From contig NZ_JAQTXM010000011.1 in the NCBI RefSeq assembly GCF_028688795.1, positions 1 through 64,000 on the forward strand: a DNA stretch of 64,000 nucleotides, given 5' to 3'. The stretch comes from Rhodoferax sp. (GTDB lineage: Bacteria > Pseudomonadota > Gammaproteobacteria > Burkholderiales > Burkholderiaceae_C). The position numbers and the translations under genes are program-made. The notes under the pieces are model-generated. The model did not search any database. It was not told where the DNA came from and saw only the letters and a list, made by a program, of their open reading frames with translations. Below are positions 1 through 64,000 of the stretch, piece by piece (the first letter of the stretch is position 1; the number at the start of each line of letters is the position of its first letter).

Positions 1-2
1 TT

Positions 3-176
3 CAGAACAACAGCGTTGATTTCATTGAGCTATTTCTAATGGATGCCATTAGAAATCCACAAGAAAATGTGAGCAGTTATTGTGCCGCCAAAGTCGGCAG
101 AAGTCCTAATGAACAATCTCGGTTTATTGCACTTGAAAGTGCCCTGTCGTTGCCAGCGCAACTCGGCAATCCATGA
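3..176 (+). CDS. 3' end of an unknown protein (partial, starts before window)
   Basis: Open frame from nt 3: QNNSVDFIELFLMDAIRNPQENVSSYCAAKVGRSPNEQSRFIALESALSLPAQLGNP*, ending 25 bp before imuA; family not recognised. Confidence 0.45.
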   Translation, partial: QNNSVDFIELFLMDAIRNPQENVSSYCAAKVGRSPNEQSRFIALESALSLPAQLGNP

Positions 177-201
177 CGCTGTTATGGCGTCGGGTGACTG
201 A

Positions 202-918
202 GTGGCCATGGCAGCAGCAGCCACGCATGACTTTGGCGATGCCGTCTGGCGTGCCGACGCCCTGGCGCGCCACGCCAGTCCGGCCGGTGTGGTGGCCACT
301 GGCCATGCGCTGCTGGACGCCGAGCTGCCCGGCGGTGGCTGGCCCGTGGGGGGTTTGTGCGAGATTTTGCAAAGCCACAGCGCCCAAAGTGAGTGGCGCT
401 TGCTGCTGCCGGCCTTGTGTACCGCACAGCAAGGCACCAGGCCAACCGCTGCACAGTGGGTGGTGCTGATCGGCCCGCCGCATGTGCCGTTTGGTCCGGC
501 CCTGGCCGCACAGGGGCTTGATGTGCGGCGTCTGCTATGGGTCAAGGAACAAGCCCCTGCCGAGCGGCTGTGGACCGCAGAGCAAGCCTTGCGTTGCGAA
601 GGCGTGGCTGCCGTGCTGGCCTGGTTGCCGCAGGTGCAGGCAGCGCAACTGCGACGGCTGCAAATGGCCGCCCTGACACACGCCAAGCTGCTGTTTGTGA
701 TGCGCCCGGCGGCGGCACGGCACGAGTCGTCGCCGGCCGTGCTGCGGCTGCTGTTGCCGACACCGTCACAAGAGGCCAGCCCGTGTGCTGATCTCGACGC
801 CCTGCACATTCAGGTGCTCAAGCGCCGCGGGCCACCGCTGGCAGGCGCCTTGGCCCTGTTTGCCCGCGCCGCAGACAAGTGGGAGCGCCAGCATGCACTG
901 GATTGCCTTGCAGCCTGA
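202..918 (+). CDS. imuA: Translesion synthesis-associated protein ImuA (RecA/SulA-like)
   Basis: 238 aa; 'HALLDAELPGGGWPVGGLCEI' and RecA-like core, followed by overlapping imuB. Confidence 0.8.
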   Translation: MAMAAAATHDFGDAVWRADALARHASPAGVVATGHALLDAELPGGGWPVGGLCEILQSHSAQSEWRLLLPALCTAQQGTRPTAAQWVVLIGPPHVPFGPALAAQGLDVRRLLWVKEQAPAERLWTAEQALRCEGVAAVLAWLPQVQAAQLRRLQMAALTHAKLLFVMRPAAARHESSPAVLRLLLPTPSQEASPCADLDALHIQVLKRRGPPLAGALALFARAADKWERQHALDCLAA

Positions 919-2461
919 ACCCGTGCCTGCCGATGGGGCCGACAGCCTCACCGACCCCGTCACCGCTTTGGGCTGGTGGGCGCTGCGCTACACGCCCAAG
1001 GTGGCGCGCACAGGCGATGTGCTGCTGCTAGAGGTGGCGGCCAGCGCCCGGCTGTGGGGTGGCCTGCCTGCGCTGCTACAGCATATTCTTACATCAAATC
1101 AGCCTGCAGACCTTTATAAATATGCGCAAGCAGCTACGTCTTTAATAGCATTGGCAGCGCTTGAGGTGAGGCCATCCAGCGCCCTGCAGCCTGTCAAGCC
1201 GATGCTGGGAAAACGCCTGCCTGAGACAAGGCCGCTGGCAACAGGTCTGCCCGCACACAACCCACCCCTGAATAGCCAGTCAGCAAATGACTTGGCCGGC
1301 ATCCATCCATCTGTGGACAAGCTAACGCCAGACGACTTGCCGCTGCATGCCTTGGCCGCCGCCCAGCCGCACCTTGACACCCTGGCGCGCTTGGGCGTGA
1401 CCACCTGGGGCCAGTTGCGCGCGCTGCCGCGTGGCGGCGTCAGCCGGCGGTTTGGCGCGGCGCTGCTTGACGCACTCGACCAAGCCTACGGCGAGCGTCC
1501 CGACCTTTACCCCTGGCTGACGCTGCCCGAGGTGTTTGAGGCGTCGCTGGAACTCAGCGCCCAGGTTGAAAGTGCCCCCGCCCTGCTGTTTGCCGCGCGC
1601 CGTTTGCTAGCGCAGCTTAAGGTCTGGCTGCAGCTGCGCCACCGCGGTGTGCTGGCGCTGGAGCTCCGGTGGCAAATGGATGAACGCCGCCACACCGACC
1701 ATCAGGGCACGCTCCTGCTGCGCACTGCCCAGCCGACACAAGACAGCAGCCATTTGCAGCGCCTGCTGGGCGAACATCTGGCGCATGTGAGCTTGCCCGC
1801 ACCGGCCCACACCTTGCGCCTGCGCACACTGGAAACCGCCGCCCTGTCCCATGACAGCGCCAGCTTGTTGCCTGATGCCGTGAGCACGGGTGACAGCCTG
1901 GCGCAGATGGTGGAGCGCCTGAGCGCCCGCTTAGGGCCAGAGCAGGTGCTGCAACTGCAGCCGCGTTTGGACCACCGGCCCGAGCAGATGCAGACATGGC
2001 AAAAAGCCGCTACACAGTTAATAGCTGCTCACGCTTATGAAACAAGGGCTACAAGCCAAAAATGCTTAAAAATTCCAAACACATCCGTTGTCACGGCGGG
2101 TTGTGGGCTGGGTTCTGCCGATGCGACGCAAAGCCAAGCTGCGCCCGTGCCGGTATCTACGCCAGCGTCCGCGTGGGTGTCAGGCGGTGGTTCCTGGGCG
2201 CAGCCGCTGGCCCCCACCTGGCTGCTGCAAGCGCCCCTGAAACTGGCGCTGCGCCAGCAGCAGCCGCAATACCGGGGGCCGTTGACCTTGCTGACTGGCC
2301 CGCAGCGCATCGAATCCGGTTGGTGGGGCGGCGGCGATCTGGCGCTGCGAGACTACTTTGTGGCACGCAGTGCACAGGCCGAGCTGTTGTGGATTTACCG
2401 CGAGCGGCTGCCAGACGCACAAGCAGCGTCCGCTTGGTATCTGCATGGCATCTTTGCCTGA
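893..2461 (+). CDS. imuB: ImuB, Y-family DNA polymerase-like protein
   Basis: Start ATG at 893 (MHWIALQPEP) overlaps the imuA 3' end; 'LARLGVTTWGQLRALPRGGVSRRFG' HhH-type region; C-terminal 'GPQRIESGWWGGGDLALRDYFVARSAQAELLWIYRE' is typical of ImuB. Confidence 0.85.
   Translation: MHWIALQPEPVPADGADSLTDPVTALGWWALRYTPKVARTGDVLLLEVAASARLWGGLPALLQHILTSNQPADLYKYAQAATSLIALAALEVRPSSALQPVKPMLGKRLPETRPLATGLPAHNPPLNSQSANDLAGIHPSVDKLTPDDLPLHALAAAQPHLDTLARLGVTTWGQLRALPRGGVSRRFGAALLDALDQAYGERPDLYPWLTLPEVFEASLELSAQVESAPALLFAARRLLAQLKVWLQLRHRGVLALELRWQMDERRHTDHQGTLLLRTAQPTQDSSHLQRLLGEHLAHVSLPAPAHTLRLRTLETAALSHDSASLLPDAVSTGDSLAQMVERLSARLGPEQVLQLQPRLDHRPEQMQTWQKAATQLIAAHAYETRATSQKCLKIPNTSVVTAGCGLGSADATQSQAAPVPVSTPASAWVSGGGSWAQPLAPTWLLQAPLKLALRQQQPQYRGPLTLLTGPQRIESGWWGGGDLALRDYFVARSAQAELLWIYRERLPDAQAASAWYLHGIFA
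1083..1151 (-). repeat. Dispersed ~60 bp repeat, in-frame inside imuB (copy 1)
   Basis: Reverse complement CAATGCTATTAAAGACGTAGCTGCTTGCGCATATTTATAAAGGTCTGCAGGCTGATTTGATGTAA. Confidence 0.7.
2014..2075 (+). repeat. Dispersed ~60 bp repeat, in-frame inside imuB (copy 2)
   Basis: CAGTTAATAGCTGCTCACGCTTATGAAACAAGGGCTACAAGCCAAAAATGCTTAAAAAT. Confidence 0.75.
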
Positions 2462-2566
2462 AGGACAACGGATTAACGTGGCATGCCGCCGTGATGAACC
2501 GTTCACGTCATTGCAAACAACGTGAAGCAATCCATGACTTCCGGACTGCCTAGACTCCCGCGCCAA

Positions 2567-3391
2567 TCAGCGCGCTTGGGCGCGCCGGGGTTTTGGCTTT
2601 TTGCTGCTGTCGCCTTCAGCGATTTTTTTGACCTGCGCCTGTTTTTCCTTGTCGCATTGGTCCAGGCACAGCAGGGCATCGACATACGACGTGAACCGGT
2701 TCAGGTAATCAGGCGATACCTCACGCATCACCGCCAGTGAGCGCAGTACAAGCCTGTGTGGATTGAGCGGCCCGGCGTTTTTGGGGGCCTGCTCCAGCGC
2801 TTGGGTAACCCGCTTGGCCACGCTGATTTTGGACCAGGTGTTTCTGAAATATTGCGTGGCATTGGGCTCGGGATGCTGCCCGGCAGGTCCTGCAAAACGC
2901 TGCGCCTCTGTCGCCCCCATTGGCTCCAGGGTCTGCCCAATGGCTTGCCCAGACACACGCTGTGTCAAGTCGCGGGTCAGGTCGCCCAAAGACGCAGGCT
3001 GCGCGTTGGTTGTCAGGCCCCGAATGCGTTGCTTCACGCCTCTGGCATCGCTTGTTTCAAGCAGCGGCTGCAGCTTTGCGGCAGTCTGCGGGGCCATTGG
3101 GTTGATGGCGTTTTGGGCATCAGCTTGCGCATGCGCAAAACGCGCTGTGAACGCCGCCAGCGCTTGCGCCAGTTTGCCGTCAAGCAGCGCCCTGACACGA
3201 CCTTGCTGGCCGCTGGCGCGGCGGGCCAGAACGCCAAGGTAATGCAGGCCGACCGGGTCAAACCGGTCTGCGCCGGCCTGGCGCAAAGCGGCCAAGGCCG
3301 CGCCGACATCTGCGGGTTGGTCTGCCTGCGGTGCTGACCTCTCGCGGTGGTTGGCCTCAATCACGTCATTCACCTCAAACACCTCACTCAA
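2567..3391 (-). CDS. DUF2894-like protein (possible Zorya accessory protein)
   Basis: 274 aa; 'ADRFDPVGLHYLGVLARRASGQQGRVRALLDGKLAQALAAF'; last gene of overlapping operon (4-bp overlap with the OmpA-like gene). Confidence 0.65.
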   Translation of the reverse strand: MSEVFEVNDVIEANHRERSAPQADQPADVGAALAALRQAGADRFDPVGLHYLGVLARRASGQQGRVRALLDGKLAQALAAFTARFAHAQADAQNAINPMAPQTAAKLQPLLETSDARGVKQRIRGLTTNAQPASLGDLTRDLTQRVSGQAIGQTLEPMGATEAQRFAGPAGQHPEPNATQYFRNTWSKISVAKRVTQALEQAPKNAGPLNPHRLVLRSLAVMREVSPDYLNRFTSYVDALLCLDQCDKEKQAQVKKIAEGDSSKKPKPRRAQAR

Positions 3392-4023
3392 GGAGCGGCT
3401 TTGGTGTTGCTGGTCTTGGGCACGGGCGCCATTTCAACGCGTCGGTTTTGCGCGCGCGCGGCATCGTCCGTGTTGGGGGCCAAGGGCTGCTCGGCACCAA
3501 AGGCAGCGGCAAAAACCATCGACGCGGGCATGCCGTCTTCAATCAAGGCCCGGGTCACGGTCAGCGCTCGCTGGGCTGACAACTCCCAGTTGTCGGCAAA
3601 TCGCGCGTTACCGTCGCGTATGGATCGGTCATCGGTGAAACCGCTCACCATCAGCAGCTCGTTGCGCGAGGCCAGATATGCTTGCAACGGTGCCACCAGG
3701 CTGCTCAGCAGCTGGCGGCCTTCGGGCTGCAGTTGGTCGGAATTCAGCGCAAACAAGACCCGGCCACTGATGCCAATGCGTCCGTTGTTCAAGGTGATGC
3801 GTCCGCTGGCCAGCGGAATGGCCAGGGCTTTTTCAAGGCTCATGCGGCGTTGTTCTTCAACCTGACGTTTTTGCACCTCGGCTTGCAGGCTGGTCTGCAG
3901 CTCCATTTGCACACCCAGAACACCCACCAAAATCAGCACAAAAGCCCCCAGCAGCCCCGACATCAGATCGCCAAAAACGGCCCAGACGGGCGCGGTTTGC
4001 TCGATACCGTCACTGTTTTCCAT
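3388..4023 (-). CDS. MotB/OmpA-like protein (ZorB-like)
   Basis: 211 aa; N-terminal single TM with an Asp at its start (VWAVFGDLMSGLLGAFVLILV), C-terminal OmpA-like peptidoglycan-binding domain (FALNSDQLQPEGRQLL...GFTDDRSI...QRALTVTRALI...NRRVEM). Confidence 0.8.
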   Translation of the reverse strand: MENSDGIEQTAPVWAVFGDLMSGLLGAFVLILVGVLGVQMELQTSLQAEVQKRQVEEQRRMSLEKALAIPLASGRITLNNGRIGISGRVLFALNSDQLQPEGRQLLSSLVAPLQAYLASRNELLMVSGFTDDRSIRDGNARFADNWELSAQRALTVTRALIEDGMPASMVFAAAFGAEQPLAPNTDDAARAQNRRVEMAPVPKTSNTKAAP

Positions 4024-6191
4024 CAGTTCACCTCTTGCGCAGACAAGGCCTGCTGACGCGGCAACTGGCGCAGTTCTTCAAAGATTTCCTTCTGCGACAG
4101 GGTGCTCAAGTCAATCAGTTCACGCGCCTGCGCCACGTAATAAGCCAGCTGCTCATCGCTGCGGGTCATGGACTTGTCCATGGCGACCTCGATGCGTTGC
4201 AGTTGGCTCAGCAGCTTCTCATTGGCCGCGCCAAACGATTGCACGGCAAAGCCAAAGGTTTCACCCAGGCTGGAGACCTCCACCGCACTGCTGTTGACGT
4301 GGGCGGCCACGTCGGCCAGTTTGCCGGTTTCCACACCCAGCTGGTCGGCAAACTGGCTGCTGACGGTGTTGAGTGCTACTGCTGAAGAGGCCACCAGCGT
4401 GTCGATCACCGCGCGCTGCTCAGCGGCGGCGTGGTGGATGGCCTCCAGCAATGAATTCAGCGTGGCCATGATGCGGCTGCGCTCTTCCAGCAGCTCGTTG
4501 TCGCGCACCAGGCTGCCCGACATCTCCTGGCGCAATTGCCCAATGACCTCGGCGGCCGCCCGGGGTGCTTCTGAGGCGGTGGCGATGAGCCGCGTGATGG
4601 GTGCTTCCAGCGCGGTGCCCAGTGTGGCCAGATGGCCGACCATGGCCGCCTGCAAGTCGCCCAGCCGGTTGACCGCCGCCAAGCCGCGCTGCGCTTCGTC
4701 ATCTCTGAGCGCGCCAAGTTCGCTGCGCAACAGGCTGGCCAGCTGGTCCATGCGCTCACCGTGCTGCGTGAGCCAGTCGGCCTCTGCCGCAATGCGGCTG
4801 TAGCCTTGCGTTTCTGAAGCGGTCACCAGCCGCGAGATGTCACTCAACGTGGCGCTGGCGCTCAATTTCGCCTGTTCGGTGATGCCGTGCGCGGTGTCGA
4901 CCAGCGTGCTGCAGATGTGCTGCTGCTGGGCCAGCGTTTGCGCCCCGGCCTGTTGCCATTCTTGCTGCAGGTTTGCTGCCATGGCGTCGAGTGAGCCAAT
5001 CCACGCCTGCTGGCGTTGCTGATCAAGCGCCGCCTGATCGACCTGCAGCGTGGCGTAGGCTTGGTTGATTGAGGTCAACAGCGATGTGGCGCGCTGCTCA
5101 AAGGTGTCGGCAAAGCCGCTCAGGGATTGACCAACACCACTGACCATGCTGGCGCTGCTGCGTTCGTGGCTGGCCAACGCCGCCGTCCAGTTGTCGGTGA
5201 CGGTGGCAGCGGTGACAGCGAGACTGGCCGCCAACCCATCAAGTTGCGTTTGTGCGGTGTCGATCAAGCGGGTGTGCAACAGCCGAGCTTCTTGCGCCAT
5301 GCCAGTCATGGCGGTCTCGACCATGGGTTTGAGGCTGTCGCTGGCCACGTGGGCACTTTGCGCCAGACTGTCCTTGAGGGACTGGCCCACGGAAGACGCC
5401 AGTTCGCTGTAAATGCCCTTGACCTCGCTGTGAAAGCTGGTCTGGTTGCTGGTCAGCTGGGTATTGAGCTGCTGGCTCATGTGGGCCATCTGAGTCATCA
5501 TGGTCTGCAATTTGTCAACCACTTCAGGCAGGGCCTGGGCTTGGTACTGCAGCGCCTTGTAGGTTTCCTGGCGTTGGTGGGTGAGTGAAAAACTGCGCAA
5601 GCTGGTGGCCAGTTTGCTGTCAAGCAGTTGTGACGCCCGCAGCCTGTCGCCCCGACTGAGAGCCGACATCAGGCCCAGCATGGCAGATGTGGCCACGCCG
5701 GCCACTGAGGTGCCAAAGGCCAGCCCCAAGCCTTTGATGGGCGCAGCCAGCGCAGCGCGGATCGCCTGCAGGTCGGTCGTGCTTTCCAGTGAAAACGCGG
5801 CGCCGTTGAGCGTGACCACCATGCCCAGAAACGTGCCTAGCATGCCCAACATCACCAGTAGCCCCACCAGGTAAGGTGTCAGCACCGGGCCGGGCAAGCC
5901 AATGCGTTCGCCTTCAATGCGCAGGCGCACCGGGTTTTGCAAGGAAGCATGCACGCCGTCAAGCCAGTCCCCCAGGCTTGCCAGCTGCTCAGGAATAGCC
6001 GCCAGCGCTGACGACAGCGTGGCCGTGGCTCGGCCGTACTGGCGCAATTCAAGCGCGCCGAACACGTACACGGCGGCAATCAACAGCGTCATCGTCAGCG
6101 CCAAGAGATGCGAGCCGATGAACCCGGTGCCGACCCAAACGACGGCCATGGCGCCCAACAAAAAGGCGCCGTTGAACAAATGTTTCTTCAT
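4023..6191 (-). CDS. MotA/TolQ/ExbB-like protein with long coiled-coil tail, DUF802-type (ZorA-like)
   Basis: 722 aa; N-terminal TM helices, 'PYLVGLLVMLGMLGTFLGMVVTL ... IKGLGLAFGTSVAGVATSAMLGLMSAL' MotA/ExbB signature, followed by >450 aa Ala/Gln-rich predicted coiled coil. Confidence 0.8.
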   Translation of the reverse strand: MKKHLFNGAFLLGAMAVVWVGTGFIGSHLLALTMTLLIAAVYVFGALELRQYGRATATLSSALAAIPEQLASLGDWLDGVHASLQNPVRLRIEGERIGLPGPVLTPYLVGLLVMLGMLGTFLGMVVTLNGAAFSLESTTDLQAIRAALAAPIKGLGLAFGTSVAGVATSAMLGLMSALSRGDRLRASQLLDSKLATSLRSFSLTHQRQETYKALQYQAQALPEVVDKLQTMMTQMAHMSQQLNTQLTSNQTSFHSEVKGIYSELASSVGQSLKDSLAQSAHVASDSLKPMVETAMTGMAQEARLLHTRLIDTAQTQLDGLAASLAVTAATVTDNWTAALASHERSSASMVSGVGQSLSGFADTFEQRATSLLTSINQAYATLQVDQAALDQQRQQAWIGSLDAMAANLQQEWQQAGAQTLAQQQHICSTLVDTAHGITEQAKLSASATLSDISRLVTASETQGYSRIAAEADWLTQHGERMDQLASLLRSELGALRDDEAQRGLAAVNRLGDLQAAMVGHLATLGTALEAPITRLIATASEAPRAAAEVIGQLRQEMSGSLVRDNELLEERSRIMATLNSLLEAIHHAAAEQRAVIDTLVASSAVALNTVSSQFADQLGVETGKLADVAAHVNSSAVEVSSLGETFGFAVQSFGAANEKLLSQLQRIEVAMDKSMTRSDEQLAYYVAQARELIDLSTLSQKEIFEELRQLPRQQALSAQEVN

Positions 6192-6961
6192 GGGGGGGTG
6201 TTTGTCTCGTGGTGAAAGGCTTCAATGAGCCCCAAAGCGGGTTGCAGGCGAAGGTCAAGCTCGGCCAGCAACACCGTCTGCATTTCGTGGCCAAAGCGCA
6301 CCAGCCAGCTGGGTGGGTGCAGGCGCCTGGCTGGGGGCTCTGTGGCTTGGGTGTCGGTCTGTGTCTGCTGCTGCGCTTGGCGCAGTTGCTCAAAACGTCG
6401 CCTCAAAAGCAGGGGAACGGTGGCGAGCAACTTGCTCTCGCGCTCGCTCAGTATCTCGTCAAACACCGCGTCCAGCGCGGCCAACTGCTTGAGCGCGGGG
6501 GAGGTCCTGGCCAGCAACTCTCGCGCTGCAGCGCGCAGCGGACGAACGCTTGTCTCGATGGCGCGCTGGTGGGCCTGGTAGTAACGCCGATAGGGCTCAT
6601 AGGCGGTTGGGGTGTCCAGCGGCTCGCCAGGCTGCGGGTCGGGCAGCTCGATGTGGGTGTGACTGGTGTTGGGCGAGCCACACCCGGTGATCGCATTCTC
6701 AAGACTGGTGCGTGTTCGGGCCAATATTTCGGCAATGGTCACGCGCGCGACAGATGTCGCCCCAACGGGCAGAGCAGTCGGGCTGGCTGCTCTGGCGTTG
6801 TGCGCCGCATGCAGGGCAATGGACTCATGCAGGCTCAACCATAGCCCCAGCTTTTCGGCAAACGCGCCGCCTGGCTCGACTGCATCCACGAGGGTCAGGT
6901 CGGCAAGAACACGAATGAGGTTGGAGCTGTGGAGGTGTGTACGCGTGAGGACTCGCGTCAT
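6188..6961 (-). CDS. DUF3348-like protein (possible Zorya accessory protein)
   Basis: Start chosen at internal MTRVLTRTHLHSSNLIRVL; 'LADLTLVDAVEPGGAFAEKLGLWLSLHESIALHAAHNA' resembles DUF3348; 4-bp ATGA overlap with next gene. Confidence 0.65.
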   Translation of the reverse strand: MTRVLTRTHLHSSNLIRVLADLTLVDAVEPGGAFAEKLGLWLSLHESIALHAAHNARAASPTALPVGATSVARVTIAEILARTRTSLENAITGCGSPNTSHTHIELPDPQPGEPLDTPTAYEPYRRYYQAHQRAIETSVRPLRAAARELLARTSPALKQLAALDAVFDEILSERESKLLATVPLLLRRRFEQLRQAQQQTQTDTQATEPPARRLHPPSWLVRFGHEMQTVLLAELDLRLQPALGLIEAFHHETNTPP

Positions 6962-7201
6962 ATCGGAGGGGAAGGAATCGGGGGGATGGTGTGGGCGCTG
7001 AAGAATCCATCGACATCTAACGCCGCATCTTGCGGACATGCAAGATAAGTCTGATTTTACTGTCACATAAAGCGAGTGACAGATCAGTCCACTCCATCTG
7101 GATTTCATCAACCTTAAGCTATTTAAAAAATAGCAACAATCCTTTGTTTAAAAAGCACGACAAGCCAGTTTATATAAATTTCAGACTGCCTTGGACTGGT
7201 A

Positions 7202-7348
7202 TCAAACCGGGTATATCTTGACCGGGCGAGTAGCCACCGGAAATCCGGCTGCACCTAACGTGTCGGCAATGGCCTTGTTGGTGTCGAAATACACCTGCCA
7301 GAAGTGGTTGGTGTGGCAATAGGGACGCAACACCAGCAGGAAGATGCC
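7202..7348 (-). pseudogene. Remnant of MscS-family mechanosensitive channel C-terminus
   Basis: Minus-strand frame between in-frame stops reads GIFLLVLRPYCHTNHFWQVYFDTNKAIADTLGAAGFPVATRPVKIYPV*, resembling an MscS C-terminal domain; no upstream gene body. Confidence 0.45.
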
Positions 7349-7571
7349 TCATTGCCCTTGCGCCGTACTCAAGCAGATCACCCCCAATCCCCTCGTTTTC
7401 CCTCTCCCAAAAAAAATTTACAAATACCGATTGACAGAATTGATTCCATATTTCAGAATCCACCCCCACAGATCAACGAGTCCATACAGCGGACTCTGAC
7501 AACCGGAGACAGCGCATGTTGACGTATTCAACCCGTTCAGGGTGTTTGAAATTCGCCCCTGGGAGCCACTG

Positions 7572-8447
7572 ATGCTGGCCGAATTCCTGCAATTTTTGTT
7601 TTCCGGCATCACCGTGGGTGCCACCTACGCGCTGGCCGCGTTGGGCTTCACGCTGATCTACAACGCCAGCAACGTCATCAACTTTGCCCAGGGTGAATTC
7701 ATCATGCTCGGCGGCATGCTGGCGGTGTACTTTTCGCAAGCCGGTCTGCCATTGCCGGTGGCTCTGATGCTGGCGATTCTTGTGCCGGCCATTGTGGGTG
7801 TGGTGCTTGAGAAACTGGCGATTGAGCCGGTCAAGGGCGCCGAGCCGGTCACGCTGATCATCATCACCATCGGTGCGTCGCTGGTGATTCGCGGTCTGAT
7901 TCAGGTTTGGCTGGGCAAAAACACTTTCAGCTTGCCTGCGTTTTCGGGCGATGTACCGCTGCACATTTTGGGCGCCACACTGATGCCGCAAAGCCTTTGG
8001 GTGCTGGGCGTTACTGCCATCGTGGTGGTGGCTCTGTGGTACTTTTTTAACCGCACGCTGCATGGCAAGGCGATGCTGGCCACATCCTTTAACCGGGTGG
8101 CGGCTGAGTTGGTGGGCATCAACACCAATTGGGTACTGTTCTTGAGTTTTGCCATGTCGGCCGCTTTGGGCGCGCTGGGTGGCATTCTGGTGACACCGCT
8201 CACGCTGACCTCTTATGACGTGGGCATCATGCTCGGCCTCAAAGGTTTTGTGGCTGCCGTGGTGGGTGGCTTGGGCAACGGCCTGGGTGCCGTGCTGGGC
8301 GGCTTGCTGGTGGGCATTCTGGAAGCCATGGGCGCGGGTTACATCTCGTCCGCCTACAAGGATGCCATGCCGTTTGTGCTGATCCTGCTGATTTTGTTCT
8401 TCATGCCGCGCGGTCTGTTTGGCGGCAAATCTACCGACCGGGTCTGA
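7572..8447 (+). CDS. livH: Branched-chain amino acid-type ABC transporter permease (LivH family)
   Basis: Multi-TM protein 'GATYALAALGFTLIYNASNVINFAQGEFIMLGGM'; start at internal ATG 7572. Confidence 0.88.
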   Translation: MLAEFLQFLFSGITVGATYALAALGFTLIYNASNVINFAQGEFIMLGGMLAVYFSQAGLPLPVALMLAILVPAIVGVVLEKLAIEPVKGAEPVTLIIITIGASLVIRGLIQVWLGKNTFSLPAFSGDVPLHILGATLMPQSLWVLGVTAIVVVALWYFFNRTLHGKAMLATSFNRVAAELVGINTNWVLFLSFAMSAALGALGGILVTPLTLTSYDVGIMLGLKGFVAAVVGGLGNGLGAVLGGLLVGILEAMGAGYISSAYKDAMPFVLILLILFFMPRGLFGGKSTDRV

Positions 8448-8449
8448 GC

Positions 8450-9382
8450 ATGTCAAAGAATCCTTATCTGGGGCTGTACATCATCATGGCGGTGCTGCTG
8501 GTGCTGCCCTTTGTGTTGCCCAACAGCTTTTATGTCGATTTGGCAATCCGTATGGCGATCAACGCAGTGATTGTGCTGGGCCTGAACCTGCTGATTGGTT
8601 TTGCCGGTCAGATCAGCCTGGGGCATGCGGGCTTTCTGGGCATTGGGGCCTATGCCACCGCCGCGTTGCCGACCCACTTTGGCTGGCATCCGCTGCTGGC
8701 CATGGCAGCTGGCGCGGTAGCGGCTGGCTTGCTGGCGGCGCTTGTGGCCCGGCCCATTTTCAAGCTCAAGGGCCATTACCTCGCCATGGCCACGCTGGGC
8801 CTGGGCATCATCATCAACATTGTGGTGCGCACCGAAGCGCAATGGACTGGCGGCCCGGACGGCATGCCGGTGCCGCCCATGAGCTTGGCAGGTTTCGAGA
8901 TTTCAGGTGACAAGCACTGGTACTGGATCGTCGCCATCCTGCTGTCGGTGAGTGTTTGGGCGTCACTTAATTTGATCAACTCGCCGTTTGGCCGGGCCTT
9001 GCGTGCCTTGCATGGCAGTGAAGTGGCCTCCAAGGTGGTGGGCGTGGATGTGGTGCGCTACAAGGTGGCTATTTTTGTGCTGTCTGCGGTGTTTGCCAGC
9101 ATCATGGGCAGCGTGACGGCACATTACGTGGGGTTTGTCACGCCGAATCTGGCCGACTTCTTTCACTCCATTGAGCTGGTCACCATGGTGGTGATTGGCG
9201 GCATGGCTTCGGTCTATGGCTCGGTGCTGGGCGCGGTGTTGCTGACCGCGCTGCCGCAAGCGCTGACGTCTTTTGAAGGCTGGGAAACCGTGGCCTTTGG
9301 CACGATTCTGATGCTCTGTATGATCTTCATGCCCAAGGGGCTGGTGCCTACGTTGGCAGCCAAATTTGGACGGGGAGACTGA
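8450..9382 (+). CDS. livM: Branched-chain amino acid-type ABC transporter permease (LivM family)
   Basis: 'NLLIGFAGQISLGHAGFLGIGAYATAAL' LivM signature. Confidence 0.9.
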   Translation: MSKNPYLGLYIIMAVLLVLPFVLPNSFYVDLAIRMAINAVIVLGLNLLIGFAGQISLGHAGFLGIGAYATAALPTHFGWHPLLAMAAGAVAAGLLAALVARPIFKLKGHYLAMATLGLGIIINIVVRTEAQWTGGPDGMPVPPMSLAGFEISGDKHWYWIVAILLSVSVWASLNLINSPFGRALRALHGSEVASKVVGVDVVRYKVAIFVLSAVFASIMGSVTAHYVGFVTPNLADFFHSIELVTMVVIGGMASVYGSVLGAVLLTALPQALTSFEGWETVAFGTILMLCMIFMPKGLVPTLAAKFGRGD

Positions 9383-9384
9383 CC

Positions 9385-10146
9385 ATGGCCTTGCTTGAAG
9401 TCAAAGACCTCTCCATCCATTTCGGTGGTGTCAAAGCAGTCCAAAACGTCACGTTCAGCATCGACGCCGGCATTGTGTACGCGGTGATTGGCCCAAATGG
9501 CGCCGGCAAGACCACACTGTTTAACCTGATCACGGGTATTTACACCCCAACCACCGGCACCATCACGCTCGATGGCGAATCCATTGGCGGCAAGTCGCCC
9601 GATGAGTTGGCCCGCCGCGGCGTGGCGCGCACGTTTCAGAACCTGCAAATCTGCATGAACATGAGCGCCATTGAGAATGTCATGGTGGGCGCCCACCTGC
9701 GGCTGGACCGTAACCTGTTCAAGGCCATGCTGCGCTGGCCATCGATCAAGAAACGTGACCGCGAATTGCACACTGAAGCCGCGGAACTGATGAAGTTTGT
9801 CGGACTGGAAAGCTACATCAACGCTCGCGCCGACAGCATGCCCTACGGTGCGCTCAAGCGGCTGGAGATTGCCCGCGCCCTGGCCATGAAACCGCGCCTG
9901 ATTTTTCTGGACGAACCCGCCGCCGGCCTGAACCCCAAGGAAACCATTGAAGTGGACCAGCTGGTGCGCAAGGTGGCCGACTCCGGCGTGACGGTGGTGC
10001 TGGTGGAACACGACATGAAGATGGTGATGAACCTGTCAGACCGCATTTTGGTGCTGGACTACGGTAAGAAGCTGACCGAAGGCACGGGTGCTGAAGTGCG
10101 CCGCAACCCCGATGTGATCGCCGCCTACCTTGGCGCCCACGCCTGA
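9385..10146 (+). CDS. livG: ABC transporter ATP-binding protein (LivG family)
   Basis: Walker A GPNGAGKTT; LivG-like ending 'GTGAEVRRNPDVIAAYLG'. Confidence 0.92.
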   Translation: MALLEVKDLSIHFGGVKAVQNVTFSIDAGIVYAVIGPNGAGKTTLFNLITGIYTPTTGTITLDGESIGGKSPDELARRGVARTFQNLQICMNMSAIENVMVGAHLRLDRNLFKAMLRWPSIKKRDRELHTEAAELMKFVGLESYINARADSMPYGALKRLEIARALAMKPRLIFLDEPAAGLNPKETIEVDQLVRKVADSGVTVVLVEHDMKMVMNLSDRILVLDYGKKLTEGTGAEVRRNPDVIAAYLGAHA

Positions 10147-10170
10147 ACCCGCAGGCTTAAAGAGAACACC

Positions 10171-11487
<1,317 letters not shown>

Positions 11488-11517
11488 CGCCACAACAAGT
11501 TAACCCAAGGAAAACCC

Positions 11518-12483
11518 ATGACCAAAAAATTTGCATCGCAGGCTGACCTGGAGGTCAAAAAGACCACCTTTGCGCAACTGTCCGAGCACTGCTGGGCCTA
11601 CACCGCCGAGGGCGATCCCAACACCGGCGTCATCATTGGTGAAGACGCGGTGCTGATTTGTGACGCATTGGCGACGCCGGTGATGGCGCAAAACCTGGTG
11701 GCCGAAATTCGCAAGGTGTCTGACAAGCCCATCAAGTACGTGGTACTGTCGCACTACCACGCGGTGCGGGTGCTGGGCGCGTCGGGCTACAAGGCGCACG
11801 GCATGCAGGAAATCATTGCCAGCCAAGGCACCTACGAGATGATTGTGGAGCGCGGCGCGCAAGACATGCAATCTGAGTACGAGCGCTTTCCGCGCCTGTT
11901 TGACGCGTTTGACTCCATCCCCGGCCTGACCTGGCCGACCATGGTGTTCAAGAACGAAATGACGCTGTGGATGGGCAAGCTCGAAGTCAAGATCATGCAT
12001 GTGGGCCCCGGCCACACCAAGGGCGACACCATTGTGTGGGTGCCGTCAGAGAAAGTGCTGTTCTCGGGCGACCTGATGGAAGCCGATGCGGCGTGCTACA
12101 CCGGTGACGCGCAGCTGGAAGAATGGCCCGCCACGCTGGACGCGCTGGCCGCCCTCAAGCCCGAAAAAATCGTGCCCGGCCGTGGCCCGGCGCTGGATAC
12201 GCCAGAGCGCGTGGCATCAGGACTGGCTTACACGCGGGACTTCGTCAGCACCTTGCTGAGTTCAGCCAAAGAAGCCGTAGCCCAGGGCATGAACCTGAAC
12301 CAGGCCATGGCGCATTGCCGCAAAGCCATGGACCCCAAGTTTGGCCAGGTCTTCATTTATGAACACTGCCTGCCGTTTGACGTGACCCGCGCCGTGGATG
12401 AGGCCAGCGGCATCAAACACCCGCGCATCTGGACAGCCGAGCGTGACAAGGAAATGTGGCACGGCCTGCAAGCGGCTGAGTAA
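11518..12483 (+). CDS. MBL-fold metallo-hydrolase
   Basis: 'VVLSHYHAVRVLGASGY', 'HVGPGHTKGDTIVWVPSEKVLFSGDLMEADA'. Confidence 0.8.
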   Translation: MTKKFASQADLEVKKTTFAQLSEHCWAYTAEGDPNTGVIIGEDAVLICDALATPVMAQNLVAEIRKVSDKPIKYVVLSHYHAVRVLGASGYKAHGMQEIIASQGTYEMIVERGAQDMQSEYERFPRLFDAFDSIPGLTWPTMVFKNEMTLWMGKLEVKIMHVGPGHTKGDTIVWVPSEKVLFSGDLMEADAACYTGDAQLEEWPATLDALAALKPEKIVPGRGPALDTPERVASGLAYTRDFVSTLLSSAKEAVAQGMNLNQAMAHCRKAMDPKFGQVFIYEHCLPFDVTRAVDEASGIKHPRIWTAERDKEMWHGLQAAE

Positions 12484-12528
12484 GTCACAACAACATCGGC
12501 CCAAAAAATTTAACACCAGAGACAAGCC

Positions 12529-14217
12529 ATGTTGAGCACTTACCAATATCCAAAATATGACTACGTCCGCCCGCCAGAGCAATCTGGTGCGGTTAAAAAC
12601 CGCTACCCCGTGGTGGTAGTGGGTGCCGGCCCGGTGGGTTTGGCGGCGGCCATCGAGCTGGCGCAGTCTGGCGTGCAGGTGGTGCTGCTTGACGACGATG
12701 ACACCGTGTCGGTGGGTTCGCGCGGCGTCTGTTACGCCAAACGCACGCTTGAAGTACTTGACCGCTTGGGGCTGGGCGAGCCGTGTATGGACAAGGGTGT
12801 GAGCTGGAACGTGGGTCGCACATTTTTCCGCGAGCAAGAGGTGTACAACTTCAACCTGTTGCCACAAGCTGATCACAAACGCCCCGGCATGATCAACCTG
12901 CAGCAGTATTACTTGGAAGAGTTCGAGGTAAAACGCGCGCAGGAGCTGCCTAATCTGGACCTGCGTTTTAAAAACAAGGTGGTGTCAGTTGCCCCGCAGG
13001 GTGATGGCGCCACGCTGCAAGTTGAAACACCCGACGGTATTTATTCTCTGGAGACCGACTGGCTGGTGGTGGCCGATGGCGCGCGCAGTGGCATCCGCCG
13101 CCTGATGGCTCTGGACATTGAAGGCAAGATTTTCAAAGACCGCTTTTTGATTGCCGACGTGGTCATGAAGGCCGATTTTCCGCACGAGCGCTGGTTCTGG
13201 TTTGACCCACCGTTTCACCCCGGGCAATCGGTACTGCTGCACCGCCAGGCCGACAACGTGTACCGCATCGATTTTCAACTCGGTTGGGATGCCGACCCGG
13301 AAGAAGAGAAGAAGCCTGAGAAGGTGATTCCGCGCATCAAGGCCATGCTCGGCGATGACCGCGAGTTTGAACTGGAATGGGTCAGCGTCTACACCTTTCA
13401 GTGCCGCCGCATGAACGCCTTCACCCACGGCCACGTGCTGTTTGTGGGGGATGCGGCACACCAGGTGTCGCCGTTTGGCGCGCGTGGTGCCAACTCCGGC
13501 ATTCAGGACACCGACAACCTGTGCTGGAAACTCAAATTGGTGGTTGAAGGCAAGGCCCCACCCGAGCTGCTGGACACCTATTCGGAAGAACGTGTGTTTG
13601 CCGCCGAAGAAAACTTGCTCAACTCCACCCGTTCCACCGACTTCATCACGCCCAAAAGCAAAACTTCGTTGACGTTTCGCAACGCGGTGCTGAGCCTGGC
13701 ACGCGAGCATGCGTTTGCCCGTGCCTTGGTCAACTCAGGGCGTTTGTCGGTGCCGAGTTACCTGACCGAATCTCGTCTGAACACGCCCGATGACGGCAGT
13801 TTTACCGGCGACATGGTGCCCGGCGCGTCGATGGACGATGCGCCGATGCGCCAGGCTGGCCAAGATGTCTGGCTGCTGGACCAGGTGGGTCAGCGCTTTT
13901 GTCTGCTGGTTTATGTGAACGACCCGGCTAGTCTGAGCTTGGACGCCCTGGCGCAACTCAAAGGCTTGGCCAGTGCAGCGTCGGGTTCTGGGAGCGCGCT
14001 TGCGCTTGACGTGGTGCTGGTGTCGCCCACCCAAACCACAGCGGCAGATTTGACGCTGCTGCAAGACCACACCAACCGTTTTGCTGAGCGGTTTGATGCG
14101 CAAGACGGCACGGCCTACCTGATTCGCCCGGACCAGCATGTGACTGCGCGTTGGCGTGCTTTTGATGCGGCGCAAGTGCAAGCCGCCCTGGCCCGCGCCA
14201 CCTGCAATCTTCAATAA
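12529..14217 (+). CDS. FAD-dependent aromatic monooxygenase (MhpA/PheA-type)
   Basis: 562 aa; 'VVVVGAGPVGLAAAIELAQSGVQVVLLDDD', 'VLFVGDAAHQVSPFGARGANSGIQDTDNLCWKL'. Confidence 0.88.
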   Translation: MLSTYQYPKYDYVRPPEQSGAVKNRYPVVVVGAGPVGLAAAIELAQSGVQVVLLDDDDTVSVGSRGVCYAKRTLEVLDRLGLGEPCMDKGVSWNVGRTFFREQEVYNFNLLPQADHKRPGMINLQQYYLEEFEVKRAQELPNLDLRFKNKVVSVAPQGDGATLQVETPDGIYSLETDWLVVADGARSGIRRLMALDIEGKIFKDRFLIADVVMKADFPHERWFWFDPPFHPGQSVLLHRQADNVYRIDFQLGWDADPEEEKKPEKVIPRIKAMLGDDREFELEWVSVYTFQCRRMNAFTHGHVLFVGDAAHQVSPFGARGANSGIQDTDNLCWKLKLVVEGKAPPELLDTYSEERVFAAEENLLNSTRSTDFITPKSKTSLTFRNAVLSLAREHAFARALVNSGRLSVPSYLTESRLNTPDDGSFTGDMVPGASMDDAPMRQAGQDVWLLDQVGQRFCLLVYVNDPASLSLDALAQLKGLASAASGSGSALALDVVLVSPTQTTAADLTLLQDHTNRFAERFDAQDGTAYLIRPDQHVTARWRAFDAAQVQAALARATCNLQ

Positions 14218-14227
14218 GGAACCCGCC

Positions 14228-14452
14228 ATGTCCCTGAACCTGCAAGCCAATTTCAAAGAACCCGGCAAACGCTACTTTCGCGCCTTCACCCCCGGCGACG
14301 ATTTTTACGAAGCCCTGATTGACACCCACCGCGACCTCAGCGACGAACAAAGCGCCATGGTCAACGCCAAATTGGTGCTGCTGCTGGCTAACCATGTGGG
14401 CGACATCGCTGTATTGCGTGAAGCCATGGCGTTGGCCCGGGGCGACGTTTAA
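14228..14452 (+). CDS. Small DUF2783-like protein
   Basis: 74 aa MSLNLQANFKEPGKRYFRAFTPGDDFYEALIDTHRDLSDEQSAMVNAKLVLLLANHVGD..., immediately downstream of the flavin monooxygenase. Confidence 0.6.
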   Translation: MSLNLQANFKEPGKRYFRAFTPGDDFYEALIDTHRDLSDEQSAMVNAKLVLLLANHVGDIAVLREAMALARGDV

Positions 14453-14498
14453 ACGTGTGCTGCCTGTTTGTCATGCCTGAGGTGCTGGCTGTTACCCG

Positions 14499-14598
14499 CA
14501 GCGCACGTTGGGTATCCAACTACGCGAATGTCCCCCGAAGCGGACTGCGTCCGCTTCTCCTCCTTGATTTCGCTCCGTTGGACACTCAACGCACGCTG
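14499..14598. repeat. ~100 bp imperfect inverted-repeat element with a nested perfect hairpin
   Basis: CAGCGCACGTTGGGTATCCAAC (14499-14520) pairs with GTTGGACACTCAACGCACGCTG (14577-14598); inner AAGCGGAC-tgc-GTCCGCTT (14538-14556). Confidence 0.65.
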
Positions 14599-14684
14599 CT
14601 AGACGGCGTGGTGGTTTCAGGATCAGGTTTGCAATGACAACCCTATGACAGCAGCATAGATTCATAAAAGTTAAGGAGATTCCC

Positions 14685-15224
14685 ATGCAAATCCAGAAAA
14701 TTCACCATGTGGCCTACCGCTGCAAAGATGCCAAACAAACCGTGGAGTGGTATGGCAAATACCTCAACATGAATTTCATTTTGGCGATTGCCGAGAACGA
14801 AGTGCCGTCCACCAAAGAGCCCGACCCCTACATGCACGTCTTTCTGGACGCGGGCGGCGGCAACGTGTTGGCATTTTTTGAACTGCCCACCAAACCCGAA
14901 ATGGGCCGCGACATGAACACCCCGGCCTGGACACAACACCTGGCGATGCAAGTGGCCACGGTCGACGAACTGCTGGAAACCAAGGCCAAGTTGGAGGCCG
15001 ATGGCATTGAAGTGGTCGGCCCGACCGACCACACCATCTTCAAATCCATCTACTTCTTTGACCCCAGCGGCCACCGGCTGGAACTGGCCGCCAACACCGG
15101 CACACCCAAGATGGCCAAGATGCTCGACGAGGCCAAGTGGGACATGCTCAACGAATGGGCCATCACCAAAAAAGCCCCGCAGCACGCGCGCTGGATGCAC
15201 GACGGCTCTTTTGCCGGGGAGTAA
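14685..15224 (+). CDS. VOC-superfamily protein (glyoxalase/extradiol-dioxygenase fold)
   Basis: 'IHHVAYRCKDAKQTVEWYGKYLNM', 'IYFFDPSGHRLELAANT'. Confidence 0.8.
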   Translation: MQIQKIHHVAYRCKDAKQTVEWYGKYLNMNFILAIAENEVPSTKEPDPYMHVFLDAGGGNVLAFFELPTKPEMGRDMNTPAWTQHLAMQVATVDELLETKAKLEADGIEVVGPTDHTIFKSIYFFDPSGHRLELAANTGTPKMAKMLDEAKWDMLNEWAITKKAPQHARWMHDGSFAGE

Positions 15225-15230
15225 AAACAC

Positions 15231-16247
15231 ATGAAACTTGCCACCCTGAAACAAGGCGGACGCGACGGCACTTTGGTCGTGGTCAACCGCACCTTGACTC
15301 ACTGCCGCGCCGTGCCGGCCATTGCCCGCACCTTGCAGGCGGCGCTGGACGACTGGGAGGTTTGTGAATCGCAGTTGCGCCAGGTGTACGAGGCGCTCAA
15401 CAGCGGCGCATTCACCAACCCCGATGTGTTCGACCAGGCCGCCTGCCACTCACCGCTGCCACGCGCTTACCAATGGGCCGATGGCTCGGCGTACGTGAAC
15501 CATGTGGAGCTGGTACGCCGCGCCCGTGGTGCCGAATTGCCCGCTGAATTCTGGACCGACCCTTTGATGTACCAGGGCGGCTCGGATTCATTTGTCGGCC
15601 CGCGCGACCCGGTGCGCGCCCTCTCGGCGGATTGGGGCATTGACCTGGAAGCTGAAGTGGCCGTGGTCACTGGTGATGTGAAGATGGGCTGCAGCGTGGC
15701 TGACGCTGCCAAATCGGTGCGCCTGCTGATGCTGGTCAACGACGTGTCGCTGCGCAACCTGATCCCGGCGGAATTGGCCAAGGGTTTTGGCTTCTTCCAG
15801 TCCAAACCCGCCAGCGCCTTCAGCCCGGTGGCGGTCACGCCCGACGAGTTAGGCACTAACTGGGCGGATTGCCGGGTGCAGCGGCCTTTGACTGTCCACC
15901 TGAACGGCGCGCTGTTTGGCCAGCCTGATGCGGGCACCGACATGGTCTTCAACTTTGCGCAACTGATTGCCCACGCAGCCAAAACGCGTGAGCTGTGTGC
16001 TGGCTCCATCATCGGCTCCGGCACGGTGTCAAACAAGCAAGGCGGGCTACAAGGCTCGTCGATTGCCAATGGCGGGGTCGGGTATTGCTGCATTGCCGAG
16101 GTGCGGATGTACGAAACCATTGAGACCGGCAAGCCACAAACACCTTACATGCAGTTTGGCGACAGCGTGCGCATTGAGATGCTGGATGCCACTGGGGCAT
16201 CGATTTTTGGCGCGATCGAGCAAACGGTGCAAGCCTATTCAGGCTAA
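15231..16247 (+). CDS. Fumarylacetoacetate hydrolase family protein
   Basis: 'DLEAEVAVVTGDVKMG', 'LCAGSIIGSGTVSN', 'FGDSVRIEMLDATGASIFGAIEQTV'. Confidence 0.85.
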   Translation: MKLATLKQGGRDGTLVVVNRTLTHCRAVPAIARTLQAALDDWEVCESQLRQVYEALNSGAFTNPDVFDQAACHSPLPRAYQWADGSAYVNHVELVRRARGAELPAEFWTDPLMYQGGSDSFVGPRDPVRALSADWGIDLEAEVAVVTGDVKMGCSVADAAKSVRLLMLVNDVSLRNLIPAELAKGFGFFQSKPASAFSPVAVTPDELGTNWADCRVQRPLTVHLNGALFGQPDAGTDMVFNFAQLIAHAAKTRELCAGSIIGSGTVSNKQGGLQGSSIANGGVGYCCIAEVRMYETIETGKPQTPYMQFGDSVRIEMLDATGASIFGAIEQTVQAYSG

Positions 16248-16261
16248 GCCAGCGAGAGAGA

Positions 16262-16325
16262 TATTTATGTCTTTTAGGCCCCTAGACCTTATCGAATAAG
16301 CGTGAGAAGCTATTGTTTTTAGTTA
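16262..16325 (-). repeat. Dispersed ~60 bp repeat, copy between FAH and paaN
   Basis: Reverse complement AACAATAGCTTCTCACGCTTATTCGATAAGGTCTAGGGGCCTAAAAGACATAAA matches family pattern. Confidence 0.7.
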
Positions 16326-16353
16326 ATTTAATTGACCCGTTCAGGACCACCCC

Positions 16354-18021
16354 ATGACACACCCACTCTTTGAAAAACACCGCGCCAAACTCGACGCCGC
16401 CCTCAACGCCATCCACACCCGTGGCTACTGGGCTGCCTACAACGAGATGCCCAGCCCCAAAACCTATGGCGAAACCGCGCCGGATGACGGCAAAAAAGCC
16501 TTTGAAGCGCACATTGGCCAGAAGTTTGAGTTGAACCAGCCCGGCACCACCGGTTGGCAAGGCGGCGAAAACTCGCCCTTTGGCATTGAGCTGAATGTGA
16601 GCTACCCAGTGTGCGACATCGAGGTGCTGATTGCGGCTGGCCAAACCGCCATGATCGGTTGGCAAGCCGCAGGTGTGGAAGGCCGCACCGGCCTGTGCAT
16701 AGAGATGCTGGACCGCCTGAACGCACAAAGTTTCGAGATCGCCCACGCGGTGATGATGACCACCGGCCAGGGCTGGATGATGGCGTTTCAAGCGGGCTCA
16801 CCGCACGCGCAAGACCGTGGCCTGGAAGCCGTGACCTACGCTTACCGCGAGCAAAGTTTTGTGCCGCCCGAGGCCACCTGGGAAAAGCCGCAAGGCAAAA
16901 ACCCACCGCTGGTGATGAAGAAACATTTTCAGATTGTCGGCCGCGGTGTGGCCGTGGTGGTGGGGTGTGGCACCTTCCCGACTTGGAACACTTATCCGGG
17001 CCTGTTTGCCGCGCTGGCCACCGGCAACGCGGTGATCATCAAACCGCACAACAACGCGATTTTGCCCGCCGCCATCACCGTGCGCACCCTGCGCGCCGTG
17101 TTGGCCGAGCATGGCATGGACCCCAATCTGGTGACTTTGTGTGTGCCGGACAAACGCGAAACCACGCAAGCGCTGGTGACCCACGCCGCCGTCAAATCGG
17201 TGGACTTCACCGGTGGCAATGTGTTTGGCCAGTGGCTCATTGACCACTGCCGCCAGGCTCAGGTGTACGCCGAATTGGCCGGTGTCAACAACATCGTGGT
17301 CGACTCGACCGATGCCTACAAAGCCATGCTGCGCAACCTGGCGTTCACGCTGTCGTTGTATTCCGGCCAGATGTGCACCACCTCACAGGCGCTGTTTGTG
17401 CCTGCAGGCGGCATTGACACCGAAGACGGCCACAAGACCTATGACGAGGTGTGTGCCGACCTGGCCCGTGCCATTGACGGTTTTCTAGCCAAGCCTGAAG
17501 TGGCGCTGGCCGTGCTCGGTGCGGTGCAATCTGCCGACACGCTGGCACGCATCACCTTGGCCGAAGGCGGCTCATTGGGCAAGGTGCTTCTGGCATCGAA
17601 AAAGCTGGAAAACCCCGAGTTCCCCAAAGCCGAAGTGCGCACCCCAGTGCTGCTGGCTTGTGATGCAACGGACGAAGCCGCCTACATGGAAGAGCGTTTT
17701 GGCCCGATCACCTTTGTCGTGAAAGTGGCCGACACCGCTGCCGCCATTGCCTTGTCGGAGCGGGTCATCGCCACCCATGGGGCGCTAACCGCCGGTATCT
17801 ATTCCACCCGCCCCGAAGTCATTGAAGCCATGACCGCCGCCACCTGGCGCTCCAAAGTTGCCTTGTCCATCAACCTGACGGGCGCGGTGTTTGTGAACCA
17901 GTCCGCTGCGTTTTCTGACTACCACGGCACCGGCGGCAACCCGGCGGCCAATGCCTCGTATTCCGACTCGGCCTTTGTGGCCAACCGCTTCCGTGTGGTG
18001 CAACGCCGCGCCCACGTTTAA
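16354..18021 (+). CDS. paaN: Phenylacetic acid degradation protein PaaN (aldehyde dehydrogenase-like, short form)
   Basis: 555 aa; 'MTHPLFEKHRAKLDAALNAIHTRGYWAAYNEMPSPKTYGE', within paa cluster; no C-terminal hydratase domain. Confidence 0.85.
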   Translation: MTHPLFEKHRAKLDAALNAIHTRGYWAAYNEMPSPKTYGETAPDDGKKAFEAHIGQKFELNQPGTTGWQGGENSPFGIELNVSYPVCDIEVLIAAGQTAMIGWQAAGVEGRTGLCIEMLDRLNAQSFEIAHAVMMTTGQGWMMAFQAGSPHAQDRGLEAVTYAYREQSFVPPEATWEKPQGKNPPLVMKKHFQIVGRGVAVVVGCGTFPTWNTYPGLFAALATGNAVIIKPHNNAILPAAITVRTLRAVLAEHGMDPNLVTLCVPDKRETTQALVTHAAVKSVDFTGGNVFGQWLIDHCRQAQVYAELAGVNNIVVDSTDAYKAMLRNLAFTLSLYSGQMCTTSQALFVPAGGIDTEDGHKTYDEVCADLARAIDGFLAKPEVALAVLGAVQSADTLARITLAEGGSLGKVLLASKKLENPEFPKAEVRTPVLLACDATDEAAYMEERFGPITFVVKVADTAAAIALSERVIATHGALTAGIYSTRPEVIEAMTAATWRSKVALSINLTGAVFVNQSAAFSDYHGTGGNPAANASYSDSAFVANRFRVVQRRAHV

Positions 18022-18030
18022 GGCCACGTC

Positions 18031-18822
18031 ATGACTTACCAAAACATCCGCTTTGACGTGCAAGACGGCGTGGCCCGCCTGACTTTGAGCCGCCCGGACA
18101 AGCTCAACAGCTTCACCGGCGCCATGCACACTGAACTGCGTGCGGCGCTCGACACGGTGCAACACAACACGGCCATTCGTGTGCTGGTGATCACCGGTGC
18201 GGGCCGCGCCTTTTGCGCCGGGCAAGACTTGGCTGACCCCGAGATGACGGTGGGCCATTTGCAGCCCGACATTGGCGCCGTGGTTGAACAACACTACAGG
18301 CCGCTGATTTTGGCGTTGCAGAACCTGCGGGTGCCCACAGTGGCCGCAGTCAATGGCGTCGCTGCTGGTGCAGGTTGCAGCCTGGCGCTGGCTTGTGACC
18401 TGGTGATTGCGGCCAAATCTGCCACATTTTTACAAGCCTTCAGCAAGATCGGCCTGATTCCCGACACTGGTGGCACCTGGTTTTTGCCACAGCGCGTGGG
18501 CATGGCCCGCGCCATGGGCCTGGCGATGCTGGCTGACAAGTTACCGGCTGAAAAGGCCGAAGCCTGGGGCCTGATCTGGCAAGCCGTGGACGATGCTGAA
18601 CTCACCGCCACGGTGGACAAGCTCGCCGCGCAACTGGCCCAAATGCCCACCCGCGCGCTGGTCGCCACGCGGCTGGCCATGCACGCTGCGCCCAACCACA
18701 CGCTGGAGCAGCAGCTCAACATGGAAGCCGGGTTCATGCGCGAACTCGGTTGGCGCGACGACTTCAAGGAAGGCGTCGCCGCTTTCCAGCAAAAACGCGC
18801 GCCCAAATTCACAGGGAACTAA
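18031..18822 (+). CDS. paaG: Ring 1,2-epoxyphenylacetyl-CoA isomerase (crotonase family)
   Basis: 'VLVITGAGRAFCAGQDLADPEM', 'GLIPDTGGTWFLPQRVGMARAMGLAML'. Confidence 0.9.
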   Translation: MTYQNIRFDVQDGVARLTLSRPDKLNSFTGAMHTELRAALDTVQHNTAIRVLVITGAGRAFCAGQDLADPEMTVGHLQPDIGAVVEQHYRPLILALQNLRVPTVAAVNGVAAGAGCSLALACDLVIAAKSATFLQAFSKIGLIPDTGGTWFLPQRVGMARAMGLAMLADKLPAEKAEAWGLIWQAVDDAELTATVDKLAAQLAQMPTRALVATRLAMHAAPNHTLEQQLNMEAGFMRELGWRDDFKEGVAAFQQKRAPKFTGN

Positions 18823-18828
18823 CAAGCC

Positions 18829-20352
18829 ATGACACAAGCGCTCTCCACACACACCCTGGTTGCCGTGATTGGTGCCGGTGCCATGGGTGCAGGCATTGCC
18901 CAGGTGGCAGCCGCAGCCGGGCATGGCGTGAAGCTGCTCGACAACCGCCCCGGCGCAGCCGCCCAAGCCATTGCGGGCATCTGTGCCCAGTTCGAAAAAA
19001 TGGCTGCCAAGGGCAAAATGAGCGCTGAGGCTGCCAAAGCCGCGGGCGAACGCTTGCAGGCAGCCGAACAAGTGGCCGACCTGGCCGATGCTGGGTTGGT
19101 GGTCGAGGCCATTGTGGAAAACCTCACCATCAAGCAACAGCTTTTCAAAGACCTTGAAGCCGTGGTGTCTGAGGGTTGCATTCTGGCCAGCAACACCTCG
19201 TCGATTTCCATCACCGCCATTGGCGCGGCGCTGAGTAAGCCGCAGCGTCTGGCCGGGCTGCACTTCTTCAACCCGGCACCGTTGATGGCGCTGGTCGAAG
19301 TGGTGTCAGGCCTGGCCACCGCACTGGAAGTTTCCGACACCCTCATTGCCACGGCTGCGGCCTGGGGCAAGACCCCGGTGCATGCCAAATCCACCCCCGG
19401 TTTCATCGTCAACCGGGTCGCGCGCCCGTATTACGCTGAAGCCTTGCGCGTGTTGACCGAAGGCGGTGCTGATTGCGCCACATTGGACGCGGTCATGCGC
19501 GAAGCCGGTGGTTTTCGCATGGGGCCGTTTGAGCTGATGGACATGATTGGCCATGACGTGAACTTTGCCGTGACCAACTCGGTGTGGCGCGCGTTTTTCA
19601 ACGACCCACGTTTCTCGCCGTCGCTGATTCAGCAGGATCTGGTCGATGCCGGTTTCCTGGGCAAAAAGTCTGGTCGGGGTTTTTACAACTACCAGGACGG
19701 CACCGACAAACCGCTGCCCGCTACCGTGCCAGCGCTGGCCCGGCCCCATGACATCGTGGTGTATGGGCAATCTGCCGCAGCCCTTGCCCTGGCCAACCGC
19801 CTGCAAGCCAACCACGTCAGCTTCACCCAGGCCCATGCTTTGGGCGACACGGTGGCCACCGCAGGCGGCGCCACCCTGCGCATCACCGATGGCCGCACAG
19901 CTACCCGCTGCGCCTTTGACCTGCAAACACCCAACACCGTGCTGATGGATCTGGCGCTGGACTATGGCAAAGCCACCCGACTGGCCGTCAGCGTGGCGGC
20001 CCAGTGTGACGAAGCGGCGGCCAACAGCGCCATCGGCTTGCTGCAGGCAGCAGGCTTTGCCGTGTCGCAGTTGCAAGACATTCCTGGCCTGATCGTGATG
20101 CGCACGGTGGCCATGCTGGCCAATGAGTCAGCTGATGCCGTCAACCAGGGTGTGTGTGATGCCGCCGCTGTGGACACCGCCATGCGCCTGGGTGTCAATT
20201 ACCCCTGCGGCCCGCTGACCTGGGCCAACGCCATCGGTATCGACACGGTGAGCACGGTGCTGACGCACTTGGCGCAAACCTATGGCGAAGACCGCTACCG
20301 CACCTCACCGCTGATTCAACACCACGTTTTTGTACAGAAGGCTTTTTCATGA
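18829..20352 (+). CDS. paaH: 3-hydroxyacyl-CoA dehydrogenase PaaH
   Basis: 'VAVIGAGAMGAGIAQVAAAAGHGVKLLDNRPGAAAQAI', duplicated HCDH C-terminal domains. Confidence 0.92.
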   Translation: MTQALSTHTLVAVIGAGAMGAGIAQVAAAAGHGVKLLDNRPGAAAQAIAGICAQFEKMAAKGKMSAEAAKAAGERLQAAEQVADLADAGLVVEAIVENLTIKQQLFKDLEAVVSEGCILASNTSSISITAIGAALSKPQRLAGLHFFNPAPLMALVEVVSGLATALEVSDTLIATAAAWGKTPVHAKSTPGFIVNRVARPYYAEALRVLTEGGADCATLDAVMREAGGFRMGPFELMDMIGHDVNFAVTNSVWRAFFNDPRFSPSLIQQDLVDAGFLGKKSGRGFYNYQDGTDKPLPATVPALARPHDIVVYGQSAAALALANRLQANHVSFTQAHALGDTVATAGGATLRITDGRTATRCAFDLQTPNTVLMDLALDYGKATRLAVSVAAQCDEAAANSAIGLLQAAGFAVSQLQDIPGLIVMRTVAMLANESADAVNQGVCDAAAVDTAMRLGVNYPCGPLTWANAIGIDTVSTVLTHLAQTYGEDRYRTSPLIQHHVFVQKAFS

Positions 20353-20813
20353 CTGATTCATACGCCAACCCCCAAGAACTGGCCGACGCCGTGACGCAGG
20401 CCATGTGGTCGCGCGACCGCGCCACGCAAGGCCTGGGCATGCAGATGCTCAGCGTCAAACCGGGTTATGCCCTGATGGCCATGCCGGTGCGCGGCGACAT
20501 GGTCAATGGCCACGGCATTTGCCACGGCGGGTTCATGTTCACCCTGGCCGACAGCGCCTTTGCCTTTGCCTGCAACAGCTACAACCAGAACACCGTGGCG
20601 TCGAGCTGCAACATCGACTTTCTGGCCCCAGCCCGCGAAGGCGATGTGCTGGAAGCCGAAGCGGTAGAGCGCTCGTTATCAGGCCGCACCGGCGTCTATG
20701 ACATCACGGTGCGCACCCGCAGCGGCAAAACCGTGGCGCTGTTTCGAGGCAAAAGTTACCGCATCAAGGGTGAGGTGATTGCCGGCTTGCAGCAGACCGA
20801 TGCCGCAGCCTGA
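20349..20813 (+). CDS. paaI: Hydroxyphenylacetyl-CoA thioesterase PaaI (hotdog fold)
   Basis: 'NGHGICHGGFMFTLADSAFAFACNSYN'; 4-bp overlap with paaH. Confidence 0.92.
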   Translation: MTDSYANPQELADAVTQAMWSRDRATQGLGMQMLSVKPGYALMAMPVRGDMVNGHGICHGGFMFTLADSAFAFACNSYNQNTVASSCNIDFLAPAREGDVLEAEAVERSLSGRTGVYDITVRTRSGKTVALFRGKSYRIKGEVIAGLQQTDAAA

Positions 20814-20867
20814 CCTGACCTGACACCCGATAGACATCAAAGCAAATCTGAACAAGAGGAGACCCGC

Positions 20868-22193
20868 ATGACCGCCAAATTCCCCCAACCCGGCGAACTC
20901 GACGCCATTGAAACCGCCAGCCGCGACGAAATCAGCGCCCTGCAACTGCAGCGCCTGAAATGGTCGCTCAAGCATGCGTATGACAACGTGCCGTTTCACA
21001 AAGCCGCCTTTGACGCCAAAGGTGTGCACCCGGATGACCTGAAGACCCTGGCCGACCTGGCCAAGTTTCCCTTCATGACCAAGATTGCCCTGCGTGACCA
21101 TTACCCGTTTGGCCTGTTTGCCGTGCCAAAAGAAAAAGTGGCGCGACTGCATGCCTCAAGCGGCACCACCGGCAAGTCGATCGTGGTTGGCTACACACTG
21201 CAAGACATTGACAACTGGGCCAACCTGGTGGCGCGCTCGATTCGCGCGGCCGGTGGCCGTGCCGGCGACATGTTGCACAACGCCTATGGCTACGGCATGT
21301 TCACCGGTGGCCTGGGTGCGCACTATGGCGCCGAGCGGCTGGGCTGCACGGTGGTGCCGATGTCGGGCGGGCAGACCGAAAAGCAGGTGCAACAGATTGT
21401 TGATTTCCAGCCGCAGATCATCATGGTCACCCCCAGCTACTCGCTGGTGATTGCCGAGGAGTTTGAGCGCCAGGGCATCACGCCCGACCAGATCTCGCTG
21501 AAGATCGGCATCTTTGGCGCAGAGCCTTGGGGCGAAGGCATGCGTGCCGAAATCGAGCGCAAACTGGGCATTGACGCCATCGACATCTATGGCCTGACTG
21601 AAGTCATGGGCCCCGGCGTGGCCTGCGAATGCATTGAGTCCAAAGACGGCCCGGTGATCTGGGAAGACCACTTCTACCCCGAAATCATCAACCCCGAAAC
21701 CGGCGAAGTGGTGGCCGACGGGGAAGACGGCGAACTGGTGTTCACCTCGCTCACCAAAGAAGCGTTCCCGGTGATTCGTTACCGCACCCGCGACCTGACG
21801 CGCCTGCTGCCACCCACCTCACGGGCGTTTCGGCGCATGGGCAAGATCACCGGCCGCTCAGACGACATGCTGATCATTCGCGGTGTGAACGTGTTCCCGA
21901 CGCAAATCGAAGAACAAATCTTGCGCGACAAGCGGCTTTCGGGCAATTACCAAATTCAGCTCAGCCGCGACGGCCATCTGGACAACGTGGAGGTGCGTTG
22001 CGAGTTGCAACGCGAAGCGGCGGCGCAACTGTCACCAGCGGACGTGGGGGTGCTGGCCAAGGAGCTGCAACACCACATCAAAACCATCATTGGCATCACC
22101 ACCAAGGTCTCAGTGCTGGCGCCTGAGGCGATACCGCGCACGCTCACCGGCAAAGCGCGCCGGGTGATTGACGAGCGGCCGAAACAGCTGTGA
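20868..22193 (+). CDS. paaK: Phenylacetate-CoA ligase
   Basis: 'LHASSGTTGKSIVVGYT', 'YGLTEVMGPGVACEC'. Confidence 0.95.
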   Translation: MTAKFPQPGELDAIETASRDEISALQLQRLKWSLKHAYDNVPFHKAAFDAKGVHPDDLKTLADLAKFPFMTKIALRDHYPFGLFAVPKEKVARLHASSGTTGKSIVVGYTLQDIDNWANLVARSIRAAGGRAGDMLHNAYGYGMFTGGLGAHYGAERLGCTVVPMSGGQTEKQVQQIVDFQPQIIMVTPSYSLVIAEEFERQGITPDQISLKIGIFGAEPWGEGMRAEIERKLGIDAIDIYGLTEVMGPGVACECIESKDGPVIWEDHFYPEIINPETGEVVADGEDGELVFTSLTKEAFPVIRYRTRDLTRLLPPTSRAFRRMGKITGRSDDMLIIRGVNVFPTQIEEQILRDKRLSGNYQIQLSRDGHLDNVEVRCELQREAAAQLSPADVGVLAKELQHHIKTIIGITTKVSVLAPEAIPRTLTGKARRVIDERPKQL

Positions 22194-22206
22194 GCTGGTT
22201 TACCAC

Positions 22207-22270
22207 AGTTTTATAAGCCTTTTAGTGCTCTAGCCCTTATTAAATAAGCGCGAATAGCTATCTTTTTAAT
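22207..22270 (-). repeat. Dispersed ~60 bp repeat, copy between paaK and the thiolase gene
   Basis: Reverse complement ATTAAAAAGATAGCTATTCGCGCTTATTTAATAAGGGCTAGAGCACTAAAAGGCTTATAAAA. Confidence 0.75.
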
Positions 22271-22299
22271 ATTTCAGGACGTGATGTGTCACGTAACGT

Positions 22300-23505
22300 A
22301 TGACCGAAGCCTTTATTTGCGATGCCATTCGCACCCCCATTGGCCGCTACGGCGGAGCGCTGGCGAGCGTGCGCGCCGACGACCTGGCCGCCATTCCCCT
22401 GAAAGCCCTGATGGACCGCAACCCCCAGGTCAACTGGGCCAGTGTGGACGACATCATCTTTGGCTGTGCCAACCAGGCCGGTGAAGACAACCGCAACGTG
22501 GCGCGCATGGCGGGCCTGCTGGCGGGCCTGCCGATTGAGGTGCCCGGCACCACCGTGAACCGCCTGTGTGGCTCGTCGCTGGACTGCGTCGGCATGGCAG
22601 CGCGCGCCATCAAGTCGGGCGAAACCGATTTGATGATTGCTGGCGGTGTCGAAAGCATGTCGCGCGCACCCTTTGTCATGGGCAAGGCTGAAAGCGCCTG
22701 GTCGCGCAGCGCTGCCATTTATGACACCACCATTGGCTGGCGTTTTCCCAACCCGCTGATGAAAAAGCTGTACGACACGCATTCGATGCCACAAACGGCC
22801 GACAACGTGGCGGCTGACTTTCACATCTCGCGTGCTGACCAGGATGCCTTTGCGCTTCGCTCGCAGCAACGCTGGGCGGCAGCCCATGCCGCCGGGCGTT
22901 TTGCCGACGAACTGATTCCGGTGTTGATTGCACGCAAAAAGGGCGACCCGCTGGTGGTCGACACCGACGAGCACCCGCGCCCCGAGACCACGCTGGAGAT
23001 GTTGGCCAAGCTCAAAGGTGTCAACGGCCCCGAGTTGTCGGTGACCGCAGGCAACGCCTCGGGTGTCAACGATGGGGCCTGCGCGCTGCTGCTGGCCAGT
23101 GAGACCAGCGCCCGCGCCAACGGATTGACACCGCGTGCCCGCATTGTGGCCATGGCGACCGCTGGTGTCGCACCACGAATCATGGGGTTCGGTCCGGCGC
23201 CGGCGGTGCGCAAGGTGTTGGCCAAGGCCGGCTTGACCATCGACCAGATGGATGTGATTGAACTCAACGAGGCCTTTGCCGCTCAAAGCTTGGCGGTGTT
23301 GCGCGATCTCGGGCTGAAGGACGAAGAGGCACGGGTCAACCCCAATGGCGGCGCGATTGCGATGGGTCATCCTCTGGGTATGAGCGGTGGCCGTTTGGTG
23401 ACCACCGCCATGTACGAACTGGCACGGCGTGGCGGGCGTTATGCGCTTTGCACGATGTGTATTGGTGTGGGGCAAGGCATTGCCCTGGTGATAGAGCGCG
23501 TGTAA
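22300..23505 (+). CDS. paaJ: 3-oxoadipyl-CoA thiolase
   Basis: 'AFICDAIRTPIGRYGGALASVRADDLAAIPL', 'NPNGGAIAMGHPLGMSGGRL'. Confidence 0.93.
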   Translation: MTEAFICDAIRTPIGRYGGALASVRADDLAAIPLKALMDRNPQVNWASVDDIIFGCANQAGEDNRNVARMAGLLAGLPIEVPGTTVNRLCGSSLDCVGMAARAIKSGETDLMIAGGVESMSRAPFVMGKAESAWSRSAAIYDTTIGWRFPNPLMKKLYDTHSMPQTADNVAADFHISRADQDAFALRSQQRWAAAHAAGRFADELIPVLIARKKGDPLVVDTDEHPRPETTLEMLAKLKGVNGPELSVTAGNASGVNDGACALLLASETSARANGLTPRARIVAMATAGVAPRIMGFGPAPAVRKVLAKAGLTIDQMDVIELNEAFAAQSLAVLRDLGLKDEEARVNPNGGAIAMGHPLGMSGGRLVTTAMYELARRGGRYALCTMCIGVGQGIALVIERV

Positions 23506-23541
23506 CGGAATAATTTTTTTAACCCTGTAGGAGACAAACCC

Positions 23542-24687
23542 ATGAAATTTACGATGAAGAAACTGGCGATTGGCACCGCATTGGCATTCGGCGCAATGGC
23601 TGCCATGGCCGCTGACACGATCAAGATTGGCTCGGTGCTGTCCGTCACTGGCCCAGCCGCTTTTTTGGGTGACCCGGAACTCAAGACCCTGCAGATGTAC
23701 GTGGAAGACATCAACAAAAAGGGCGGCGTGATCGGTCGCCAACTGGAACTGGTGCACTACGACGACGGCAGTGACGCCAGCAAGGCCAACGGCTTTGGCA
23801 AACGCCTGATTGACGACGACAAGGTCGACATCATTGTGGGCGGCACCACCACCGGCGCCACCATGTCGATGGCACCGTTAGTTGAAAAAGCGGGTGTGCC
23901 TTTCATCTCCCTGGCTGGTGCCGTGGTGATTGTGGAGCCGGTGAAAAAGTGGGTGTTCAAGACCCCGCACACCGACCGCATGGCTGCAGAAAAAGTGTTT
24001 GAAGACATGAAAAAACGTGGTCTCACCAAGGTGGCCCTGTTCTCCGAAACCAGCGGTTTTGGCCAGTCCGGCAAGAAGGAAACCGAGGGTGTGGCAGCCA
24101 AGTACGGCATCACCCTGGTGGCCAATGAAACCTATGGTCCCAAAGACACCGACATGAGCCCACAGCTCACCAAAATTCGCAATGTGCCGGGCGTCCAAGC
24201 CGTGTTCATTTTTGGTCTGGGTCAGGGCCCGGCGATTGCCACCAAAAGCTACAAGCAGTTGGGCATGACTTTGCCGCTGTACCACGCCCACGGCGTGGCG
24301 TCTGAAGAGTTCATCAAGCTCGCAGGCCCGGCCGCCGAAGGTGTGCGCCTGCCCGCTGCCGCATTGCTGGTGGCTGACAAGCTGGCCGCCAACGACCCGC
24401 AAAAACCGGTAGCCGAAGGCTATGCCAATGCTTTCAAAGCCAAGTGGAAAACCGATGTGTCGACGTTTGGCGGACACGCCTATGACGGCCTGATGCTGGC
24501 AGTAGACGCCATCAAACGCGCTGGCAGCACTGACAAAGCCAAGGTGCGCGATGCCATTGAAGCCACCAAAGGCTTTGTCGGCACCGGTGGTTTGGTCAAC
24601 ATGTCGGCCACCGACCACATGGGCCTGGACCTCTCAGCCTTCAAGATGCTCGAAATCAAGGGCGGCGACTGGACATTGGCCAAGTAA
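23542..24687 (+). CDS. ABC transporter substrate-binding protein (LivK/J-like)
   Basis: Signal peptide; 'DTIKIGSVLSVTGPAAFLGDPELKTLQMYVEDINKKGGVIGRQLELVHYDD'. Confidence 0.9.
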   Translation: MKFTMKKLAIGTALAFGAMAAMAADTIKIGSVLSVTGPAAFLGDPELKTLQMYVEDINKKGGVIGRQLELVHYDDGSDASKANGFGKRLIDDDKVDIIVGGTTTGATMSMAPLVEKAGVPFISLAGAVVIVEPVKKWVFKTPHTDRMAAEKVFEDMKKRGLTKVALFSETSGFGQSGKKETEGVAAKYGITLVANETYGPKDTDMSPQLTKIRNVPGVQAVFIFGLGQGPAIATKSYKQLGMTLPLYHAHGVASEEFIKLAGPAAEGVRLPAAALLVADKLAANDPQKPVAEGYANAFKAKWKTDVSTFGGHAYDGLMLAVDAIKRAGSTDKAKVRDAIEATKGFVGTGGLVNMSATDHMGLDLSAFKMLEIKGGDWTLAK

Positions 24688-24701
24688 AAGGCAGACAAAT
24701 G

Positions 24702-24726
24702 GGCTGTCATGCCGTGCATGACAGCC
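24702..24726. promoter_or_regulatory. Perfect 11-bp intercistronic hairpin after the substrate-binding protein gene
   Basis: GGCTGTCATGC-cgt-GCATGACAGCC, 14 bp after the stop codon; no T-tract. Confidence 0.7.
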
Positions 24727-24755
24727 AGCTCTCTCACATTTAACCCAGCCATACC

Positions 24756-25541
24756 ATGTTTGACACGCTTGCCATTGAACACAACCACAAGGTCGCCACG
24801 ATCTGGATGAACCGCCCGGAGGTGTTCAACGCCTTCAACGAGCAGCTCATTGACAACCTGCAGCAAGCCTGCCTGATGCTCGACGCCGACCCCAGCGTGC
24901 GCGTGGTGGTGCTGGCCGGGCGTGGTAAGCATTTTTCAGCCGGCGCCGACCTGAACTGGATGCGCCGGGCCGCCCTGGGCAGCGAAGCCGACAACCTGGA
25001 CGACGCACGCCGCTTCGCCCGGATGCTCCGCACGCTCTCTGGCATGACCAAGCCAACCATTGCCCGCATCCAGGGCGCAGCCTTGGGCGGCGGCACCGGG
25101 CTGGCAGCCGCCTGCGACATGGCGGTGGCCAGCAGCGATGCGGTGTTTTCCACCTCCGAGGTCAAGTTCGGCATCATCCCGGCGGTGATCAGCCCCTACG
25201 TGTTGCGCGCCATCGGGCCACGCCACGCGCTACGGTACTTCCAGAGTGCCGAGCGCATTTCGGCAGAGCGTGCGTTGGCCATTGGCCTGATCAACGAAGT
25301 GGCCCCGGGCGAGGGACTGGACGCCGTGCTGGCAACCCTGATTGAGCCCCTGCTGGCCGGTGCGCCTTCGGCCCAAAAGGCAGCCAAGGAATTGATTGCC
25401 GCCGTGCATGGCCAGCCCATTGACGATGTGGTCATGGAGGCCACGGCCCAACGCATTGCCGCACAGCGTGCCACCGCAGAAGGGCGCGACGGCGTCGCCG
25501 CATTTCTGGACAAACGCCCGCCCGCGTGGCTGGCAGATTAG
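24756..25541 (+). CDS. Enoyl-CoA hydratase/isomerase (LiuC-like; candidate PaaF role)
   Basis: Crotonase signature '[20 protein letters not shown]', '[24 protein letters not shown]'. Confidence 0.85.
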
Positions 25542-25569
25542 TTATTTTTTAACCCAAGGAGTCACACTT

Positions 25570-26583
25570 ATGTACACGCAATCGTTCAACGTGCAGGAGA
25601 CCCCCGGCCAGAAAAAGGCGGCCAAACCGGCGGCCCTGGAGAACCCCGAGTTTCAGGCGCGCTTTGATGCCAAAGTCTCCAACGACGGCAAGATTGAGCC
25701 GCAAGACTGGATGCCCGAGGCCTACCGCAAAACCCTACTGCGTCAGATCAGCCAACATGCCCACAGCGAAATTGTTGGCATGCTGCCCGAGGGCAACTGG
25801 ATCAGCCGCGCACCCAGCCTGAAACGCAAGGCCATCCTGATTGCCAAGGTGCAAGACGAAGGCGGCCACGGCCTGTACCTTTACAGCGCCGCCGAGACCC
25901 TGGGCCAGGGGCGCGACCAGATGCTGGCTGATCTGCACAGTGGCAAAGCCAAATACAGCTCCATCTTCAACTATCCCACGCTGAATTGGGCTGACGTGGG
26001 CACGGTCGGCTGGCTGGTCGATGGCGCGGCCATCATGAACCAGATTCCGCTGTGCCGCTGCAGCTATGGCCCTTACGCCCGCGCCATGATCCGCGTCTGC
26101 AAGGAAGAGTCTTTTCACCAGCGCCAGGGCTACGAGGCCTTGCTGGTCATGATGCAAGGCACAGCCGCACAAAAAGCCATGGTGCAAGACGCGGTGAACC
26201 GCTTCTGGTGGAAATGTCTGGCCATGTTTGGCCCGCCCGATTCTGATAGCCCGCACAGCGCCCAGGCCATGCACTGGGGCATCAAGCGCATCAGCAATGA
26301 CGACTTGCGCCAGAAGTTCATCGACGCCACCGTGCCACAGGCCAAGGTGCTGGGCGTGACCCTGCCCGACCCGGATTTGAAGTGGAACGAAGAACGCCAG
26401 CACCACGACTACGGCCAGATTGACTGGGACGAGTTCTGGGGCACCGTCAACGGCAACGGCCCGTGCAACAAAGAGCGCCTGGCCACGCGCGTCAAAGCCC
26501 ATAACGATGGCCAGTGGGTGCGTGATGCTGCCCTGGCGCACGCCCGCAAACACCAACCAACCCAACAAAAGGAAGCAGCATGA
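25570..26583 (+). CDS. paaA: Phenylacetyl-CoA 1,2-epoxidase subunit PaaA
   Basis: Start ATG 25570 after AAGGAG; '[61 protein letters not shown]'. Confidence 0.95.
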
Positions 26584-26903
26584 GCACCCAGAACCCAACC
26601 ACCGCACCTGCGACCCCTGAACTGAAAGACTGGCCACTGTGGGAAGTTTTTGTGCGCAGCAAACAAGGCCTGGAGCACAAACACTGCGGCAGCTTGCACG
26701 CCAGCGACTCGGCACACGCCCTGCAAATGGCGCGCGATGTCTACACCCGCCGCCAGGAAGGCGTGAGCATCTGGGTAGTGCCGAGCAAAAACATCACAGC
26801 CAGTGCGCCTGAGGACAAGGACTCGATGTTTGAGCCCGCCGCAGACAAAATCTACCGCCACCCAACCTTTTATGACATTCCGGACGAAGTGGGGCACATG
26901 TAA
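26580..26903 (+). CDS. paaB: Phenylacetyl-CoA epoxidase subunit PaaB
   Basis: '[50 protein letters not shown]'. Confidence 0.95.
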
Positions 26904-27691
26904 TGGCTGCTTATTTTCAAGATTACCTACTGCATCTGGCGGACAACGCGGTCATTCTGGGCCAGCGCAACGCCGAGTGGTGCGGTCACGGCCCGATACT
27001 GGAAGAAGACCTGGCGCTGGCCAACAACAGCCTCGACCTGATCGGCCAAGCCCGGCTTCTGTACCAGCATGTGGCCACGGTGCGCAAAGACGGCAAAACC
27101 AGTGAAGACCTGTTGGCCTACTTTCGCGACGTGCCTGAGTTCAAAAACTACACCTTACTTGAGCTGCCCCACAGCACCGCTCTGGCGCCCACTGCCAGTG
27201 GCGACCGTGATTACGCGGTGACGATTGGGCGCAACTTTTTGTACAGCGCATTGATGGTGCTGGTGTGGGACGGGCTGAAAAGCTCGAACGACGCACAACT
27301 GGCTGCCATTGCCGCCAAGTCGCTCAAGGAGGCCCAATACCACCTGCGCCATGCGCATGACTGGCTGCTGCGCCTGGGCGACGGCACCGAAGAGTCACAC
27401 GCCAAAATGCAGGCCGCCATTAACCATTTGATGACCTACACGCAAGAGTTCTGGACCACCAGCGCGATGGAGGCCGATGTCGTCAAGACTGGCCTGGGGG
27501 TGGACACCCGGACACTGCAAGCGCCATGGAACGCGCTGGTGGACGAGGCATTGTCAGCGGCCACACTGAAGCGTCCGGCGGAGGGTGGTTTTGTCTCCAC
27601 CGGCAAGACCGGCGTGCATTCCGAGCACCTAGGCTTTGTGCTGGCCGAGATGCAAAGCCTGGCCCGTGCCCACCCGGAAGCTGTCTGGTAA
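26903..27691 (+). CDS. paaC: Phenylacetyl-CoA epoxidase subunit PaaC
   Basis: 'YLLHLADNAVILGQRNAEWCGHGPILEEDLALANNSLDLIGQARLLY'. Confidence 0.95.
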   Translation: MAAYFQDYLLHLADNAVILGQRNAEWCGHGPILEEDLALANNSLDLIGQARLLYQHVATVRKDGKTSEDLLAYFRDVPEFKNYTLLELPHSTALAPTASGDRDYAVTIGRNFLYSALMVLVWDGLKSSNDAQLAAIAAKSLKEAQYHLRHAHDWLLRLGDGTEESHAKMQAAINHLMTYTQEFWTTSAMEADVVKTGLGVDTRTLQAPWNALVDEALSAATLKRPAEGGFVSTGKTGVHSEHLGFVLAEMQSLARAHPEAVW

Positions 27692-27697
27692 GACATC

Positions 27698-28291
27698 ATG
27701 CAAACCAATGCCACCCCAAATCAGCTGGCGTCTTTGAACGCATTGCCAAATGGCCCCATCGCGCAAAAGCAGCCGTCCGAGCCTTTTTACGCCGTCTGGC
27801 ATCTGCTGGAGTCTGTCACTGACCCAGAGATTCCGGTGGTGAACCTGCGAGAGATGGGCATCTTGCGGGCCGTGCGCCAAACCGCCAGCGGGCTTGAGGT
27901 GGTGATTACCCCGACTTACAGCGGTTGCCCGGCCATGAGCCAGATGCAGGACGATGTGGTGAATGCACTGGCACAAGGTGGTATGGCGGCACGGGTGTTG
28001 ACGCAGATTGCGCCGGCCTGGTCGACCGACTGGATGACTGTTGAGGCACGTGAGAAATTGCGGGCTTATGGCATCGCACCACCGCACGCCAGCCACTGCG
28101 GCGAGTCAAACGCCAACATCATCCAGTTCGCTTCCAAAAACAGAGCTGCTGGCGCTGAGTTGGCGGTGGCTTGTCCGCAATGTGGCTCAAAAAACACGAC
28201 AGAGACATCGCACTTTGGCTCGACTGCCTGCAAAGCGCTGTACCGCTGCCTGGACTGCCTGGAACCCTTTGATTACTTCAAACCTTATTAA
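27698..28291 (+). CDS. paaD: Phenylacetyl-CoA epoxidase-associated protein PaaD (MIP18/DUF59 family)
   Basis: 'VWHLLESVTDPEIPVVNLREMGILR', C-terminal Cys-rich 'CPQCGSKNTTETSHFGSTACKALYRCLDCLEPFDYFKPY'. Confidence 0.93.
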   Translation: MQTNATPNQLASLNALPNGPIAQKQPSEPFYAVWHLLESVTDPEIPVVNLREMGILRAVRQTASGLEVVITPTYSGCPAMSQMQDDVVNALAQGGMAARVLTQIAPAWSTDWMTVEAREKLRAYGIAPPHASHCGESNANIIQFASKNRAAGAELAVACPQCGSKNTTETSHFGSTACKALYRCLDCLEPFDYFKPY

Positions 28292-28297
28292 GCCATC

Positions 28298-29404
28298 ATG
28301 TCCAAATCCCCCCGTTTTCACGACCTGCGCGTGGCGCATGTCAGTCCCGAAGCCGCTGGCTCAGTGGCCGTTGCCCTGAGCGTGCCCGATGACCTGCTGG
28401 ACAGCTTTGACTTCCAGCCCGGCCAGTACCTGACCCTGCGCAGCAAGATCGACGGGGCTGACGTGCGCCGCAGCTACTCCATCTGCTGCACCCACAGCCA
28501 CCTGAAACGCAAACATGAGCTGGTGGTAGGCATTCGTCCAATGGAAGGCGGTGTATTTTCCAACTGGGCGGCCACCCAGCTGAAAGCGGGTGACACCCTG
28601 GCCGTCATGCCGCCCGATGGCCGTTTTGTGTCAAAGCGCCCGCGTGCGCTGCACCGGGTAGGTTTTGCTGCGGGCTCAGGCATCACACCCATTTTGTCCA
28701 TCATGGCGAGCACCCTGGAAGACCAGACCGATGCCAAATTCACCCTGGTCTATGGCAACCGCAGCATGGCCAGCGTGATGTTCAACGAAGCCCTGCAAGA
28801 CCTGAAAGACCGCTATGCCGACCGCCTCACCTTGATCCACATTCTGTCGCGCCAGGCCCAAGAAGTGGACCTGTTGCAAGGCCGCATCGACGCTGACAAG
28901 GTGCGCGCCATCATTGCCACCCTGTTACCCGTGGGCAGCATGGACGAGGTGTTCATTTGCGGCCCCGAGGCCATGATCAACATCACCGAACAAGCCCTGC
29001 TGGAGGCTGGTGTGCCCGCCAAACAGGTGCACACTGAGCGCTTCACGTCGCCGGTACTGGAAACCCTGACACCCGAAGCACGCCAGGCAGCGGTGGCCAG
29101 CAGCATGAAGCTGCCCGCTGGCGGCCAGGTGGCGCTCACTGTGGTGCTGGACGGAAAGTCGCACGCGCTGAAAATGAACCCCGACCAGCACGTGCTGGAC
29201 GTGGCCATGGCAGCCGGTCTGGACCTGCCTTTTTCGTGCAAGGGTGGCGTCTGCGCCACCTGCCGCTGCAAGGTCATGGAAGGCAGCGTGAGCATGGACA
29301 AAAACTATGGTCTGGAGCCCTGGGAAACCGACAAGGGTTTTGTGCTGAGCTGCCAGTCGCGCCCAACCAGCGAGAACGTCACCGTGAGTTTTGACGAGCG
29401 GTGA
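28298..29404 (+). CDS. paaE: Phenylacetyl-CoA epoxidase reductase PaaE
   Basis: FNR-like core plus C-terminal 2Fe-2S 'CKGGVCATCRCKVMEG'. Confidence 0.95.
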   Translation: MSKSPRFHDLRVAHVSPEAAGSVAVALSVPDDLLDSFDFQPGQYLTLRSKIDGADVRRSYSICCTHSHLKRKHELVVGIRPMEGGVFSNWAATQLKAGDTLAVMPPDGRFVSKRPRALHRVGFAAGSGITPILSIMASTLEDQTDAKFTLVYGNRSMASVMFNEALQDLKDRYADRLTLIHILSRQAQEVDLLQGRIDADKVRAIIATLLPVGSMDEVFICGPEAMINITEQALLEAGVPAKQVHTERFTSPVLETLTPEARQAAVASSMKLPAGGQVALTVVLDGKSHALKMNPDQHVLDVAMAAGLDLPFSCKGGVCATCRCKVMEGSVSMDKNYGLEPWETDKGFVLSCQSRPTSENVTVSFDER

Positions 29405-30039
29405 AGGTTTACAACTACTTTCGCAGCGGCACCTCGCACCGCTTGCGCATCGCGCTCAACCTCAAGGGTCTGGAGTGGGACTATGTGGCAGTCGATTTGC
29501 GCGCCGAAGCACACTTTGATGCCGCGTTCAAGGCGCTCAACCCGCAAGGTTTTGTGCCCACGCTGATCGATGGTGACCTGGTGCTGACCCAGTCACCCGC
29601 CATCATCGAATGGCTGGAAGAACGCTACCCGACACCCCCGCTGCTGCCCGCAGATGTGAACGACCGGGCCAGGGTGCGTGCCTTGGCCGCCATCATCGGC
29701 TGCGACATCCACCCGCTGAACAACCGCCGCGTGCTGGAGTATTTGCGCCACACGCTGGGATGCAATGAAGAGGCCGTGCTGGCTTGGTGCGCCACGTGGA
29801 TCAACGCCGGTTTCGAGGCGCTGGAACACATGCTGGCATCAGACACGCAGCGCGGCAGCTTTTGTTTTGGCGGTCAACCCGGCCTGGCTGACGCTTACCT
29901 GGTGGCGCAAGTGGAAAGCGCCCGGCGTTTCAAGGTGGCCTTGGTACCCTACCCCAACATTTACGCTATTGACCAAGCTTGCGCGCAATTGCCCGCCTTT
30001 CAGCGGGCGGCACCGCCACAACAACCCGACGCGTTTTGA
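29401..30039 (+). CDS. maiA: Maleylacetoacetate/maleylpyruvate isomerase-like glutathione S-transferase
   Basis: 'MKVYNYFRSGTSHRLRIALNLKGLEWDYVAVDL'; GTG start overlapping the paaE stop (GTGA). Confidence 0.85.
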   Translation: MKVYNYFRSGTSHRLRIALNLKGLEWDYVAVDLRAEAHFDAAFKALNPQGFVPTLIDGDLVLTQSPAIIEWLEERYPTPPLLPADVNDRARVRALAAIIGCDIHPLNNRRVLEYLRHTLGCNEEAVLAWCATWINAGFEALEHMLASDTQRGSFCFGGQPGLADAYLVAQVESARRFKVALVPYPNIYAIDQACAQLPAFQRAAPPQQPDAF

Positions 30040-30237
30040 CGTAAAAGCGCTGAAATTTGTAAGGAAAACCGCTTCATTCGAAAGCAGTTGTAACGGATGT
30101 CACGTCAGGCGCTGATTCGTTACGTTTGACTTCCCGATGTCAAAACCGTGCGGTATCTTCGAGGTGCATCGATGTCATCTGGCCCCGCCTTTTTCGGGCT
30201 CAGCTTGTCAAACACCCCACCGTACAGGAGCGTCCTC

Positions 30238-30606
30238 ATGAACAAATCCATCTCTTCTTTGGTGTTCGCCATTGTGTCTGTGGCTGCTGCCGGAAGCGCA
30301 TTGGCGCAGGGCGCAAGCACAAACACCCAAGTACCCGTGATTCAGGTCGCGGCAGTCAAACCGGTCGTCCCCGTCATGTCGCATGAAGTGGCCACATTAA
30401 TCAAGCTGACGCACCAGGCTGAAGCGCAGTACCGTCGCAGTGGCAGCCCGCAAGACCTGGCACGGGTGAAAGCCATGCACACGGAGCTTGCCAGCCGTGG
30501 TTTCGGTCGGGCGACCCAGCCAGCACCAGCTGTGATGGCCAATGACACGCAATATGCTGCCACACTGTCCGTCAACAGCCAGTTTGTGGCGACTGCGGCA
30601 CAGTAA
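30238..30606 (+). CDS. Small secreted protein (unknown function)
   Basis: Signal peptide MNKSISSLVFAIVSVAAAGSALA; start at ATG 30238. Confidence 0.6.
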   Translation: MNKSISSLVFAIVSVAAAGSALAQGASTNTQVPVIQVAAVKPVVPVMSHEVATLIKLTHQAEAQYRRSGSPQDLARVKAMHTELASRGFGRATQPAPAVMANDTQYAATLSVNSQFVATAAQ

Positions 30607-30685
30607 ATTCAGCATTTGCGCCGCCACATCGGTCATGGCGTTGGCCTTGGTGGGTGGCAAGCTCCGCCATAGGCTGGCTTAAACT

Positions 30686-30716
30686 GGCACCAACTTCACT
30701 TTGCAAAGTTGGTGCC
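30686..30716. promoter_or_regulatory. 11-bp perfect inverted repeat abutting the preferred start codon of the GS-like gene
   Basis: GGCACCAACTT-(9 nt)-AAGTTGGTGCC, then ATG at 30717. Confidence 0.6.
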
Positions 30717-32108
30717 ATGCCCCAGCAGCCCTTATCTCCCGTGCCAACCCATCCGCACTCCGCTGGCAAGCCATCGGCGCCAGAACACCTTCACCAGTTG
30801 TTCAGCCAACATGGCGTGCGCGATGTGGAATGCCTTTTTCCTGACATTTCTGGCTACCCGCGCGGCAAGCTGATGCCAGGCGCCAGCTTTTTGGCAGGTA
30901 CCGAGTTACGCATTTGCCAAGCCATACCGATGCAGGCTGTCACCGGTGAGTACTCCTACAACCCGGTGTTTCCCGACTCCGACCCCGATGTGCAGTTGCT
31001 GCCCGACTACGGCAGCGTGTCGCTCGCACCCTGGTCCAGCGTGCCACGCGCCGTGGCCATCCATGACTGCGTGGAACTCAACGGCGAGTTGTGCCAGTTT
31101 GCACCGCGCAGCATTTTGAAAACCGTGCTGGCAAATTACGCCGCTTTGGGACTGAGCCCGGTGGTGGCGCCCGAGATCGAGTTTTACCTGACCGCCATCA
31201 ATGCGGACCCGGCGCAAGCCTTGCAAGCACCTGCCGTGCGCGGTGGCCGTGCCGAAGTGGGCCAAAGTGCCTTCAGCCTGAACATGCTCAATGAGCTGGC
31301 CCCGTTCTGGAACGAGTTTCGTGATGCCTGTGCCACGCTGGGCATTGCTGCCGACACCTGGATTCACGAGGTGGGCGCCACACAATACGAGATCAACCTG
31401 ATGCATGGTGATGCGGTTGCCGTGGCTGACCAAGCCTTTCTGTTCAAGTACGCGGCGCGTGAGATCGCCCTGAAACACGGCCTGAACGCAGTTTTCATGG
31501 CCAAACCCATCGCCGGTAGCTCGGGCAGTTCCATGCACTTGCACATCAGCGTGGTCGATGCACAGGGCAGCAATGTGTTCAGCCAGAACGACGGCAGCGA
31601 GGGCCCTAGCTTCAAACATTTCATTGCCGGGCTGCAAACCTATGGGCCTGACCTGATGCTGATGTTTGCCCCCAACGTGAACTCGTACCGACGTTACGTG
31701 TCTGGCAGTCAAGCGCCTGTGAACCTGCAATGGGGTTACGACAACCGCACCACCGGGCTGCGCATACCCGCCAGTGGCCCGGATGCGCGGCGCGTTGAAA
31801 ACCGCGTAGCCGGGGCCGATGCCAACCCCTACCTAGCCATCGCCGCATCGCTCGCCGCCGGGCTCAAGGGGATTCAGGCGCAAATCAACCCCTCTGAACC
31901 CCTGCTGGGCAACGGCTATGGCCAAGCGCACAGCCTGCCACGCAGCATGGAAGCGGCGTTGCACAAAATGCACGACAGTGGGTTTGCCAGGCAAGCCTTG
32001 GGCGACGACTTTGTCACGGGTTATTGCGCCGTGAAAACACTTGAATTTGACAGTTTTCAGGGCGAGATCAGCGCTTGGGAGCGGCGATTTTTGTTGCCCC
32101 AGGTTTGA
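30717..32108 (+). CDS. Glutamine synthetase family protein (GSIII/PuuA-like)
   Basis: 'MAKPIAGSSGSSMHLHISV', 'NSYRRYVSGSQAPVNLQWGYDNRTTGLRIPASGPDARRVENRVAGADANPYLA'; start 30717, alternative 30654. Confidence 0.88.
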   Translation: MPQQPLSPVPTHPHSAGKPSAPEHLHQLFSQHGVRDVECLFPDISGYPRGKLMPGASFLAGTELRICQAIPMQAVTGEYSYNPVFPDSDPDVQLLPDYGSVSLAPWSSVPRAVAIHDCVELNGELCQFAPRSILKTVLANYAALGLSPVVAPEIEFYLTAINADPAQALQAPAVRGGRAEVGQSAFSLNMLNELAPFWNEFRDACATLGIAADTWIHEVGATQYEINLMHGDAVAVADQAFLFKYAAREIALKHGLNAVFMAKPIAGSSGSSMHLHISVVDAQGSNVFSQNDGSEGPSFKHFIAGLQTYGPDLMLMFAPNVNSYRRYVSGSQAPVNLQWGYDNRTTGLRIPASGPDARRVENRVAGADANPYLAIAASLAAGLKGIQAQINPSEPLLGNGYGQAHSLPRSMEAALHKMHDSGFARQALGDDFVTGYCAVKTLEFDSFQGEISAWERRFLLPQV

Positions 32109-32260
32109 GCATGACCACCCGGGTCCGTTCGCCACAACATTCCATCTCAGGGGCCGCAAGAGAACGCATCAGTTATCGGGAATGTGTCAAGGTCTACAAT
32201 TTCTCTTGATTCAAACACAGAGTTGGCCCGATGGCCAGCTCCCAAGAAGCAGGAGACACC

Positions 32261-34573
32261 ATGACCCAAGCCGCCCCGGCCACCCCCGAAGACAAACGTA
32301 CCGAATTGCGCCGCGCCGCCCTGGATTACCACCAGTTTCCGACCCCTGGAAAGATTTCAATTGGTGCCACCAAGCAGCTGGTGAACCAGCATGACCTGGC
32401 ACTAGCCTACTCGCCAGGCGTCGCTGCACCGTGTGAAGAAATCGTCAAAGACCCCAACAACGCCTACAAGTACACCAGCCGCGGTAACTTGGTGGCCGTC
32501 ATCACCAATGGCACGGCGGTGCTCGGCTTGGGCGACATCGGCCCGCTGGCAGCCAAGCCAGTGATGGAAGGCAAGGGTGTGCTGTTCAAAAAGTTCGCCG
32601 GCATCGACGTGTTTGACATTGAAATCAATGAAAAACACGACCTTGACAAACTGGTGGACATCATTGCCTCGCTGGAGCCCACCTTCGGCGGCATAAACCT
32701 GGAAGACATCAAGGCACCTGACTGCTTTTATGTAGAGCGCAAACTGCGCGAACGCATGAAGATCCCGGTCTTTCACGACGACCAACACGGTACCGCCATC
32801 ACCGTGGGCGCGGCCATTCTGAACGCCCTAAAAGTTGCGGGCAAAGAGCCCAAAGACGTGAAACTGGTCACTTCGGGTGCTGGTGCTGCAGCGCTGGCTT
32901 GCGTTGGGCTGCTGGTCAAACTCGGCATTAAGCGTGAAAACGTCTGGGTCACCGATTTGGCCGGTGTGGTCTATGAGGGCCGCGTCGAACTGATGGACCC
33001 AAATAAAGCCATTTATGCGCAACCCACCCCAGCGCGCAAGCTCGGTGAAGTTATTGACAACGCCGATGTGTTCCTGGGCTTGTCCGCAGGCGGCGTGCTC
33101 AAGGCGGACATGGTCAAACGCATGGCCCCGCGCCCCATCATCTTTGCGTTGGCCAACCCCACGCCCGAGATCACGCCGGAAGAAGTCAAGGCAGTGCGCA
33201 GTGATGCCATCATTGGCACAGGCCGCTCGGATTATCCGAACCAGATCAACAACATCTTGTGCTTTCCGTACATTTTCCGAGGTGCCCTGGATGCCGGGGC
33301 TTCCACCATCACGGTCGAGATGGAAATGGCCGCCGTGCACGCCATTGCTGAACTGGCCCAGGCCGAGCAAAGCGAAGTGGTGGCAGCGGCTTACGCCGGT
33401 GAACCGCTGGCCTTTGGCCCGGAATACCTGATCCCGAAACCTTTTGACCCGCGCCTGATGATGAAGGTCGCCCCGGCGGTTGCACAAGCCGCCTTCGACA
33501 GCGGCGTGGCCTTGCGCCCCATTCAGGACATGGATGCCTACCGCGAAAAGCTGCAAAGCTTTGTCTATGCCTCGGGCACAGTGATGAAGCCGATCTTCAC
33601 CGCCGCCAAAAAAGGCCTTAAAAAACGCATCGCCTTTGCAGAAGGTGAAGAAGAACGCGTGTTGCGGGCGGCGCAAATTGTGGTCGATGAGGGCCTGGCC
33701 CTGCCCACCCTGATAGGTCGCCCCAAAGTGATCGCTACCCGCATTGAAAAATTCGGTCTGCGCTTGAAAGAAGGTGTTGATTACGAGGTGGTCAACGTCG
33801 AGTTGGACGAACGTTACCGCGACTTCTGGCAAACCTACCACCGCATGACCGAACGCAAGGGCATCACGGCGCAGGTGGCAAAAATCGAAATGCGCCGCCG
33901 CCTGACGCTGATTGGCAGCATGATGCTGCACAAAGGTTATGTGGATGGTTTGATCTGCGGCACCTGGGGCACAACCTCATTGCACCTGCAATACCTTGAC
34001 CAGGTGGTTGGCAAGCGTGCGGGGGTCAACAACTATGCGTGCATGAATGGGCTGATGCTGCCGGGACGCCAGGTGTTTCTGGTCGACACCCACGTCAATT
34101 ACGACCCGACAGCGGAACAGCTCGCCGAGATCACCATCATGGCGGCCGAGGAAATGATGCGATTTGGAATTCCACCCAAAGCGGCCTTGTTGTCACACTC
34201 AAGCTTTGGCAGCAGCAACCAGCCCAGCGCCATCAAAATGCGCGACACCCTGGCTTTGTTGCGGGTGCAGGCACCGTGGCTTGAAGTCGATGGTGAAATG
34301 CACGGTGATGTGGCGCTAGATGGCGCAGCCCGCACCCACCTCATGCCCCACAGCACGCTCCACGGCGACGCCAACCTGCTGGTATTGCCCAACATCGATG
34401 CGGCCAACATCGCTTACAACCTGCTCAAAACAGCCGCGGGGGGCAATATTGCCGTCGGCCCGGTGCTGTTAGGGGCGGCAAAACCCGTGCATATCCTGAC
34501 GGCCAGCACCACTGTGCGCCGAATTGTGAACATGACCGCACTGACCGTGGCAGACGCAAACGCCGTCCGCTGA
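32261..34573 (+). CDS. maeB: NADP-dependent malic enzyme with phosphotransacetylase-like C-terminus
   Basis: AGGAG RBS at 32251; N-terminal malic enzyme plus C-terminal PTA-like domain ('[29 protein letters not shown]'). Confidence 0.93.
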
Positions 34574-34620
34574 CACATAAAAGCTAAGTTAGCGCAAACT
34601 TAAGCCGCATTTCCCCTTTA

Positions 34621-34659
34621 AGCCATTGCCTATTTATTGGGCAATGGCTTGCTTTTTTC
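34621..34659 (+). terminator. Rho-independent terminator downstream of maeB
   Basis: AGCCATTGCC-tatttattg-GGCAATGGCT followed by TGCTTTTTT. Confidence 0.85.
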
Positions 34660-34725
34660 TTTCAGATCATCGACACTAGCGCCCTTAAATGTTCGGGTTA
34701 ACCCGTAGTTTTACAGGAAATAGCG

Positions 34726-35121
34726 TTGATACCCCGATTAAAAAACCTTAAGTTGGTGCTTGCTGGCTTAGGTGTTGCAGCGGTAGTCATGTCAGGCGCG
34801 TTGTTCGCCAGAGCCCCTGCGTCGGTTGATCTGGAGAGCACTGTCAGCTTGGGCCAATTGCCAAAGCAAGGTGTCCAGATGTACGCACTGATTCATCAGG
34901 GTGGTCCGTTTGCAACCGAAAAAGATGGTGTGGTGTTTGGCAACCGGGAGCGTCTTCTGCCCTTGAAAAAGCGCGGTTATTACCTTGAATACACGGTGCC
35001 AACACCAGGCTTGAGTCATCGGGGTGTCAAACGAATCGTCTGTGGTGGTCAGCCCACCGTGCCAGATGTTTGTTATTACACAGCTGATCATTACGCAAGT
35101 TTTCGCCAGATCGTGCCTTGA
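34726..35121 (+). CDS. Secreted guanyl-specific ribonuclease (N1/T1/Sa-like, barnase superfamily)
   Basis: TTG start; signal anchor/peptide; 'GGPFATEKDGVVFGNRERLLPLKKRGYYLEYTVPTPGLSHRGVKRIVCGG...CYYTADHYASFRQI'. Confidence 0.85.
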   Translation: MIPRLKNLKLVLAGLGVAAVVMSGALFARAPASVDLESTVSLGQLPKQGVQMYALIHQGGPFATEKDGVVFGNRERLLPLKKRGYYLEYTVPTPGLSHRGVKRIVCGGQPTVPDVCYYTADHYASFRQIVP

Positions 35122-35160
35122 ATTTGAATGTTTGCTTTAAGCAATAAAGAAAGAAAACCT

Positions 35161-35784
35161 ATGTCACTTGCTCAACCTACCCTTGCCACCCCTGCGAGTC
35201 CTGCTGAATTGCCGCTGCGCGGCATCCGCACCAATATCGTTCAATCGATCCGGGCGTTTAGCGTGCCAGATTTGCAGGACGCCGCCAAAGCCCTGGGCCA
35301 CCATTTTTTGTATGCCAATTTGGCCACAGCTCAAAGCAAGCAGGACGTGCTTGACCTGATTGGTCAGCAGTTCATGTTGACCGTGTCCGTGGGCAAAAAC
35401 TTTGACTCACTCTACGACAGCCTGACCGACCCTGTGCATAAGTCTGGCCCTCAGCCAGGTTTTATCGTGGTGCTGGAACATGTCCCGGCCAACGCCAAGT
35501 TCGACAAGGAAGCCCGCGAGCAACTGCTCGACATTTTCCGCGACACCGTGGATTACTGGGGTGACCGCAAGGTGCCTTTCCGTTGCTTCTATTCATTCTC
35601 TGTGGCCCGTTCGGCACGCGCCGGGCTGGCCGACGATGCCCGACTGTCCCACGCTGCTGGTGGTGGCATCGAAGTGCTGACCGAAAGCGGCGAAAAAATG
35701 CCAACCGACAAATTGCTTGACATTTCGCCACAGGCCTTGCGCATGAGCAGCCCGTTCAACGCCGGCTACTGGACCATGGCCTGA
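35161..35784 (+). CDS. Barstar (barnase inhibitor) family protein
   Basis: 'DLIGQQFMLTVSVGKNFDSLYDSLTD ... GFIVVLEHVPANAKFDKEAREQLLDIFRDTVDYWGDRKVPFRCFYSF'; 39 bp downstream of the RNase gene. Confidence 0.8.
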   Translation: MSLAQPTLATPASPAELPLRGIRTNIVQSIRAFSVPDLQDAAKALGHHFLYANLATAQSKQDVLDLIGQQFMLTVSVGKNFDSLYDSLTDPVHKSGPQPGFIVVLEHVPANAKFDKEAREQLLDIFRDTVDYWGDRKVPFRCFYSFSVARSARAGLADDARLSHAAGGGIEVLTESGEKMPTDKLLDISPQALRMSSPFNAGYWTMA

Positions 35785-35818
35785 TCCATAGTCAAATCAC
35801 TAACCAGATTTGCTTCTT

Positions 35819-35860
35819 AAAAAGCCCGGGACAGATTGATCGCTGTCCCGGGCTTTTTTT
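35819..35860. terminator. Bidirectional terminator between barstar and ksgA (convergent)
   Basis: AAGCCCGGGACAG-attgatcg-CTGTCCCGGGCTT with A-tract and T-tract on either side. Confidence 0.92.
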
Positions 35861-35863
35861 ATT

Positions 35864-36631
35864 TCAGCCCTTGGCCAACGCCAGCGCCAACGCCAGATAT
35901 TCCTCCACAGGCACTTCTTCAGCTCGGCGCTGCACATTGAATTCCCCGGCAAAGTTCTTTGCCTGCAGCCAGGCACCAAGCGTGTGGCGCATCAGCTTGC
36001 GCCGCTGACTAAATGCCACTTGCACCAGTTCACTAAGCAGGCGCACGTCCACGGCGGCAGCATCCTCGCGCGGCACCATGCGTACCACGGCGCTGTCAAC
36101 GCGCGGCGGCGGGTTGAAGCTTTCAGGCGGCACAAACAACACGTTTTCCATGGCATAACGCCATTGCAGCATGACACTCAAGCGACCATACGCCGCTGTG
36201 GAGGGGCGCGCCACCATGCGATCAATCACCTCTTTTTGTAGCATGAAGTGCTGGTCGGCAATCACGCCCACGTACTGCAGCAGGTGAAACAAAATCGGCG
36301 TCGAGATGTTGTAAGGCAGGTTGCCCACAACCCTTAATTTGGCATTCGCGTGCGCTTGGGAAAGCTGGGCGAAGTCCACTTTCAGCACATCGGATTCGAT
36401 CACGGTGAGTTGCGCATGGCTGCGCAGGCGCTGGGCCAGGTCACGATCCAGCTCAATCACGGTCAACGTACCCAATCGTTCCACAAGAGGCTGCGTGAGT
36501 GCGGCCAAACCTGGACCAATTTCAACCATGGCATCACCGACCTTGGGCGCAATGGCGTCCACGATCGATTCAATGATGCCGCCGTCGGCCAGAAAATGCT
36601 GGCCAAAGCGCTTGCGCGGGATATGTTTCAT
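35864..36631 (-). CDS. rsmA: 16S rRNA dimethyladenosine transferase
   Basis: '[24 protein letters not shown]', '[18 protein letters not shown]'. Confidence 0.97.
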
Positions 36632-36649
36632 GACAGTGTTTGCGCAGAA

Positions 36650-38005
36650 TTAAAGCGGTGGCTCACGCAACTCGACATAGGCGCGACCCCGCAAATCCTG
36701 CGCCCAGGTTCTGAAGGCTTCGTCAAGTTTTTTCTCACGCAGCATGTTCCGCACCGCCTCGCGTTGCTCTGCCGGGCTCAAGCTGGCTTTGCGGCGCTCC
36801 AGCAACTGGATCAAATGCACACCAAAGCGCGACACCAACGGGTCACTGACCTCGCCGGGCGCCAGCCGATTCATTGCGCCTTCAAATTCAGGCACAAACA
36901 TGCCGGGGCTGGCCCAACCCAAATCACCACCCTGGGCCGCGCTGCCATCTTGCGAGTTGTCACGCGCCAACTTAGCGAAATCTGCCTTGCCAGACACCAC
37001 TTGTTTTTTGAAGTCAGCCAATTTTTGGCGGGCGTCAGACTCGCTCAAGCGGGCACTGGGAACCAGCAAAATATGCCGGGCGTGGCTTTGCGTGACCGCC
37101 ATCGTGGGCGATGCCGTGCTGAGCTTTTCAACCACCTTGAGCACATGAAAACCAGCGGGCGAACGCACCAGCGCGGCCACATCACCAACACCCAACGCTT
37201 GCGTCGCCTCGACAAACAGGGCCGGATACCGACTGGCCTCACGCAGCCCCAGTTGGCCGCCATTGGCAGGGTCAGTGGCGTCAGAAAACTCGCGCACCAG
37301 GGTGGCGAAATCTTCCCCGGCACGGGCGCGCGTCAGTGCGCGCTCAGCACGTTTACGCAAAGCCTCCACCTGCTCAGGTGTAGCCGCCTCGGGCACAGCC
37401 ACCAAAATTTGTGCCAGATTTAGCTGCATTGCGTCAAGGCTCTGGTTGCCTTGCTGGTCCGCCAGGTATTGGTCAACCTCTTGATCGGTAGCCCGAACGC
37501 GGGACTCTACATCGCGCTCGCGCAAACGCTGCAGCGTGATCTGGTCGCTTAATTGAGCCCGAAACTGGCTCACCGTCAGACCATCACGCAACACCCGACG
37601 GCGCAATTCCGCCACATCCAATTGATTTTGCTGAGCGATGTTTTGCTCGGCCTGGTCAATCGCTGCCTCTTCTACTTTCAGACCGGTTTCGCGTGCCAGT
37701 TGCAGCTGAGCCTTGATGCTGATCAAGCTCTCAAGCACCTCGCCGGCCAACAGCCGCGGGTCGGGTTGGGGACGGCGCTGCTGCTCCAGTTGGGCCAGCA
37801 CCCGCTGGACCTCGCGACGTACTTCGTTGTTGGTGATGGGTTCGGAATTGACCACCGCCACGATGAAATCGGCCTGCTTCACGCCACTGACGCTTCCAGG
37901 TGCTGCGATCAGTGGGCTCGCCACCAAGCGCAAACCTTGCGCCTGAGTGGGCAAAATGACAGCCATTGCCAGGGCGGCAAGCGCTAAAAGTTTGAAACGG
38001 TGCAT
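36650..38005 (-). CDS. surA: Periplasmic chaperone / peptidyl-prolyl isomerase SurA
   Basis: Two parvulin domains ('ARHILLVPSARLSESDARQKLADFKKQV', 'QGGDLGWASPGMFVPEFEGAMNRLAPGEVSDPLVSRFGVHLIQLLER'). Confidence 0.95.
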   Translation of the reverse strand: MHRFKLLALAALAMAVILPTQAQGLRLVASPLIAAPGSVSGVKQADFIVAVVNSEPITNNEVRREVQRVLAQLEQQRRPQPDPRLLAGEVLESLISIKAQLQLARETGLKVEEAAIDQAEQNIAQQNQLDVAELRRRVLRDGLTVSQFRAQLSDQITLQRLRERDVESRVRATDQEVDQYLADQQGNQSLDAMQLNLAQILVAVPEAATPEQVEALRKRAERALTRARAGEDFATLVREFSDATDPANGGQLGLREASRYPALFVEATQALGVGDVAALVRSPAGFHVLKVVEKLSTASPTMAVTQSHARHILLVPSARLSESDARQKLADFKKQVVSGKADFAKLARDNSQDGSAAQGGDLGWASPGMFVPEFEGAMNRLAPGEVSDPLVSRFGVHLIQLLERRKASLSPAEQREAVRNMLREKKLDEAFRTWAQDLRGRAYVELREPPL

Positions 38006-38014
38006 CTTGGAAAC

Positions 38015-40405
38015 TCAATCGTAGTTACTGAAACGGCTTGGCATGACGCTAGGCTCACGCAAGTACTGGTAATTGGGGATGTTATCTTTGAGCGACTTCA
38101 GCGGGTTCACCCCAAGCCGCGAGAAGCCCACAAACTCCAGCTGGAACATGATGCGCTGGGTGGCGGTGACGCTGCTGGTTTGCAGACGCTCCCACACCAT
38201 GCGACCCAGCCAGCAACCGGCGTCATATTCAAGGCCCAGCACCGAGTCCACCAGCTTTCGCTCATTCATGCTGTAGTTGAGTCGGCCCACACTGTACCAG
38301 CGCCCCTCGCCCTGGCCTTGGCCCGCATTCAGCTTTTGCCCCCGGTCACCCCACAGGTCATTGATGGGCCATTGCCAGCCCACGTCAAGCTGCTCGCTTA
38401 GGTCACGTTGGTAGCGGTAAGCCGCCGACAAGGTGCGGTAGCGGCCCGGGTTGTAGCGCGCCCCCAGGGTAGAACGCACCGACTGCTGGGTGTCGGGGTT
38501 GAACTGCACCGTGCCGTCAAAGCGCCAACGCGGGTCCCAGTTGATGGAGCCGCCCCACAACATGTCACTGATGCGGTCTTGCGCGGGCAAGCCGCCGGGC
38601 AAGGTGACGTTCTGGTCTTGAAATCGCAAGCGCTGGGCAACCCCGATGCGGGCGTTTTCGGCACCGGTGGCGGGGTCGAGAAAGCGTGAGGTGACGCCAA
38701 TGGTCAGCAGGTTGCTGTCCGAAATACGGTCATTGCCAACGAACGCGTTTTCTGAATAAATCGTCGACAAATTGAAGTCGTTGGCGCCCGAATCATAGTT
38801 GGGCAACAGGCTCTGGTCGCGGTAAGGCGTGTTCACATAAAAGGCCCGCGGCTCCAGGGTTTGGCGCAAGGCGCGACCGAACAATTGGGTGTCTCGCTCA
38901 AACACCACGCCGGTGTCGACGCTCAGGGTGGGCACCACTCGGCTGGCGCGCATGGCACCGTCTTTCAGGGGCGCGTCAAACTGGTAATTGGTGGCGTGCA
39001 ATTGCACTTTAGGCGTGATGTAGCCGGCAGATGACTGAAACACCCGACTGGCCTGCAGCAGGGAAAAGGTCCGCTCGGCATTGGGCTGGCCCGTGCGTAT
39101 GCCGTCGGACTGAAAGCGGGTGTAGTCGGCGTCCAGCGCCACATCCATGCCGGCCAGATTGCTGCGGGTGTAACGCGTGGCCAATTGCGGCAAGCGGTCA
39201 TACGGCGGCACGATGGGCGCAGTGACGTCTTGCAGGGTTTGCCACTTGAGTGTGCGCACGCTGTTGGCCCAGGCACCGTTGGTCCACGCCAGCGTGGCGT
39301 CGTTGGCCAGCAGGCGCTGCGTGAGCGAGCTGTTGGTGCGGGTGAAATCGCGCCAATAGTTGTCGTCGCTGACGCGGTTCAGGCTCAGGTTCAGCGCGGC
39401 GCCGTTGTCGGTCCAGGCACTCTTGATGCGCGCCTGGTGGTTGATGTTCAGGCCCCAGCGGCTGCTGTCGCGCAGCTGGTCAAAGGGCATCCATTCCACA
39501 TTGGCGGTGCCAGCGTAGTTATCTTCCAGGTAACGAAACTCGGTGCCCAGATTGACCCCGCGTTTGGTCATCACAGTGGGCGTGAGGGTGGCATCGCGGT
39601 TGGGCGCAATGTTCCAGTAATAAGGCAATGAGACTTCCGTGCCATTGACGTTGTCCAGGCCAAGGGTGGGCGGCAACACGCCAGACTTCCGCTTGTCACT
39701 GAGCGGAAAAGTAATGAAGGGCACCGGCAGCACCGGCACGCCCTTGAAGCTCAGCAACGCGCCTGAGGCAGTGCCGACGTCTTCTTCGTTGTCCAGGCTG
39801 ATGGTGCTGGCCTTCAAAATCCAGTCGGGCATCCAACTCGGGCCGGGCAGGCGCCGGCACGTGGTGTAGGTGGCGTTGTGAATGACTGCCCGCTGGTCAT
39901 CCACAAAATCGACCCGGCTCGCCTGGCCATGGGCATCGTTGCGCAAAAAATGGTAGGTGGGCTCGTTGAAAAAGCCTTCAAATGCATCCACCCGCAGTTC
40001 CAGCAGCGGGCCTTCATACACGTTGCCGGCACGGTTCACCAGCACATGGCCAATGGCTTTGGCCAAGTCGGTGGGTTGGTCGTATTCGAGTCGGTCGGCC
40101 TTGATGACGATGTCACCCTTGCGCAGCATGGCGTCACCCTCAACCACGGTTTCCAGGTCCGGGCGACCCGTAATGCGCTGACCCGACACAAACGTGGGCA
40201 AACTGCTGCGCACCTGCGGGCTCAACTGCTCTTGCAACAAGGGGCTGGGTTGCAGCTGCAACGGGTCATTGCCCAGCAGTTGCGCGCCCGCCAAAGACGA
40301 CTGCAAAAGCGCCACCGACAGGCACACAGGCGCCAATGCAAAACGGCTCGGCGTGGTCAGCAATGAGGTATCACGCATCAAAAGACACTTTTGAAAGGCG
40401 TGCAT
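38015..40405 (-). CDS. lptD: LPS-assembly protein LptD
   Basis: OstA-like N-terminus and long beta-barrel ('YNPGRYRTLSAAYRYQRDLSEQLDVGWQWPINDLWG'). Confidence 0.95.
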   Translation of the reverse strand: MHAFQKCLLMRDTSLLTTPSRFALAPVCLSVALLQSSLAGAQLLGNDPLQLQPSPLLQEQLSPQVRSSLPTFVSGQRITGRPDLETVVEGDAMLRKGDIVIKADRLEYDQPTDLAKAIGHVLVNRAGNVYEGPLLELRVDAFEGFFNEPTYHFLRNDAHGQASRVDFVDDQRAVIHNATYTTCRRLPGPSWMPDWILKASTISLDNEEDVGTASGALLSFKGVPVLPVPFITFPLSDKRKSGVLPPTLGLDNVNGTEVSLPYYWNIAPNRDATLTPTVMTKRGVNLGTEFRYLEDNYAGTANVEWMPFDQLRDSSRWGLNINHQARIKSAWTDNGAALNLSLNRVSDDNYWRDFTRTNSSLTQRLLANDATLAWTNGAWANSVRTLKWQTLQDVTAPIVPPYDRLPQLATRYTRSNLAGMDVALDADYTRFQSDGIRTGQPNAERTFSLLQASRVFQSSAGYITPKVQLHATNYQFDAPLKDGAMRASRVVPTLSVDTGVVFERDTQLFGRALRQTLEPRAFYVNTPYRDQSLLPNYDSGANDFNLSTIYSENAFVGNDRISDSNLLTIGVTSRFLDPATGAENARIGVAQRLRFQDQNVTLPGGLPAQDRISDMLWGGSINWDPRWRFDGTVQFNPDTQQSVRSTLGARYNPGRYRTLSAAYRYQRDLSEQLDVGWQWPINDLWGDRGQKLNAGQGQGEGRWYSVGRLNYSMNERKLVDSVLGLEYDAGCWLGRMVWERLQTSSVTATQRIMFQLEFVGFSRLGVNPLKSLKDNIPNYQYLREPSVMPSRFSNYD

Positions 40406-40487
40406 CAGGCGGAGACGGTGAAAAAGCAGTGGCGGGCATGAAGGAGGCGAAGGGCATCAAGGGACGGGTTTGTAGAATTGATTATCC

Positions 40488-41600
40488 ATGAGCCAAGCCC
40501 CCACCCCCCAAGCCGCCCCGAGCGCAAACATTGTCTGGGACGACGCCACCCGCGCCGCCCAATTCCAAACCTGGCTAAGCCACATCGCCCCCAGCCAAAA
40601 CCTGCAAATTGACAGCCTGCGCCTGGCCTCGGCCGATGCCAGCTTTCGACGTTACTTCAGAATTGATAGCTGCTCACGCAATCAGGAAGAGGGCCAGAGG
40701 CCAATTTCTTATATTATTATGGACGCGCCGCCGACCCAGGAAAACTGCCAGCCGTTCGTGAAAGTGGCAGGCTTGATGCAAACCGCAGGCCTTCACGCGC
40801 CGCAAGTGCTGGCCTGGGACGAGGCCCAGGGCTTCATGCTGCTGACCGACCTGGGCGCGCAGACCATGATGCAGGTCATCAACCGCGCTGACCCACAAGC
40901 CAACCTGCCGCTGTATTTGCAGGCGGTGGACGCGCTGATTGCCTGGCAGCTCAGCTCAAAGCCCGACGTGTTGCCGCCTTACGACGAAGCTCTGTTGCGC
41001 CGAGAAATGGCGCTGTTCCCTGACTGGTACATCACCCGGCACAAAGGCGTAGAGGTCGATGAGACCATGCGCTTCACGCTGGACAACACCTTCAAACAGA
41101 TCATTGCCACGGTGCTGACCCAGCCCAGCGTGTTTGTGCACCGCGACTTCATGCCCCGTAACCTGATGGCCCCCACGATTTCGGACGGCTCGCTGGGCGT
41201 GCTGGACTTCCAGGACGCCGTGTACGGCCCCATCACCTACGACATTGCCAGCCTGATGCGCGACGCATTTTTGAGCTGGGAAGAAGATTTTTGCCTGGAA
41301 GTGACCGTCCGCTACTGGGAAAGAGCCCGCAAAGCCGGCCTGCCGGTGGACAGCGACTTTGGTGAGTTTTACCGTGGCGTGGAGTGGATGGGCCTGCAGC
41401 GCCACCTCAAAGTGGCCGGCATCTTTGCCCGCCTGACCCTGCGCGACGGCAAGCCGCAATACCTGGCCGACGCGCCGCGTTTTATCGCCTACATACGCGC
41501 CACCTGCGCCCGCTACCGCGAACTCAAACCGCTGCTGCGGCTGGTTGACAAGCTTGAAGGCATTGTGGAACCCGACATCTTTGGGTTTGGCCGGCAATGA
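40488..41600 (+). CDS. amgK: Aminoglycoside phosphotransferase-family kinase (AmgK-like), divergent from lptD, with internal repeat-derived segment
   Basis: 'DASFRRYFRI', 'VFVHRDFMPRNLM', 'GVLDFQDAVYGPITYDIASLMRDAF'. Confidence 0.85.
   Translation: MSQAPTPQAAPSANIVWDDATRAAQFQTWLSHIAPSQNLQIDSLRLASADASFRRYFRIDSCSRNQEEGQRPISYIIMDAPPTQENCQPFVKVAGLMQTAGLHAPQVLAWDEAQGFMLLTDLGAQTMMQVINRADPQANLPLYLQAVDALIAWQLSSKPDVLPPYDEALLRREMALFPDWYITRHKGVEVDETMRFTLDNTFKQIIATVLTQPSVFVHRDFMPRNLMAPTISDGSLGVLDFQDAVYGPITYDIASLMRDAFLSWEEDFCLEVTVRYWERARKAGLPVDSDFGEFYRGVEWMGLQRHLKVAGIFARLTLRDGKPQYLADAPRFIAYIRATCARYRELKPLLRLVDKLEGIVEPDIFGFGRQ
40661..40719 (+). repeat. Dispersed ~60 bp repeat, in-frame inside the amgK-like gene
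   Basis: GAATTGATAGCTGCTCACGCAATCAGGAAGAGGGCCAGAGGCCAATTTCTTATATTATTA; encodes IDSCSRNQEEGQRPISYII. Confidence 0.75.
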
Positions 41601-41686
41601 GATAGACCAAGCGCTGAAAGTACAGTCAAACCCTGCATCGTTATGCGTACCGCCAGCCTGCGCTGGCTCCTTACCGAAAGAACCCC

Positions 41687-42793
41687 ATGAAAACAAGAGC
41701 CGCCGTCGCCTGGAAAGCAGGCCAGCCCCTGACCATTGAAACCGTTGACCTGCAAGGCCCCAAGTTTGGCGAGGTGCTGGTCGAGATCAAGGCCACCGGC
41801 ATCTGCCACACCGACCTCTACACACTCAGCGGCGCGGACCCCGAGGGCATCTTCCCAGCCATTTTGGGCCATGAAGGCGCGGGCATTGTGGTGGATGTGG
41901 GCCCCGGCGTGACCAGCCTGCAAAAAGGCGACCACGTCATTCCGCTCTACACGCCCGAATGCCGCCAATGCAAGTTCTGCCTGTCGCGCAAGACCAACCT
42001 GTGCCAGCTGATTCGCGGCACGCAGGGCAAGGGGCTGATGCCCGACGCCACCAGCCGGTTCAGCCTGGACGGCAAGCCGATCTTTCACTACATGGGCACC
42101 AGCACCTTCAGCAATTACACGGTGGCGCCAGAGATTTCGCTGGCCAAGATCCGCAAGGACGCGCCGTTTGACAAGGTTTGTTACATCGGCTGCGGCGTCA
42201 CCACCGGCATTGGCGCGGTGATCTTCACCGCCAAGGTCGAGGCTGGTGCCAACGTGGTGGTGTTTGGCCTGGGCGGCATTGGTCTGAACGTGATTCAGGG
42301 CGCCAAGATGGTCGGTGCCGACAAGATCATTGGGGTCGACATCAACCCGGCGCGGCAAGCCATGGCGCGCAAATTTGGCATGACGCATTTCATCAACCCC
42401 AAGGAGGTTGACAACGTGGTCGACAGCATTGTGCAGCTCACCGACGGCGGCGCCGACTACAGCTTTGAGTGCATTGGCAACACCCAGGTGATGCGTCAGG
42501 CGCTGGAGTGCACCCACAAGGGTTGGGGCCGCAGCATCATCATTGGTGTGGCCGAAGCCGGGGCAGAGATCTCCACCCGTCCGTTTCAGCTGGTCACCGG
42601 ACGCAAATGGGAAGGCTCGGCCTTTGGCGGCGCCCGTGGCCGCACCGACGTGCCGAAAATTGTCGACTGGTACATGGAAGGCAAGATCAACATTGACGAC
42701 CTGATCACCCACACCATGCCGCTGGAAGACATCAACAAGGGCTTTGAGCTGATGAAAAGCGGCGAATCCATTCGCGGCGTGGTGATTTATTGA
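41687..42793 (+). CDS. frmA: S-(hydroxymethyl)glutathione dehydrogenase / class III alcohol dehydrogenase
   Basis: '[68 protein letters not shown]'. Confidence 0.96.
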
Positions 42794-42850
42794 TGAAATT
42801 AGCCTCTAGCCCTTTAAATATATGCGTAAGCAGCTATTAAATATATATCA
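42791..42850 (-). repeat. Dispersed ~60 bp repeat between frmA and the fghA-type gene
   Basis: Reverse complement ATATATTTAATAGCTGCTTACGCATATATTTAAAGGGCTAGAGGCTAATTTCATCAA; overlaps the end of the frmA stop. Confidence 0.75.
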
Positions 42851-42856
42851 ATAAAC

Positions 42857-43729
42857 ATGCCATCTACCTCCCTGGAACTCTTGAGTGAGCACGCCTGTTT
42901 TGGTGGTGTGCAGCGCTTTTACCAACATGCGTCGGGCGTCATCGGCCTGCCCATGCGTTTTTCGGTCTACCTGCCGCCGCAAGCCAAGATCGACGCCGCC
43001 GGTGGCCAAGTGCCTGCGCTGATGTACCTGGCTGGCCTGACCTGCAACGAAGAAACCTTCATGATGAAGGCCGGTGCGCAGCGCATGGCCGCTGAATTGG
43101 GTTTGGCGCTGATCGCCCCCGACACCAGCCCGCGCGGCGCGGGTGTGCCGGGCGAGGCCGACAGCTGGGACTTTGGCGTGGGTGCCGGGTTTTACCTGGA
43201 CGCCACGCAGGCGCCTTGGGCCCAGCGCTACCGCATGGCGACCTACCTCACCACCGAGTTGCTGGGCTTGGTGGCGCAAACGTTACCGATTGACTTGGCG
43301 CGTGTCGGCATTTTTGGCCACTCCATGGGCGGGCACGGCGCCTTGTCGCTGGCGCTGAAACACCCGGATGTGTTCAAGTCGGTGTCGGCCTTTGCCCCAA
43401 TCTGCGCGCCCTGCCTGTGTCCTTGGGGGCAAAAGGCATTCACGGGTTATTTGGGCACTGATGTCACGGCGTGGGCGGCGCATGACAGCAGTGCGCTGAT
43501 GGCCGCCAAAGCGTCGGCACCGTATCCTCGCGGCATCTTGATCGACCAGGGTTTGGCCGACAAGTTTTTACCAACCCAGTTGTTCCCGGAAAGCTTCGAG
43601 GCTGCCTGCCAAGCCGTGGGCCAGCCCCTGACGCTGCGCCGCCACCCAGGCTACGACCATGGCTACTACTTTGTGGCCACCTTCATGGGCGACCACCTGG
43701 CGCACCATGCGGCATGCCTACGGGATTGA
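42857..43729 (+). CDS. fghA: S-formylglutathione hydrolase
   Basis: 'PALMYLAGLTCNEETFMMKAGAQRMAAELGLALIAPDTSPRG', 'FGHSMGGHGALSLALKHP'. Confidence 0.95.
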   Translation: MPSTSLELLSEHACFGGVQRFYQHASGVIGLPMRFSVYLPPQAKIDAAGGQVPALMYLAGLTCNEETFMMKAGAQRMAAELGLALIAPDTSPRGAGVPGEADSWDFGVGAGFYLDATQAPWAQRYRMATYLTTELLGLVAQTLPIDLARVGIFGHSMGGHGALSLALKHPDVFKSVSAFAPICAPCLCPWGQKAFTGYLGTDVTAWAAHDSSALMAAKASAPYPRGILIDQGLADKFLPTQLFPESFEAACQAVGQPLTLRRHPGYDHGYYFVATFMGDHLAHHAACLRD

Positions 43730-43751
43730 TGCGGCACACTGCCCCCTGGCT

Positions 43752-43815
43752 GCTATCTTTTGTATAGCTATTTACGCAGTAAATACAAGGGCCAGAGGTC
43801 GATTTCATCAAAAAT
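43752..43815 (+). repeat. Dispersed ~60 bp repeat downstream of fghA
   Basis: TGCTATCTTTTGTATAGCTATTTACGCAGTAAATACAAGGGCCAGAGGTCGATTTCATCAAAAA. Confidence 0.7.
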
Positions 43816-43833
43816 CAGCAAGCAGACCGGCTC

Positions 43834-44568
43834 CTAGTTGAAGGCGCTGACAATTTCCAGCCTGACATGCGCCACGCCAGCCCGCAACATGTCGATCTGG
43901 CGGGCTGCCGCGTGGCTCAAATCAGCCACCCGCCCAGCGATAAACGGGCCCCGGTCATTCACCCGCACCTGCACACTTTTGCCGTTGAGTGGATTGGTGA
44001 CCCGCACCAGCGTGCCAAAAGGCAGTGTCTTGTGTGCCATGGTCAGCGCATTGGGGTCAAACCGTTCCCCGCTGGCCGTTTTGCGACCGGTGAACCTGTG
44101 TGCGAGGTACGACACCTTGCCTTCCCATGTGTCGATTCGGTTTAAAACGGCAGCGGCAACGCCGGCCGCAGTCGCGGTTGACATCGCGGAGGCGACGGCA
44201 GTGTCAGTGGCGACCACAGCGGTAGCCGAGGTCGCAGTGGTGGCCGCGATCGCAGCCGCCGCGTCGGACGTTGTCTCTGGCAAAGATTGGGCGTGCGCCC
44301 ATGACCCGATGAGGGTCAGGACCGAAAACAGGCAGCAGGTGACGAGTTTGGACGAAATAGAAACTCCGGCAGGCTTAGTTGAAAACCGCGAAGTGTAGGC
44401 AATTTCTGCCGCACCCGGCAAAACGCGGGTCAGAGCCGGCAGCACGCCCCATGCACATGCGCCGCAACGAGCAGGGTGGCAAGGCAGCATCAGAACACCA
44501 GACGGGCCGCGTGGTACTTTAGCCTCAGCAACACCTGTCGGTTTCGTTGGGCGTGTCGATAATTTCAA
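43834..44568 (-). CDS. RlpA-like septal ring lytic transglycosylase (double-psi beta-barrel)
   Basis: '[75 protein letters not shown]'; 5' end uncertain (signal peptide begins internally near [13 protein letters not shown]). Confidence 0.85.
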
Positions 44569-44630
44569 TTAGCAGGCTCTTAGCCCATATAAAATAAAGG
44601 CTATTAGCTACTCATTAAATAGCAATTCAA
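44561..44630 (-). repeat. Dispersed ~60 bp repeat (divergent member) between the rlpA-like gene and rsmE
   Basis: Reverse complement GAATTGCTATTTAATGAGTAGCTAATAGCCTTTATTTTATATGGGCTAAGAGCCTGCTAATTGAAA. Confidence 0.5.
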
Positions 44631-44649
44631 ACTTGCTTCACGTTTCACT

Positions 44650-45483
44650 ATGCCCCGCTTTTACTGCTCTACCCCACTTGTCACTGGCGCCTTAACCGAC
44701 CTGCCTGAGGGCCCTGCCCGCCATGTGCAAGTGCTGCGCCTGCAGCCGGGCGATGCCATCACGCTGTTTGATGGTCAGGCTAATGCCAACGGGCAATTTG
44801 GTGAATTTGCCGCGACCGTGACGCAGATGGGGCGCAGCAACGTGCAGGTGCAAGTGGGTGCATGGACAGCCACACAGCGCGAGGCCAGCCGCAGCGTTCA
44901 CTTGGCCGTGGGCATGCCGGCCAACGAGCGCATGGACTGGCTGGTAGAAAAAGCCGCCGAGCTGGGGGTGGCCAGCATTCAGCCGCTGATGACCGAGCGC
45001 AGTGTGTTGCGCCTAAGTGGCGAACGCGCTGTTAAAAAACAGGCTCACTGGCAAAGCGTGGCCGTGGCTGCCTGTGAGCAATGTGGCGGCAATCGCGTGC
45101 CTGTTGTTCATGAAGTGATGACGCTTGCGCAGTGGCTCAAGGCGCACGCCACGCAAGCTGATGGACAGACTCAGACCGACATGACCGCTGGTGGCAAGAC
45201 TGGCGCAAACCCGAGGACGCTGAGGCTGCTGCTGTCCTTGCGTGAGGGCTCACTGGGCTTGCGTGAGGCCGTGGCACAACACTTGCCAAGCCAGACGCTG
45301 GCCGATGGCTCTGCTGTGGCAGACGCCTCGCATTTGAGCTTTCTATCAGGCCCTGAAGGCGGCCTGAGCCCGTCTGAAGAAGAACTTGCGCTGGCGGCCG
45401 GCTTCAAACCCACCACGCTGGGGCCGCGTGTGCTGCGGGCTGAGACAGCAGCCTTGGCAGTGCTGGCCGCTTTGCTGGTTTAA
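44650..45483 (+). CDS. rsmE: 16S rRNA (uracil1498-N3)-methyltransferase
   Basis: 'MPRFYCSTPLVTG', 'ERMDWLVEKAAELGVASIQPLMTERSV', 'GPEGGLSPSEEELA', 'LGPRVLRAETAALAVLAAL'. Confidence 0.93.
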   Translation: MPRFYCSTPLVTGALTDLPEGPARHVQVLRLQPGDAITLFDGQANANGQFGEFAATVTQMGRSNVQVQVGAWTATQREASRSVHLAVGMPANERMDWLVEKAAELGVASIQPLMTERSVLRLSGERAVKKQAHWQSVAVAACEQCGGNRVPVVHEVMTLAQWLKAHATQADGQTQTDMTAGGKTGANPRTLRLLLSLREGSLGLREAVAQHLPSQTLADGSAVADASHLSFLSGPEGGLSPSEEELALAAGFKPTTLGPRVLRAETAALAVLAALLV

Positions 45484-45525
45484 CGCAAAATAGAATGGTT
45501 TGGGCTTAAGCCGAGCCCCAACAAC

Positions 45526-45696
45526 TCAACGCAGGGCCAGGTGGTAGCCGCGCAAAATCAACGACGTCAAGCGCAACGGCGCATGGCGCACAGCGCCAGG
45601 TACCCACTTGGGTGAGTTCAGGGAAAACCGCGTCGACCAGCGCGTGACGGGACGCAGCCACTGGGTGGCTTTCATGAATCGCTGCTTTTTGTCCAT
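45526..45696 (-). CDS. Small hypothetical protein
   Basis: 57 aa MDKKQRFMKATQWLRPVTRWSTRFSLNSPKWVPGAVRHAPLRLTSLILRGYHLALR; no family recognised. Confidence 0.2.
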   Translation of the reverse strand: MDKKQRFMKATQWLRPVTRWSTRFSLNSPKWVPGAVRHAPLRLTSLILRGYHLALR

Positions 45697-45906
45697 GGTG
45701 TACAACCTCTTCTCATGCATCATCAAGGCTGGTATTGTTGAGGCAACTTGAAAACCTTGCCGCCACGATGTCAAAACCGATGCTTGCAGAATCAGTCAAG
45801 CGGCAAGGGCTACCCGGTTTGTGCCGTAATCGCAGTCCACGCCACCCAACGCGGTAGGTGCCTCGCCAGCGCGGCATCACCACACAACCCCTTATTTTTG
45901 GCACAC

Positions 45907-47244
45907 ATGGCTCCCAAATCTACACCTGAGCGCAGCAGTTCAGCCGTACCCAGCAGCCGCCTTGGCCGCCTGATGCGCCTGGGACAAATGGCCACGGGTG
46001 TGGCGGGCAACATGCTCATGGCCGGTGCGCGCCAGTTGGCCGATGGCAAACGCCCCAAGTTAAGCGACCTGCTGCTGACCCCTGCCAACGCCCGCAAGAT
46101 CACCGACCAACTGGCCCAAATGCGCGGTGCCGCCATGAAGGTCGGGCAACTGATCTCGATGGACGCTGGCGACCTGCTGCCACCCGAGATGGCCGCTATT
46201 CTGGCGCGCCTGCGCTCTGATGGCCACGCCATGCCGCAGCGCCAGGTGCAGGCGGTGCTCAGCGCCAACTGGGGGGCTGGCTGGCAGCAGCGTTTTGAGC
46301 CGTTTTCATTCACCCCCATCGCTGCGGCCTCCATTGGTCAGGTGCACCGGGCCACCACCAAGGACGGGCGCGACCTGGCCATCAAGATCCAGTACCCCGG
46401 CGTGCGAAAAAGCATCAGCAGTGACGTGAACAACGTGGCCTCGCTGTTGCGCATCTCAGGCTTGCTGCCCAAAACCCTCGATATTGCGCCGCTGCTGCTG
46501 GAGGCCAAGCGACAACTGCACGAAGAGGCTGATTACCAGGCCGAAGGCGCGCACTTGCTGCGCTTTGCCGAACTGCTGGCGAATGCGCCTGAGTTTGTGG
46601 TCCCTGAGTTGCATGCCGACCTGACCACCAAAAATGTGCTGGCCATGGGTTTTGTCGGTGGTGTGCCCATCGAGTCGATGCTGAACGCCCCCCAGGCCGA
46701 GCGCGACCGCATCGTCAGCCTGCTGGTGCGCCTGCTGTTTCGGGAGCTGTTTGAGTTTGGGCTGATGCAGACTGACCCCAACTTTGCCAACTACCAGTAC
46801 GACATGCAGAGCAAACAACTGATCTTGCTTGACTTTGGCGCCACGCGCAGCTTTGCGCCAGCTTTTGGCCAGGCCTACCGGCAGTTGACGGCTGCAGCCA
46901 TCGCGGGCAACCGCGCCGATATGACACAAGCCGCCATGGCCATTGGTTATTTTGACGAGCACACCCAACTCAGGCACCAAGCTGCCGTGCTGGACATGAT
47001 GCACCTGGCCCTGGAGCCGTTGCGCGTCAAGGGCGCTTTTGACTTTGGCAGCACCGACATGCTGCAGCGCCTGCGCGAAACTGGCATGGCGCTGGGTCTG
47101 GATCGCGACTTTTGGCATGTTCCGCCCATTGACACGCTGTTTTTGCATCGCAAACTCGGCGGCCTGTACCTGTTGGCGGCGCGGCTCAAAGCGCGGGTGA
47201 ACGTGCGCCAACTGGTACAACCCTTCTTTAACCCCACCCATTGA
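45907..47244 (+). CDS. ABC1/UbiB-family (AarF domain) kinase-like protein
   Basis: 'RGAAMKVGQLISMDAGDLLPPEMAAILARLR', 'AAASIGQVHRATTKDGRDLAIKIQYPGV'; start ATG 45907 preferred. Confidence 0.9.
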   Translation: MAPKSTPERSSSAVPSSRLGRLMRLGQMATGVAGNMLMAGARQLADGKRPKLSDLLLTPANARKITDQLAQMRGAAMKVGQLISMDAGDLLPPEMAAILARLRSDGHAMPQRQVQAVLSANWGAGWQQRFEPFSFTPIAAASIGQVHRATTKDGRDLAIKIQYPGVRKSISSDVNNVASLLRISGLLPKTLDIAPLLLEAKRQLHEEADYQAEGAHLLRFAELLANAPEFVVPELHADLTTKNVLAMGFVGGVPIESMLNAPQAERDRIVSLLVRLLFRELFEFGLMQTDPNFANYQYDMQSKQLILLDFGATRSFAPAFGQAYRQLTAAAIAGNRADMTQAAMAIGYFDEHTQLRHQAAVLDMMHLALEPLRVKGAFDFGSTDMLQRLRETGMALGLDRDFWHVPPIDTLFLHRKLGGLYLLAARLKARVNVRQLVQPFFNPTH

Positions 47245-47253
47245 AAGACCCCC

Positions 47254-47532
47254 ATGAAAGCCACCTGGAACAACACCGTGATTGCCGAGAGCGAGGACAC
47301 CGTTCTGGTCGAGGGCAACCATTACTTTCCCGAAAGTTCGCTCAATAGAGCGTTCATCACCTTCAGCAATCACAAGACATCGTGCCCATGGAAAGGCCAG
47401 GCCAGCTATTACACGTTGATCGTCGATGGTGACACCAACCCCGATGCGGTCTGGTACTACGCTGATCCCAAGCCTGAAGCCGAGGCCATTCGTGGCCGCG
47501 TGGCGTTCTGGAAAGGTGTGAAGGTTGCCTGA
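47254..47532 (+). CDS. DUF427 family protein
   Basis: 'MKATWNNTVIAESEDTVLVEGNHYFPESSLN...SCPWKGQASYYTLIVDGDTNPDAVWYYADPKPEAEAIRGRVAFWKGVKV'. Confidence 0.9.
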   Translation: MKATWNNTVIAESEDTVLVEGNHYFPESSLNRAFITFSNHKTSCPWKGQASYYTLIVDGDTNPDAVWYYADPKPEAEAIRGRVAFWKGVKVA

Positions 47533-47555
47533 CAGCTATTGCGGGATCGAACTTC

Positions 47556-48614
47556 ATGGATGTGAGCAAGCCCGTTGACGTTGTTTACCTTTGGGTGAAT
47601 GGCGACGACCCCGCCTGGCGCAAAAAGCGTCAGCGTGCGCATGCACAACTGGGAGAAAACCAGCACGCCATGGCGGCCTATGGCAACGTTGAAGGGCGGT
47701 ACCGGGACAACGACGAGCTGCGCTACAGCCTGCGCGCGCTGGCGCGGTTCTTCCCAAACCACGGCCAGGTGTACCTCGTGACCGACGCACAAACACCCGT
47801 CTGGCTGCGTGCGCACCCACAGATCACCGTGGTTGACCATCGGGAGCTGATACCGGCAAGCGCGTTGCCGACCTTTGATTCGGGCCACATCGAGTCCTAC
47901 ATTCACCGCATCCCCAACTTGTCAGAGCGCTACTTTTATTGCAACGACGATGTGTTTTTTGGCGCACCGGTGAAGCTTGACGATTGGTTTTGGCCGGGTG
48001 GTGTGTATGTGGGCTGGTCAGATGAACCTGAGGTAAGCAACGAGCCGCTGCGCATGGATGCCACGGCGCTTGAAAACGCCTGCCGCCTGTCGCACCAATG
48101 GCTAAACGCCCACCCAGACGCAGCAGGGCTCGACACGCCGATGCTTCGCACCTTTGCCCATTCGCCCCGCCCAATGGTCAAGTCCGTCTTGTTTGGGCTG
48201 GAAAAACTCGCGTCCGACTTGTTTGCCAGTGTGCGTTCCACCGTGTTTCGCACCTGGGACAAACCCACCATCGTGTCCGATTTTGTGCTGCGCTGGTCGC
48301 TCGCCAACGGTCTGGCCAAAGCCCGTGACTATGCGCATGTGCATGTGTCAAGCGGCGACCTGCATGGCAGCGCTGGCCTGGACGAAGTGATTGCACAGTT
48401 TGGCAAACTTGATTTCTTTTGCATCAACGACACCACTGACGATGCGCACCCCGGCGACCCACGGCTGAGCCTGGTCAGGGACGCTCTGGAGCGTCTGTTG
48501 CCCGTCCCGTCACGCTTTGAAAAAGCGACGCCGGATTCAGGCCTGCCAGGCAACTCGATGCGCCACCCGCTCAAACGCCATGTCAGTCACCACGGCCAGC
48601 AGGCCCAGCACTAA
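47556..48614 (+). CDS. Stealth-family protein (hexose-1-phosphoryltransferase-like)
   Basis: 'VDVVYLWVNGDDPAWRKKR', 'RYRDNDELRYSLRALARFFPNHGQVYLVTD', 'FYCNDDVFFGAPV' Stealth conserved regions. Confidence 0.88.
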   Translation: MDVSKPVDVVYLWVNGDDPAWRKKRQRAHAQLGENQHAMAAYGNVEGRYRDNDELRYSLRALARFFPNHGQVYLVTDAQTPVWLRAHPQITVVDHRELIPASALPTFDSGHIESYIHRIPNLSERYFYCNDDVFFGAPVKLDDWFWPGGVYVGWSDEPEVSNEPLRMDATALENACRLSHQWLNAHPDAAGLDTPMLRTFAHSPRPMVKSVLFGLEKLASDLFASVRSTVFRTWDKPTIVSDFVLRWSLANGLAKARDYAHVHVSSGDLHGSAGLDEVIAQFGKLDFFCINDTTDDAHPGDPRLSLVRDALERLLPVPSRFEKATPDSGLPGNSMRHPLKRHVSHHGQQAQH

Positions 48615-49316
48615 AGCGCCCTGCAAAATGTAGGCGGTGTTGAAACCGCTCAGGCCCACGATGATGGGCGAGCCCAGCGTTTTGGCCCCCACAGTGGAGG
48701 CAATGGCGGCGGTGCCAATGTTGATGATCACGGACGAGCGCACCCCGGCCAGCCAAACGGGCAGGGCCAGCGGCACTTCCAGCTGCCAAAAGGCCTGCCA
48801 GGGAGACATCCCCAAGCCGTGCGCCGCTTGCTGCATGGGCTCAGGCACCGCCTGCAAGCCCGCCACTGTGCCGCGCAACACCGGCAGTACGCCGTACATG
48901 GCCAGCGCAATCAAGGCCGGCAGCTCACCAAACCCAACCAGGGGCACGGCCACCGCCAGAACCGCCACCGGCGGAAAAGTTTGCCCCATGGCTGCCAGCG
49001 CGTCCACCATCGGCTTGAAGGCCCGACCAGCCGGGCGCGTGACCCAGAGGCCGCCCAGGCTACCCACCACAACCGCCACCAGACTCGACAAAGCCACCAA
49101 CGCAACGTGCTGCCACAACAATTGGACAAACGGCTCCTGTTGGTACACCGGGCGCGCCAGCGCGGGGAACAGCCAGGCAAAAAGTGGCTCGGACCCGGGC
49201 AGCGCCAGCACTAAAACGATCAGCATCAACGTGGCCCAAGTCAGGCGACTGCGGGCGCAAGCTTGTGCCTTAGACCCCATGAACTTCATAAACCGTATAG
49301 ACCTCACCAGAATCAA
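48537..49316 (-). CDS. yehW: Osmoprotectant-type ABC transporter permease (YehW/OpuB-like)
   Basis: 'GMSPWQAFWQLEVPLALPVWLAGVRSSVIINIGTAAIASTVGAKTLGSPIIVGLSG'. Confidence 0.85.
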   Translation of the reverse strand: MILVRSIRFMKFMGSKAQACARSRLTWATLMLIVLVLALPGSEPLFAWLFPALARPVYQQEPFVQLLWQHVALVALSSLVAVVVGSLGGLWVTRPAGRAFKPMVDALAAMGQTFPPVAVLAVAVPLVGFGELPALIALAMYGVLPVLRGTVAGLQAVPEPMQQAAHGLGMSPWQAFWQLEVPLALPVWLAGVRSSVIINIGTAAIASTVGAKTLGSPIIVGLSGFNTAYILQGALVLGLLAVVTDMAFERVAHRVAWQA

Positions 49317-49325
49317 AACTAAGAT

Positions 49326-49388
49326 GCTATGTTAAAAGTAGCTGCTCGCGCTTACCCTAAAAGGGATACAGCCTGATTTTTCATAAAG
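49326..49388 (+). repeat. Dispersed ~60 bp repeat at the yehX/yehW junction
   Basis: GCTATGTTAAAAGTAGCTGCTCGCGCTTACCCTAAAAGGGATACAGCCTGATTTTTCATAAA; includes the TGA stop of the ATPase gene. Confidence 0.65.
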
Positions 49389-50325
49389 TGCATGCCGCTT
49401 CAGGCGCGAACACATCTGCGGCGTGCAGCACGCCGACATGCCCGCCAGCGGCATCCGTCACGTTCACACAAGCCACATGGTTCAAAACCATCGCCGACAC
49501 CGCCTCACGCAACGAGGCTTGCGGCCCCAGCGTGAGGCCAGGCACGGCAGGCTGCGCGCGCGCCAACCCGGCAGCGTTTTGGAGTGACAGCCATTTGATG
49601 CCCATGTCACTACGCCCCACAAAATCAGCCACTTGCGCCGTGGCGGGGTGGGTCAGCAGCTCTAGCGGTGTAGCCACCTGCACCACTTTGCCCTGGTCAA
49701 TCAGCACAATCCGGGTGGCCAGCAGCAGCGCCTCGTCAATGTCGTGGGTGACCAGCACAATGGTTTTGCCCGAGAGCTCGTGAATGCGCTTGAGTTCTTG
49801 CTGCAACGCCGCGCGCGTGACCGGGTCAAGCGCGCCAAAGGGCTCATCCATCAGCAGCACATCGGGGTCAGCAGCCAAGGCGCGGGCAACCCCCACGCGC
49901 TGCTGCTGACCGCCTGAGAGTTCATGCGGAAAACGCGGGCGGTACTGCGCGGGGTCAAGGTCAAACAGCGTCAGCAACTCATCCACCCGGGCCGCGATTT
50001 TTGCCGCAGGCCAGCCCAGCAGGTGTGGCACCGTGGCGATGTTGCGCGCCACGGTCCAGTGCGGAAACAAGCCCACCGACTGAATGGCATAGCCCATGCG
50101 CAGGCGCAAGTCGCGCGGCTTGAAGGCATAAATTTCTTGCCCATCAAACAAGATGCGGCCAGCGTCATGCGGCTCCAACCGGTTGATCATTTTCAGCAGG
50201 GTGGATTTGCCAGAGCCTGACGCGCCAATCAGCACCAGCAGCTCGCCACGGGCAATGTGCAGGTTCAGGTCATCCACCACGCGCACCCCGGCGTATGACT
50301 TGCCAATGTGCTCAAACCTGATCAT
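49381..50325 (-). CDS. yehX: Osmoprotectant-type ABC transporter ATP-binding protein (YehX/OpuBA-like)
   Basis: Start MIRFEHIGKSYAGV; Walker A GASGSGKST; C-terminal CBS-like segment. Confidence 0.9.
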   Translation of the reverse strand: MIRFEHIGKSYAGVRVVDDLNLHIARGELLVLIGASGSGKSTLLKMINRLEPHDAGRILFDGQEIYAFKPRDLRLRMGYAIQSVGLFPHWTVARNIATVPHLLGWPAAKIAARVDELLTLFDLDPAQYRPRFPHELSGGQQQRVGVARALAADPDVLLMDEPFGALDPVTRAALQQELKRIHELSGKTIVLVTHDIDEALLLATRIVLIDQGKVVQVATPLELLTHPATAQVADFVGRSDMGIKWLSLQNAAGLARAQPAVPGLTLGPQASLREAVSAMVLNHVACVNVTDAAGGHVGVLHAADVFAPEAACTL

Positions 50326-51572
50326 GCAGAAGCTCCCGTTTGTGCGCCTGGAGGTGTTTCCGAAAATGTGTCCAACATGGCGCCCGTGGCTGGCTGCACC
50401 CACCGGGCAAGCATTGCAAAGGCCAAGTCCAACAGCAAGGCCAAGCCCACTATGGGTAACACCCCCAGCAACACCAGGTCTTGCGCACTGCCAAACAGGC
50501 CATCAAACATGATGGCACCCAAGCCACCGGCACCAATCAGCGCCGCCACGGCGGCCAAGCCCACTGCCTGAATCGTGGCCGTGCGCACACCCGCCAAAAT
50601 CACCGGGGCCGCCAGCGGCAGCTGGGCCGACCAAAAGATTTGCGCCGCGCTCATGCCCATGCCGCACGCTGCCTCCTGCACTGCGGCGGGCACCTGGGCC
50701 AGACCAGCCTGTGTGCCGCGCACCACCGGCAACAGGCTGTACAAAGTAAGTGCCAGCACCGCCGGTGCCAGGCCAATGCCGCTCACCCCCCAGGACGCCA
50801 GCGCCGGCCACACAGTTGCCAGCCAGGCCAGTGGCACCATCAGCAAGCCAAACAGCGCGATCGAGGGCACGATTTGAATGATGTTGAGCAGCGGCAACAG
50901 CCACCGCTGCCACTTTGCTGAGTGATTAATCGCCCAGCCTAACGGCAAGCCAATGCACAGTGTGGGCAACAGGGTCAACACCACAATTTGCAGGTGGCGC
51001 ACCACAGAGCCGCCATAACTCTCAGAGTGGTTGGCATACTCTTTCATCAAGGAAAGCTGGTCACACTGGCCAGAGGCCAACAGCCAGACAAGGCTGCCAC
51101 ACAGGCCCAGCCAAATGGTCGCGCGTACCGCCAGGCCAGCCTGCATGCGATGCAGTGCGTCCATCACGGCCAGCCACAGCAACAGCATCAACACCCAAAA
51201 CGCGCCACCCAACGAGGTGCGCACCAGGCTGGACTGCGCATCAGACGCCAGTCCCGCGTAAAGCCCGCAAAGTGACAGCAACCCCGGCATCAGCAGCCCC
51301 GCCAAAACCAGCACCGCAGCACCCGCCCAGCGCTGCGATTCAAGGAACAAAGCGGCCAGCAAAGCCAGCAGCAGCATTGCCATCAAGAGCATTTGTTCCG
51401 GCGCTGAAATGCCCAGCGCGTTGACGGGTGCGGCCAGCGTTTGCCACACTTGCCACAGCGTCACGCCCTGTCCCGACACCAAGCGGTTGGGTGCCACCGT
51501 AACCAGCGGCAACCAGAGCACGGTGCCCAGCCCGAACGCGGCCAACACTGAAAAAGCCGGGTTGCCCCGCAC
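50322..51572 (-). CDS. yehY: Osmoprotectant-type ABC transporter permease with extra N-terminal TM region (YehY-like)
   Basis: 416 aa, multiple TM segments, 'GMGMSAAQIFWSAQLPLAAPVILAGVRTATIQAVGLAAVAALIGAGGLG'. Confidence 0.85.
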   Translation of the reverse strand: MRGNPAFSVLAAFGLGTVLWLPLVTVAPNRLVSGQGVTLWQVWQTLAAPVNALGISAPEQMLLMAMLLLALLAALFLESQRWAGAAVLVLAGLLMPGLLSLCGLYAGLASDAQSSLVRTSLGGAFWVLMLLLWLAVMDALHRMQAGLAVRATIWLGLCGSLVWLLASGQCDQLSLMKEYANHSESYGGSVVRHLQIVVLTLLPTLCIGLPLGWAINHSAKWQRWLLPLLNIIQIVPSIALFGLLMVPLAWLATVWPALASWGVSGIGLAPAVLALTLYSLLPVVRGTQAGLAQVPAAVQEAACGMGMSAAQIFWSAQLPLAAPVILAGVRTATIQAVGLAAVAALIGAGGLGAIMFDGLFGSAQDLVLLGVLPIVGLALLLDLAFAMLARWVQPATGAMLDTFSETPPGAQTGASA

Positions 51573-51587
51573 GCCGCAGACCTGGGC

Positions 51588-52508
51588 TTACTTGATCAAC
51601 TTCTTTGCGCGCAAAAACTCACCCGCCACCTTTTTGGCATCTTGGCCTTCGAGTTGGATCTTCGCGTTCAGGGCCTGCAGCGTGGGGCCATCAAGTTGCT
51701 TGAAGACATTGGCCAACACGTCTTTGATCTTCGGGTGTTTGGCCAGCACCTCGGCGCGGATGATGGGTGCCGGGGCGTAAATGGGTTGCACGCCTTTGGG
51801 GTCGTCCATGATGACCAGGCCCAGCGCAGACACCTGGCCATCGGTGCCGTAGGCCATGGCGGCGTTGACGCCTGAGGTTTTTTCAGCTGCGGCGCGAATG
51901 GTCACTGCGGTGTCACCACCAGCCAGGGTCAAGAGTTGGTCGGGCTTGAGCCTGAAGCCGTAAGCCGCCTGAAACGCGGGCAGGGCGTCCGAGCGCTCGG
52001 CAAATTCGGCGGAAGCCGCCAGCTTGAATTGACCGCCCGCACTGATCCACTTGCCCATGTCGGCGAGCGTCTTGAGCTTGTTGGCGGCGGCAACATCCTT
52101 GCGCACGGCGATGGCCCAGGTGTTGTTGGCAGGCGCTGCGGCCAGCCAGACGATTTTGTTTTTTTCCAGGTCCAAGGCGCTCACCCGCTCAAAACCGGCT
52201 TTGGCATTTTTCCAGGCCGGGTTGGCCTCGTCGGAAAAGAAGAAGGCGCCGTTGCCGGTGTACTCGGGGTAGATGTCAATCTCGCCAGCGGTGATGGCGC
52301 CGCGCATGATCTTGGTGTTGCCCAGGCTGGACTTGTTGTCGACCTTGATGCCATTGGCCTCCAGCGCCAGCGCAATCATGTTGCCCAGCAACTTGCCCTC
52401 GGTGTCAATTTTGGAGCCTACACGCACGGCGGCTGCCGGTTGGGCGAGCACGCTGCCGGCCAGCAACGCACCAGACAGGGTGAGCAAAAGGCGGCGTTGG
52501 AAGTTCAT
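51588..52508 (-). CDS. yehZ: Osmoprotectant-type ABC substrate-binding protein (OsmF/YehZ-like)
   Basis: Signal peptide; 'VRVGSKIDTEGKLLGNMIALALEANGIKVDNKSSLGNTKIMRGAITAGEIDIYPEYTGNGAFF'. Confidence 0.9.
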   Translation of the reverse strand: MNFQRRLLLTLSGALLAGSVLAQPAAAVRVGSKIDTEGKLLGNMIALALEANGIKVDNKSSLGNTKIMRGAITAGEIDIYPEYTGNGAFFFSDEANPAWKNAKAGFERVSALDLEKNKIVWLAAAPANNTWAIAVRKDVAAANKLKTLADMGKWISAGGQFKLAASAEFAERSDALPAFQAAYGFRLKPDQLLTLAGGDTAVTIRAAAEKTSGVNAAMAYGTDGQVSALGLVIMDDPKGVQPIYAPAPIIRAEVLAKHPKIKDVLANVFKQLDGPTLQALNAKIQLEGQDAKKVAGEFLRAKKLIK

Positions 52509-52638
52509 CATGGCGGTGCTCCTTGAAGATTGGCAAAGTTGTATTGGCACAAATCTTAAGGCAGCGCGGGCATCGGTGTGCCAGAGAGGTCAATCACGCG
52601 AGGCATGCCGTCTGCCACACGTCAAACCTCAGATCCTC

Positions 52639-53307
52639 TCAATGGTCGCTGTCATTTGACTCAGACGCAATCTGGCGCAGTGCCTGCTCAAACACCGCCA
52701 CGGGTTGCCCGCCGGAGATCAGATGCCGGTCATTGATGATGACTGCCGGCACCGAGTGAATGCCCTGGCTGGTATAAAAGGCTTCGGCCGCGCTCACCTC
52801 GGCGGCAAATTCGTCACTGGCCAAAATGGCTTGTGCGCGCTGCGTGTCCAGCCCGGCACGAGCTACCGCCGCCATCAGCACGTCAGGTGACTCCATGACC
52901 TGACTCTGACCATGGCAGGCCACCAGCAGCGCCTTTTTTAACGCAAGCTGCGCGGGTGCCGACTCCAGACCCGCCCAATGCAGCAAACGGTGCGCATCAA
53001 AGGTGTTGTAAATGCGGCCGCGGCCAGCAGAGTTGAAGTCAAAACCGACCCCCGCCCCACGCTGACGAATCATGTCCCGGTTTTGCGCCTGTTCTTCGGG
53101 CGTGGAGCCGTATTTTTGGGTCAAGTGCTCGCTAACGTCCTGGCCGCCAGCGGGCATCTGCGGGTTGAGCTCAAAGGGTTGCACGTGAATTTGAACTGCC
53201 AACTCACCCTGCAAATTTGCCAGCGCCTGCTCAAGGGCTGACAAGCCAATGGCGCACCATGGGCAGGAAACGTCTGAAACAAAATCAATTTTGAGCATGG
53301 GAATCAT
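52639..53307 (-). CDS. DsbA-family oxidoreductase (FrnE-like)
   Basis: 'KIDFVSDVSCPWCAIGLSALEQAL', 'YTSQGIHSVPAVIINDRHLISGGQP'. Confidence 0.92.
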   Translation of the reverse strand: MIPMLKIDFVSDVSCPWCAIGLSALEQALANLQGELAVQIHVQPFELNPQMPAGGQDVSEHLTQKYGSTPEEQAQNRDMIRQRGAGVGFDFNSAGRGRIYNTFDAHRLLHWAGLESAPAQLALKKALLVACHGQSQVMESPDVLMAAVARAGLDTQRAQAILASDEFAAEVSAAEAFYTSQGIHSVPAVIINDRHLISGGQPVAVFEQALRQIASESNDSDH

Positions 53308-55433
53308 GGTGTGGGAACCTTGGTGGACTTGGCTGTGCGTTTTCTGGCAACTACTTTAACCGGACCGTGGACCTTGGCGAATCTTGCGGTCTTTGCCGCC
53401 TGCGCGACCAGCGCTAGTTCGCGCACCCGTTCAATGTCTTCGTCACTGAAAGGCCCATTGACACCCGAAATGGCCGCCAACTTCATGCCGTGTTTCAGGC
53501 CCAGTTGGTAAATCTCACGCACCTTTTCCCACTCAATGGCGCGGCCCACGGTGTAGTTCTCAAAGCGGCCCTCCAGCGCCAGCACAATCGTCTCGGCCAG
53601 GCAGGCGTATGCCACTCCTTTAGGCAGGCCGATGTTCTTCATCTGAATGTGCTCACCGGGCAGCTGGATTTCGCCCGATTCGATCACCAGCACGTCGGGC
53701 CGCTTGGCCACCTCAGACGCAGGCAAGTCCAACGGGCGGGCCACGTCAGTAATCACGCAACCCGGCTTGACTAATCCGATGTCGAGCACTTTTTTGCCGG
53801 CGCCAGAGGTGGCAGTGACGATCATGTCCATGTCGGCCACATCCTTGTCGGCCCGGGCTGACAAAAACAGCTTGGCATCCGGCGTTTCCTGCAGAATGGA
53901 TTCTTTCAGCGCGAGCAACTTGGCGGTTTCGGGCGATACCAAATAGACCTCTTCAGCCACCTTGGCCAGCAGCCGCGCACACACCGAACCAATCGCCCCG
54001 GTGGCGCCCACCACCATGGCCTTGAACTTGACGCGCTGTTTGCCCTTGGGCTTGGGCAACAATTGCATGCGCAGCAGCGCATCGTGCGCAGCCCAAAGTG
54101 CGCCTGAGGCGCTGTAACTGTTGCCCGTGGTGATGGGCAGCGGTGAACGTTTGGCCACCGTGACCCCGGCATCACCCACCACCTTGGTGAAGGCGCCCAA
54201 ACCCATGATTTGTGCGCCCAGCCGCTTCGCCATGGCGGCGGCGTCGAGCAGGCGGCGGTAGGTGAACTCGGGGCTGTGGCGCATGATCTCTTTGGGCGTG
54301 CCACCGACTGAGATCAACCAGCCTTCAGCCTCGACCCCGGTGGGTGACTTGATGCCCGACACCTTTGAGTAAACAAACGGTGACGCGTAGGCCATGATTT
54401 TTTCCAGCGAATTCATCAGCACAGGTGGCGACACTTGTGACAGCAAGTCAATCGGCTTGACCTGCTTGAAATACTCCTGTGACAACGGGTGAATCACAAA
54501 GGCAAAACGGTTCACCCGCTTGAAACCATTGGGGTAGCTGATGCGTGGCTGGAGCGCCAGGCCGATGATGATCTCCAGGTAATCGTCTTCCAACAACTCA
54601 TCAGGCTGCTTGCCAGTGGCGGCGCAGACCATGGCGTCAAACAAATCCGGGCCGATGGTGTGGCCGTGCATCACCGGCGCACCGTCAATCACCATGTGCA
54701 CGCCCTTGCGTGCGAGGTCTGCCATGCGGGCCTCACTTACAGTAGAGGTGATGATGGTTTTCCCGGCCAGTTCCTCCAATCCGAATTCATCCAACTCATA
54801 CACCGGTGCCACCACCACGGTGGTTTTTTGCATGGCTTTGCGCAGCAAAAACCTTGTCCATTCTTTCACCGGGCCAGACGACAGGGCTCGGGGCAGTTGC
54901 CAATCACGCACGTAATGCGCACCGCTGGCGTACAGCTGCAAGGCTTCCAGCGACGTCAGCAGCTTGGGAACGCCGAGTTGCGTCACCGGATCGGCAAAGG
55001 CCAGGTTGTCGGTGAATTCGGCCATGGACAAGGCCAGTTTGTAGTTTTTCAGGCCCGAGAAAAACAGCGTGCGCGCGTTGTTGAAATAGCTGCCCAGTTC
55101 AATCTGGGCGTGGCGCACTGCCCACTCCTGCAAGATGTCGCCCAAGGGTCCCCCCAGGGTCACCGGGGCCTTCTGCGCCACGGCCTTCAATTTGGCGCTG
55201 TCAGCGTCAATGAACTTGTAGGCGCCTGCCTTGTAACCGTCTTTGAGCACACCCAGGCCGATGGCATCGGCGCGCTTGTCCCAGTATTTGAGCAGCCGGG
55301 TGGCCTTGGCCTGGCTGCCGTTGGAGCCGAGGCGGCGCACCTGCAGGCGGGCGCCGAGAAAAGAGGTGCTGAACTCAAAATCCTGCGCGCAACTGCCCAG
55401 ACTGATGCCGACCACGGTTTTGACGCTGTTCAT
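53304..55433 (-). CDS. Large dehydrogenase with C-terminal domain resembling cyanobacterial acyl-ACP reductase (AAR)
   Basis: 709 aa; 'MGLGAFTKVVGDAGVTVAKRSPLPITTGNSYSA', 'VVGATGAIGSVCARLLAKVAEEVYLV', 'ACLAETIVLALEGRFENYTVGRAIEWEKVREIYQLGLKHGMKLA' parallels AAR motifs. Confidence 0.65.
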   Translation of the reverse strand: MNSVKTVVGISLGSCAQDFEFSTSFLGARLQVRRLGSNGSQAKATRLLKYWDKRADAIGLGVLKDGYKAGAYKFIDADSAKLKAVAQKAPVTLGGPLGDILQEWAVRHAQIELGSYFNNARTLFFSGLKNYKLALSMAEFTDNLAFADPVTQLGVPKLLTSLEALQLYASGAHYVRDWQLPRALSSGPVKEWTRFLLRKAMQKTTVVVAPVYELDEFGLEELAGKTIITSTVSEARMADLARKGVHMVIDGAPVMHGHTIGPDLFDAMVCAATGKQPDELLEDDYLEIIIGLALQPRISYPNGFKRVNRFAFVIHPLSQEYFKQVKPIDLLSQVSPPVLMNSLEKIMAYASPFVYSKVSGIKSPTGVEAEGWLISVGGTPKEIMRHSPEFTYRRLLDAAAMAKRLGAQIMGLGAFTKVVGDAGVTVAKRSPLPITTGNSYSASGALWAAHDALLRMQLLPKPKGKQRVKFKAMVVGATGAIGSVCARLLAKVAEEVYLVSPETAKLLALKESILQETPDAKLFLSARADKDVADMDMIVTATSGAGKKVLDIGLVKPGCVITDVARPLDLPASEVAKRPDVLVIESGEIQLPGEHIQMKNIGLPKGVAYACLAETIVLALEGRFENYTVGRAIEWEKVREIYQLGLKHGMKLAAISGVNGPFSDEDIERVRELALVAQAAKTARFAKVHGPVKVVARKRTAKSTKVPTP

Positions 55434-55545
55434 GAAGCCCCCTGGTTTGGAGTGGTATGACTAAAAAGATTGTTTCACCCGAGGCAACATCAGAACCTCG
55501 ATTTGCTCAAACACGGGCCCGGTTTTTTGGAGGAGGATGTCTCTC

Positions 55546-56811
55546 ATGTTCGCAAACCAGTTGACCAGCATGGCGCGCTCGATGGGGCTTTCCGCCGTGA
55601 TGCGTACGGCCGGCGTTTTGACCCGCCTGCTGCCCATTTCACAACCCACCCTGATGGTTGGCCCTGGTGCCAGCGCCCGTCTTGGCCAAGCCATCAATGA
55701 CTTCTGCCACCACAAGGTATTGATCGTGACTGACGCTGCCATTACCCAACTGGGGTTGACTGCGCCACTGACGCAGGCGTTAAGCGCAGGGGGTACCCGC
55801 TTCGTGGTGTTTGATGCGATCACCGCCGACGCACCGGTTGAACAAATTGAACAGGGCGTGGCTTTCTTCAATGCCGAGGGTTGCGACGCCATCGTGGCCG
55901 TTGGCGGCGGCTCTGCCATGGATGCCGCCAAGACCATGGCGCTGGCCGTGGCCAACCACAAACACCCGCGTGAGTTGGTCGGCTACTTTAAGGGCTGGCG
56001 CGCACCCATGCCGCTTTACGCCGTGCCGACCACCGCGGGCACGGGGTCAGAGGTGACCGTGGTGGCCGTGGTGTCAGACCCGGCGCACCACCGCAAGCTG
56101 GTCATTGCCGACACCCGCCTGGTGCCACGCATGGCCGCACTTGACCCAAACCTGATGCTGGGCCTGCCGGCCGACATCACGGCGGCCACCGGTATGGATG
56201 CGCTCACCCACGCCATCGAGGCCTACATTGGCCATTGGGGCACCGACTTTACCGACCGCATGGCGCTGTCGGCGGTGGGCATGATTTATGAGGCCCTGCC
56301 CGTGGCGTACGTCAATGGGCAAGATGTGGCAGCCCGCGAAAAAATGGCGCTGGCCGCCAACTACGCAGGGCAAGCGTTTACCCGCGCTAACGTTGGTTAT
56401 GTTCATGCCATTGCGCACCAGTTGGGTGGTCTGTACCACACGCCGCACGGGCTGGCCAATGCCATCATGTTGCCGCATGTGCTGCGGTTTTTGAGCCCTG
56501 CCATCACAGCCAAACTTGCGGCCTTGGCCCGGCATGCCAAGGTGGGCAAAAAGAATGATTCTGAAGCCGTGCTGGCGCAGAAATTTCTGGACTCTGTGGT
56601 TGCCATGAACGCCCGCCTGGGCATTCCCGCCACGCTGGAGGCACTGCGCGAAAAAGACATTTCAGCGCTGGCACATGCCGCCTGCCATGAAGCCGATGTC
56701 AACTACCCGGTGCCGCGCTACATGTCGCAAGCCGACTGCGAGGCGGTGATTCGCCTGGTGTTGCCTAAGGGCTCAAAACCAAAACCCAGGGTGCGCAAAA
56801 AAGCAGCGTGA
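55546..56811 (+). CDS. Iron-containing alcohol dehydrogenase
   Basis: 'DAIVAVGGGSAMDAAKTMALAVANH', 'AVPTTAGTGSEVT', 'NVGYVHAIAHQLGGLYHTPHGLANAIMLPHVL'. Confidence 0.93.
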   Translation: MFANQLTSMARSMGLSAVMRTAGVLTRLLPISQPTLMVGPGASARLGQAINDFCHHKVLIVTDAAITQLGLTAPLTQALSAGGTRFVVFDAITADAPVEQIEQGVAFFNAEGCDAIVAVGGGSAMDAAKTMALAVANHKHPRELVGYFKGWRAPMPLYAVPTTAGTGSEVTVVAVVSDPAHHRKLVIADTRLVPRMAALDPNLMLGLPADITAATGMDALTHAIEAYIGHWGTDFTDRMALSAVGMIYEALPVAYVNGQDVAAREKMALAANYAGQAFTRANVGYVHAIAHQLGGLYHTPHGLANAIMLPHVLRFLSPAITAKLAALARHAKVGKKNDSEAVLAQKFLDSVVAMNARLGIPATLEALREKDISALAHAACHEADVNYPVPRYMSQADCEAVIRLVLPKGSKPKPRVRKKAA

Positions 56812-56832
56812 ACTTGCCTGCGCGATGACAAC

Positions 56833-57300
56833 TCAGCGGGTGAAGCGTTGGTTCACCCTGTACGACGTGGTGGCACCAGCCACTGGCACTAAGGCGAGCA
56901 ACTCGCCAGCGCGCAGCATTAGCCCGCCTTGGGTGGTTCCGCCATTCACAGAATCCCGCGCAACGTCCACATTGCCACCCGCGTAGGCGAGCGTGGTCAG
57001 GGTCTTGCCGCCTTCGATGTAGAGGGTTCGAACGACACCACTGCCCGTAAACACAAAGGGCGCGACGGAAAGCGTGGACGTAGCGGGGTCGACATTGGCC
57101 AGGATCGTGGACCCATCTTGCAAAATGACCGAGACATTGGGCAAGGTCGCCCCATACTGCACGGTCTCCTGTGCCTTGCCAAAGCTGCCGATGGCCACCA
57201 AGGCACCGGTGCAATCGGCATTGGCAAAGCGCCAAGGAACTGAAAAGAGGGCAAAAGGTATTTGGTGCAAGGGCGGATATTTTGGGGTCCTTGGGGTCAA
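56833..57300 (-). CDS. Hypothetical protein (5' end uncertain)
   Basis: 155 aa ORF '...FANADCTGALVAIGSFGKAQETVQYGATLPNVSVILQDGSTILANVD...'; no family recognised. Confidence 0.4.
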   Translation of the reverse strand: MTPRTPKYPPLHQIPFALFSVPWRFANADCTGALVAIGSFGKAQETVQYGATLPNVSVILQDGSTILANVDPATSTLSVAPFVFTGSGVVRTLYIEGGKTLTTLAYAGGNVDVARDSVNGGTTQGGLMLRAGELLALVPVAGATTSYRVNQRFTR

Positions 57301-57392
57301 TGGAATGTGTTCTGAATCATGGTAGTCACAGGCAGGTAACCACCTGTCTGTGCGTCAGCCAACATTGACACCTGTGCACCCAAGGCCCAGCC

Positions 57393-57947
57393 TCAGGCGG
57401 CCATACTCAAAACCGGCTTTTCGGCGCTGCTGGGTCTGGCGCTGTGCGCTGCACCAAACTGGATGTCGCCGGTGAGCTGCCCACCTTCTTCTATTACCAC
57501 TTTGCCGTAGCGAATTTTGCCGGTGACCTTGCCGGTTGCGTAGATCACCAGTTTCTGGCGCACGGTCAAATTGCCATCAAATTGCCCATGAATCTCGGCA
57601 ATGTCGATTTCGGCAGAACCCTTGAAGGCACCTTGCTCGGCGATTTCCATGACGCGCGAATCCATGGTGGCCTCCACCAAGCCTTCAACCACCAGTGTGT
57701 CGCAATCGGTGATTTCCACCCCTTTGAGCTTGATGTTGGGGCCAACAATGAGCTTGCTGCCGCCAGCTGTGGCTGGTGCGCTGGCGCTGCCAACAACACC
57801 CATCGCCGCACTTGTCGGGCTGGGTGTTTGGGGCGCAGGCGTGTTGCTTGTTGCACCATAACCTGTGGTTTGCGGCAAAGGCACCACATGGCGGGCCTCG
57901 GTACTGGGTGTTTCGCGTTTGTTGAAAAAGTTGGGGGAAATGGCCAT
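57393..57947 (-). CDS. Bactofilin (polymer-forming cytoskeletal protein)
   Basis: 'LIVGPNIKLKGVEITDCDTLVVEGLVEATMDSRVMEIAEQGAFKGSAEIDIAEIHGQFDGNLTVRQKLVIYATGKVTGKIRYGKVVIEEGGQLTGDI'; start MAISPNFFNK. Confidence 0.93.
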   Translation of the reverse strand: MAISPNFFNKRETPSTEARHVVPLPQTTGYGATSNTPAPQTPSPTSAAMGVVGSASAPATAGGSKLIVGPNIKLKGVEITDCDTLVVEGLVEATMDSRVMEIAEQGAFKGSAEIDIAEIHGQFDGNLTVRQKLVIYATGKVTGKIRYGKVVIEEGGQLTGDIQFGAAHSARPSSAEKPVLSMAA

Positions 57948-58181
57948 GAGTTCTCCTTGATAAAACGCCAGCTTAAAGGCGATGGCCGGACAAGTCGCCA
58001 CTGAAAATGCAAGTTCTGTAACAGAATGAATTTCCGCAGCGCCGGTTTACGCTTGCCCGATTTGCCTAAGCGCGGCAATTGCCTACAGCAGACCGACGTG
58101 CTGGCGCTGGCCACGCTTTGAGGCCCAAGGCCCAATTCGCCAGGTGTTGCCCGATGGCTGCAGCCCATGACAAGGGCCATG

Positions 58182-58265
58182 GTAGCGGCGTATTTACGCT
58201 ACGTATTACATAGCTGCTACCGCATGTAAATAAAGGGCTGCAGGCCAATATTACTTAAAAATTAG
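58182..58265 (+). repeat. Dispersed ~60 bp repeat between the bactofilin gene and the secreted-protein gene
   Basis: ACGTATTACATAGCTGCTACCGCATGTAAATAAAGGGCTGCAGGCCAATATTACTTAAAAAT. Confidence 0.75.
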
Positions 58266-58320
58266 CGGCAACTAAAGCCGCACCCTTGTAGTCATGGCAC
58301 ATGGCCAACTGCGGCCAGGT

Positions 58321-58716
58321 TTACTGCGCCGGCGTCACGATGACGCTTTCCCGTAACAGGCCACCGGCCTGCGTGCCCCGGCTGACATCGCCCTCGCCGA
58401 GGATGCGCGCCTCACAGGCCTGACGGTCACTACCAGTGTGATCCTGACAGCGCTGCAGCGCATTTTGTTGGTACTGGCTTGGCGCGTTCACCAGATGGCC
58501 CTTTATGGCCTCGGCCAAGGCACTGCCAGCTTCGCGCCGACAGGTGGCGGGCGACTGGTTGGACTGTCCGCTGTTGCACACCGCCATGTCATGGCGGTAC
58601 CGCGCCAGCGCTGGGTCGGACGGATTGGGCTGGCTAGCCTGCGCACCGGTCAGGCAGGCCAAGGTTGTCGCTACCGCCAGGGCAAGGTGACGAAGAGGTA
58701 TCAATGTAGGCGTCAT
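58321..58716 (-). CDS. Small secreted hypothetical protein
   Basis: Signal peptide MTPTLIPLRHLALAVATTLACLTGAQA, Cys-containing mature part. Confidence 0.55.
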   Translation of the reverse strand: MTPTLIPLRHLALAVATTLACLTGAQASQPNPSDPALARYRHDMAVCNSGQSNQSPATCRREAGSALAEAIKGHLVNAPSQYQQNALQRCQDHTGSDRQACEARILGEGDVSRGTQAGGLLRESVIVTPAQ

Positions 58717-58893
58717 AGAGGGCTTTCTGAAAGGTCGGGTGGCTGAAAGCATGGAAAAACCACGCGATGCGCCCTTCAATTCAAGCGCGCCACTCCAGAC
58801 TAAGCCTCCCAGCGACGGCTGTCGGTGCGCTCACGCACGCAAGCAGCGAAGCGGCACATCAACCCCAAATGCACCGGTCAGGGGTGTGCTATT

Positions 58894-59331
58894 TCACGGA
58901 CGCAAGTAAACATAGCCTTCGCGCGCCTGAAGCCGGGCCACTTCAGCCACACCAGAGGGCACGATCTTGGCTTCCATGACCACGCGGTTTGGGTCAATTT
59001 TGCGTGACGTCAAGGTGTTGTTGCACACCCGGAATTCCACACCTTGATTGGCCAGATCAGCAATCGCACCTGCAAAGGGTTGGTCCATCTGATTGGTCGC
59101 GTTTTGCAACAAAAAGTCAATGCCCAGACCATGCGCCACCACCACGATCTTCGCCTTGGGGTCAGCTGCCAAGTGGTTGCGAATGTTGGCCATGGCACGC
59201 GAGGCCTGCGGGATACCTTCGCTCATGTGGTAGACGGTTTTGATGACATCGTCAGCAGCTTGCGCCTGAAAAGACGTGGCCATCAGCAGTGCCAGCATGG
59301 CGGCCTTAAGGGTTAACAGAAACTTGAACAT
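58894..59331 (-). CDS. DsrE-family-like periplasmic protein
   Basis: Signal peptide; 'AMANIRNHLAADPKAKIVVVAHGLGIDFLL...FRVCNNTLTSRKI...IVPSGVAEVARLQAREGYVYLRP'. Confidence 0.8.
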   Translation of the reverse strand: MFKFLLTLKAAMLALLMATSFQAQAADDVIKTVYHMSEGIPQASRAMANIRNHLAADPKAKIVVVAHGLGIDFLLQNATNQMDQPFAGAIADLANQGVEFRVCNNTLTSRKIDPNRVVMEAKIVPSGVAEVARLQAREGYVYLRP

Positions 59332-59481
59332 GTTTATCTCCTGTGAAGTATTGATATAAATTAAGCAAACACTTAATTGTCGGGTCAGACCAGCAAAACG
59401 CTACAGGGATTACCCGTGGTGAACTGGCCCCGTCAGTGTCAAATTAAATGCAAACAGCCCGGTGAAGCAGGAAAGGCGTTA

Positions 59482-61161
59482 TCAGGCCGCAGCCAAAGCC
59501 GCTTTACGAATGCCATCCAGCGTGCTGGTCGGCGTGATGGCCTGCGCGTCCAGCAGGCAATGCAGGATGGCTGGTTTGCCGCTGGCCCGGGCGCGTGCCA
59601 GCGCCGGGGCAAACTCTGCGGTGGTGGTGACGCGTTCCCCATGCCCGCCAAACACCTGGGCGTAACCACAGAAGTCGGGGTTTTTAAGCTGGGTGGCGCT
59701 GACACGTCCCGGGTAATGGCGCTCCTGATGCATGCGGATGGTGCCAAACATGGCGTTGTCCAGCAGCACCACAATGATCGGCAGACCGTATTGCACGGCA
59801 GTGGCAAATTCCTGGCCGTGCATCATGAAGTCGCCGTCGCCAGCAAACACCACCACCTCACGTTGCGGCCACAGGCGCTTGGCCCCCACACCAGCGGGCA
59901 GGCCGTAACCCATGGAGCCGCTGGTGGGGGCCAACTGGCTGGCGTAAGTGGTGAACGGCCAGAAGCGGTGCACCCAGGTGGCAAAGTTACCGGCACCGTT
60001 GCAAAAAATGGTGTCTGCAGGCAACACCTCACGCAGGTGTTGCATCACCTCGCCCATTTGCAGCGGGCCGGGAATGCGGATCGGGGCCGGGTCGCTCCAG
60101 CGCAGGTAGTCTTCGCGCGCCGCGAGGGTCTCGGCCGTCCAGGCTACCGGGGCCGTGGGGTGCAACGTGGACACGGCTTGGGCGAAGGCTTGCGGTGTGG
60201 CGTGAATCGACTGGGCGGCGCGGTACAGCTTGCCCAACTCATCTGCATCGGCATGCACATGCACCAACGCTTGCTGCGGCGTGGGAATACCCAGCAGTTC
60301 GTACCCCTGCGACGGCACCTCGGACAGGCGCCCGCCGACCAGCAACACCAGGTCAGACTGGCGGATGCGCGCCAGCAAACGCGGGTTGGCACCCAGCCCC
60401 AGGTCACCCGCATAAGACGTGTGCTTGGCGCTGAACAACATCTGCCGACGAAACGAGCAATACACCGGCAGTGAAAAGGCTTCGGCAAAAGCCGTGAACT
60501 GCTGCACCGCCGCCTCTGACCAGCGGCTGCCCCCCAGGATGACGACCGGGCGCTGCGCTTTGGCCAAACGGTCTTGCAGCTCAGCCAGTTGTGCGGCACC
60601 GGGATGGGTTTCGGTCACCGCATACGGCAGGGCATCGGCCACACTTGCCGCCTCGGTCAGCATGTCTTCCGACAGGGCAATCACCACCGGGCCGGGTCGC
60701 CCTGAGGTGGCCACATGGAAGGCCCGCGACACCAATTCGGGCAGGCGTTTGGCGTCGTCAACCTGCACCACCCACTTGGCCATGGTGCCAAATACCGCGC
60801 TGTAATCCAGTTCCTGAAAGGCCTCCCGGCCCAGCGCGCCGCGCGCCACCTGGCCAACAAACAGCAGCAGCGGGGTAGAGTCCTGATGCGCAATGTGCAC
60901 ACCCGCTGTGGCGTTGGTGGCACCGGGGCCACGCGTGACAAAGCAGATGCCGGGTCGCCCGGTGAGCTTGCCTTGGGCTTCGGCCATCATGGCTGCGCCG
61001 CCTTCCTGGCGACACACGGAGACCGCAATCGACGCGTCGTGCAGGGCATCCAGCACCGCCAGAAAACTCTCGCCTGGGACACAAAACAACTGCTGCACGC
61101 CGTGAACAATGAGTTGGTCAACCAGGATCTGGCCGCCGGTACGAGAAGAAATCGTGGTCAA
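59482..61161 (-). CDS. Thiamine pyrophosphate-dependent enzyme (acetolactate synthase-like)
   Basis: 'TGGQILVDQLIVHGVQQLFCVPGESFLAVLDAL', 'VVFAGDGDFMMHGQEFATAVQYGLPIIVVLLDNAMFGTIRMHQ'; TTG start at 61161 inferred because upstream frame lies in the ALDH gene. Confidence 0.85.
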   Translation of the reverse strand: MTTISSRTGGQILVDQLIVHGVQQLFCVPGESFLAVLDALHDASIAVSVCRQEGGAAMMAEAQGKLTGRPGICFVTRGPGATNATAGVHIAHQDSTPLLLFVGQVARGALGREAFQELDYSAVFGTMAKWVVQVDDAKRLPELVSRAFHVATSGRPGPVVIALSEDMLTEAASVADALPYAVTETHPGAAQLAELQDRLAKAQRPVVILGGSRWSEAAVQQFTAFAEAFSLPVYCSFRRQMLFSAKHTSYAGDLGLGANPRLLARIRQSDLVLLVGGRLSEVPSQGYELLGIPTPQQALVHVHADADELGKLYRAAQSIHATPQAFAQAVSTLHPTAPVAWTAETLAAREDYLRWSDPAPIRIPGPLQMGEVMQHLREVLPADTIFCNGAGNFATWVHRFWPFTTYASQLAPTSGSMGYGLPAGVGAKRLWPQREVVVFAGDGDFMMHGQEFATAVQYGLPIIVVLLDNAMFGTIRMHQERHYPGRVSATQLKNPDFCGYAQVFGGHGERVTTTAEFAPALARARASGKPAILHCLLDAQAITPTSTLDGIRKAALAAA

Positions 61162-61165
61162 GGTC

Positions 61166-62698
61166 TTATTCCCCGATGTCAAAAGACACACCTTGCGCCA
61201 GTGGCAGCGCAGTGGAATAGTTGATGGTGTTGGTGGCGCGGCGCATATAGGCCTTCCAACTGTCTGAGCCAGACTCGCGGCCACCGCCGGTTTCTTTTTC
61301 ACCGCCAAAAGCGCCGCCAATTTCGGCACCGCTGGGGCCGATATTCACGTTGGCAATGCCGCAGTCTGACCCGCTGCTGGCCATGAAGCGCTCGGCTTCG
61401 CGCATGTTCAGCGTGAAGATGGACGACGACAGACCTGCGCCCACGGCGTTGTGCCAGTCAATCGCCTGCGCCAGGGATTGGTAACGCACCACGTACAGGA
61501 TGGGCGCAAAGGTTTCACGCAGCACCGGGCCAGCATGGTCGTGCAACTCGACCAGCGCCGGGCGCACATAAAACGCATCGGCACTGGCAATGCCGTCCAC
61601 ACGTGTGCCGCCGTGCACCGTGGCACCCAGGGCACGACTCTCATCCAGCGCATTTTGCATGCCTTCAAACGCGGCACGGTCAATCAGCGGCCCCACCAGC
61701 GTGCCCGGCGTGCGCGGGTCACCCACCTGCACCTTGGCATATACCTTGGCCAGTTGGGGCACCAGCGTGTCGTACACGCTGTCATGCACAAACAAACGAC
61801 GCAGCGTGGTGCAGCGCTGGCCGGCCGTGCCCATGGCAGCAAAGGCAATGCCGCGCAGGGTCAGGTCCAGATCGGCCGAGGGGGTCACGATGGCGGCGTT
61901 GTTGCCCCCCAGCTCCAAAATCGCACGGGCAAAACGGCTCGCCAGACGGGGCGCCACGGCGCGGCCCATGGCGGTCGAACCTGTAGCCGACAGCACCTTC
62001 ACGTGGGGGTCGTCTACCAGCACCTCACCAATGTCGCGTTGGCCAATCAGCAGTTCCAACAAGCCTTCAGGTGCGTCACCAAAACGCGCCAGCGCACGTT
62101 TGGCAATCGCCAGAGTCGCCAAGGCGGTGAGCGGCGTCTTTTCAGACGGTTTCCAGACCACCGAATCGCCACACACCAGCGCCAGCGCCGCGTTCCAGCA
62201 CCACACCGCCACAGGAAAATTGAAGGCTGAGATCACGCCACACACGCCCAGCGGGTGCCAGGTTTCCATCATGCGGTGCTCGGCACGTTCGGTGGCAATG
62301 GTCATGCCGTACAACTGGCGCGACAGGCCCACGGCAAAGTCGCAGATGTCGATCATCTCTTGCACCTCGCCCGCGCCCTCAGATGGCACCTTGCCCGCTT
62401 CCAGTGTTACCAACAAACCCAGATCGACCTTGGCCGCGCGCAGCTCTTCGCCTAACAGACGCACCAGCTCACCCCGGCGCGGCGCGGGCACATCACGCCA
62501 AACCAGAAAGGCCGCCTGGGCGCGAGCGATGGCCCGCGTGGCTTCTGCCGCCGTGGTTTGCGGCAAATGGGCAATGGTGTCGCCCGTGATGGGCGAGCGC
62601 ACGGCCAGCGTGCCGCCGGTGTAAGCCGCACGCGGCACACCCAGGCGTTGCAGCAACTGGTCAACTTCGGCGGGGAGGGTGGCATTGGCTTGTGACAT
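61166..62698 (-). CDS. Aldehyde dehydrogenase, ALDH7/AmaB-like (L-piperidine-6-carboxylate dehydrogenase family)
   Basis: 'PLGVCGVISAFNFPVAVWCWNAALALVCGDSVVWKPSEKTPLTALA', 'ILELGGNNAAIVTPSADLDL', 'GAEIGGAFGGEKETGGGRESGSDSWKAYMRRATNTINYS'. Confidence 0.9.
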   Translation of the reverse strand: MSQANATLPAEVDQLLQRLGVPRAAYTGGTLAVRSPITGDTIAHLPQTTAAEATRAIARAQAAFLVWRDVPAPRRGELVRLLGEELRAAKVDLGLLVTLEAGKVPSEGAGEVQEMIDICDFAVGLSRQLYGMTIATERAEHRMMETWHPLGVCGVISAFNFPVAVWCWNAALALVCGDSVVWKPSEKTPLTALATLAIAKRALARFGDAPEGLLELLIGQRDIGEVLVDDPHVKVLSATGSTAMGRAVAPRLASRFARAILELGGNNAAIVTPSADLDLTLRGIAFAAMGTAGQRCTTLRRLFVHDSVYDTLVPQLAKVYAKVQVGDPRTPGTLVGPLIDRAAFEGMQNALDESRALGATVHGGTRVDGIASADAFYVRPALVELHDHAGPVLRETFAPILYVVRYQSLAQAIDWHNAVGAGLSSSIFTLNMREAERFMASSGSDCGIANVNIGPSGAEIGGAFGGEKETGGGRESGSDSWKAYMRRATNTINYSTALPLAQGVSFDIGE

Positions 62699-62906
62699 GG
62701 CAAGGGGTAAAGGTAAAGAGACCTTGAATATCCCCGATTCCCGCACGCTTGTATAGCGAAAAATTGGAAGAACTTCATGTGAAAATGGAATGAACCAGGT
62801 CCCACATAGGTTTACCTCTGAAGGCCTCTAACGCTTTTGTCTACTGGGCTACAGACGAATCATTGATCTGTCACTTATTTATATTTCATTCCAAAGGTGC
62901 ATGACC

Positions 62907-63824
62907 ATGTTTCGCAAAACTTTTCTGCCACCGGTGGCTGACCTGCTGGCTTTTGAAGCTGCCGCGCGTCATACCAGCATGTCGCGTGCGGCCGAAGAGC
63001 TGCATTTGACACAAAGCGCGGTATCACGCCAGATCCGCCAACTAGAGGGACAACTCGGCATGGCCCTGTTTCACCGCGTGCGCCAGCGCGTGGTGCTGAC
63101 CGATGCTGGCCGGGTCTACGCCTCTGACGTGCGCGCGGTGTTGCAGCAGCTTTCAGCCGCCACCCAAAAAACCATGGCCTGGTCTGACGGCGCGGGGCTG
63201 TTGAATCTGGCAGTGCTGCCCACGCTGGGGACGCGCTGGCTGATTCCCCGCCTAGGCGATTTTGCGGCACGCTACCCAGACGTGACTGTGAACATGGCCG
63301 CACGCAGCGAGCCGTTTGACTTCTCCCTGGTGCCACTGGACGCCGCCATCCACTTTGGCGCGCCACACTGGGCTGGTGCGGTATGTGAATATTTGATGCA
63401 CGAACAGGTGGTGCCACTGTGCAGCCCCGGCTACCGGGCCCAACACAGCATCACGCAGTTGCAGGACTTGGCAAGGGTCGTACTGCTGCAGCAAACCACC
63501 CGCCCTACCCAGTGGGCAGACTGGCTGGAACAGGTTGGCGCTGCTGGCGTGCATGCGTTGCGCGGGCCGCGCTTTGAGCAATTCGCCATGATCGCGCAGG
63601 CCGCAGTGTCTGGCCTGGGCGCTGCGCTGCTGCCGCGTTTTTTGGTCGAGACCGAAATTGCCTCGGGCGCGCTGGTCGAGTTGTTCCCCCAGGCATTGAC
63701 CAGCACCGACGCCTATTACTTGGTCTACCCCGAGTCGCGCGCTCAAGCGCCGCTGGTGCGCGCGTTTCGCGACTGGGTTCTGGGGCAGTGTGGGGGCGGG
63801 TTATGCTATGTATTAAATAGCTAA
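62907..63824 (+). CDS. LysR-family transcriptional regulator (GcvA-like)
   Basis: 'LLAFEAAARHTSMSRAAEELHLTQSAVSRQIRQLEGQLGMALFHRVRQRVVLTDAG'; divergent from ALDH. Confidence 0.92.
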   Translation: MFRKTFLPPVADLLAFEAAARHTSMSRAAEELHLTQSAVSRQIRQLEGQLGMALFHRVRQRVVLTDAGRVYASDVRAVLQQLSAATQKTMAWSDGAGLLNLAVLPTLGTRWLIPRLGDFAARYPDVTVNMAARSEPFDFSLVPLDAAIHFGAPHWAGAVCEYLMHEQVVPLCSPGYRAQHSITQLQDLARVVLLQQTTRPTQWADWLEQVGAAGVHALRGPRFEQFAMIAQAAVSGLGAALLPRFLVETEIASGALVELFPQALTSTDAYYLVYPESRAQAPLVRAFRDWVLGQCGGGLCYVLNS

Positions 63825-63863
63825 TTGCGCTTGTATCAATTGGCTTATAGGATGATTTTTCCT
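63801..63863 (+). repeat. Dispersed ~60 bp repeat overlapping the LysR gene 3' end and reaching the ubiD stop
   Basis: TTATGCTATGTATTAAATAGCTAATTGCGCTTGTATCAATTGGCTTATAGGATGATTTTTCC; encodes the LysR tail ..LCYVLNS*. Confidence 0.65.
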
Positions 63864-64000
63864 ACAACCCCAGGGTCTGCCAAACCTGCTCTACCCGCGC
63901 CGTTACCTCAGCGTTCATGGTCAAGGGCTTGCCCCATTCGCGGCTGGTCTCGCCGGGCCATTTGTTCGTGGCGTCGATGCCCATCTTGCTACCCAAGCCA
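63862..64000 (-). CDS. ubiD: UbiD-family decarboxylase, C-terminal end (partial)
   Basis: Reverse-strand translation [45 protein letters not shown]. Confidence 0.85.

What the first reader, a model, noticed from the sequence alone, without database searches (positions are those of the whole stretch)
2567..6961. ZorAB-like (Zorya-type) motor operon with DUF3348 and DUF2894 partners: candidate anti-phage defence system
Seen: four minus-strand genes joined by 4, 1 and 4 bp overlaps. The 722-aa protein has a MotA/TolQ/ExbB core followed by a very long predicted coiled coil. The 211-aa partner has one TM helix with an Asp at its start (FGDLMSGLLGAFVLILV) and an OmpA/MotB peptidoglycan-binding domain. 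This is the ZorA/ZorB architecture, not flagellar MotAB, whose MotA lacks such a tail. Established: Zorya systems pair ZorAB with variable effectors. My recollection, not verified here, is that a type III Zorya pairs ZorAB with accessory proteins named ZorF and ZorG, possibly of the DUF3348/DUF2894 kind. Inference: these two flanking proteins are the effectors or regulators.
Basis: partly seen in the sequence, partly recalled or inferred. Interest (0 to 1): 0.85.

Follow-up and report, generated by a model that had tools for sequence, protein, structure and literature searches.

The report
Zorya type III anti-phage motor operon
Four overlapping genes encode a complete, already described type III Zorya anti-phage system, a membrane motor with two helper proteins; it is an ordinary member, except that the length of its long internal shaft varies across species only in whole helical turns.

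Summary
In detail: a minus-strand operon at 6961-2567, DUF3348 - MotA-like/coiled-coil - MotB/OmpA-like - DUF2894, with 4, 1 and 4 bp overlaps. All four proteins hit PADLOC's Zorya type III models, far above types I and II (ZorA3 5e-265, ZorB3 1e-112). Zorya III was defined in 2021 from this gene set, and one copy, from Stenotrophomonas, reduced phage plaquing in E. coli. ZorB Asp19 aligns with the ion-carrying Asp of solved ZorB structures and is conserved in at least 93% of relatives. The two accessory proteins are all-helical, resemble no solved fold and show no nuclease or helicase domain; DUF2894 is strongly basic. One observation I did not find in the papers I could search: the core-to-tip distance in ZorA varies from 365 to 904 residues, but in steps of about 3.64 residues, replicated in an independent set, as expected of one unbroken helical shaft. 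No phage phenotype was tested for this copy.

The parts
6188..6961 (-). DUF3348 protein, 257 aa (ZorF in Payne 2021 and Mariano 2025; called ZorG3 in PADLOC-DB)
   Evidence: PADLOC 3.3e-73, Pfam PF11828 1.1e-69; AlphaFold model all-helical, pLDDT 83
4023..6191 (-). ZorA type III: MotA/TolQ/ExbB-like core, then a long helical tail with one DUF802 repeat and a conserved tip (about residues 674-700)
   Evidence: PADLOC ZorA3 5e-265; only significant PDB match of its first 203 residues is ZorA type I 8VVN_C, E 0.00068; tip conservation
3388..4023 (-). ZorB type III: one TM helix with Asp19, OmpA/MotB-type peptidoglycan-binding domain
   Evidence: PADLOC ZorB3 1.4e-112; first 71 residues match ZorB 8VVN_B and 8QYD_F with Asp19 aligned to Asp24 and Asp26
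2567..3391 (-). DUF2894 protein, 274 aa, TTG start (ZorG in Payne 2021; called ZorF3 in PADLOC-DB), basic with a basic C-terminal tail
   Evidence: PADLOC 4.5e-65, Pfam PF11445 2.5e-53, pI 9.85
7196..7355 (-). decayed MscS-type channel gene remnant just upstream of the operon; outside the system, marks its boundary
   Evidence: 83-85% identical to the 3' end of an intact gene in related genomes

Best explanation
It is a complete type III Zorya system. By homology, five ZorA and two ZorB form an ion-driven motor in the inner membrane, with ZorB's periplasmic domain gripping peptidoglycan. Disturbance of the envelope by an incoming phage would trigger ion flow past ZorB Asp19, and ZorA would turn. 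The movement would run down one unbroken helical bundle, the ZorA tail, to a conserved tip, where the DUF3348 and DUF2894 proteins are recruited or switched. These have no nuclease or helicase domain, so they probably act as an adaptor (DUF3348) and a nucleic-acid or nucleoid binder (the basic DUF2894), possibly calling in a host enzyme. Family membership, the motor residues, the unbroken tail and the obligate four-gene unit are supported here by sequence. Defence activity is shown in the literature for one relative. The trigger and motor steps are inferred from types I and II, and the action of the two partners is inference only.
For: PADLOC type III models for all four genes, with type I and II models far behind. 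The same gene set was defined as Zorya III and a Stenotrophomonas copy protected E. coli. ZorB Asp19 aligns with the Asp of 8VVN and 8QYD and is among the positions at least 93% identical in 85 sequences; the D24N change abolishes defence in types I and II. The ZorA core matches ZorA type I. Accessory genes and ZorB co-occur in the same 56 of 201 genomes, one copy each. Distribution is patchy: 10 of 34 good genomes in the genus, 56 of 180 in the family. Place in the genome is variable. The tip motif is strongly conserved (mean identity 0.84 over residues 676-700) although tail length varies. The ZorA core-to-tip distance is quantised at 3.64 residues, replicated in 59 further sequences. DUF2894 is basic (median pI 10.3).
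Against: No experiment exists for this copy or this genus. Only one type III system has a published plaquing test in the papers I could search. The ZorAB tree follows bacterial families fairly well (8 label changes against a minimum of 5), so much of the spread is within families. It does not lie in an obvious defence island: the sequenced neighbours are imuA-imuB and branched-chain amino acid and phenylacetate metabolism genes. In B. cenocepacia only the first one or two genes of its Zorya I and III operons changed on infection, and neither was counted among the transcriptionally active systems.
Confidence: 0.9

Rival explanations
1. A non-defence envelope or trafficking machine: a MotAB/TolQR/ExbBD-type motor with a housekeeping or niche role that was named Zorya only by resemblance.
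For: ZorB has a named NCBIfam family (PRK09040) and an ordinary OmpA domain; ZorAB roughly follows bacterial families; the locus is syntenic within Limnohabitans; only one type III copy has been tested against phages.
Against: Present in under a third of species of genus and family, at unrelated places, and the tested homologue reduces plaquing. N-terminal ZorB and ZorA resemble Zorya structures and not flagellar ones.
Confidence: 0.07
2. It is Zorya III, but the effect is ion leakage or membrane depolarisation (abortive), with DUF3348 and DUF2894 only regulating the channel, as Payne et al. suggested.
For: Neither accessory protein shows an enzyme domain or a solved fold; Payne et al. proposed regulators of ZorAB.
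Against: Types I and II use the tail to reach separate modules, with a nuclease in type II, and the tail is required. The strongly conserved tip at the far end of a very long tail would have no evident purpose for a leak. DUF2894 is strongly basic, hinting at nucleic acid.
Confidence: 0.25
3. A flagellar-type MotAB stator pair.
For: MotB/OmpA-like C-terminus matches MotB structures.
Against: The ZorA PDB match is ZorA, not MotA; tail of about 460 aa; invariant DUF3348 and DUF2894 partners; patchy distribution.
Confidence: 0.01

Closest known systems
Zorya type III (Payne et al. 2021, PMC8565338)
   Same: All four genes, order and domain content; PADLOC type III models fit all.
   Different: Nothing defining. 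This copy is from a beta-proteobacterium near Rhodoferax, at a different locus, and is untested.
Zorya type I (ZorABCD)
   Same: ZorA/ZorB core, TM Asp, peptidoglycan domain, long ZorA tail.
   Different: No ZorC or helicase ZorD; ZorA3 tail length varies widely, while component sizes are described as well conserved within types I and II.
Zorya type II (ZorABE)
   Same: ZorAB motor.
   Different: No HNH nickase ZorE; longer ZorA.
Flagellar MotAB / TolQR / ExbBD motors
   Same: Likely 5:2 ion-driven core; OmpA-type domain in the B subunit of MotAB.
   Different: Long cytoplasmic tail with conserved tip, two dedicated partners, accessory distribution.

Membership tests
Zorya type III | ZorA: MotA/TolQ/ExbB core plus long C-terminal tail, type III clade | tested here: met
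   ZorA3 5e-265 against ZorA1 8.5e-9; tail
Zorya type III | ZorB with TM Asp and OmpA/MotB domain, type III clade | tested here: met
   ZorB3 1.4e-112 against ZorB1 1.4e-18; Asp19 aligned to Asp24/Asp26
Zorya type III | flanked by DUF3348 and DUF2894 genes in one operon | tested here: met
Zorya type III | accessory, unevenly distributed genes | tested here: met
   genus 10/34, family 56/180 good genomes; variable place
Zorya type III | reduces phage plaquing | not testable with these tools
   shown for the S. nitritireducens copy only
Zorya (all types) | ZorA5B2 assembly, ion flow, peptidoglycan binding | not testable with these tools
   solved for types I and II only
Zorya type I or II | ZorC+ZorD or ZorE present | tested here: not met
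   none in the operon; neither accessory protein matches them
universal housekeeping motor | near-universal, syntenic conservation | tested here: not met

The most novel reading that the evidence does not exclude
Type III Zorya works without a nuclease of its own. A rotary motor drives one unbroken, phase-locked helical shaft of almost freely variable length, whose conserved tip presents or winds a basic, nucleic-acid-binding DUF2894/DUF3348 module, so protection would come from mechanical action on phage DNA or from a recruited host enzyme.
Probability: 0.25. Interest if true: 0.6.

Novelty: new member of a known kind. Interest (0 to 1): 0.3.

Why it matters
As a locus it is an ordinary member of a published defence type. 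What type III uses as its effector is an open question: its two partner proteins have no recognisable enzyme domain or solved fold. The finding that the tail length changes only in whole helical turns, from 365 to 904 residues, over a conserved tip argues that rotational register between motor and tip matters and that absolute length does not. This is directly testable by inserting helical turns or fractions of turns into the tail.

Tried and rejected
PDB profile searches with DUF3348 and DUF2894 gave nothing significant, and Foldseek of both models gave no match with E under 0.001. The DUF2894 model is of middling quality (pTM 0.48), so its negative is weak. Phage records hold no DUF3348 relative. 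Plasmid records with ZorB are mostly large replicons of Burkholderiaceae, most predicted non-mobilisable, so plasmid carriage is no proof of mobility. The family tree was 'quick' and many records are bins with loose names, so I claim no specific transfer event. A first search used the wrong Pfam number, PF13618, and is not evidence. The Pfam search with the short upstream peptide found nothing; the intact relatives identified it as the end of a channel gene.

Full report
What is there. The window holds a minus-strand operon of four genes from 6961 to 2567: DUF3348 (257 aa from ATG 6961), a 722-aa protein, a 211-aa protein and a DUF2894 protein (274 aa), joined by overlaps of 4, 1 and 4 bp. Pfam finds DUF3348, DUF802 inside the tail of the 722-aa protein, OmpA in the 211-aa protein, and DUF2894. 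The 211-aa protein has one hydrophobic segment (12-44) carrying Asp19. The 722-aa protein has hydrophobic segments in its first 115 residues and then a tail of about 460 residues with 3 prolines.

What it is. Every protein hits PADLOC's Zorya type III models, with type I and II models far weaker: ZorA3 5e-265, ZorB3 1.4e-112, ZorF3 4.5e-65, ZorG3 3.3e-73. Payne et al. 2021 (PMC8565338) defined Zorya type III as ZorAB flanked by DUF3348 and DUF2894 genes, counted 6,401 loci, and found that the Stenotrophomonas nitritireducens copy reduced plaquing in E. coli. Mariano et al. [quoted passage not shown] Both papers call DUF3348 ZorF and DUF2894 ZorG; PADLOC-DB 2.0.0 has the two names the other way round.

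Motor features. The first 71 residues of the B subunit match the two solved type I ZorB proteins best, 8VVN (E 0.00032) and 8QYD (E 0.31, not significant alone). Asp19 aligns with Asp24 and Asp26. In type I, 8VVN Asp24 is the ion-carrying residue, and D24N abolishes defence in types I and II. The first 203 residues of the A subunit match ZorA type I, 8VVN (E 0.00068), with the conserved Thr120 and Ser162 aligned to identical residues. In alignments of 83-85 relatives these positions are at least 93% identical, as are the peptidoglycan-domain residues around F129-D132 and N193-R195.

Housekeeping or accessory? DUF3348 occurs in 10 of 34 good-quality genomes of the genus, 56 of 180 of the family, and 18 of 270 in a sample of the order. 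Read off the lists by hand, DUF3348 above its cut-off, ZorB and DUF2894 are found in the same 56 of 201 genomes. Two further, incomplete assemblies show one or two of the genes, and one copy per genome is the rule. In named loci the gene order is constant. Flanks are mostly not shared: 50 of 3,655 locus pairs share three or more flanking genes, mostly among Limnohabitans, and two of these pairs are the same contig fetched twice. Copies in five other genomes of the genus that I inspected lie away from imuA-imuB. The ZorAB tree clusters by bacterial family with some mixing (8 label changes, minimum 5). This is the pattern of an accessory locus that moves mostly among near kin, not of a universal gene.

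The accessory proteins. Profiles of both families find no significant PDB relative. AlphaFold models are all-helical (DUF3348 pLDDT 83, pTM 0.81; DUF2894 pLDDT 77, pTM 0.48), and Foldseek finds no match below E 0.001. Neither carries a nuclease or helicase domain, unlike ZorD or ZorE. DUF2894 is basic (median pI 10.3) with a basic C-terminal tail in 93% of members, which hints at nucleic-acid binding; this is inference.

The tail. Between fixed landmarks, the ZorA tail varies greatly in length, in part through one to four DUF802 repeats. Its last conserved stretch (residues 676-700, mean identity 0.84) is among the best conserved parts of the protein, while the middle falls to 0.26-0.55. The distinct core-to-tip distances cluster at a period of 3.64 residues (34 lengths, Rayleigh statistic 21.0). 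I then fetched 60 further operons and repeated the test with HMM landmarks on 59 of them: the best period was again 3.64 (49 lengths, statistic 15.9), and lengths seen only in this second set gave 9.6 at that period. None of 2,000 random length sets reached the observed values. The range over all 133 sequences is 365 to 904 residues. Any unbroken coiled coil should behave so; the point is that the tail seems to have no loose joint, which fits transmission of rotation. A few of the second-set genomes may be near relatives of first-set loci. I did not run the control on types I and II.

Mechanism. Best supported: phage entry disturbs the envelope, the peptidoglycan-anchored motor is released, ZorA turns, and the tail tip recruits or switches the two partners. 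The motor part is carried over from types I and II. The action of the partners is not known; adaptor plus nucleic-acid binder is my preferred inference, and regulation of an ion leak is the main rival.

Surroundings. The operon converges on imuA-imuB, and the window begins at the contig start. The genome's second DnaE lies on another contig, while in several relatives dnaE2 follows imuB directly or after a few kilobases, so the space after imuB is variable. Just upstream of the operon lies a decayed end of an MscS-type channel gene. Contigs of identical length in the genus sample and among the named loci are titled Rhodoferax or Polaromonas, so the source is probably near Rhodoferax.

Noticed in passing
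window 7196-7355 (-): Decayed remnant of an MscS-type mechanosensitive channel gene directly upstream of the operon: an early and a late piece of the gene are joined at an RPY motif that occurs twice in the intact gene. Intact copies exist in related genomes.
   Followed up: partly
window 202-2461 (+): imuA-imuB without an adjacent dnaE2; the second DnaE of the genome is on contig C97. In relatives the stretch after imuB varies, from dnaE2 directly to unrelated genes.
   Followed up: partly
ZorA tails, window 4023-6191 and L035-L198: Core-to-tip length varies 365-904 residues but in steps of 3.64 residues; DUF802 occurs in one to four copies, and is not found in some.
   Followed up: yes
window 2567-3391 and 6188-6961 (gene names): ZorF and ZorG are swapped: PADLOC-DB 2.0.0 calls DUF3348 ZorG and DUF2894 ZorF, the papers the reverse. 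Automatic annotations may mix them up.
   Followed up: yes
L066:9899-10651: ZorB open frame split in two pieces in one Comamonadaceae bin, a possible broken copy or sequencing error.
   Followed up: no
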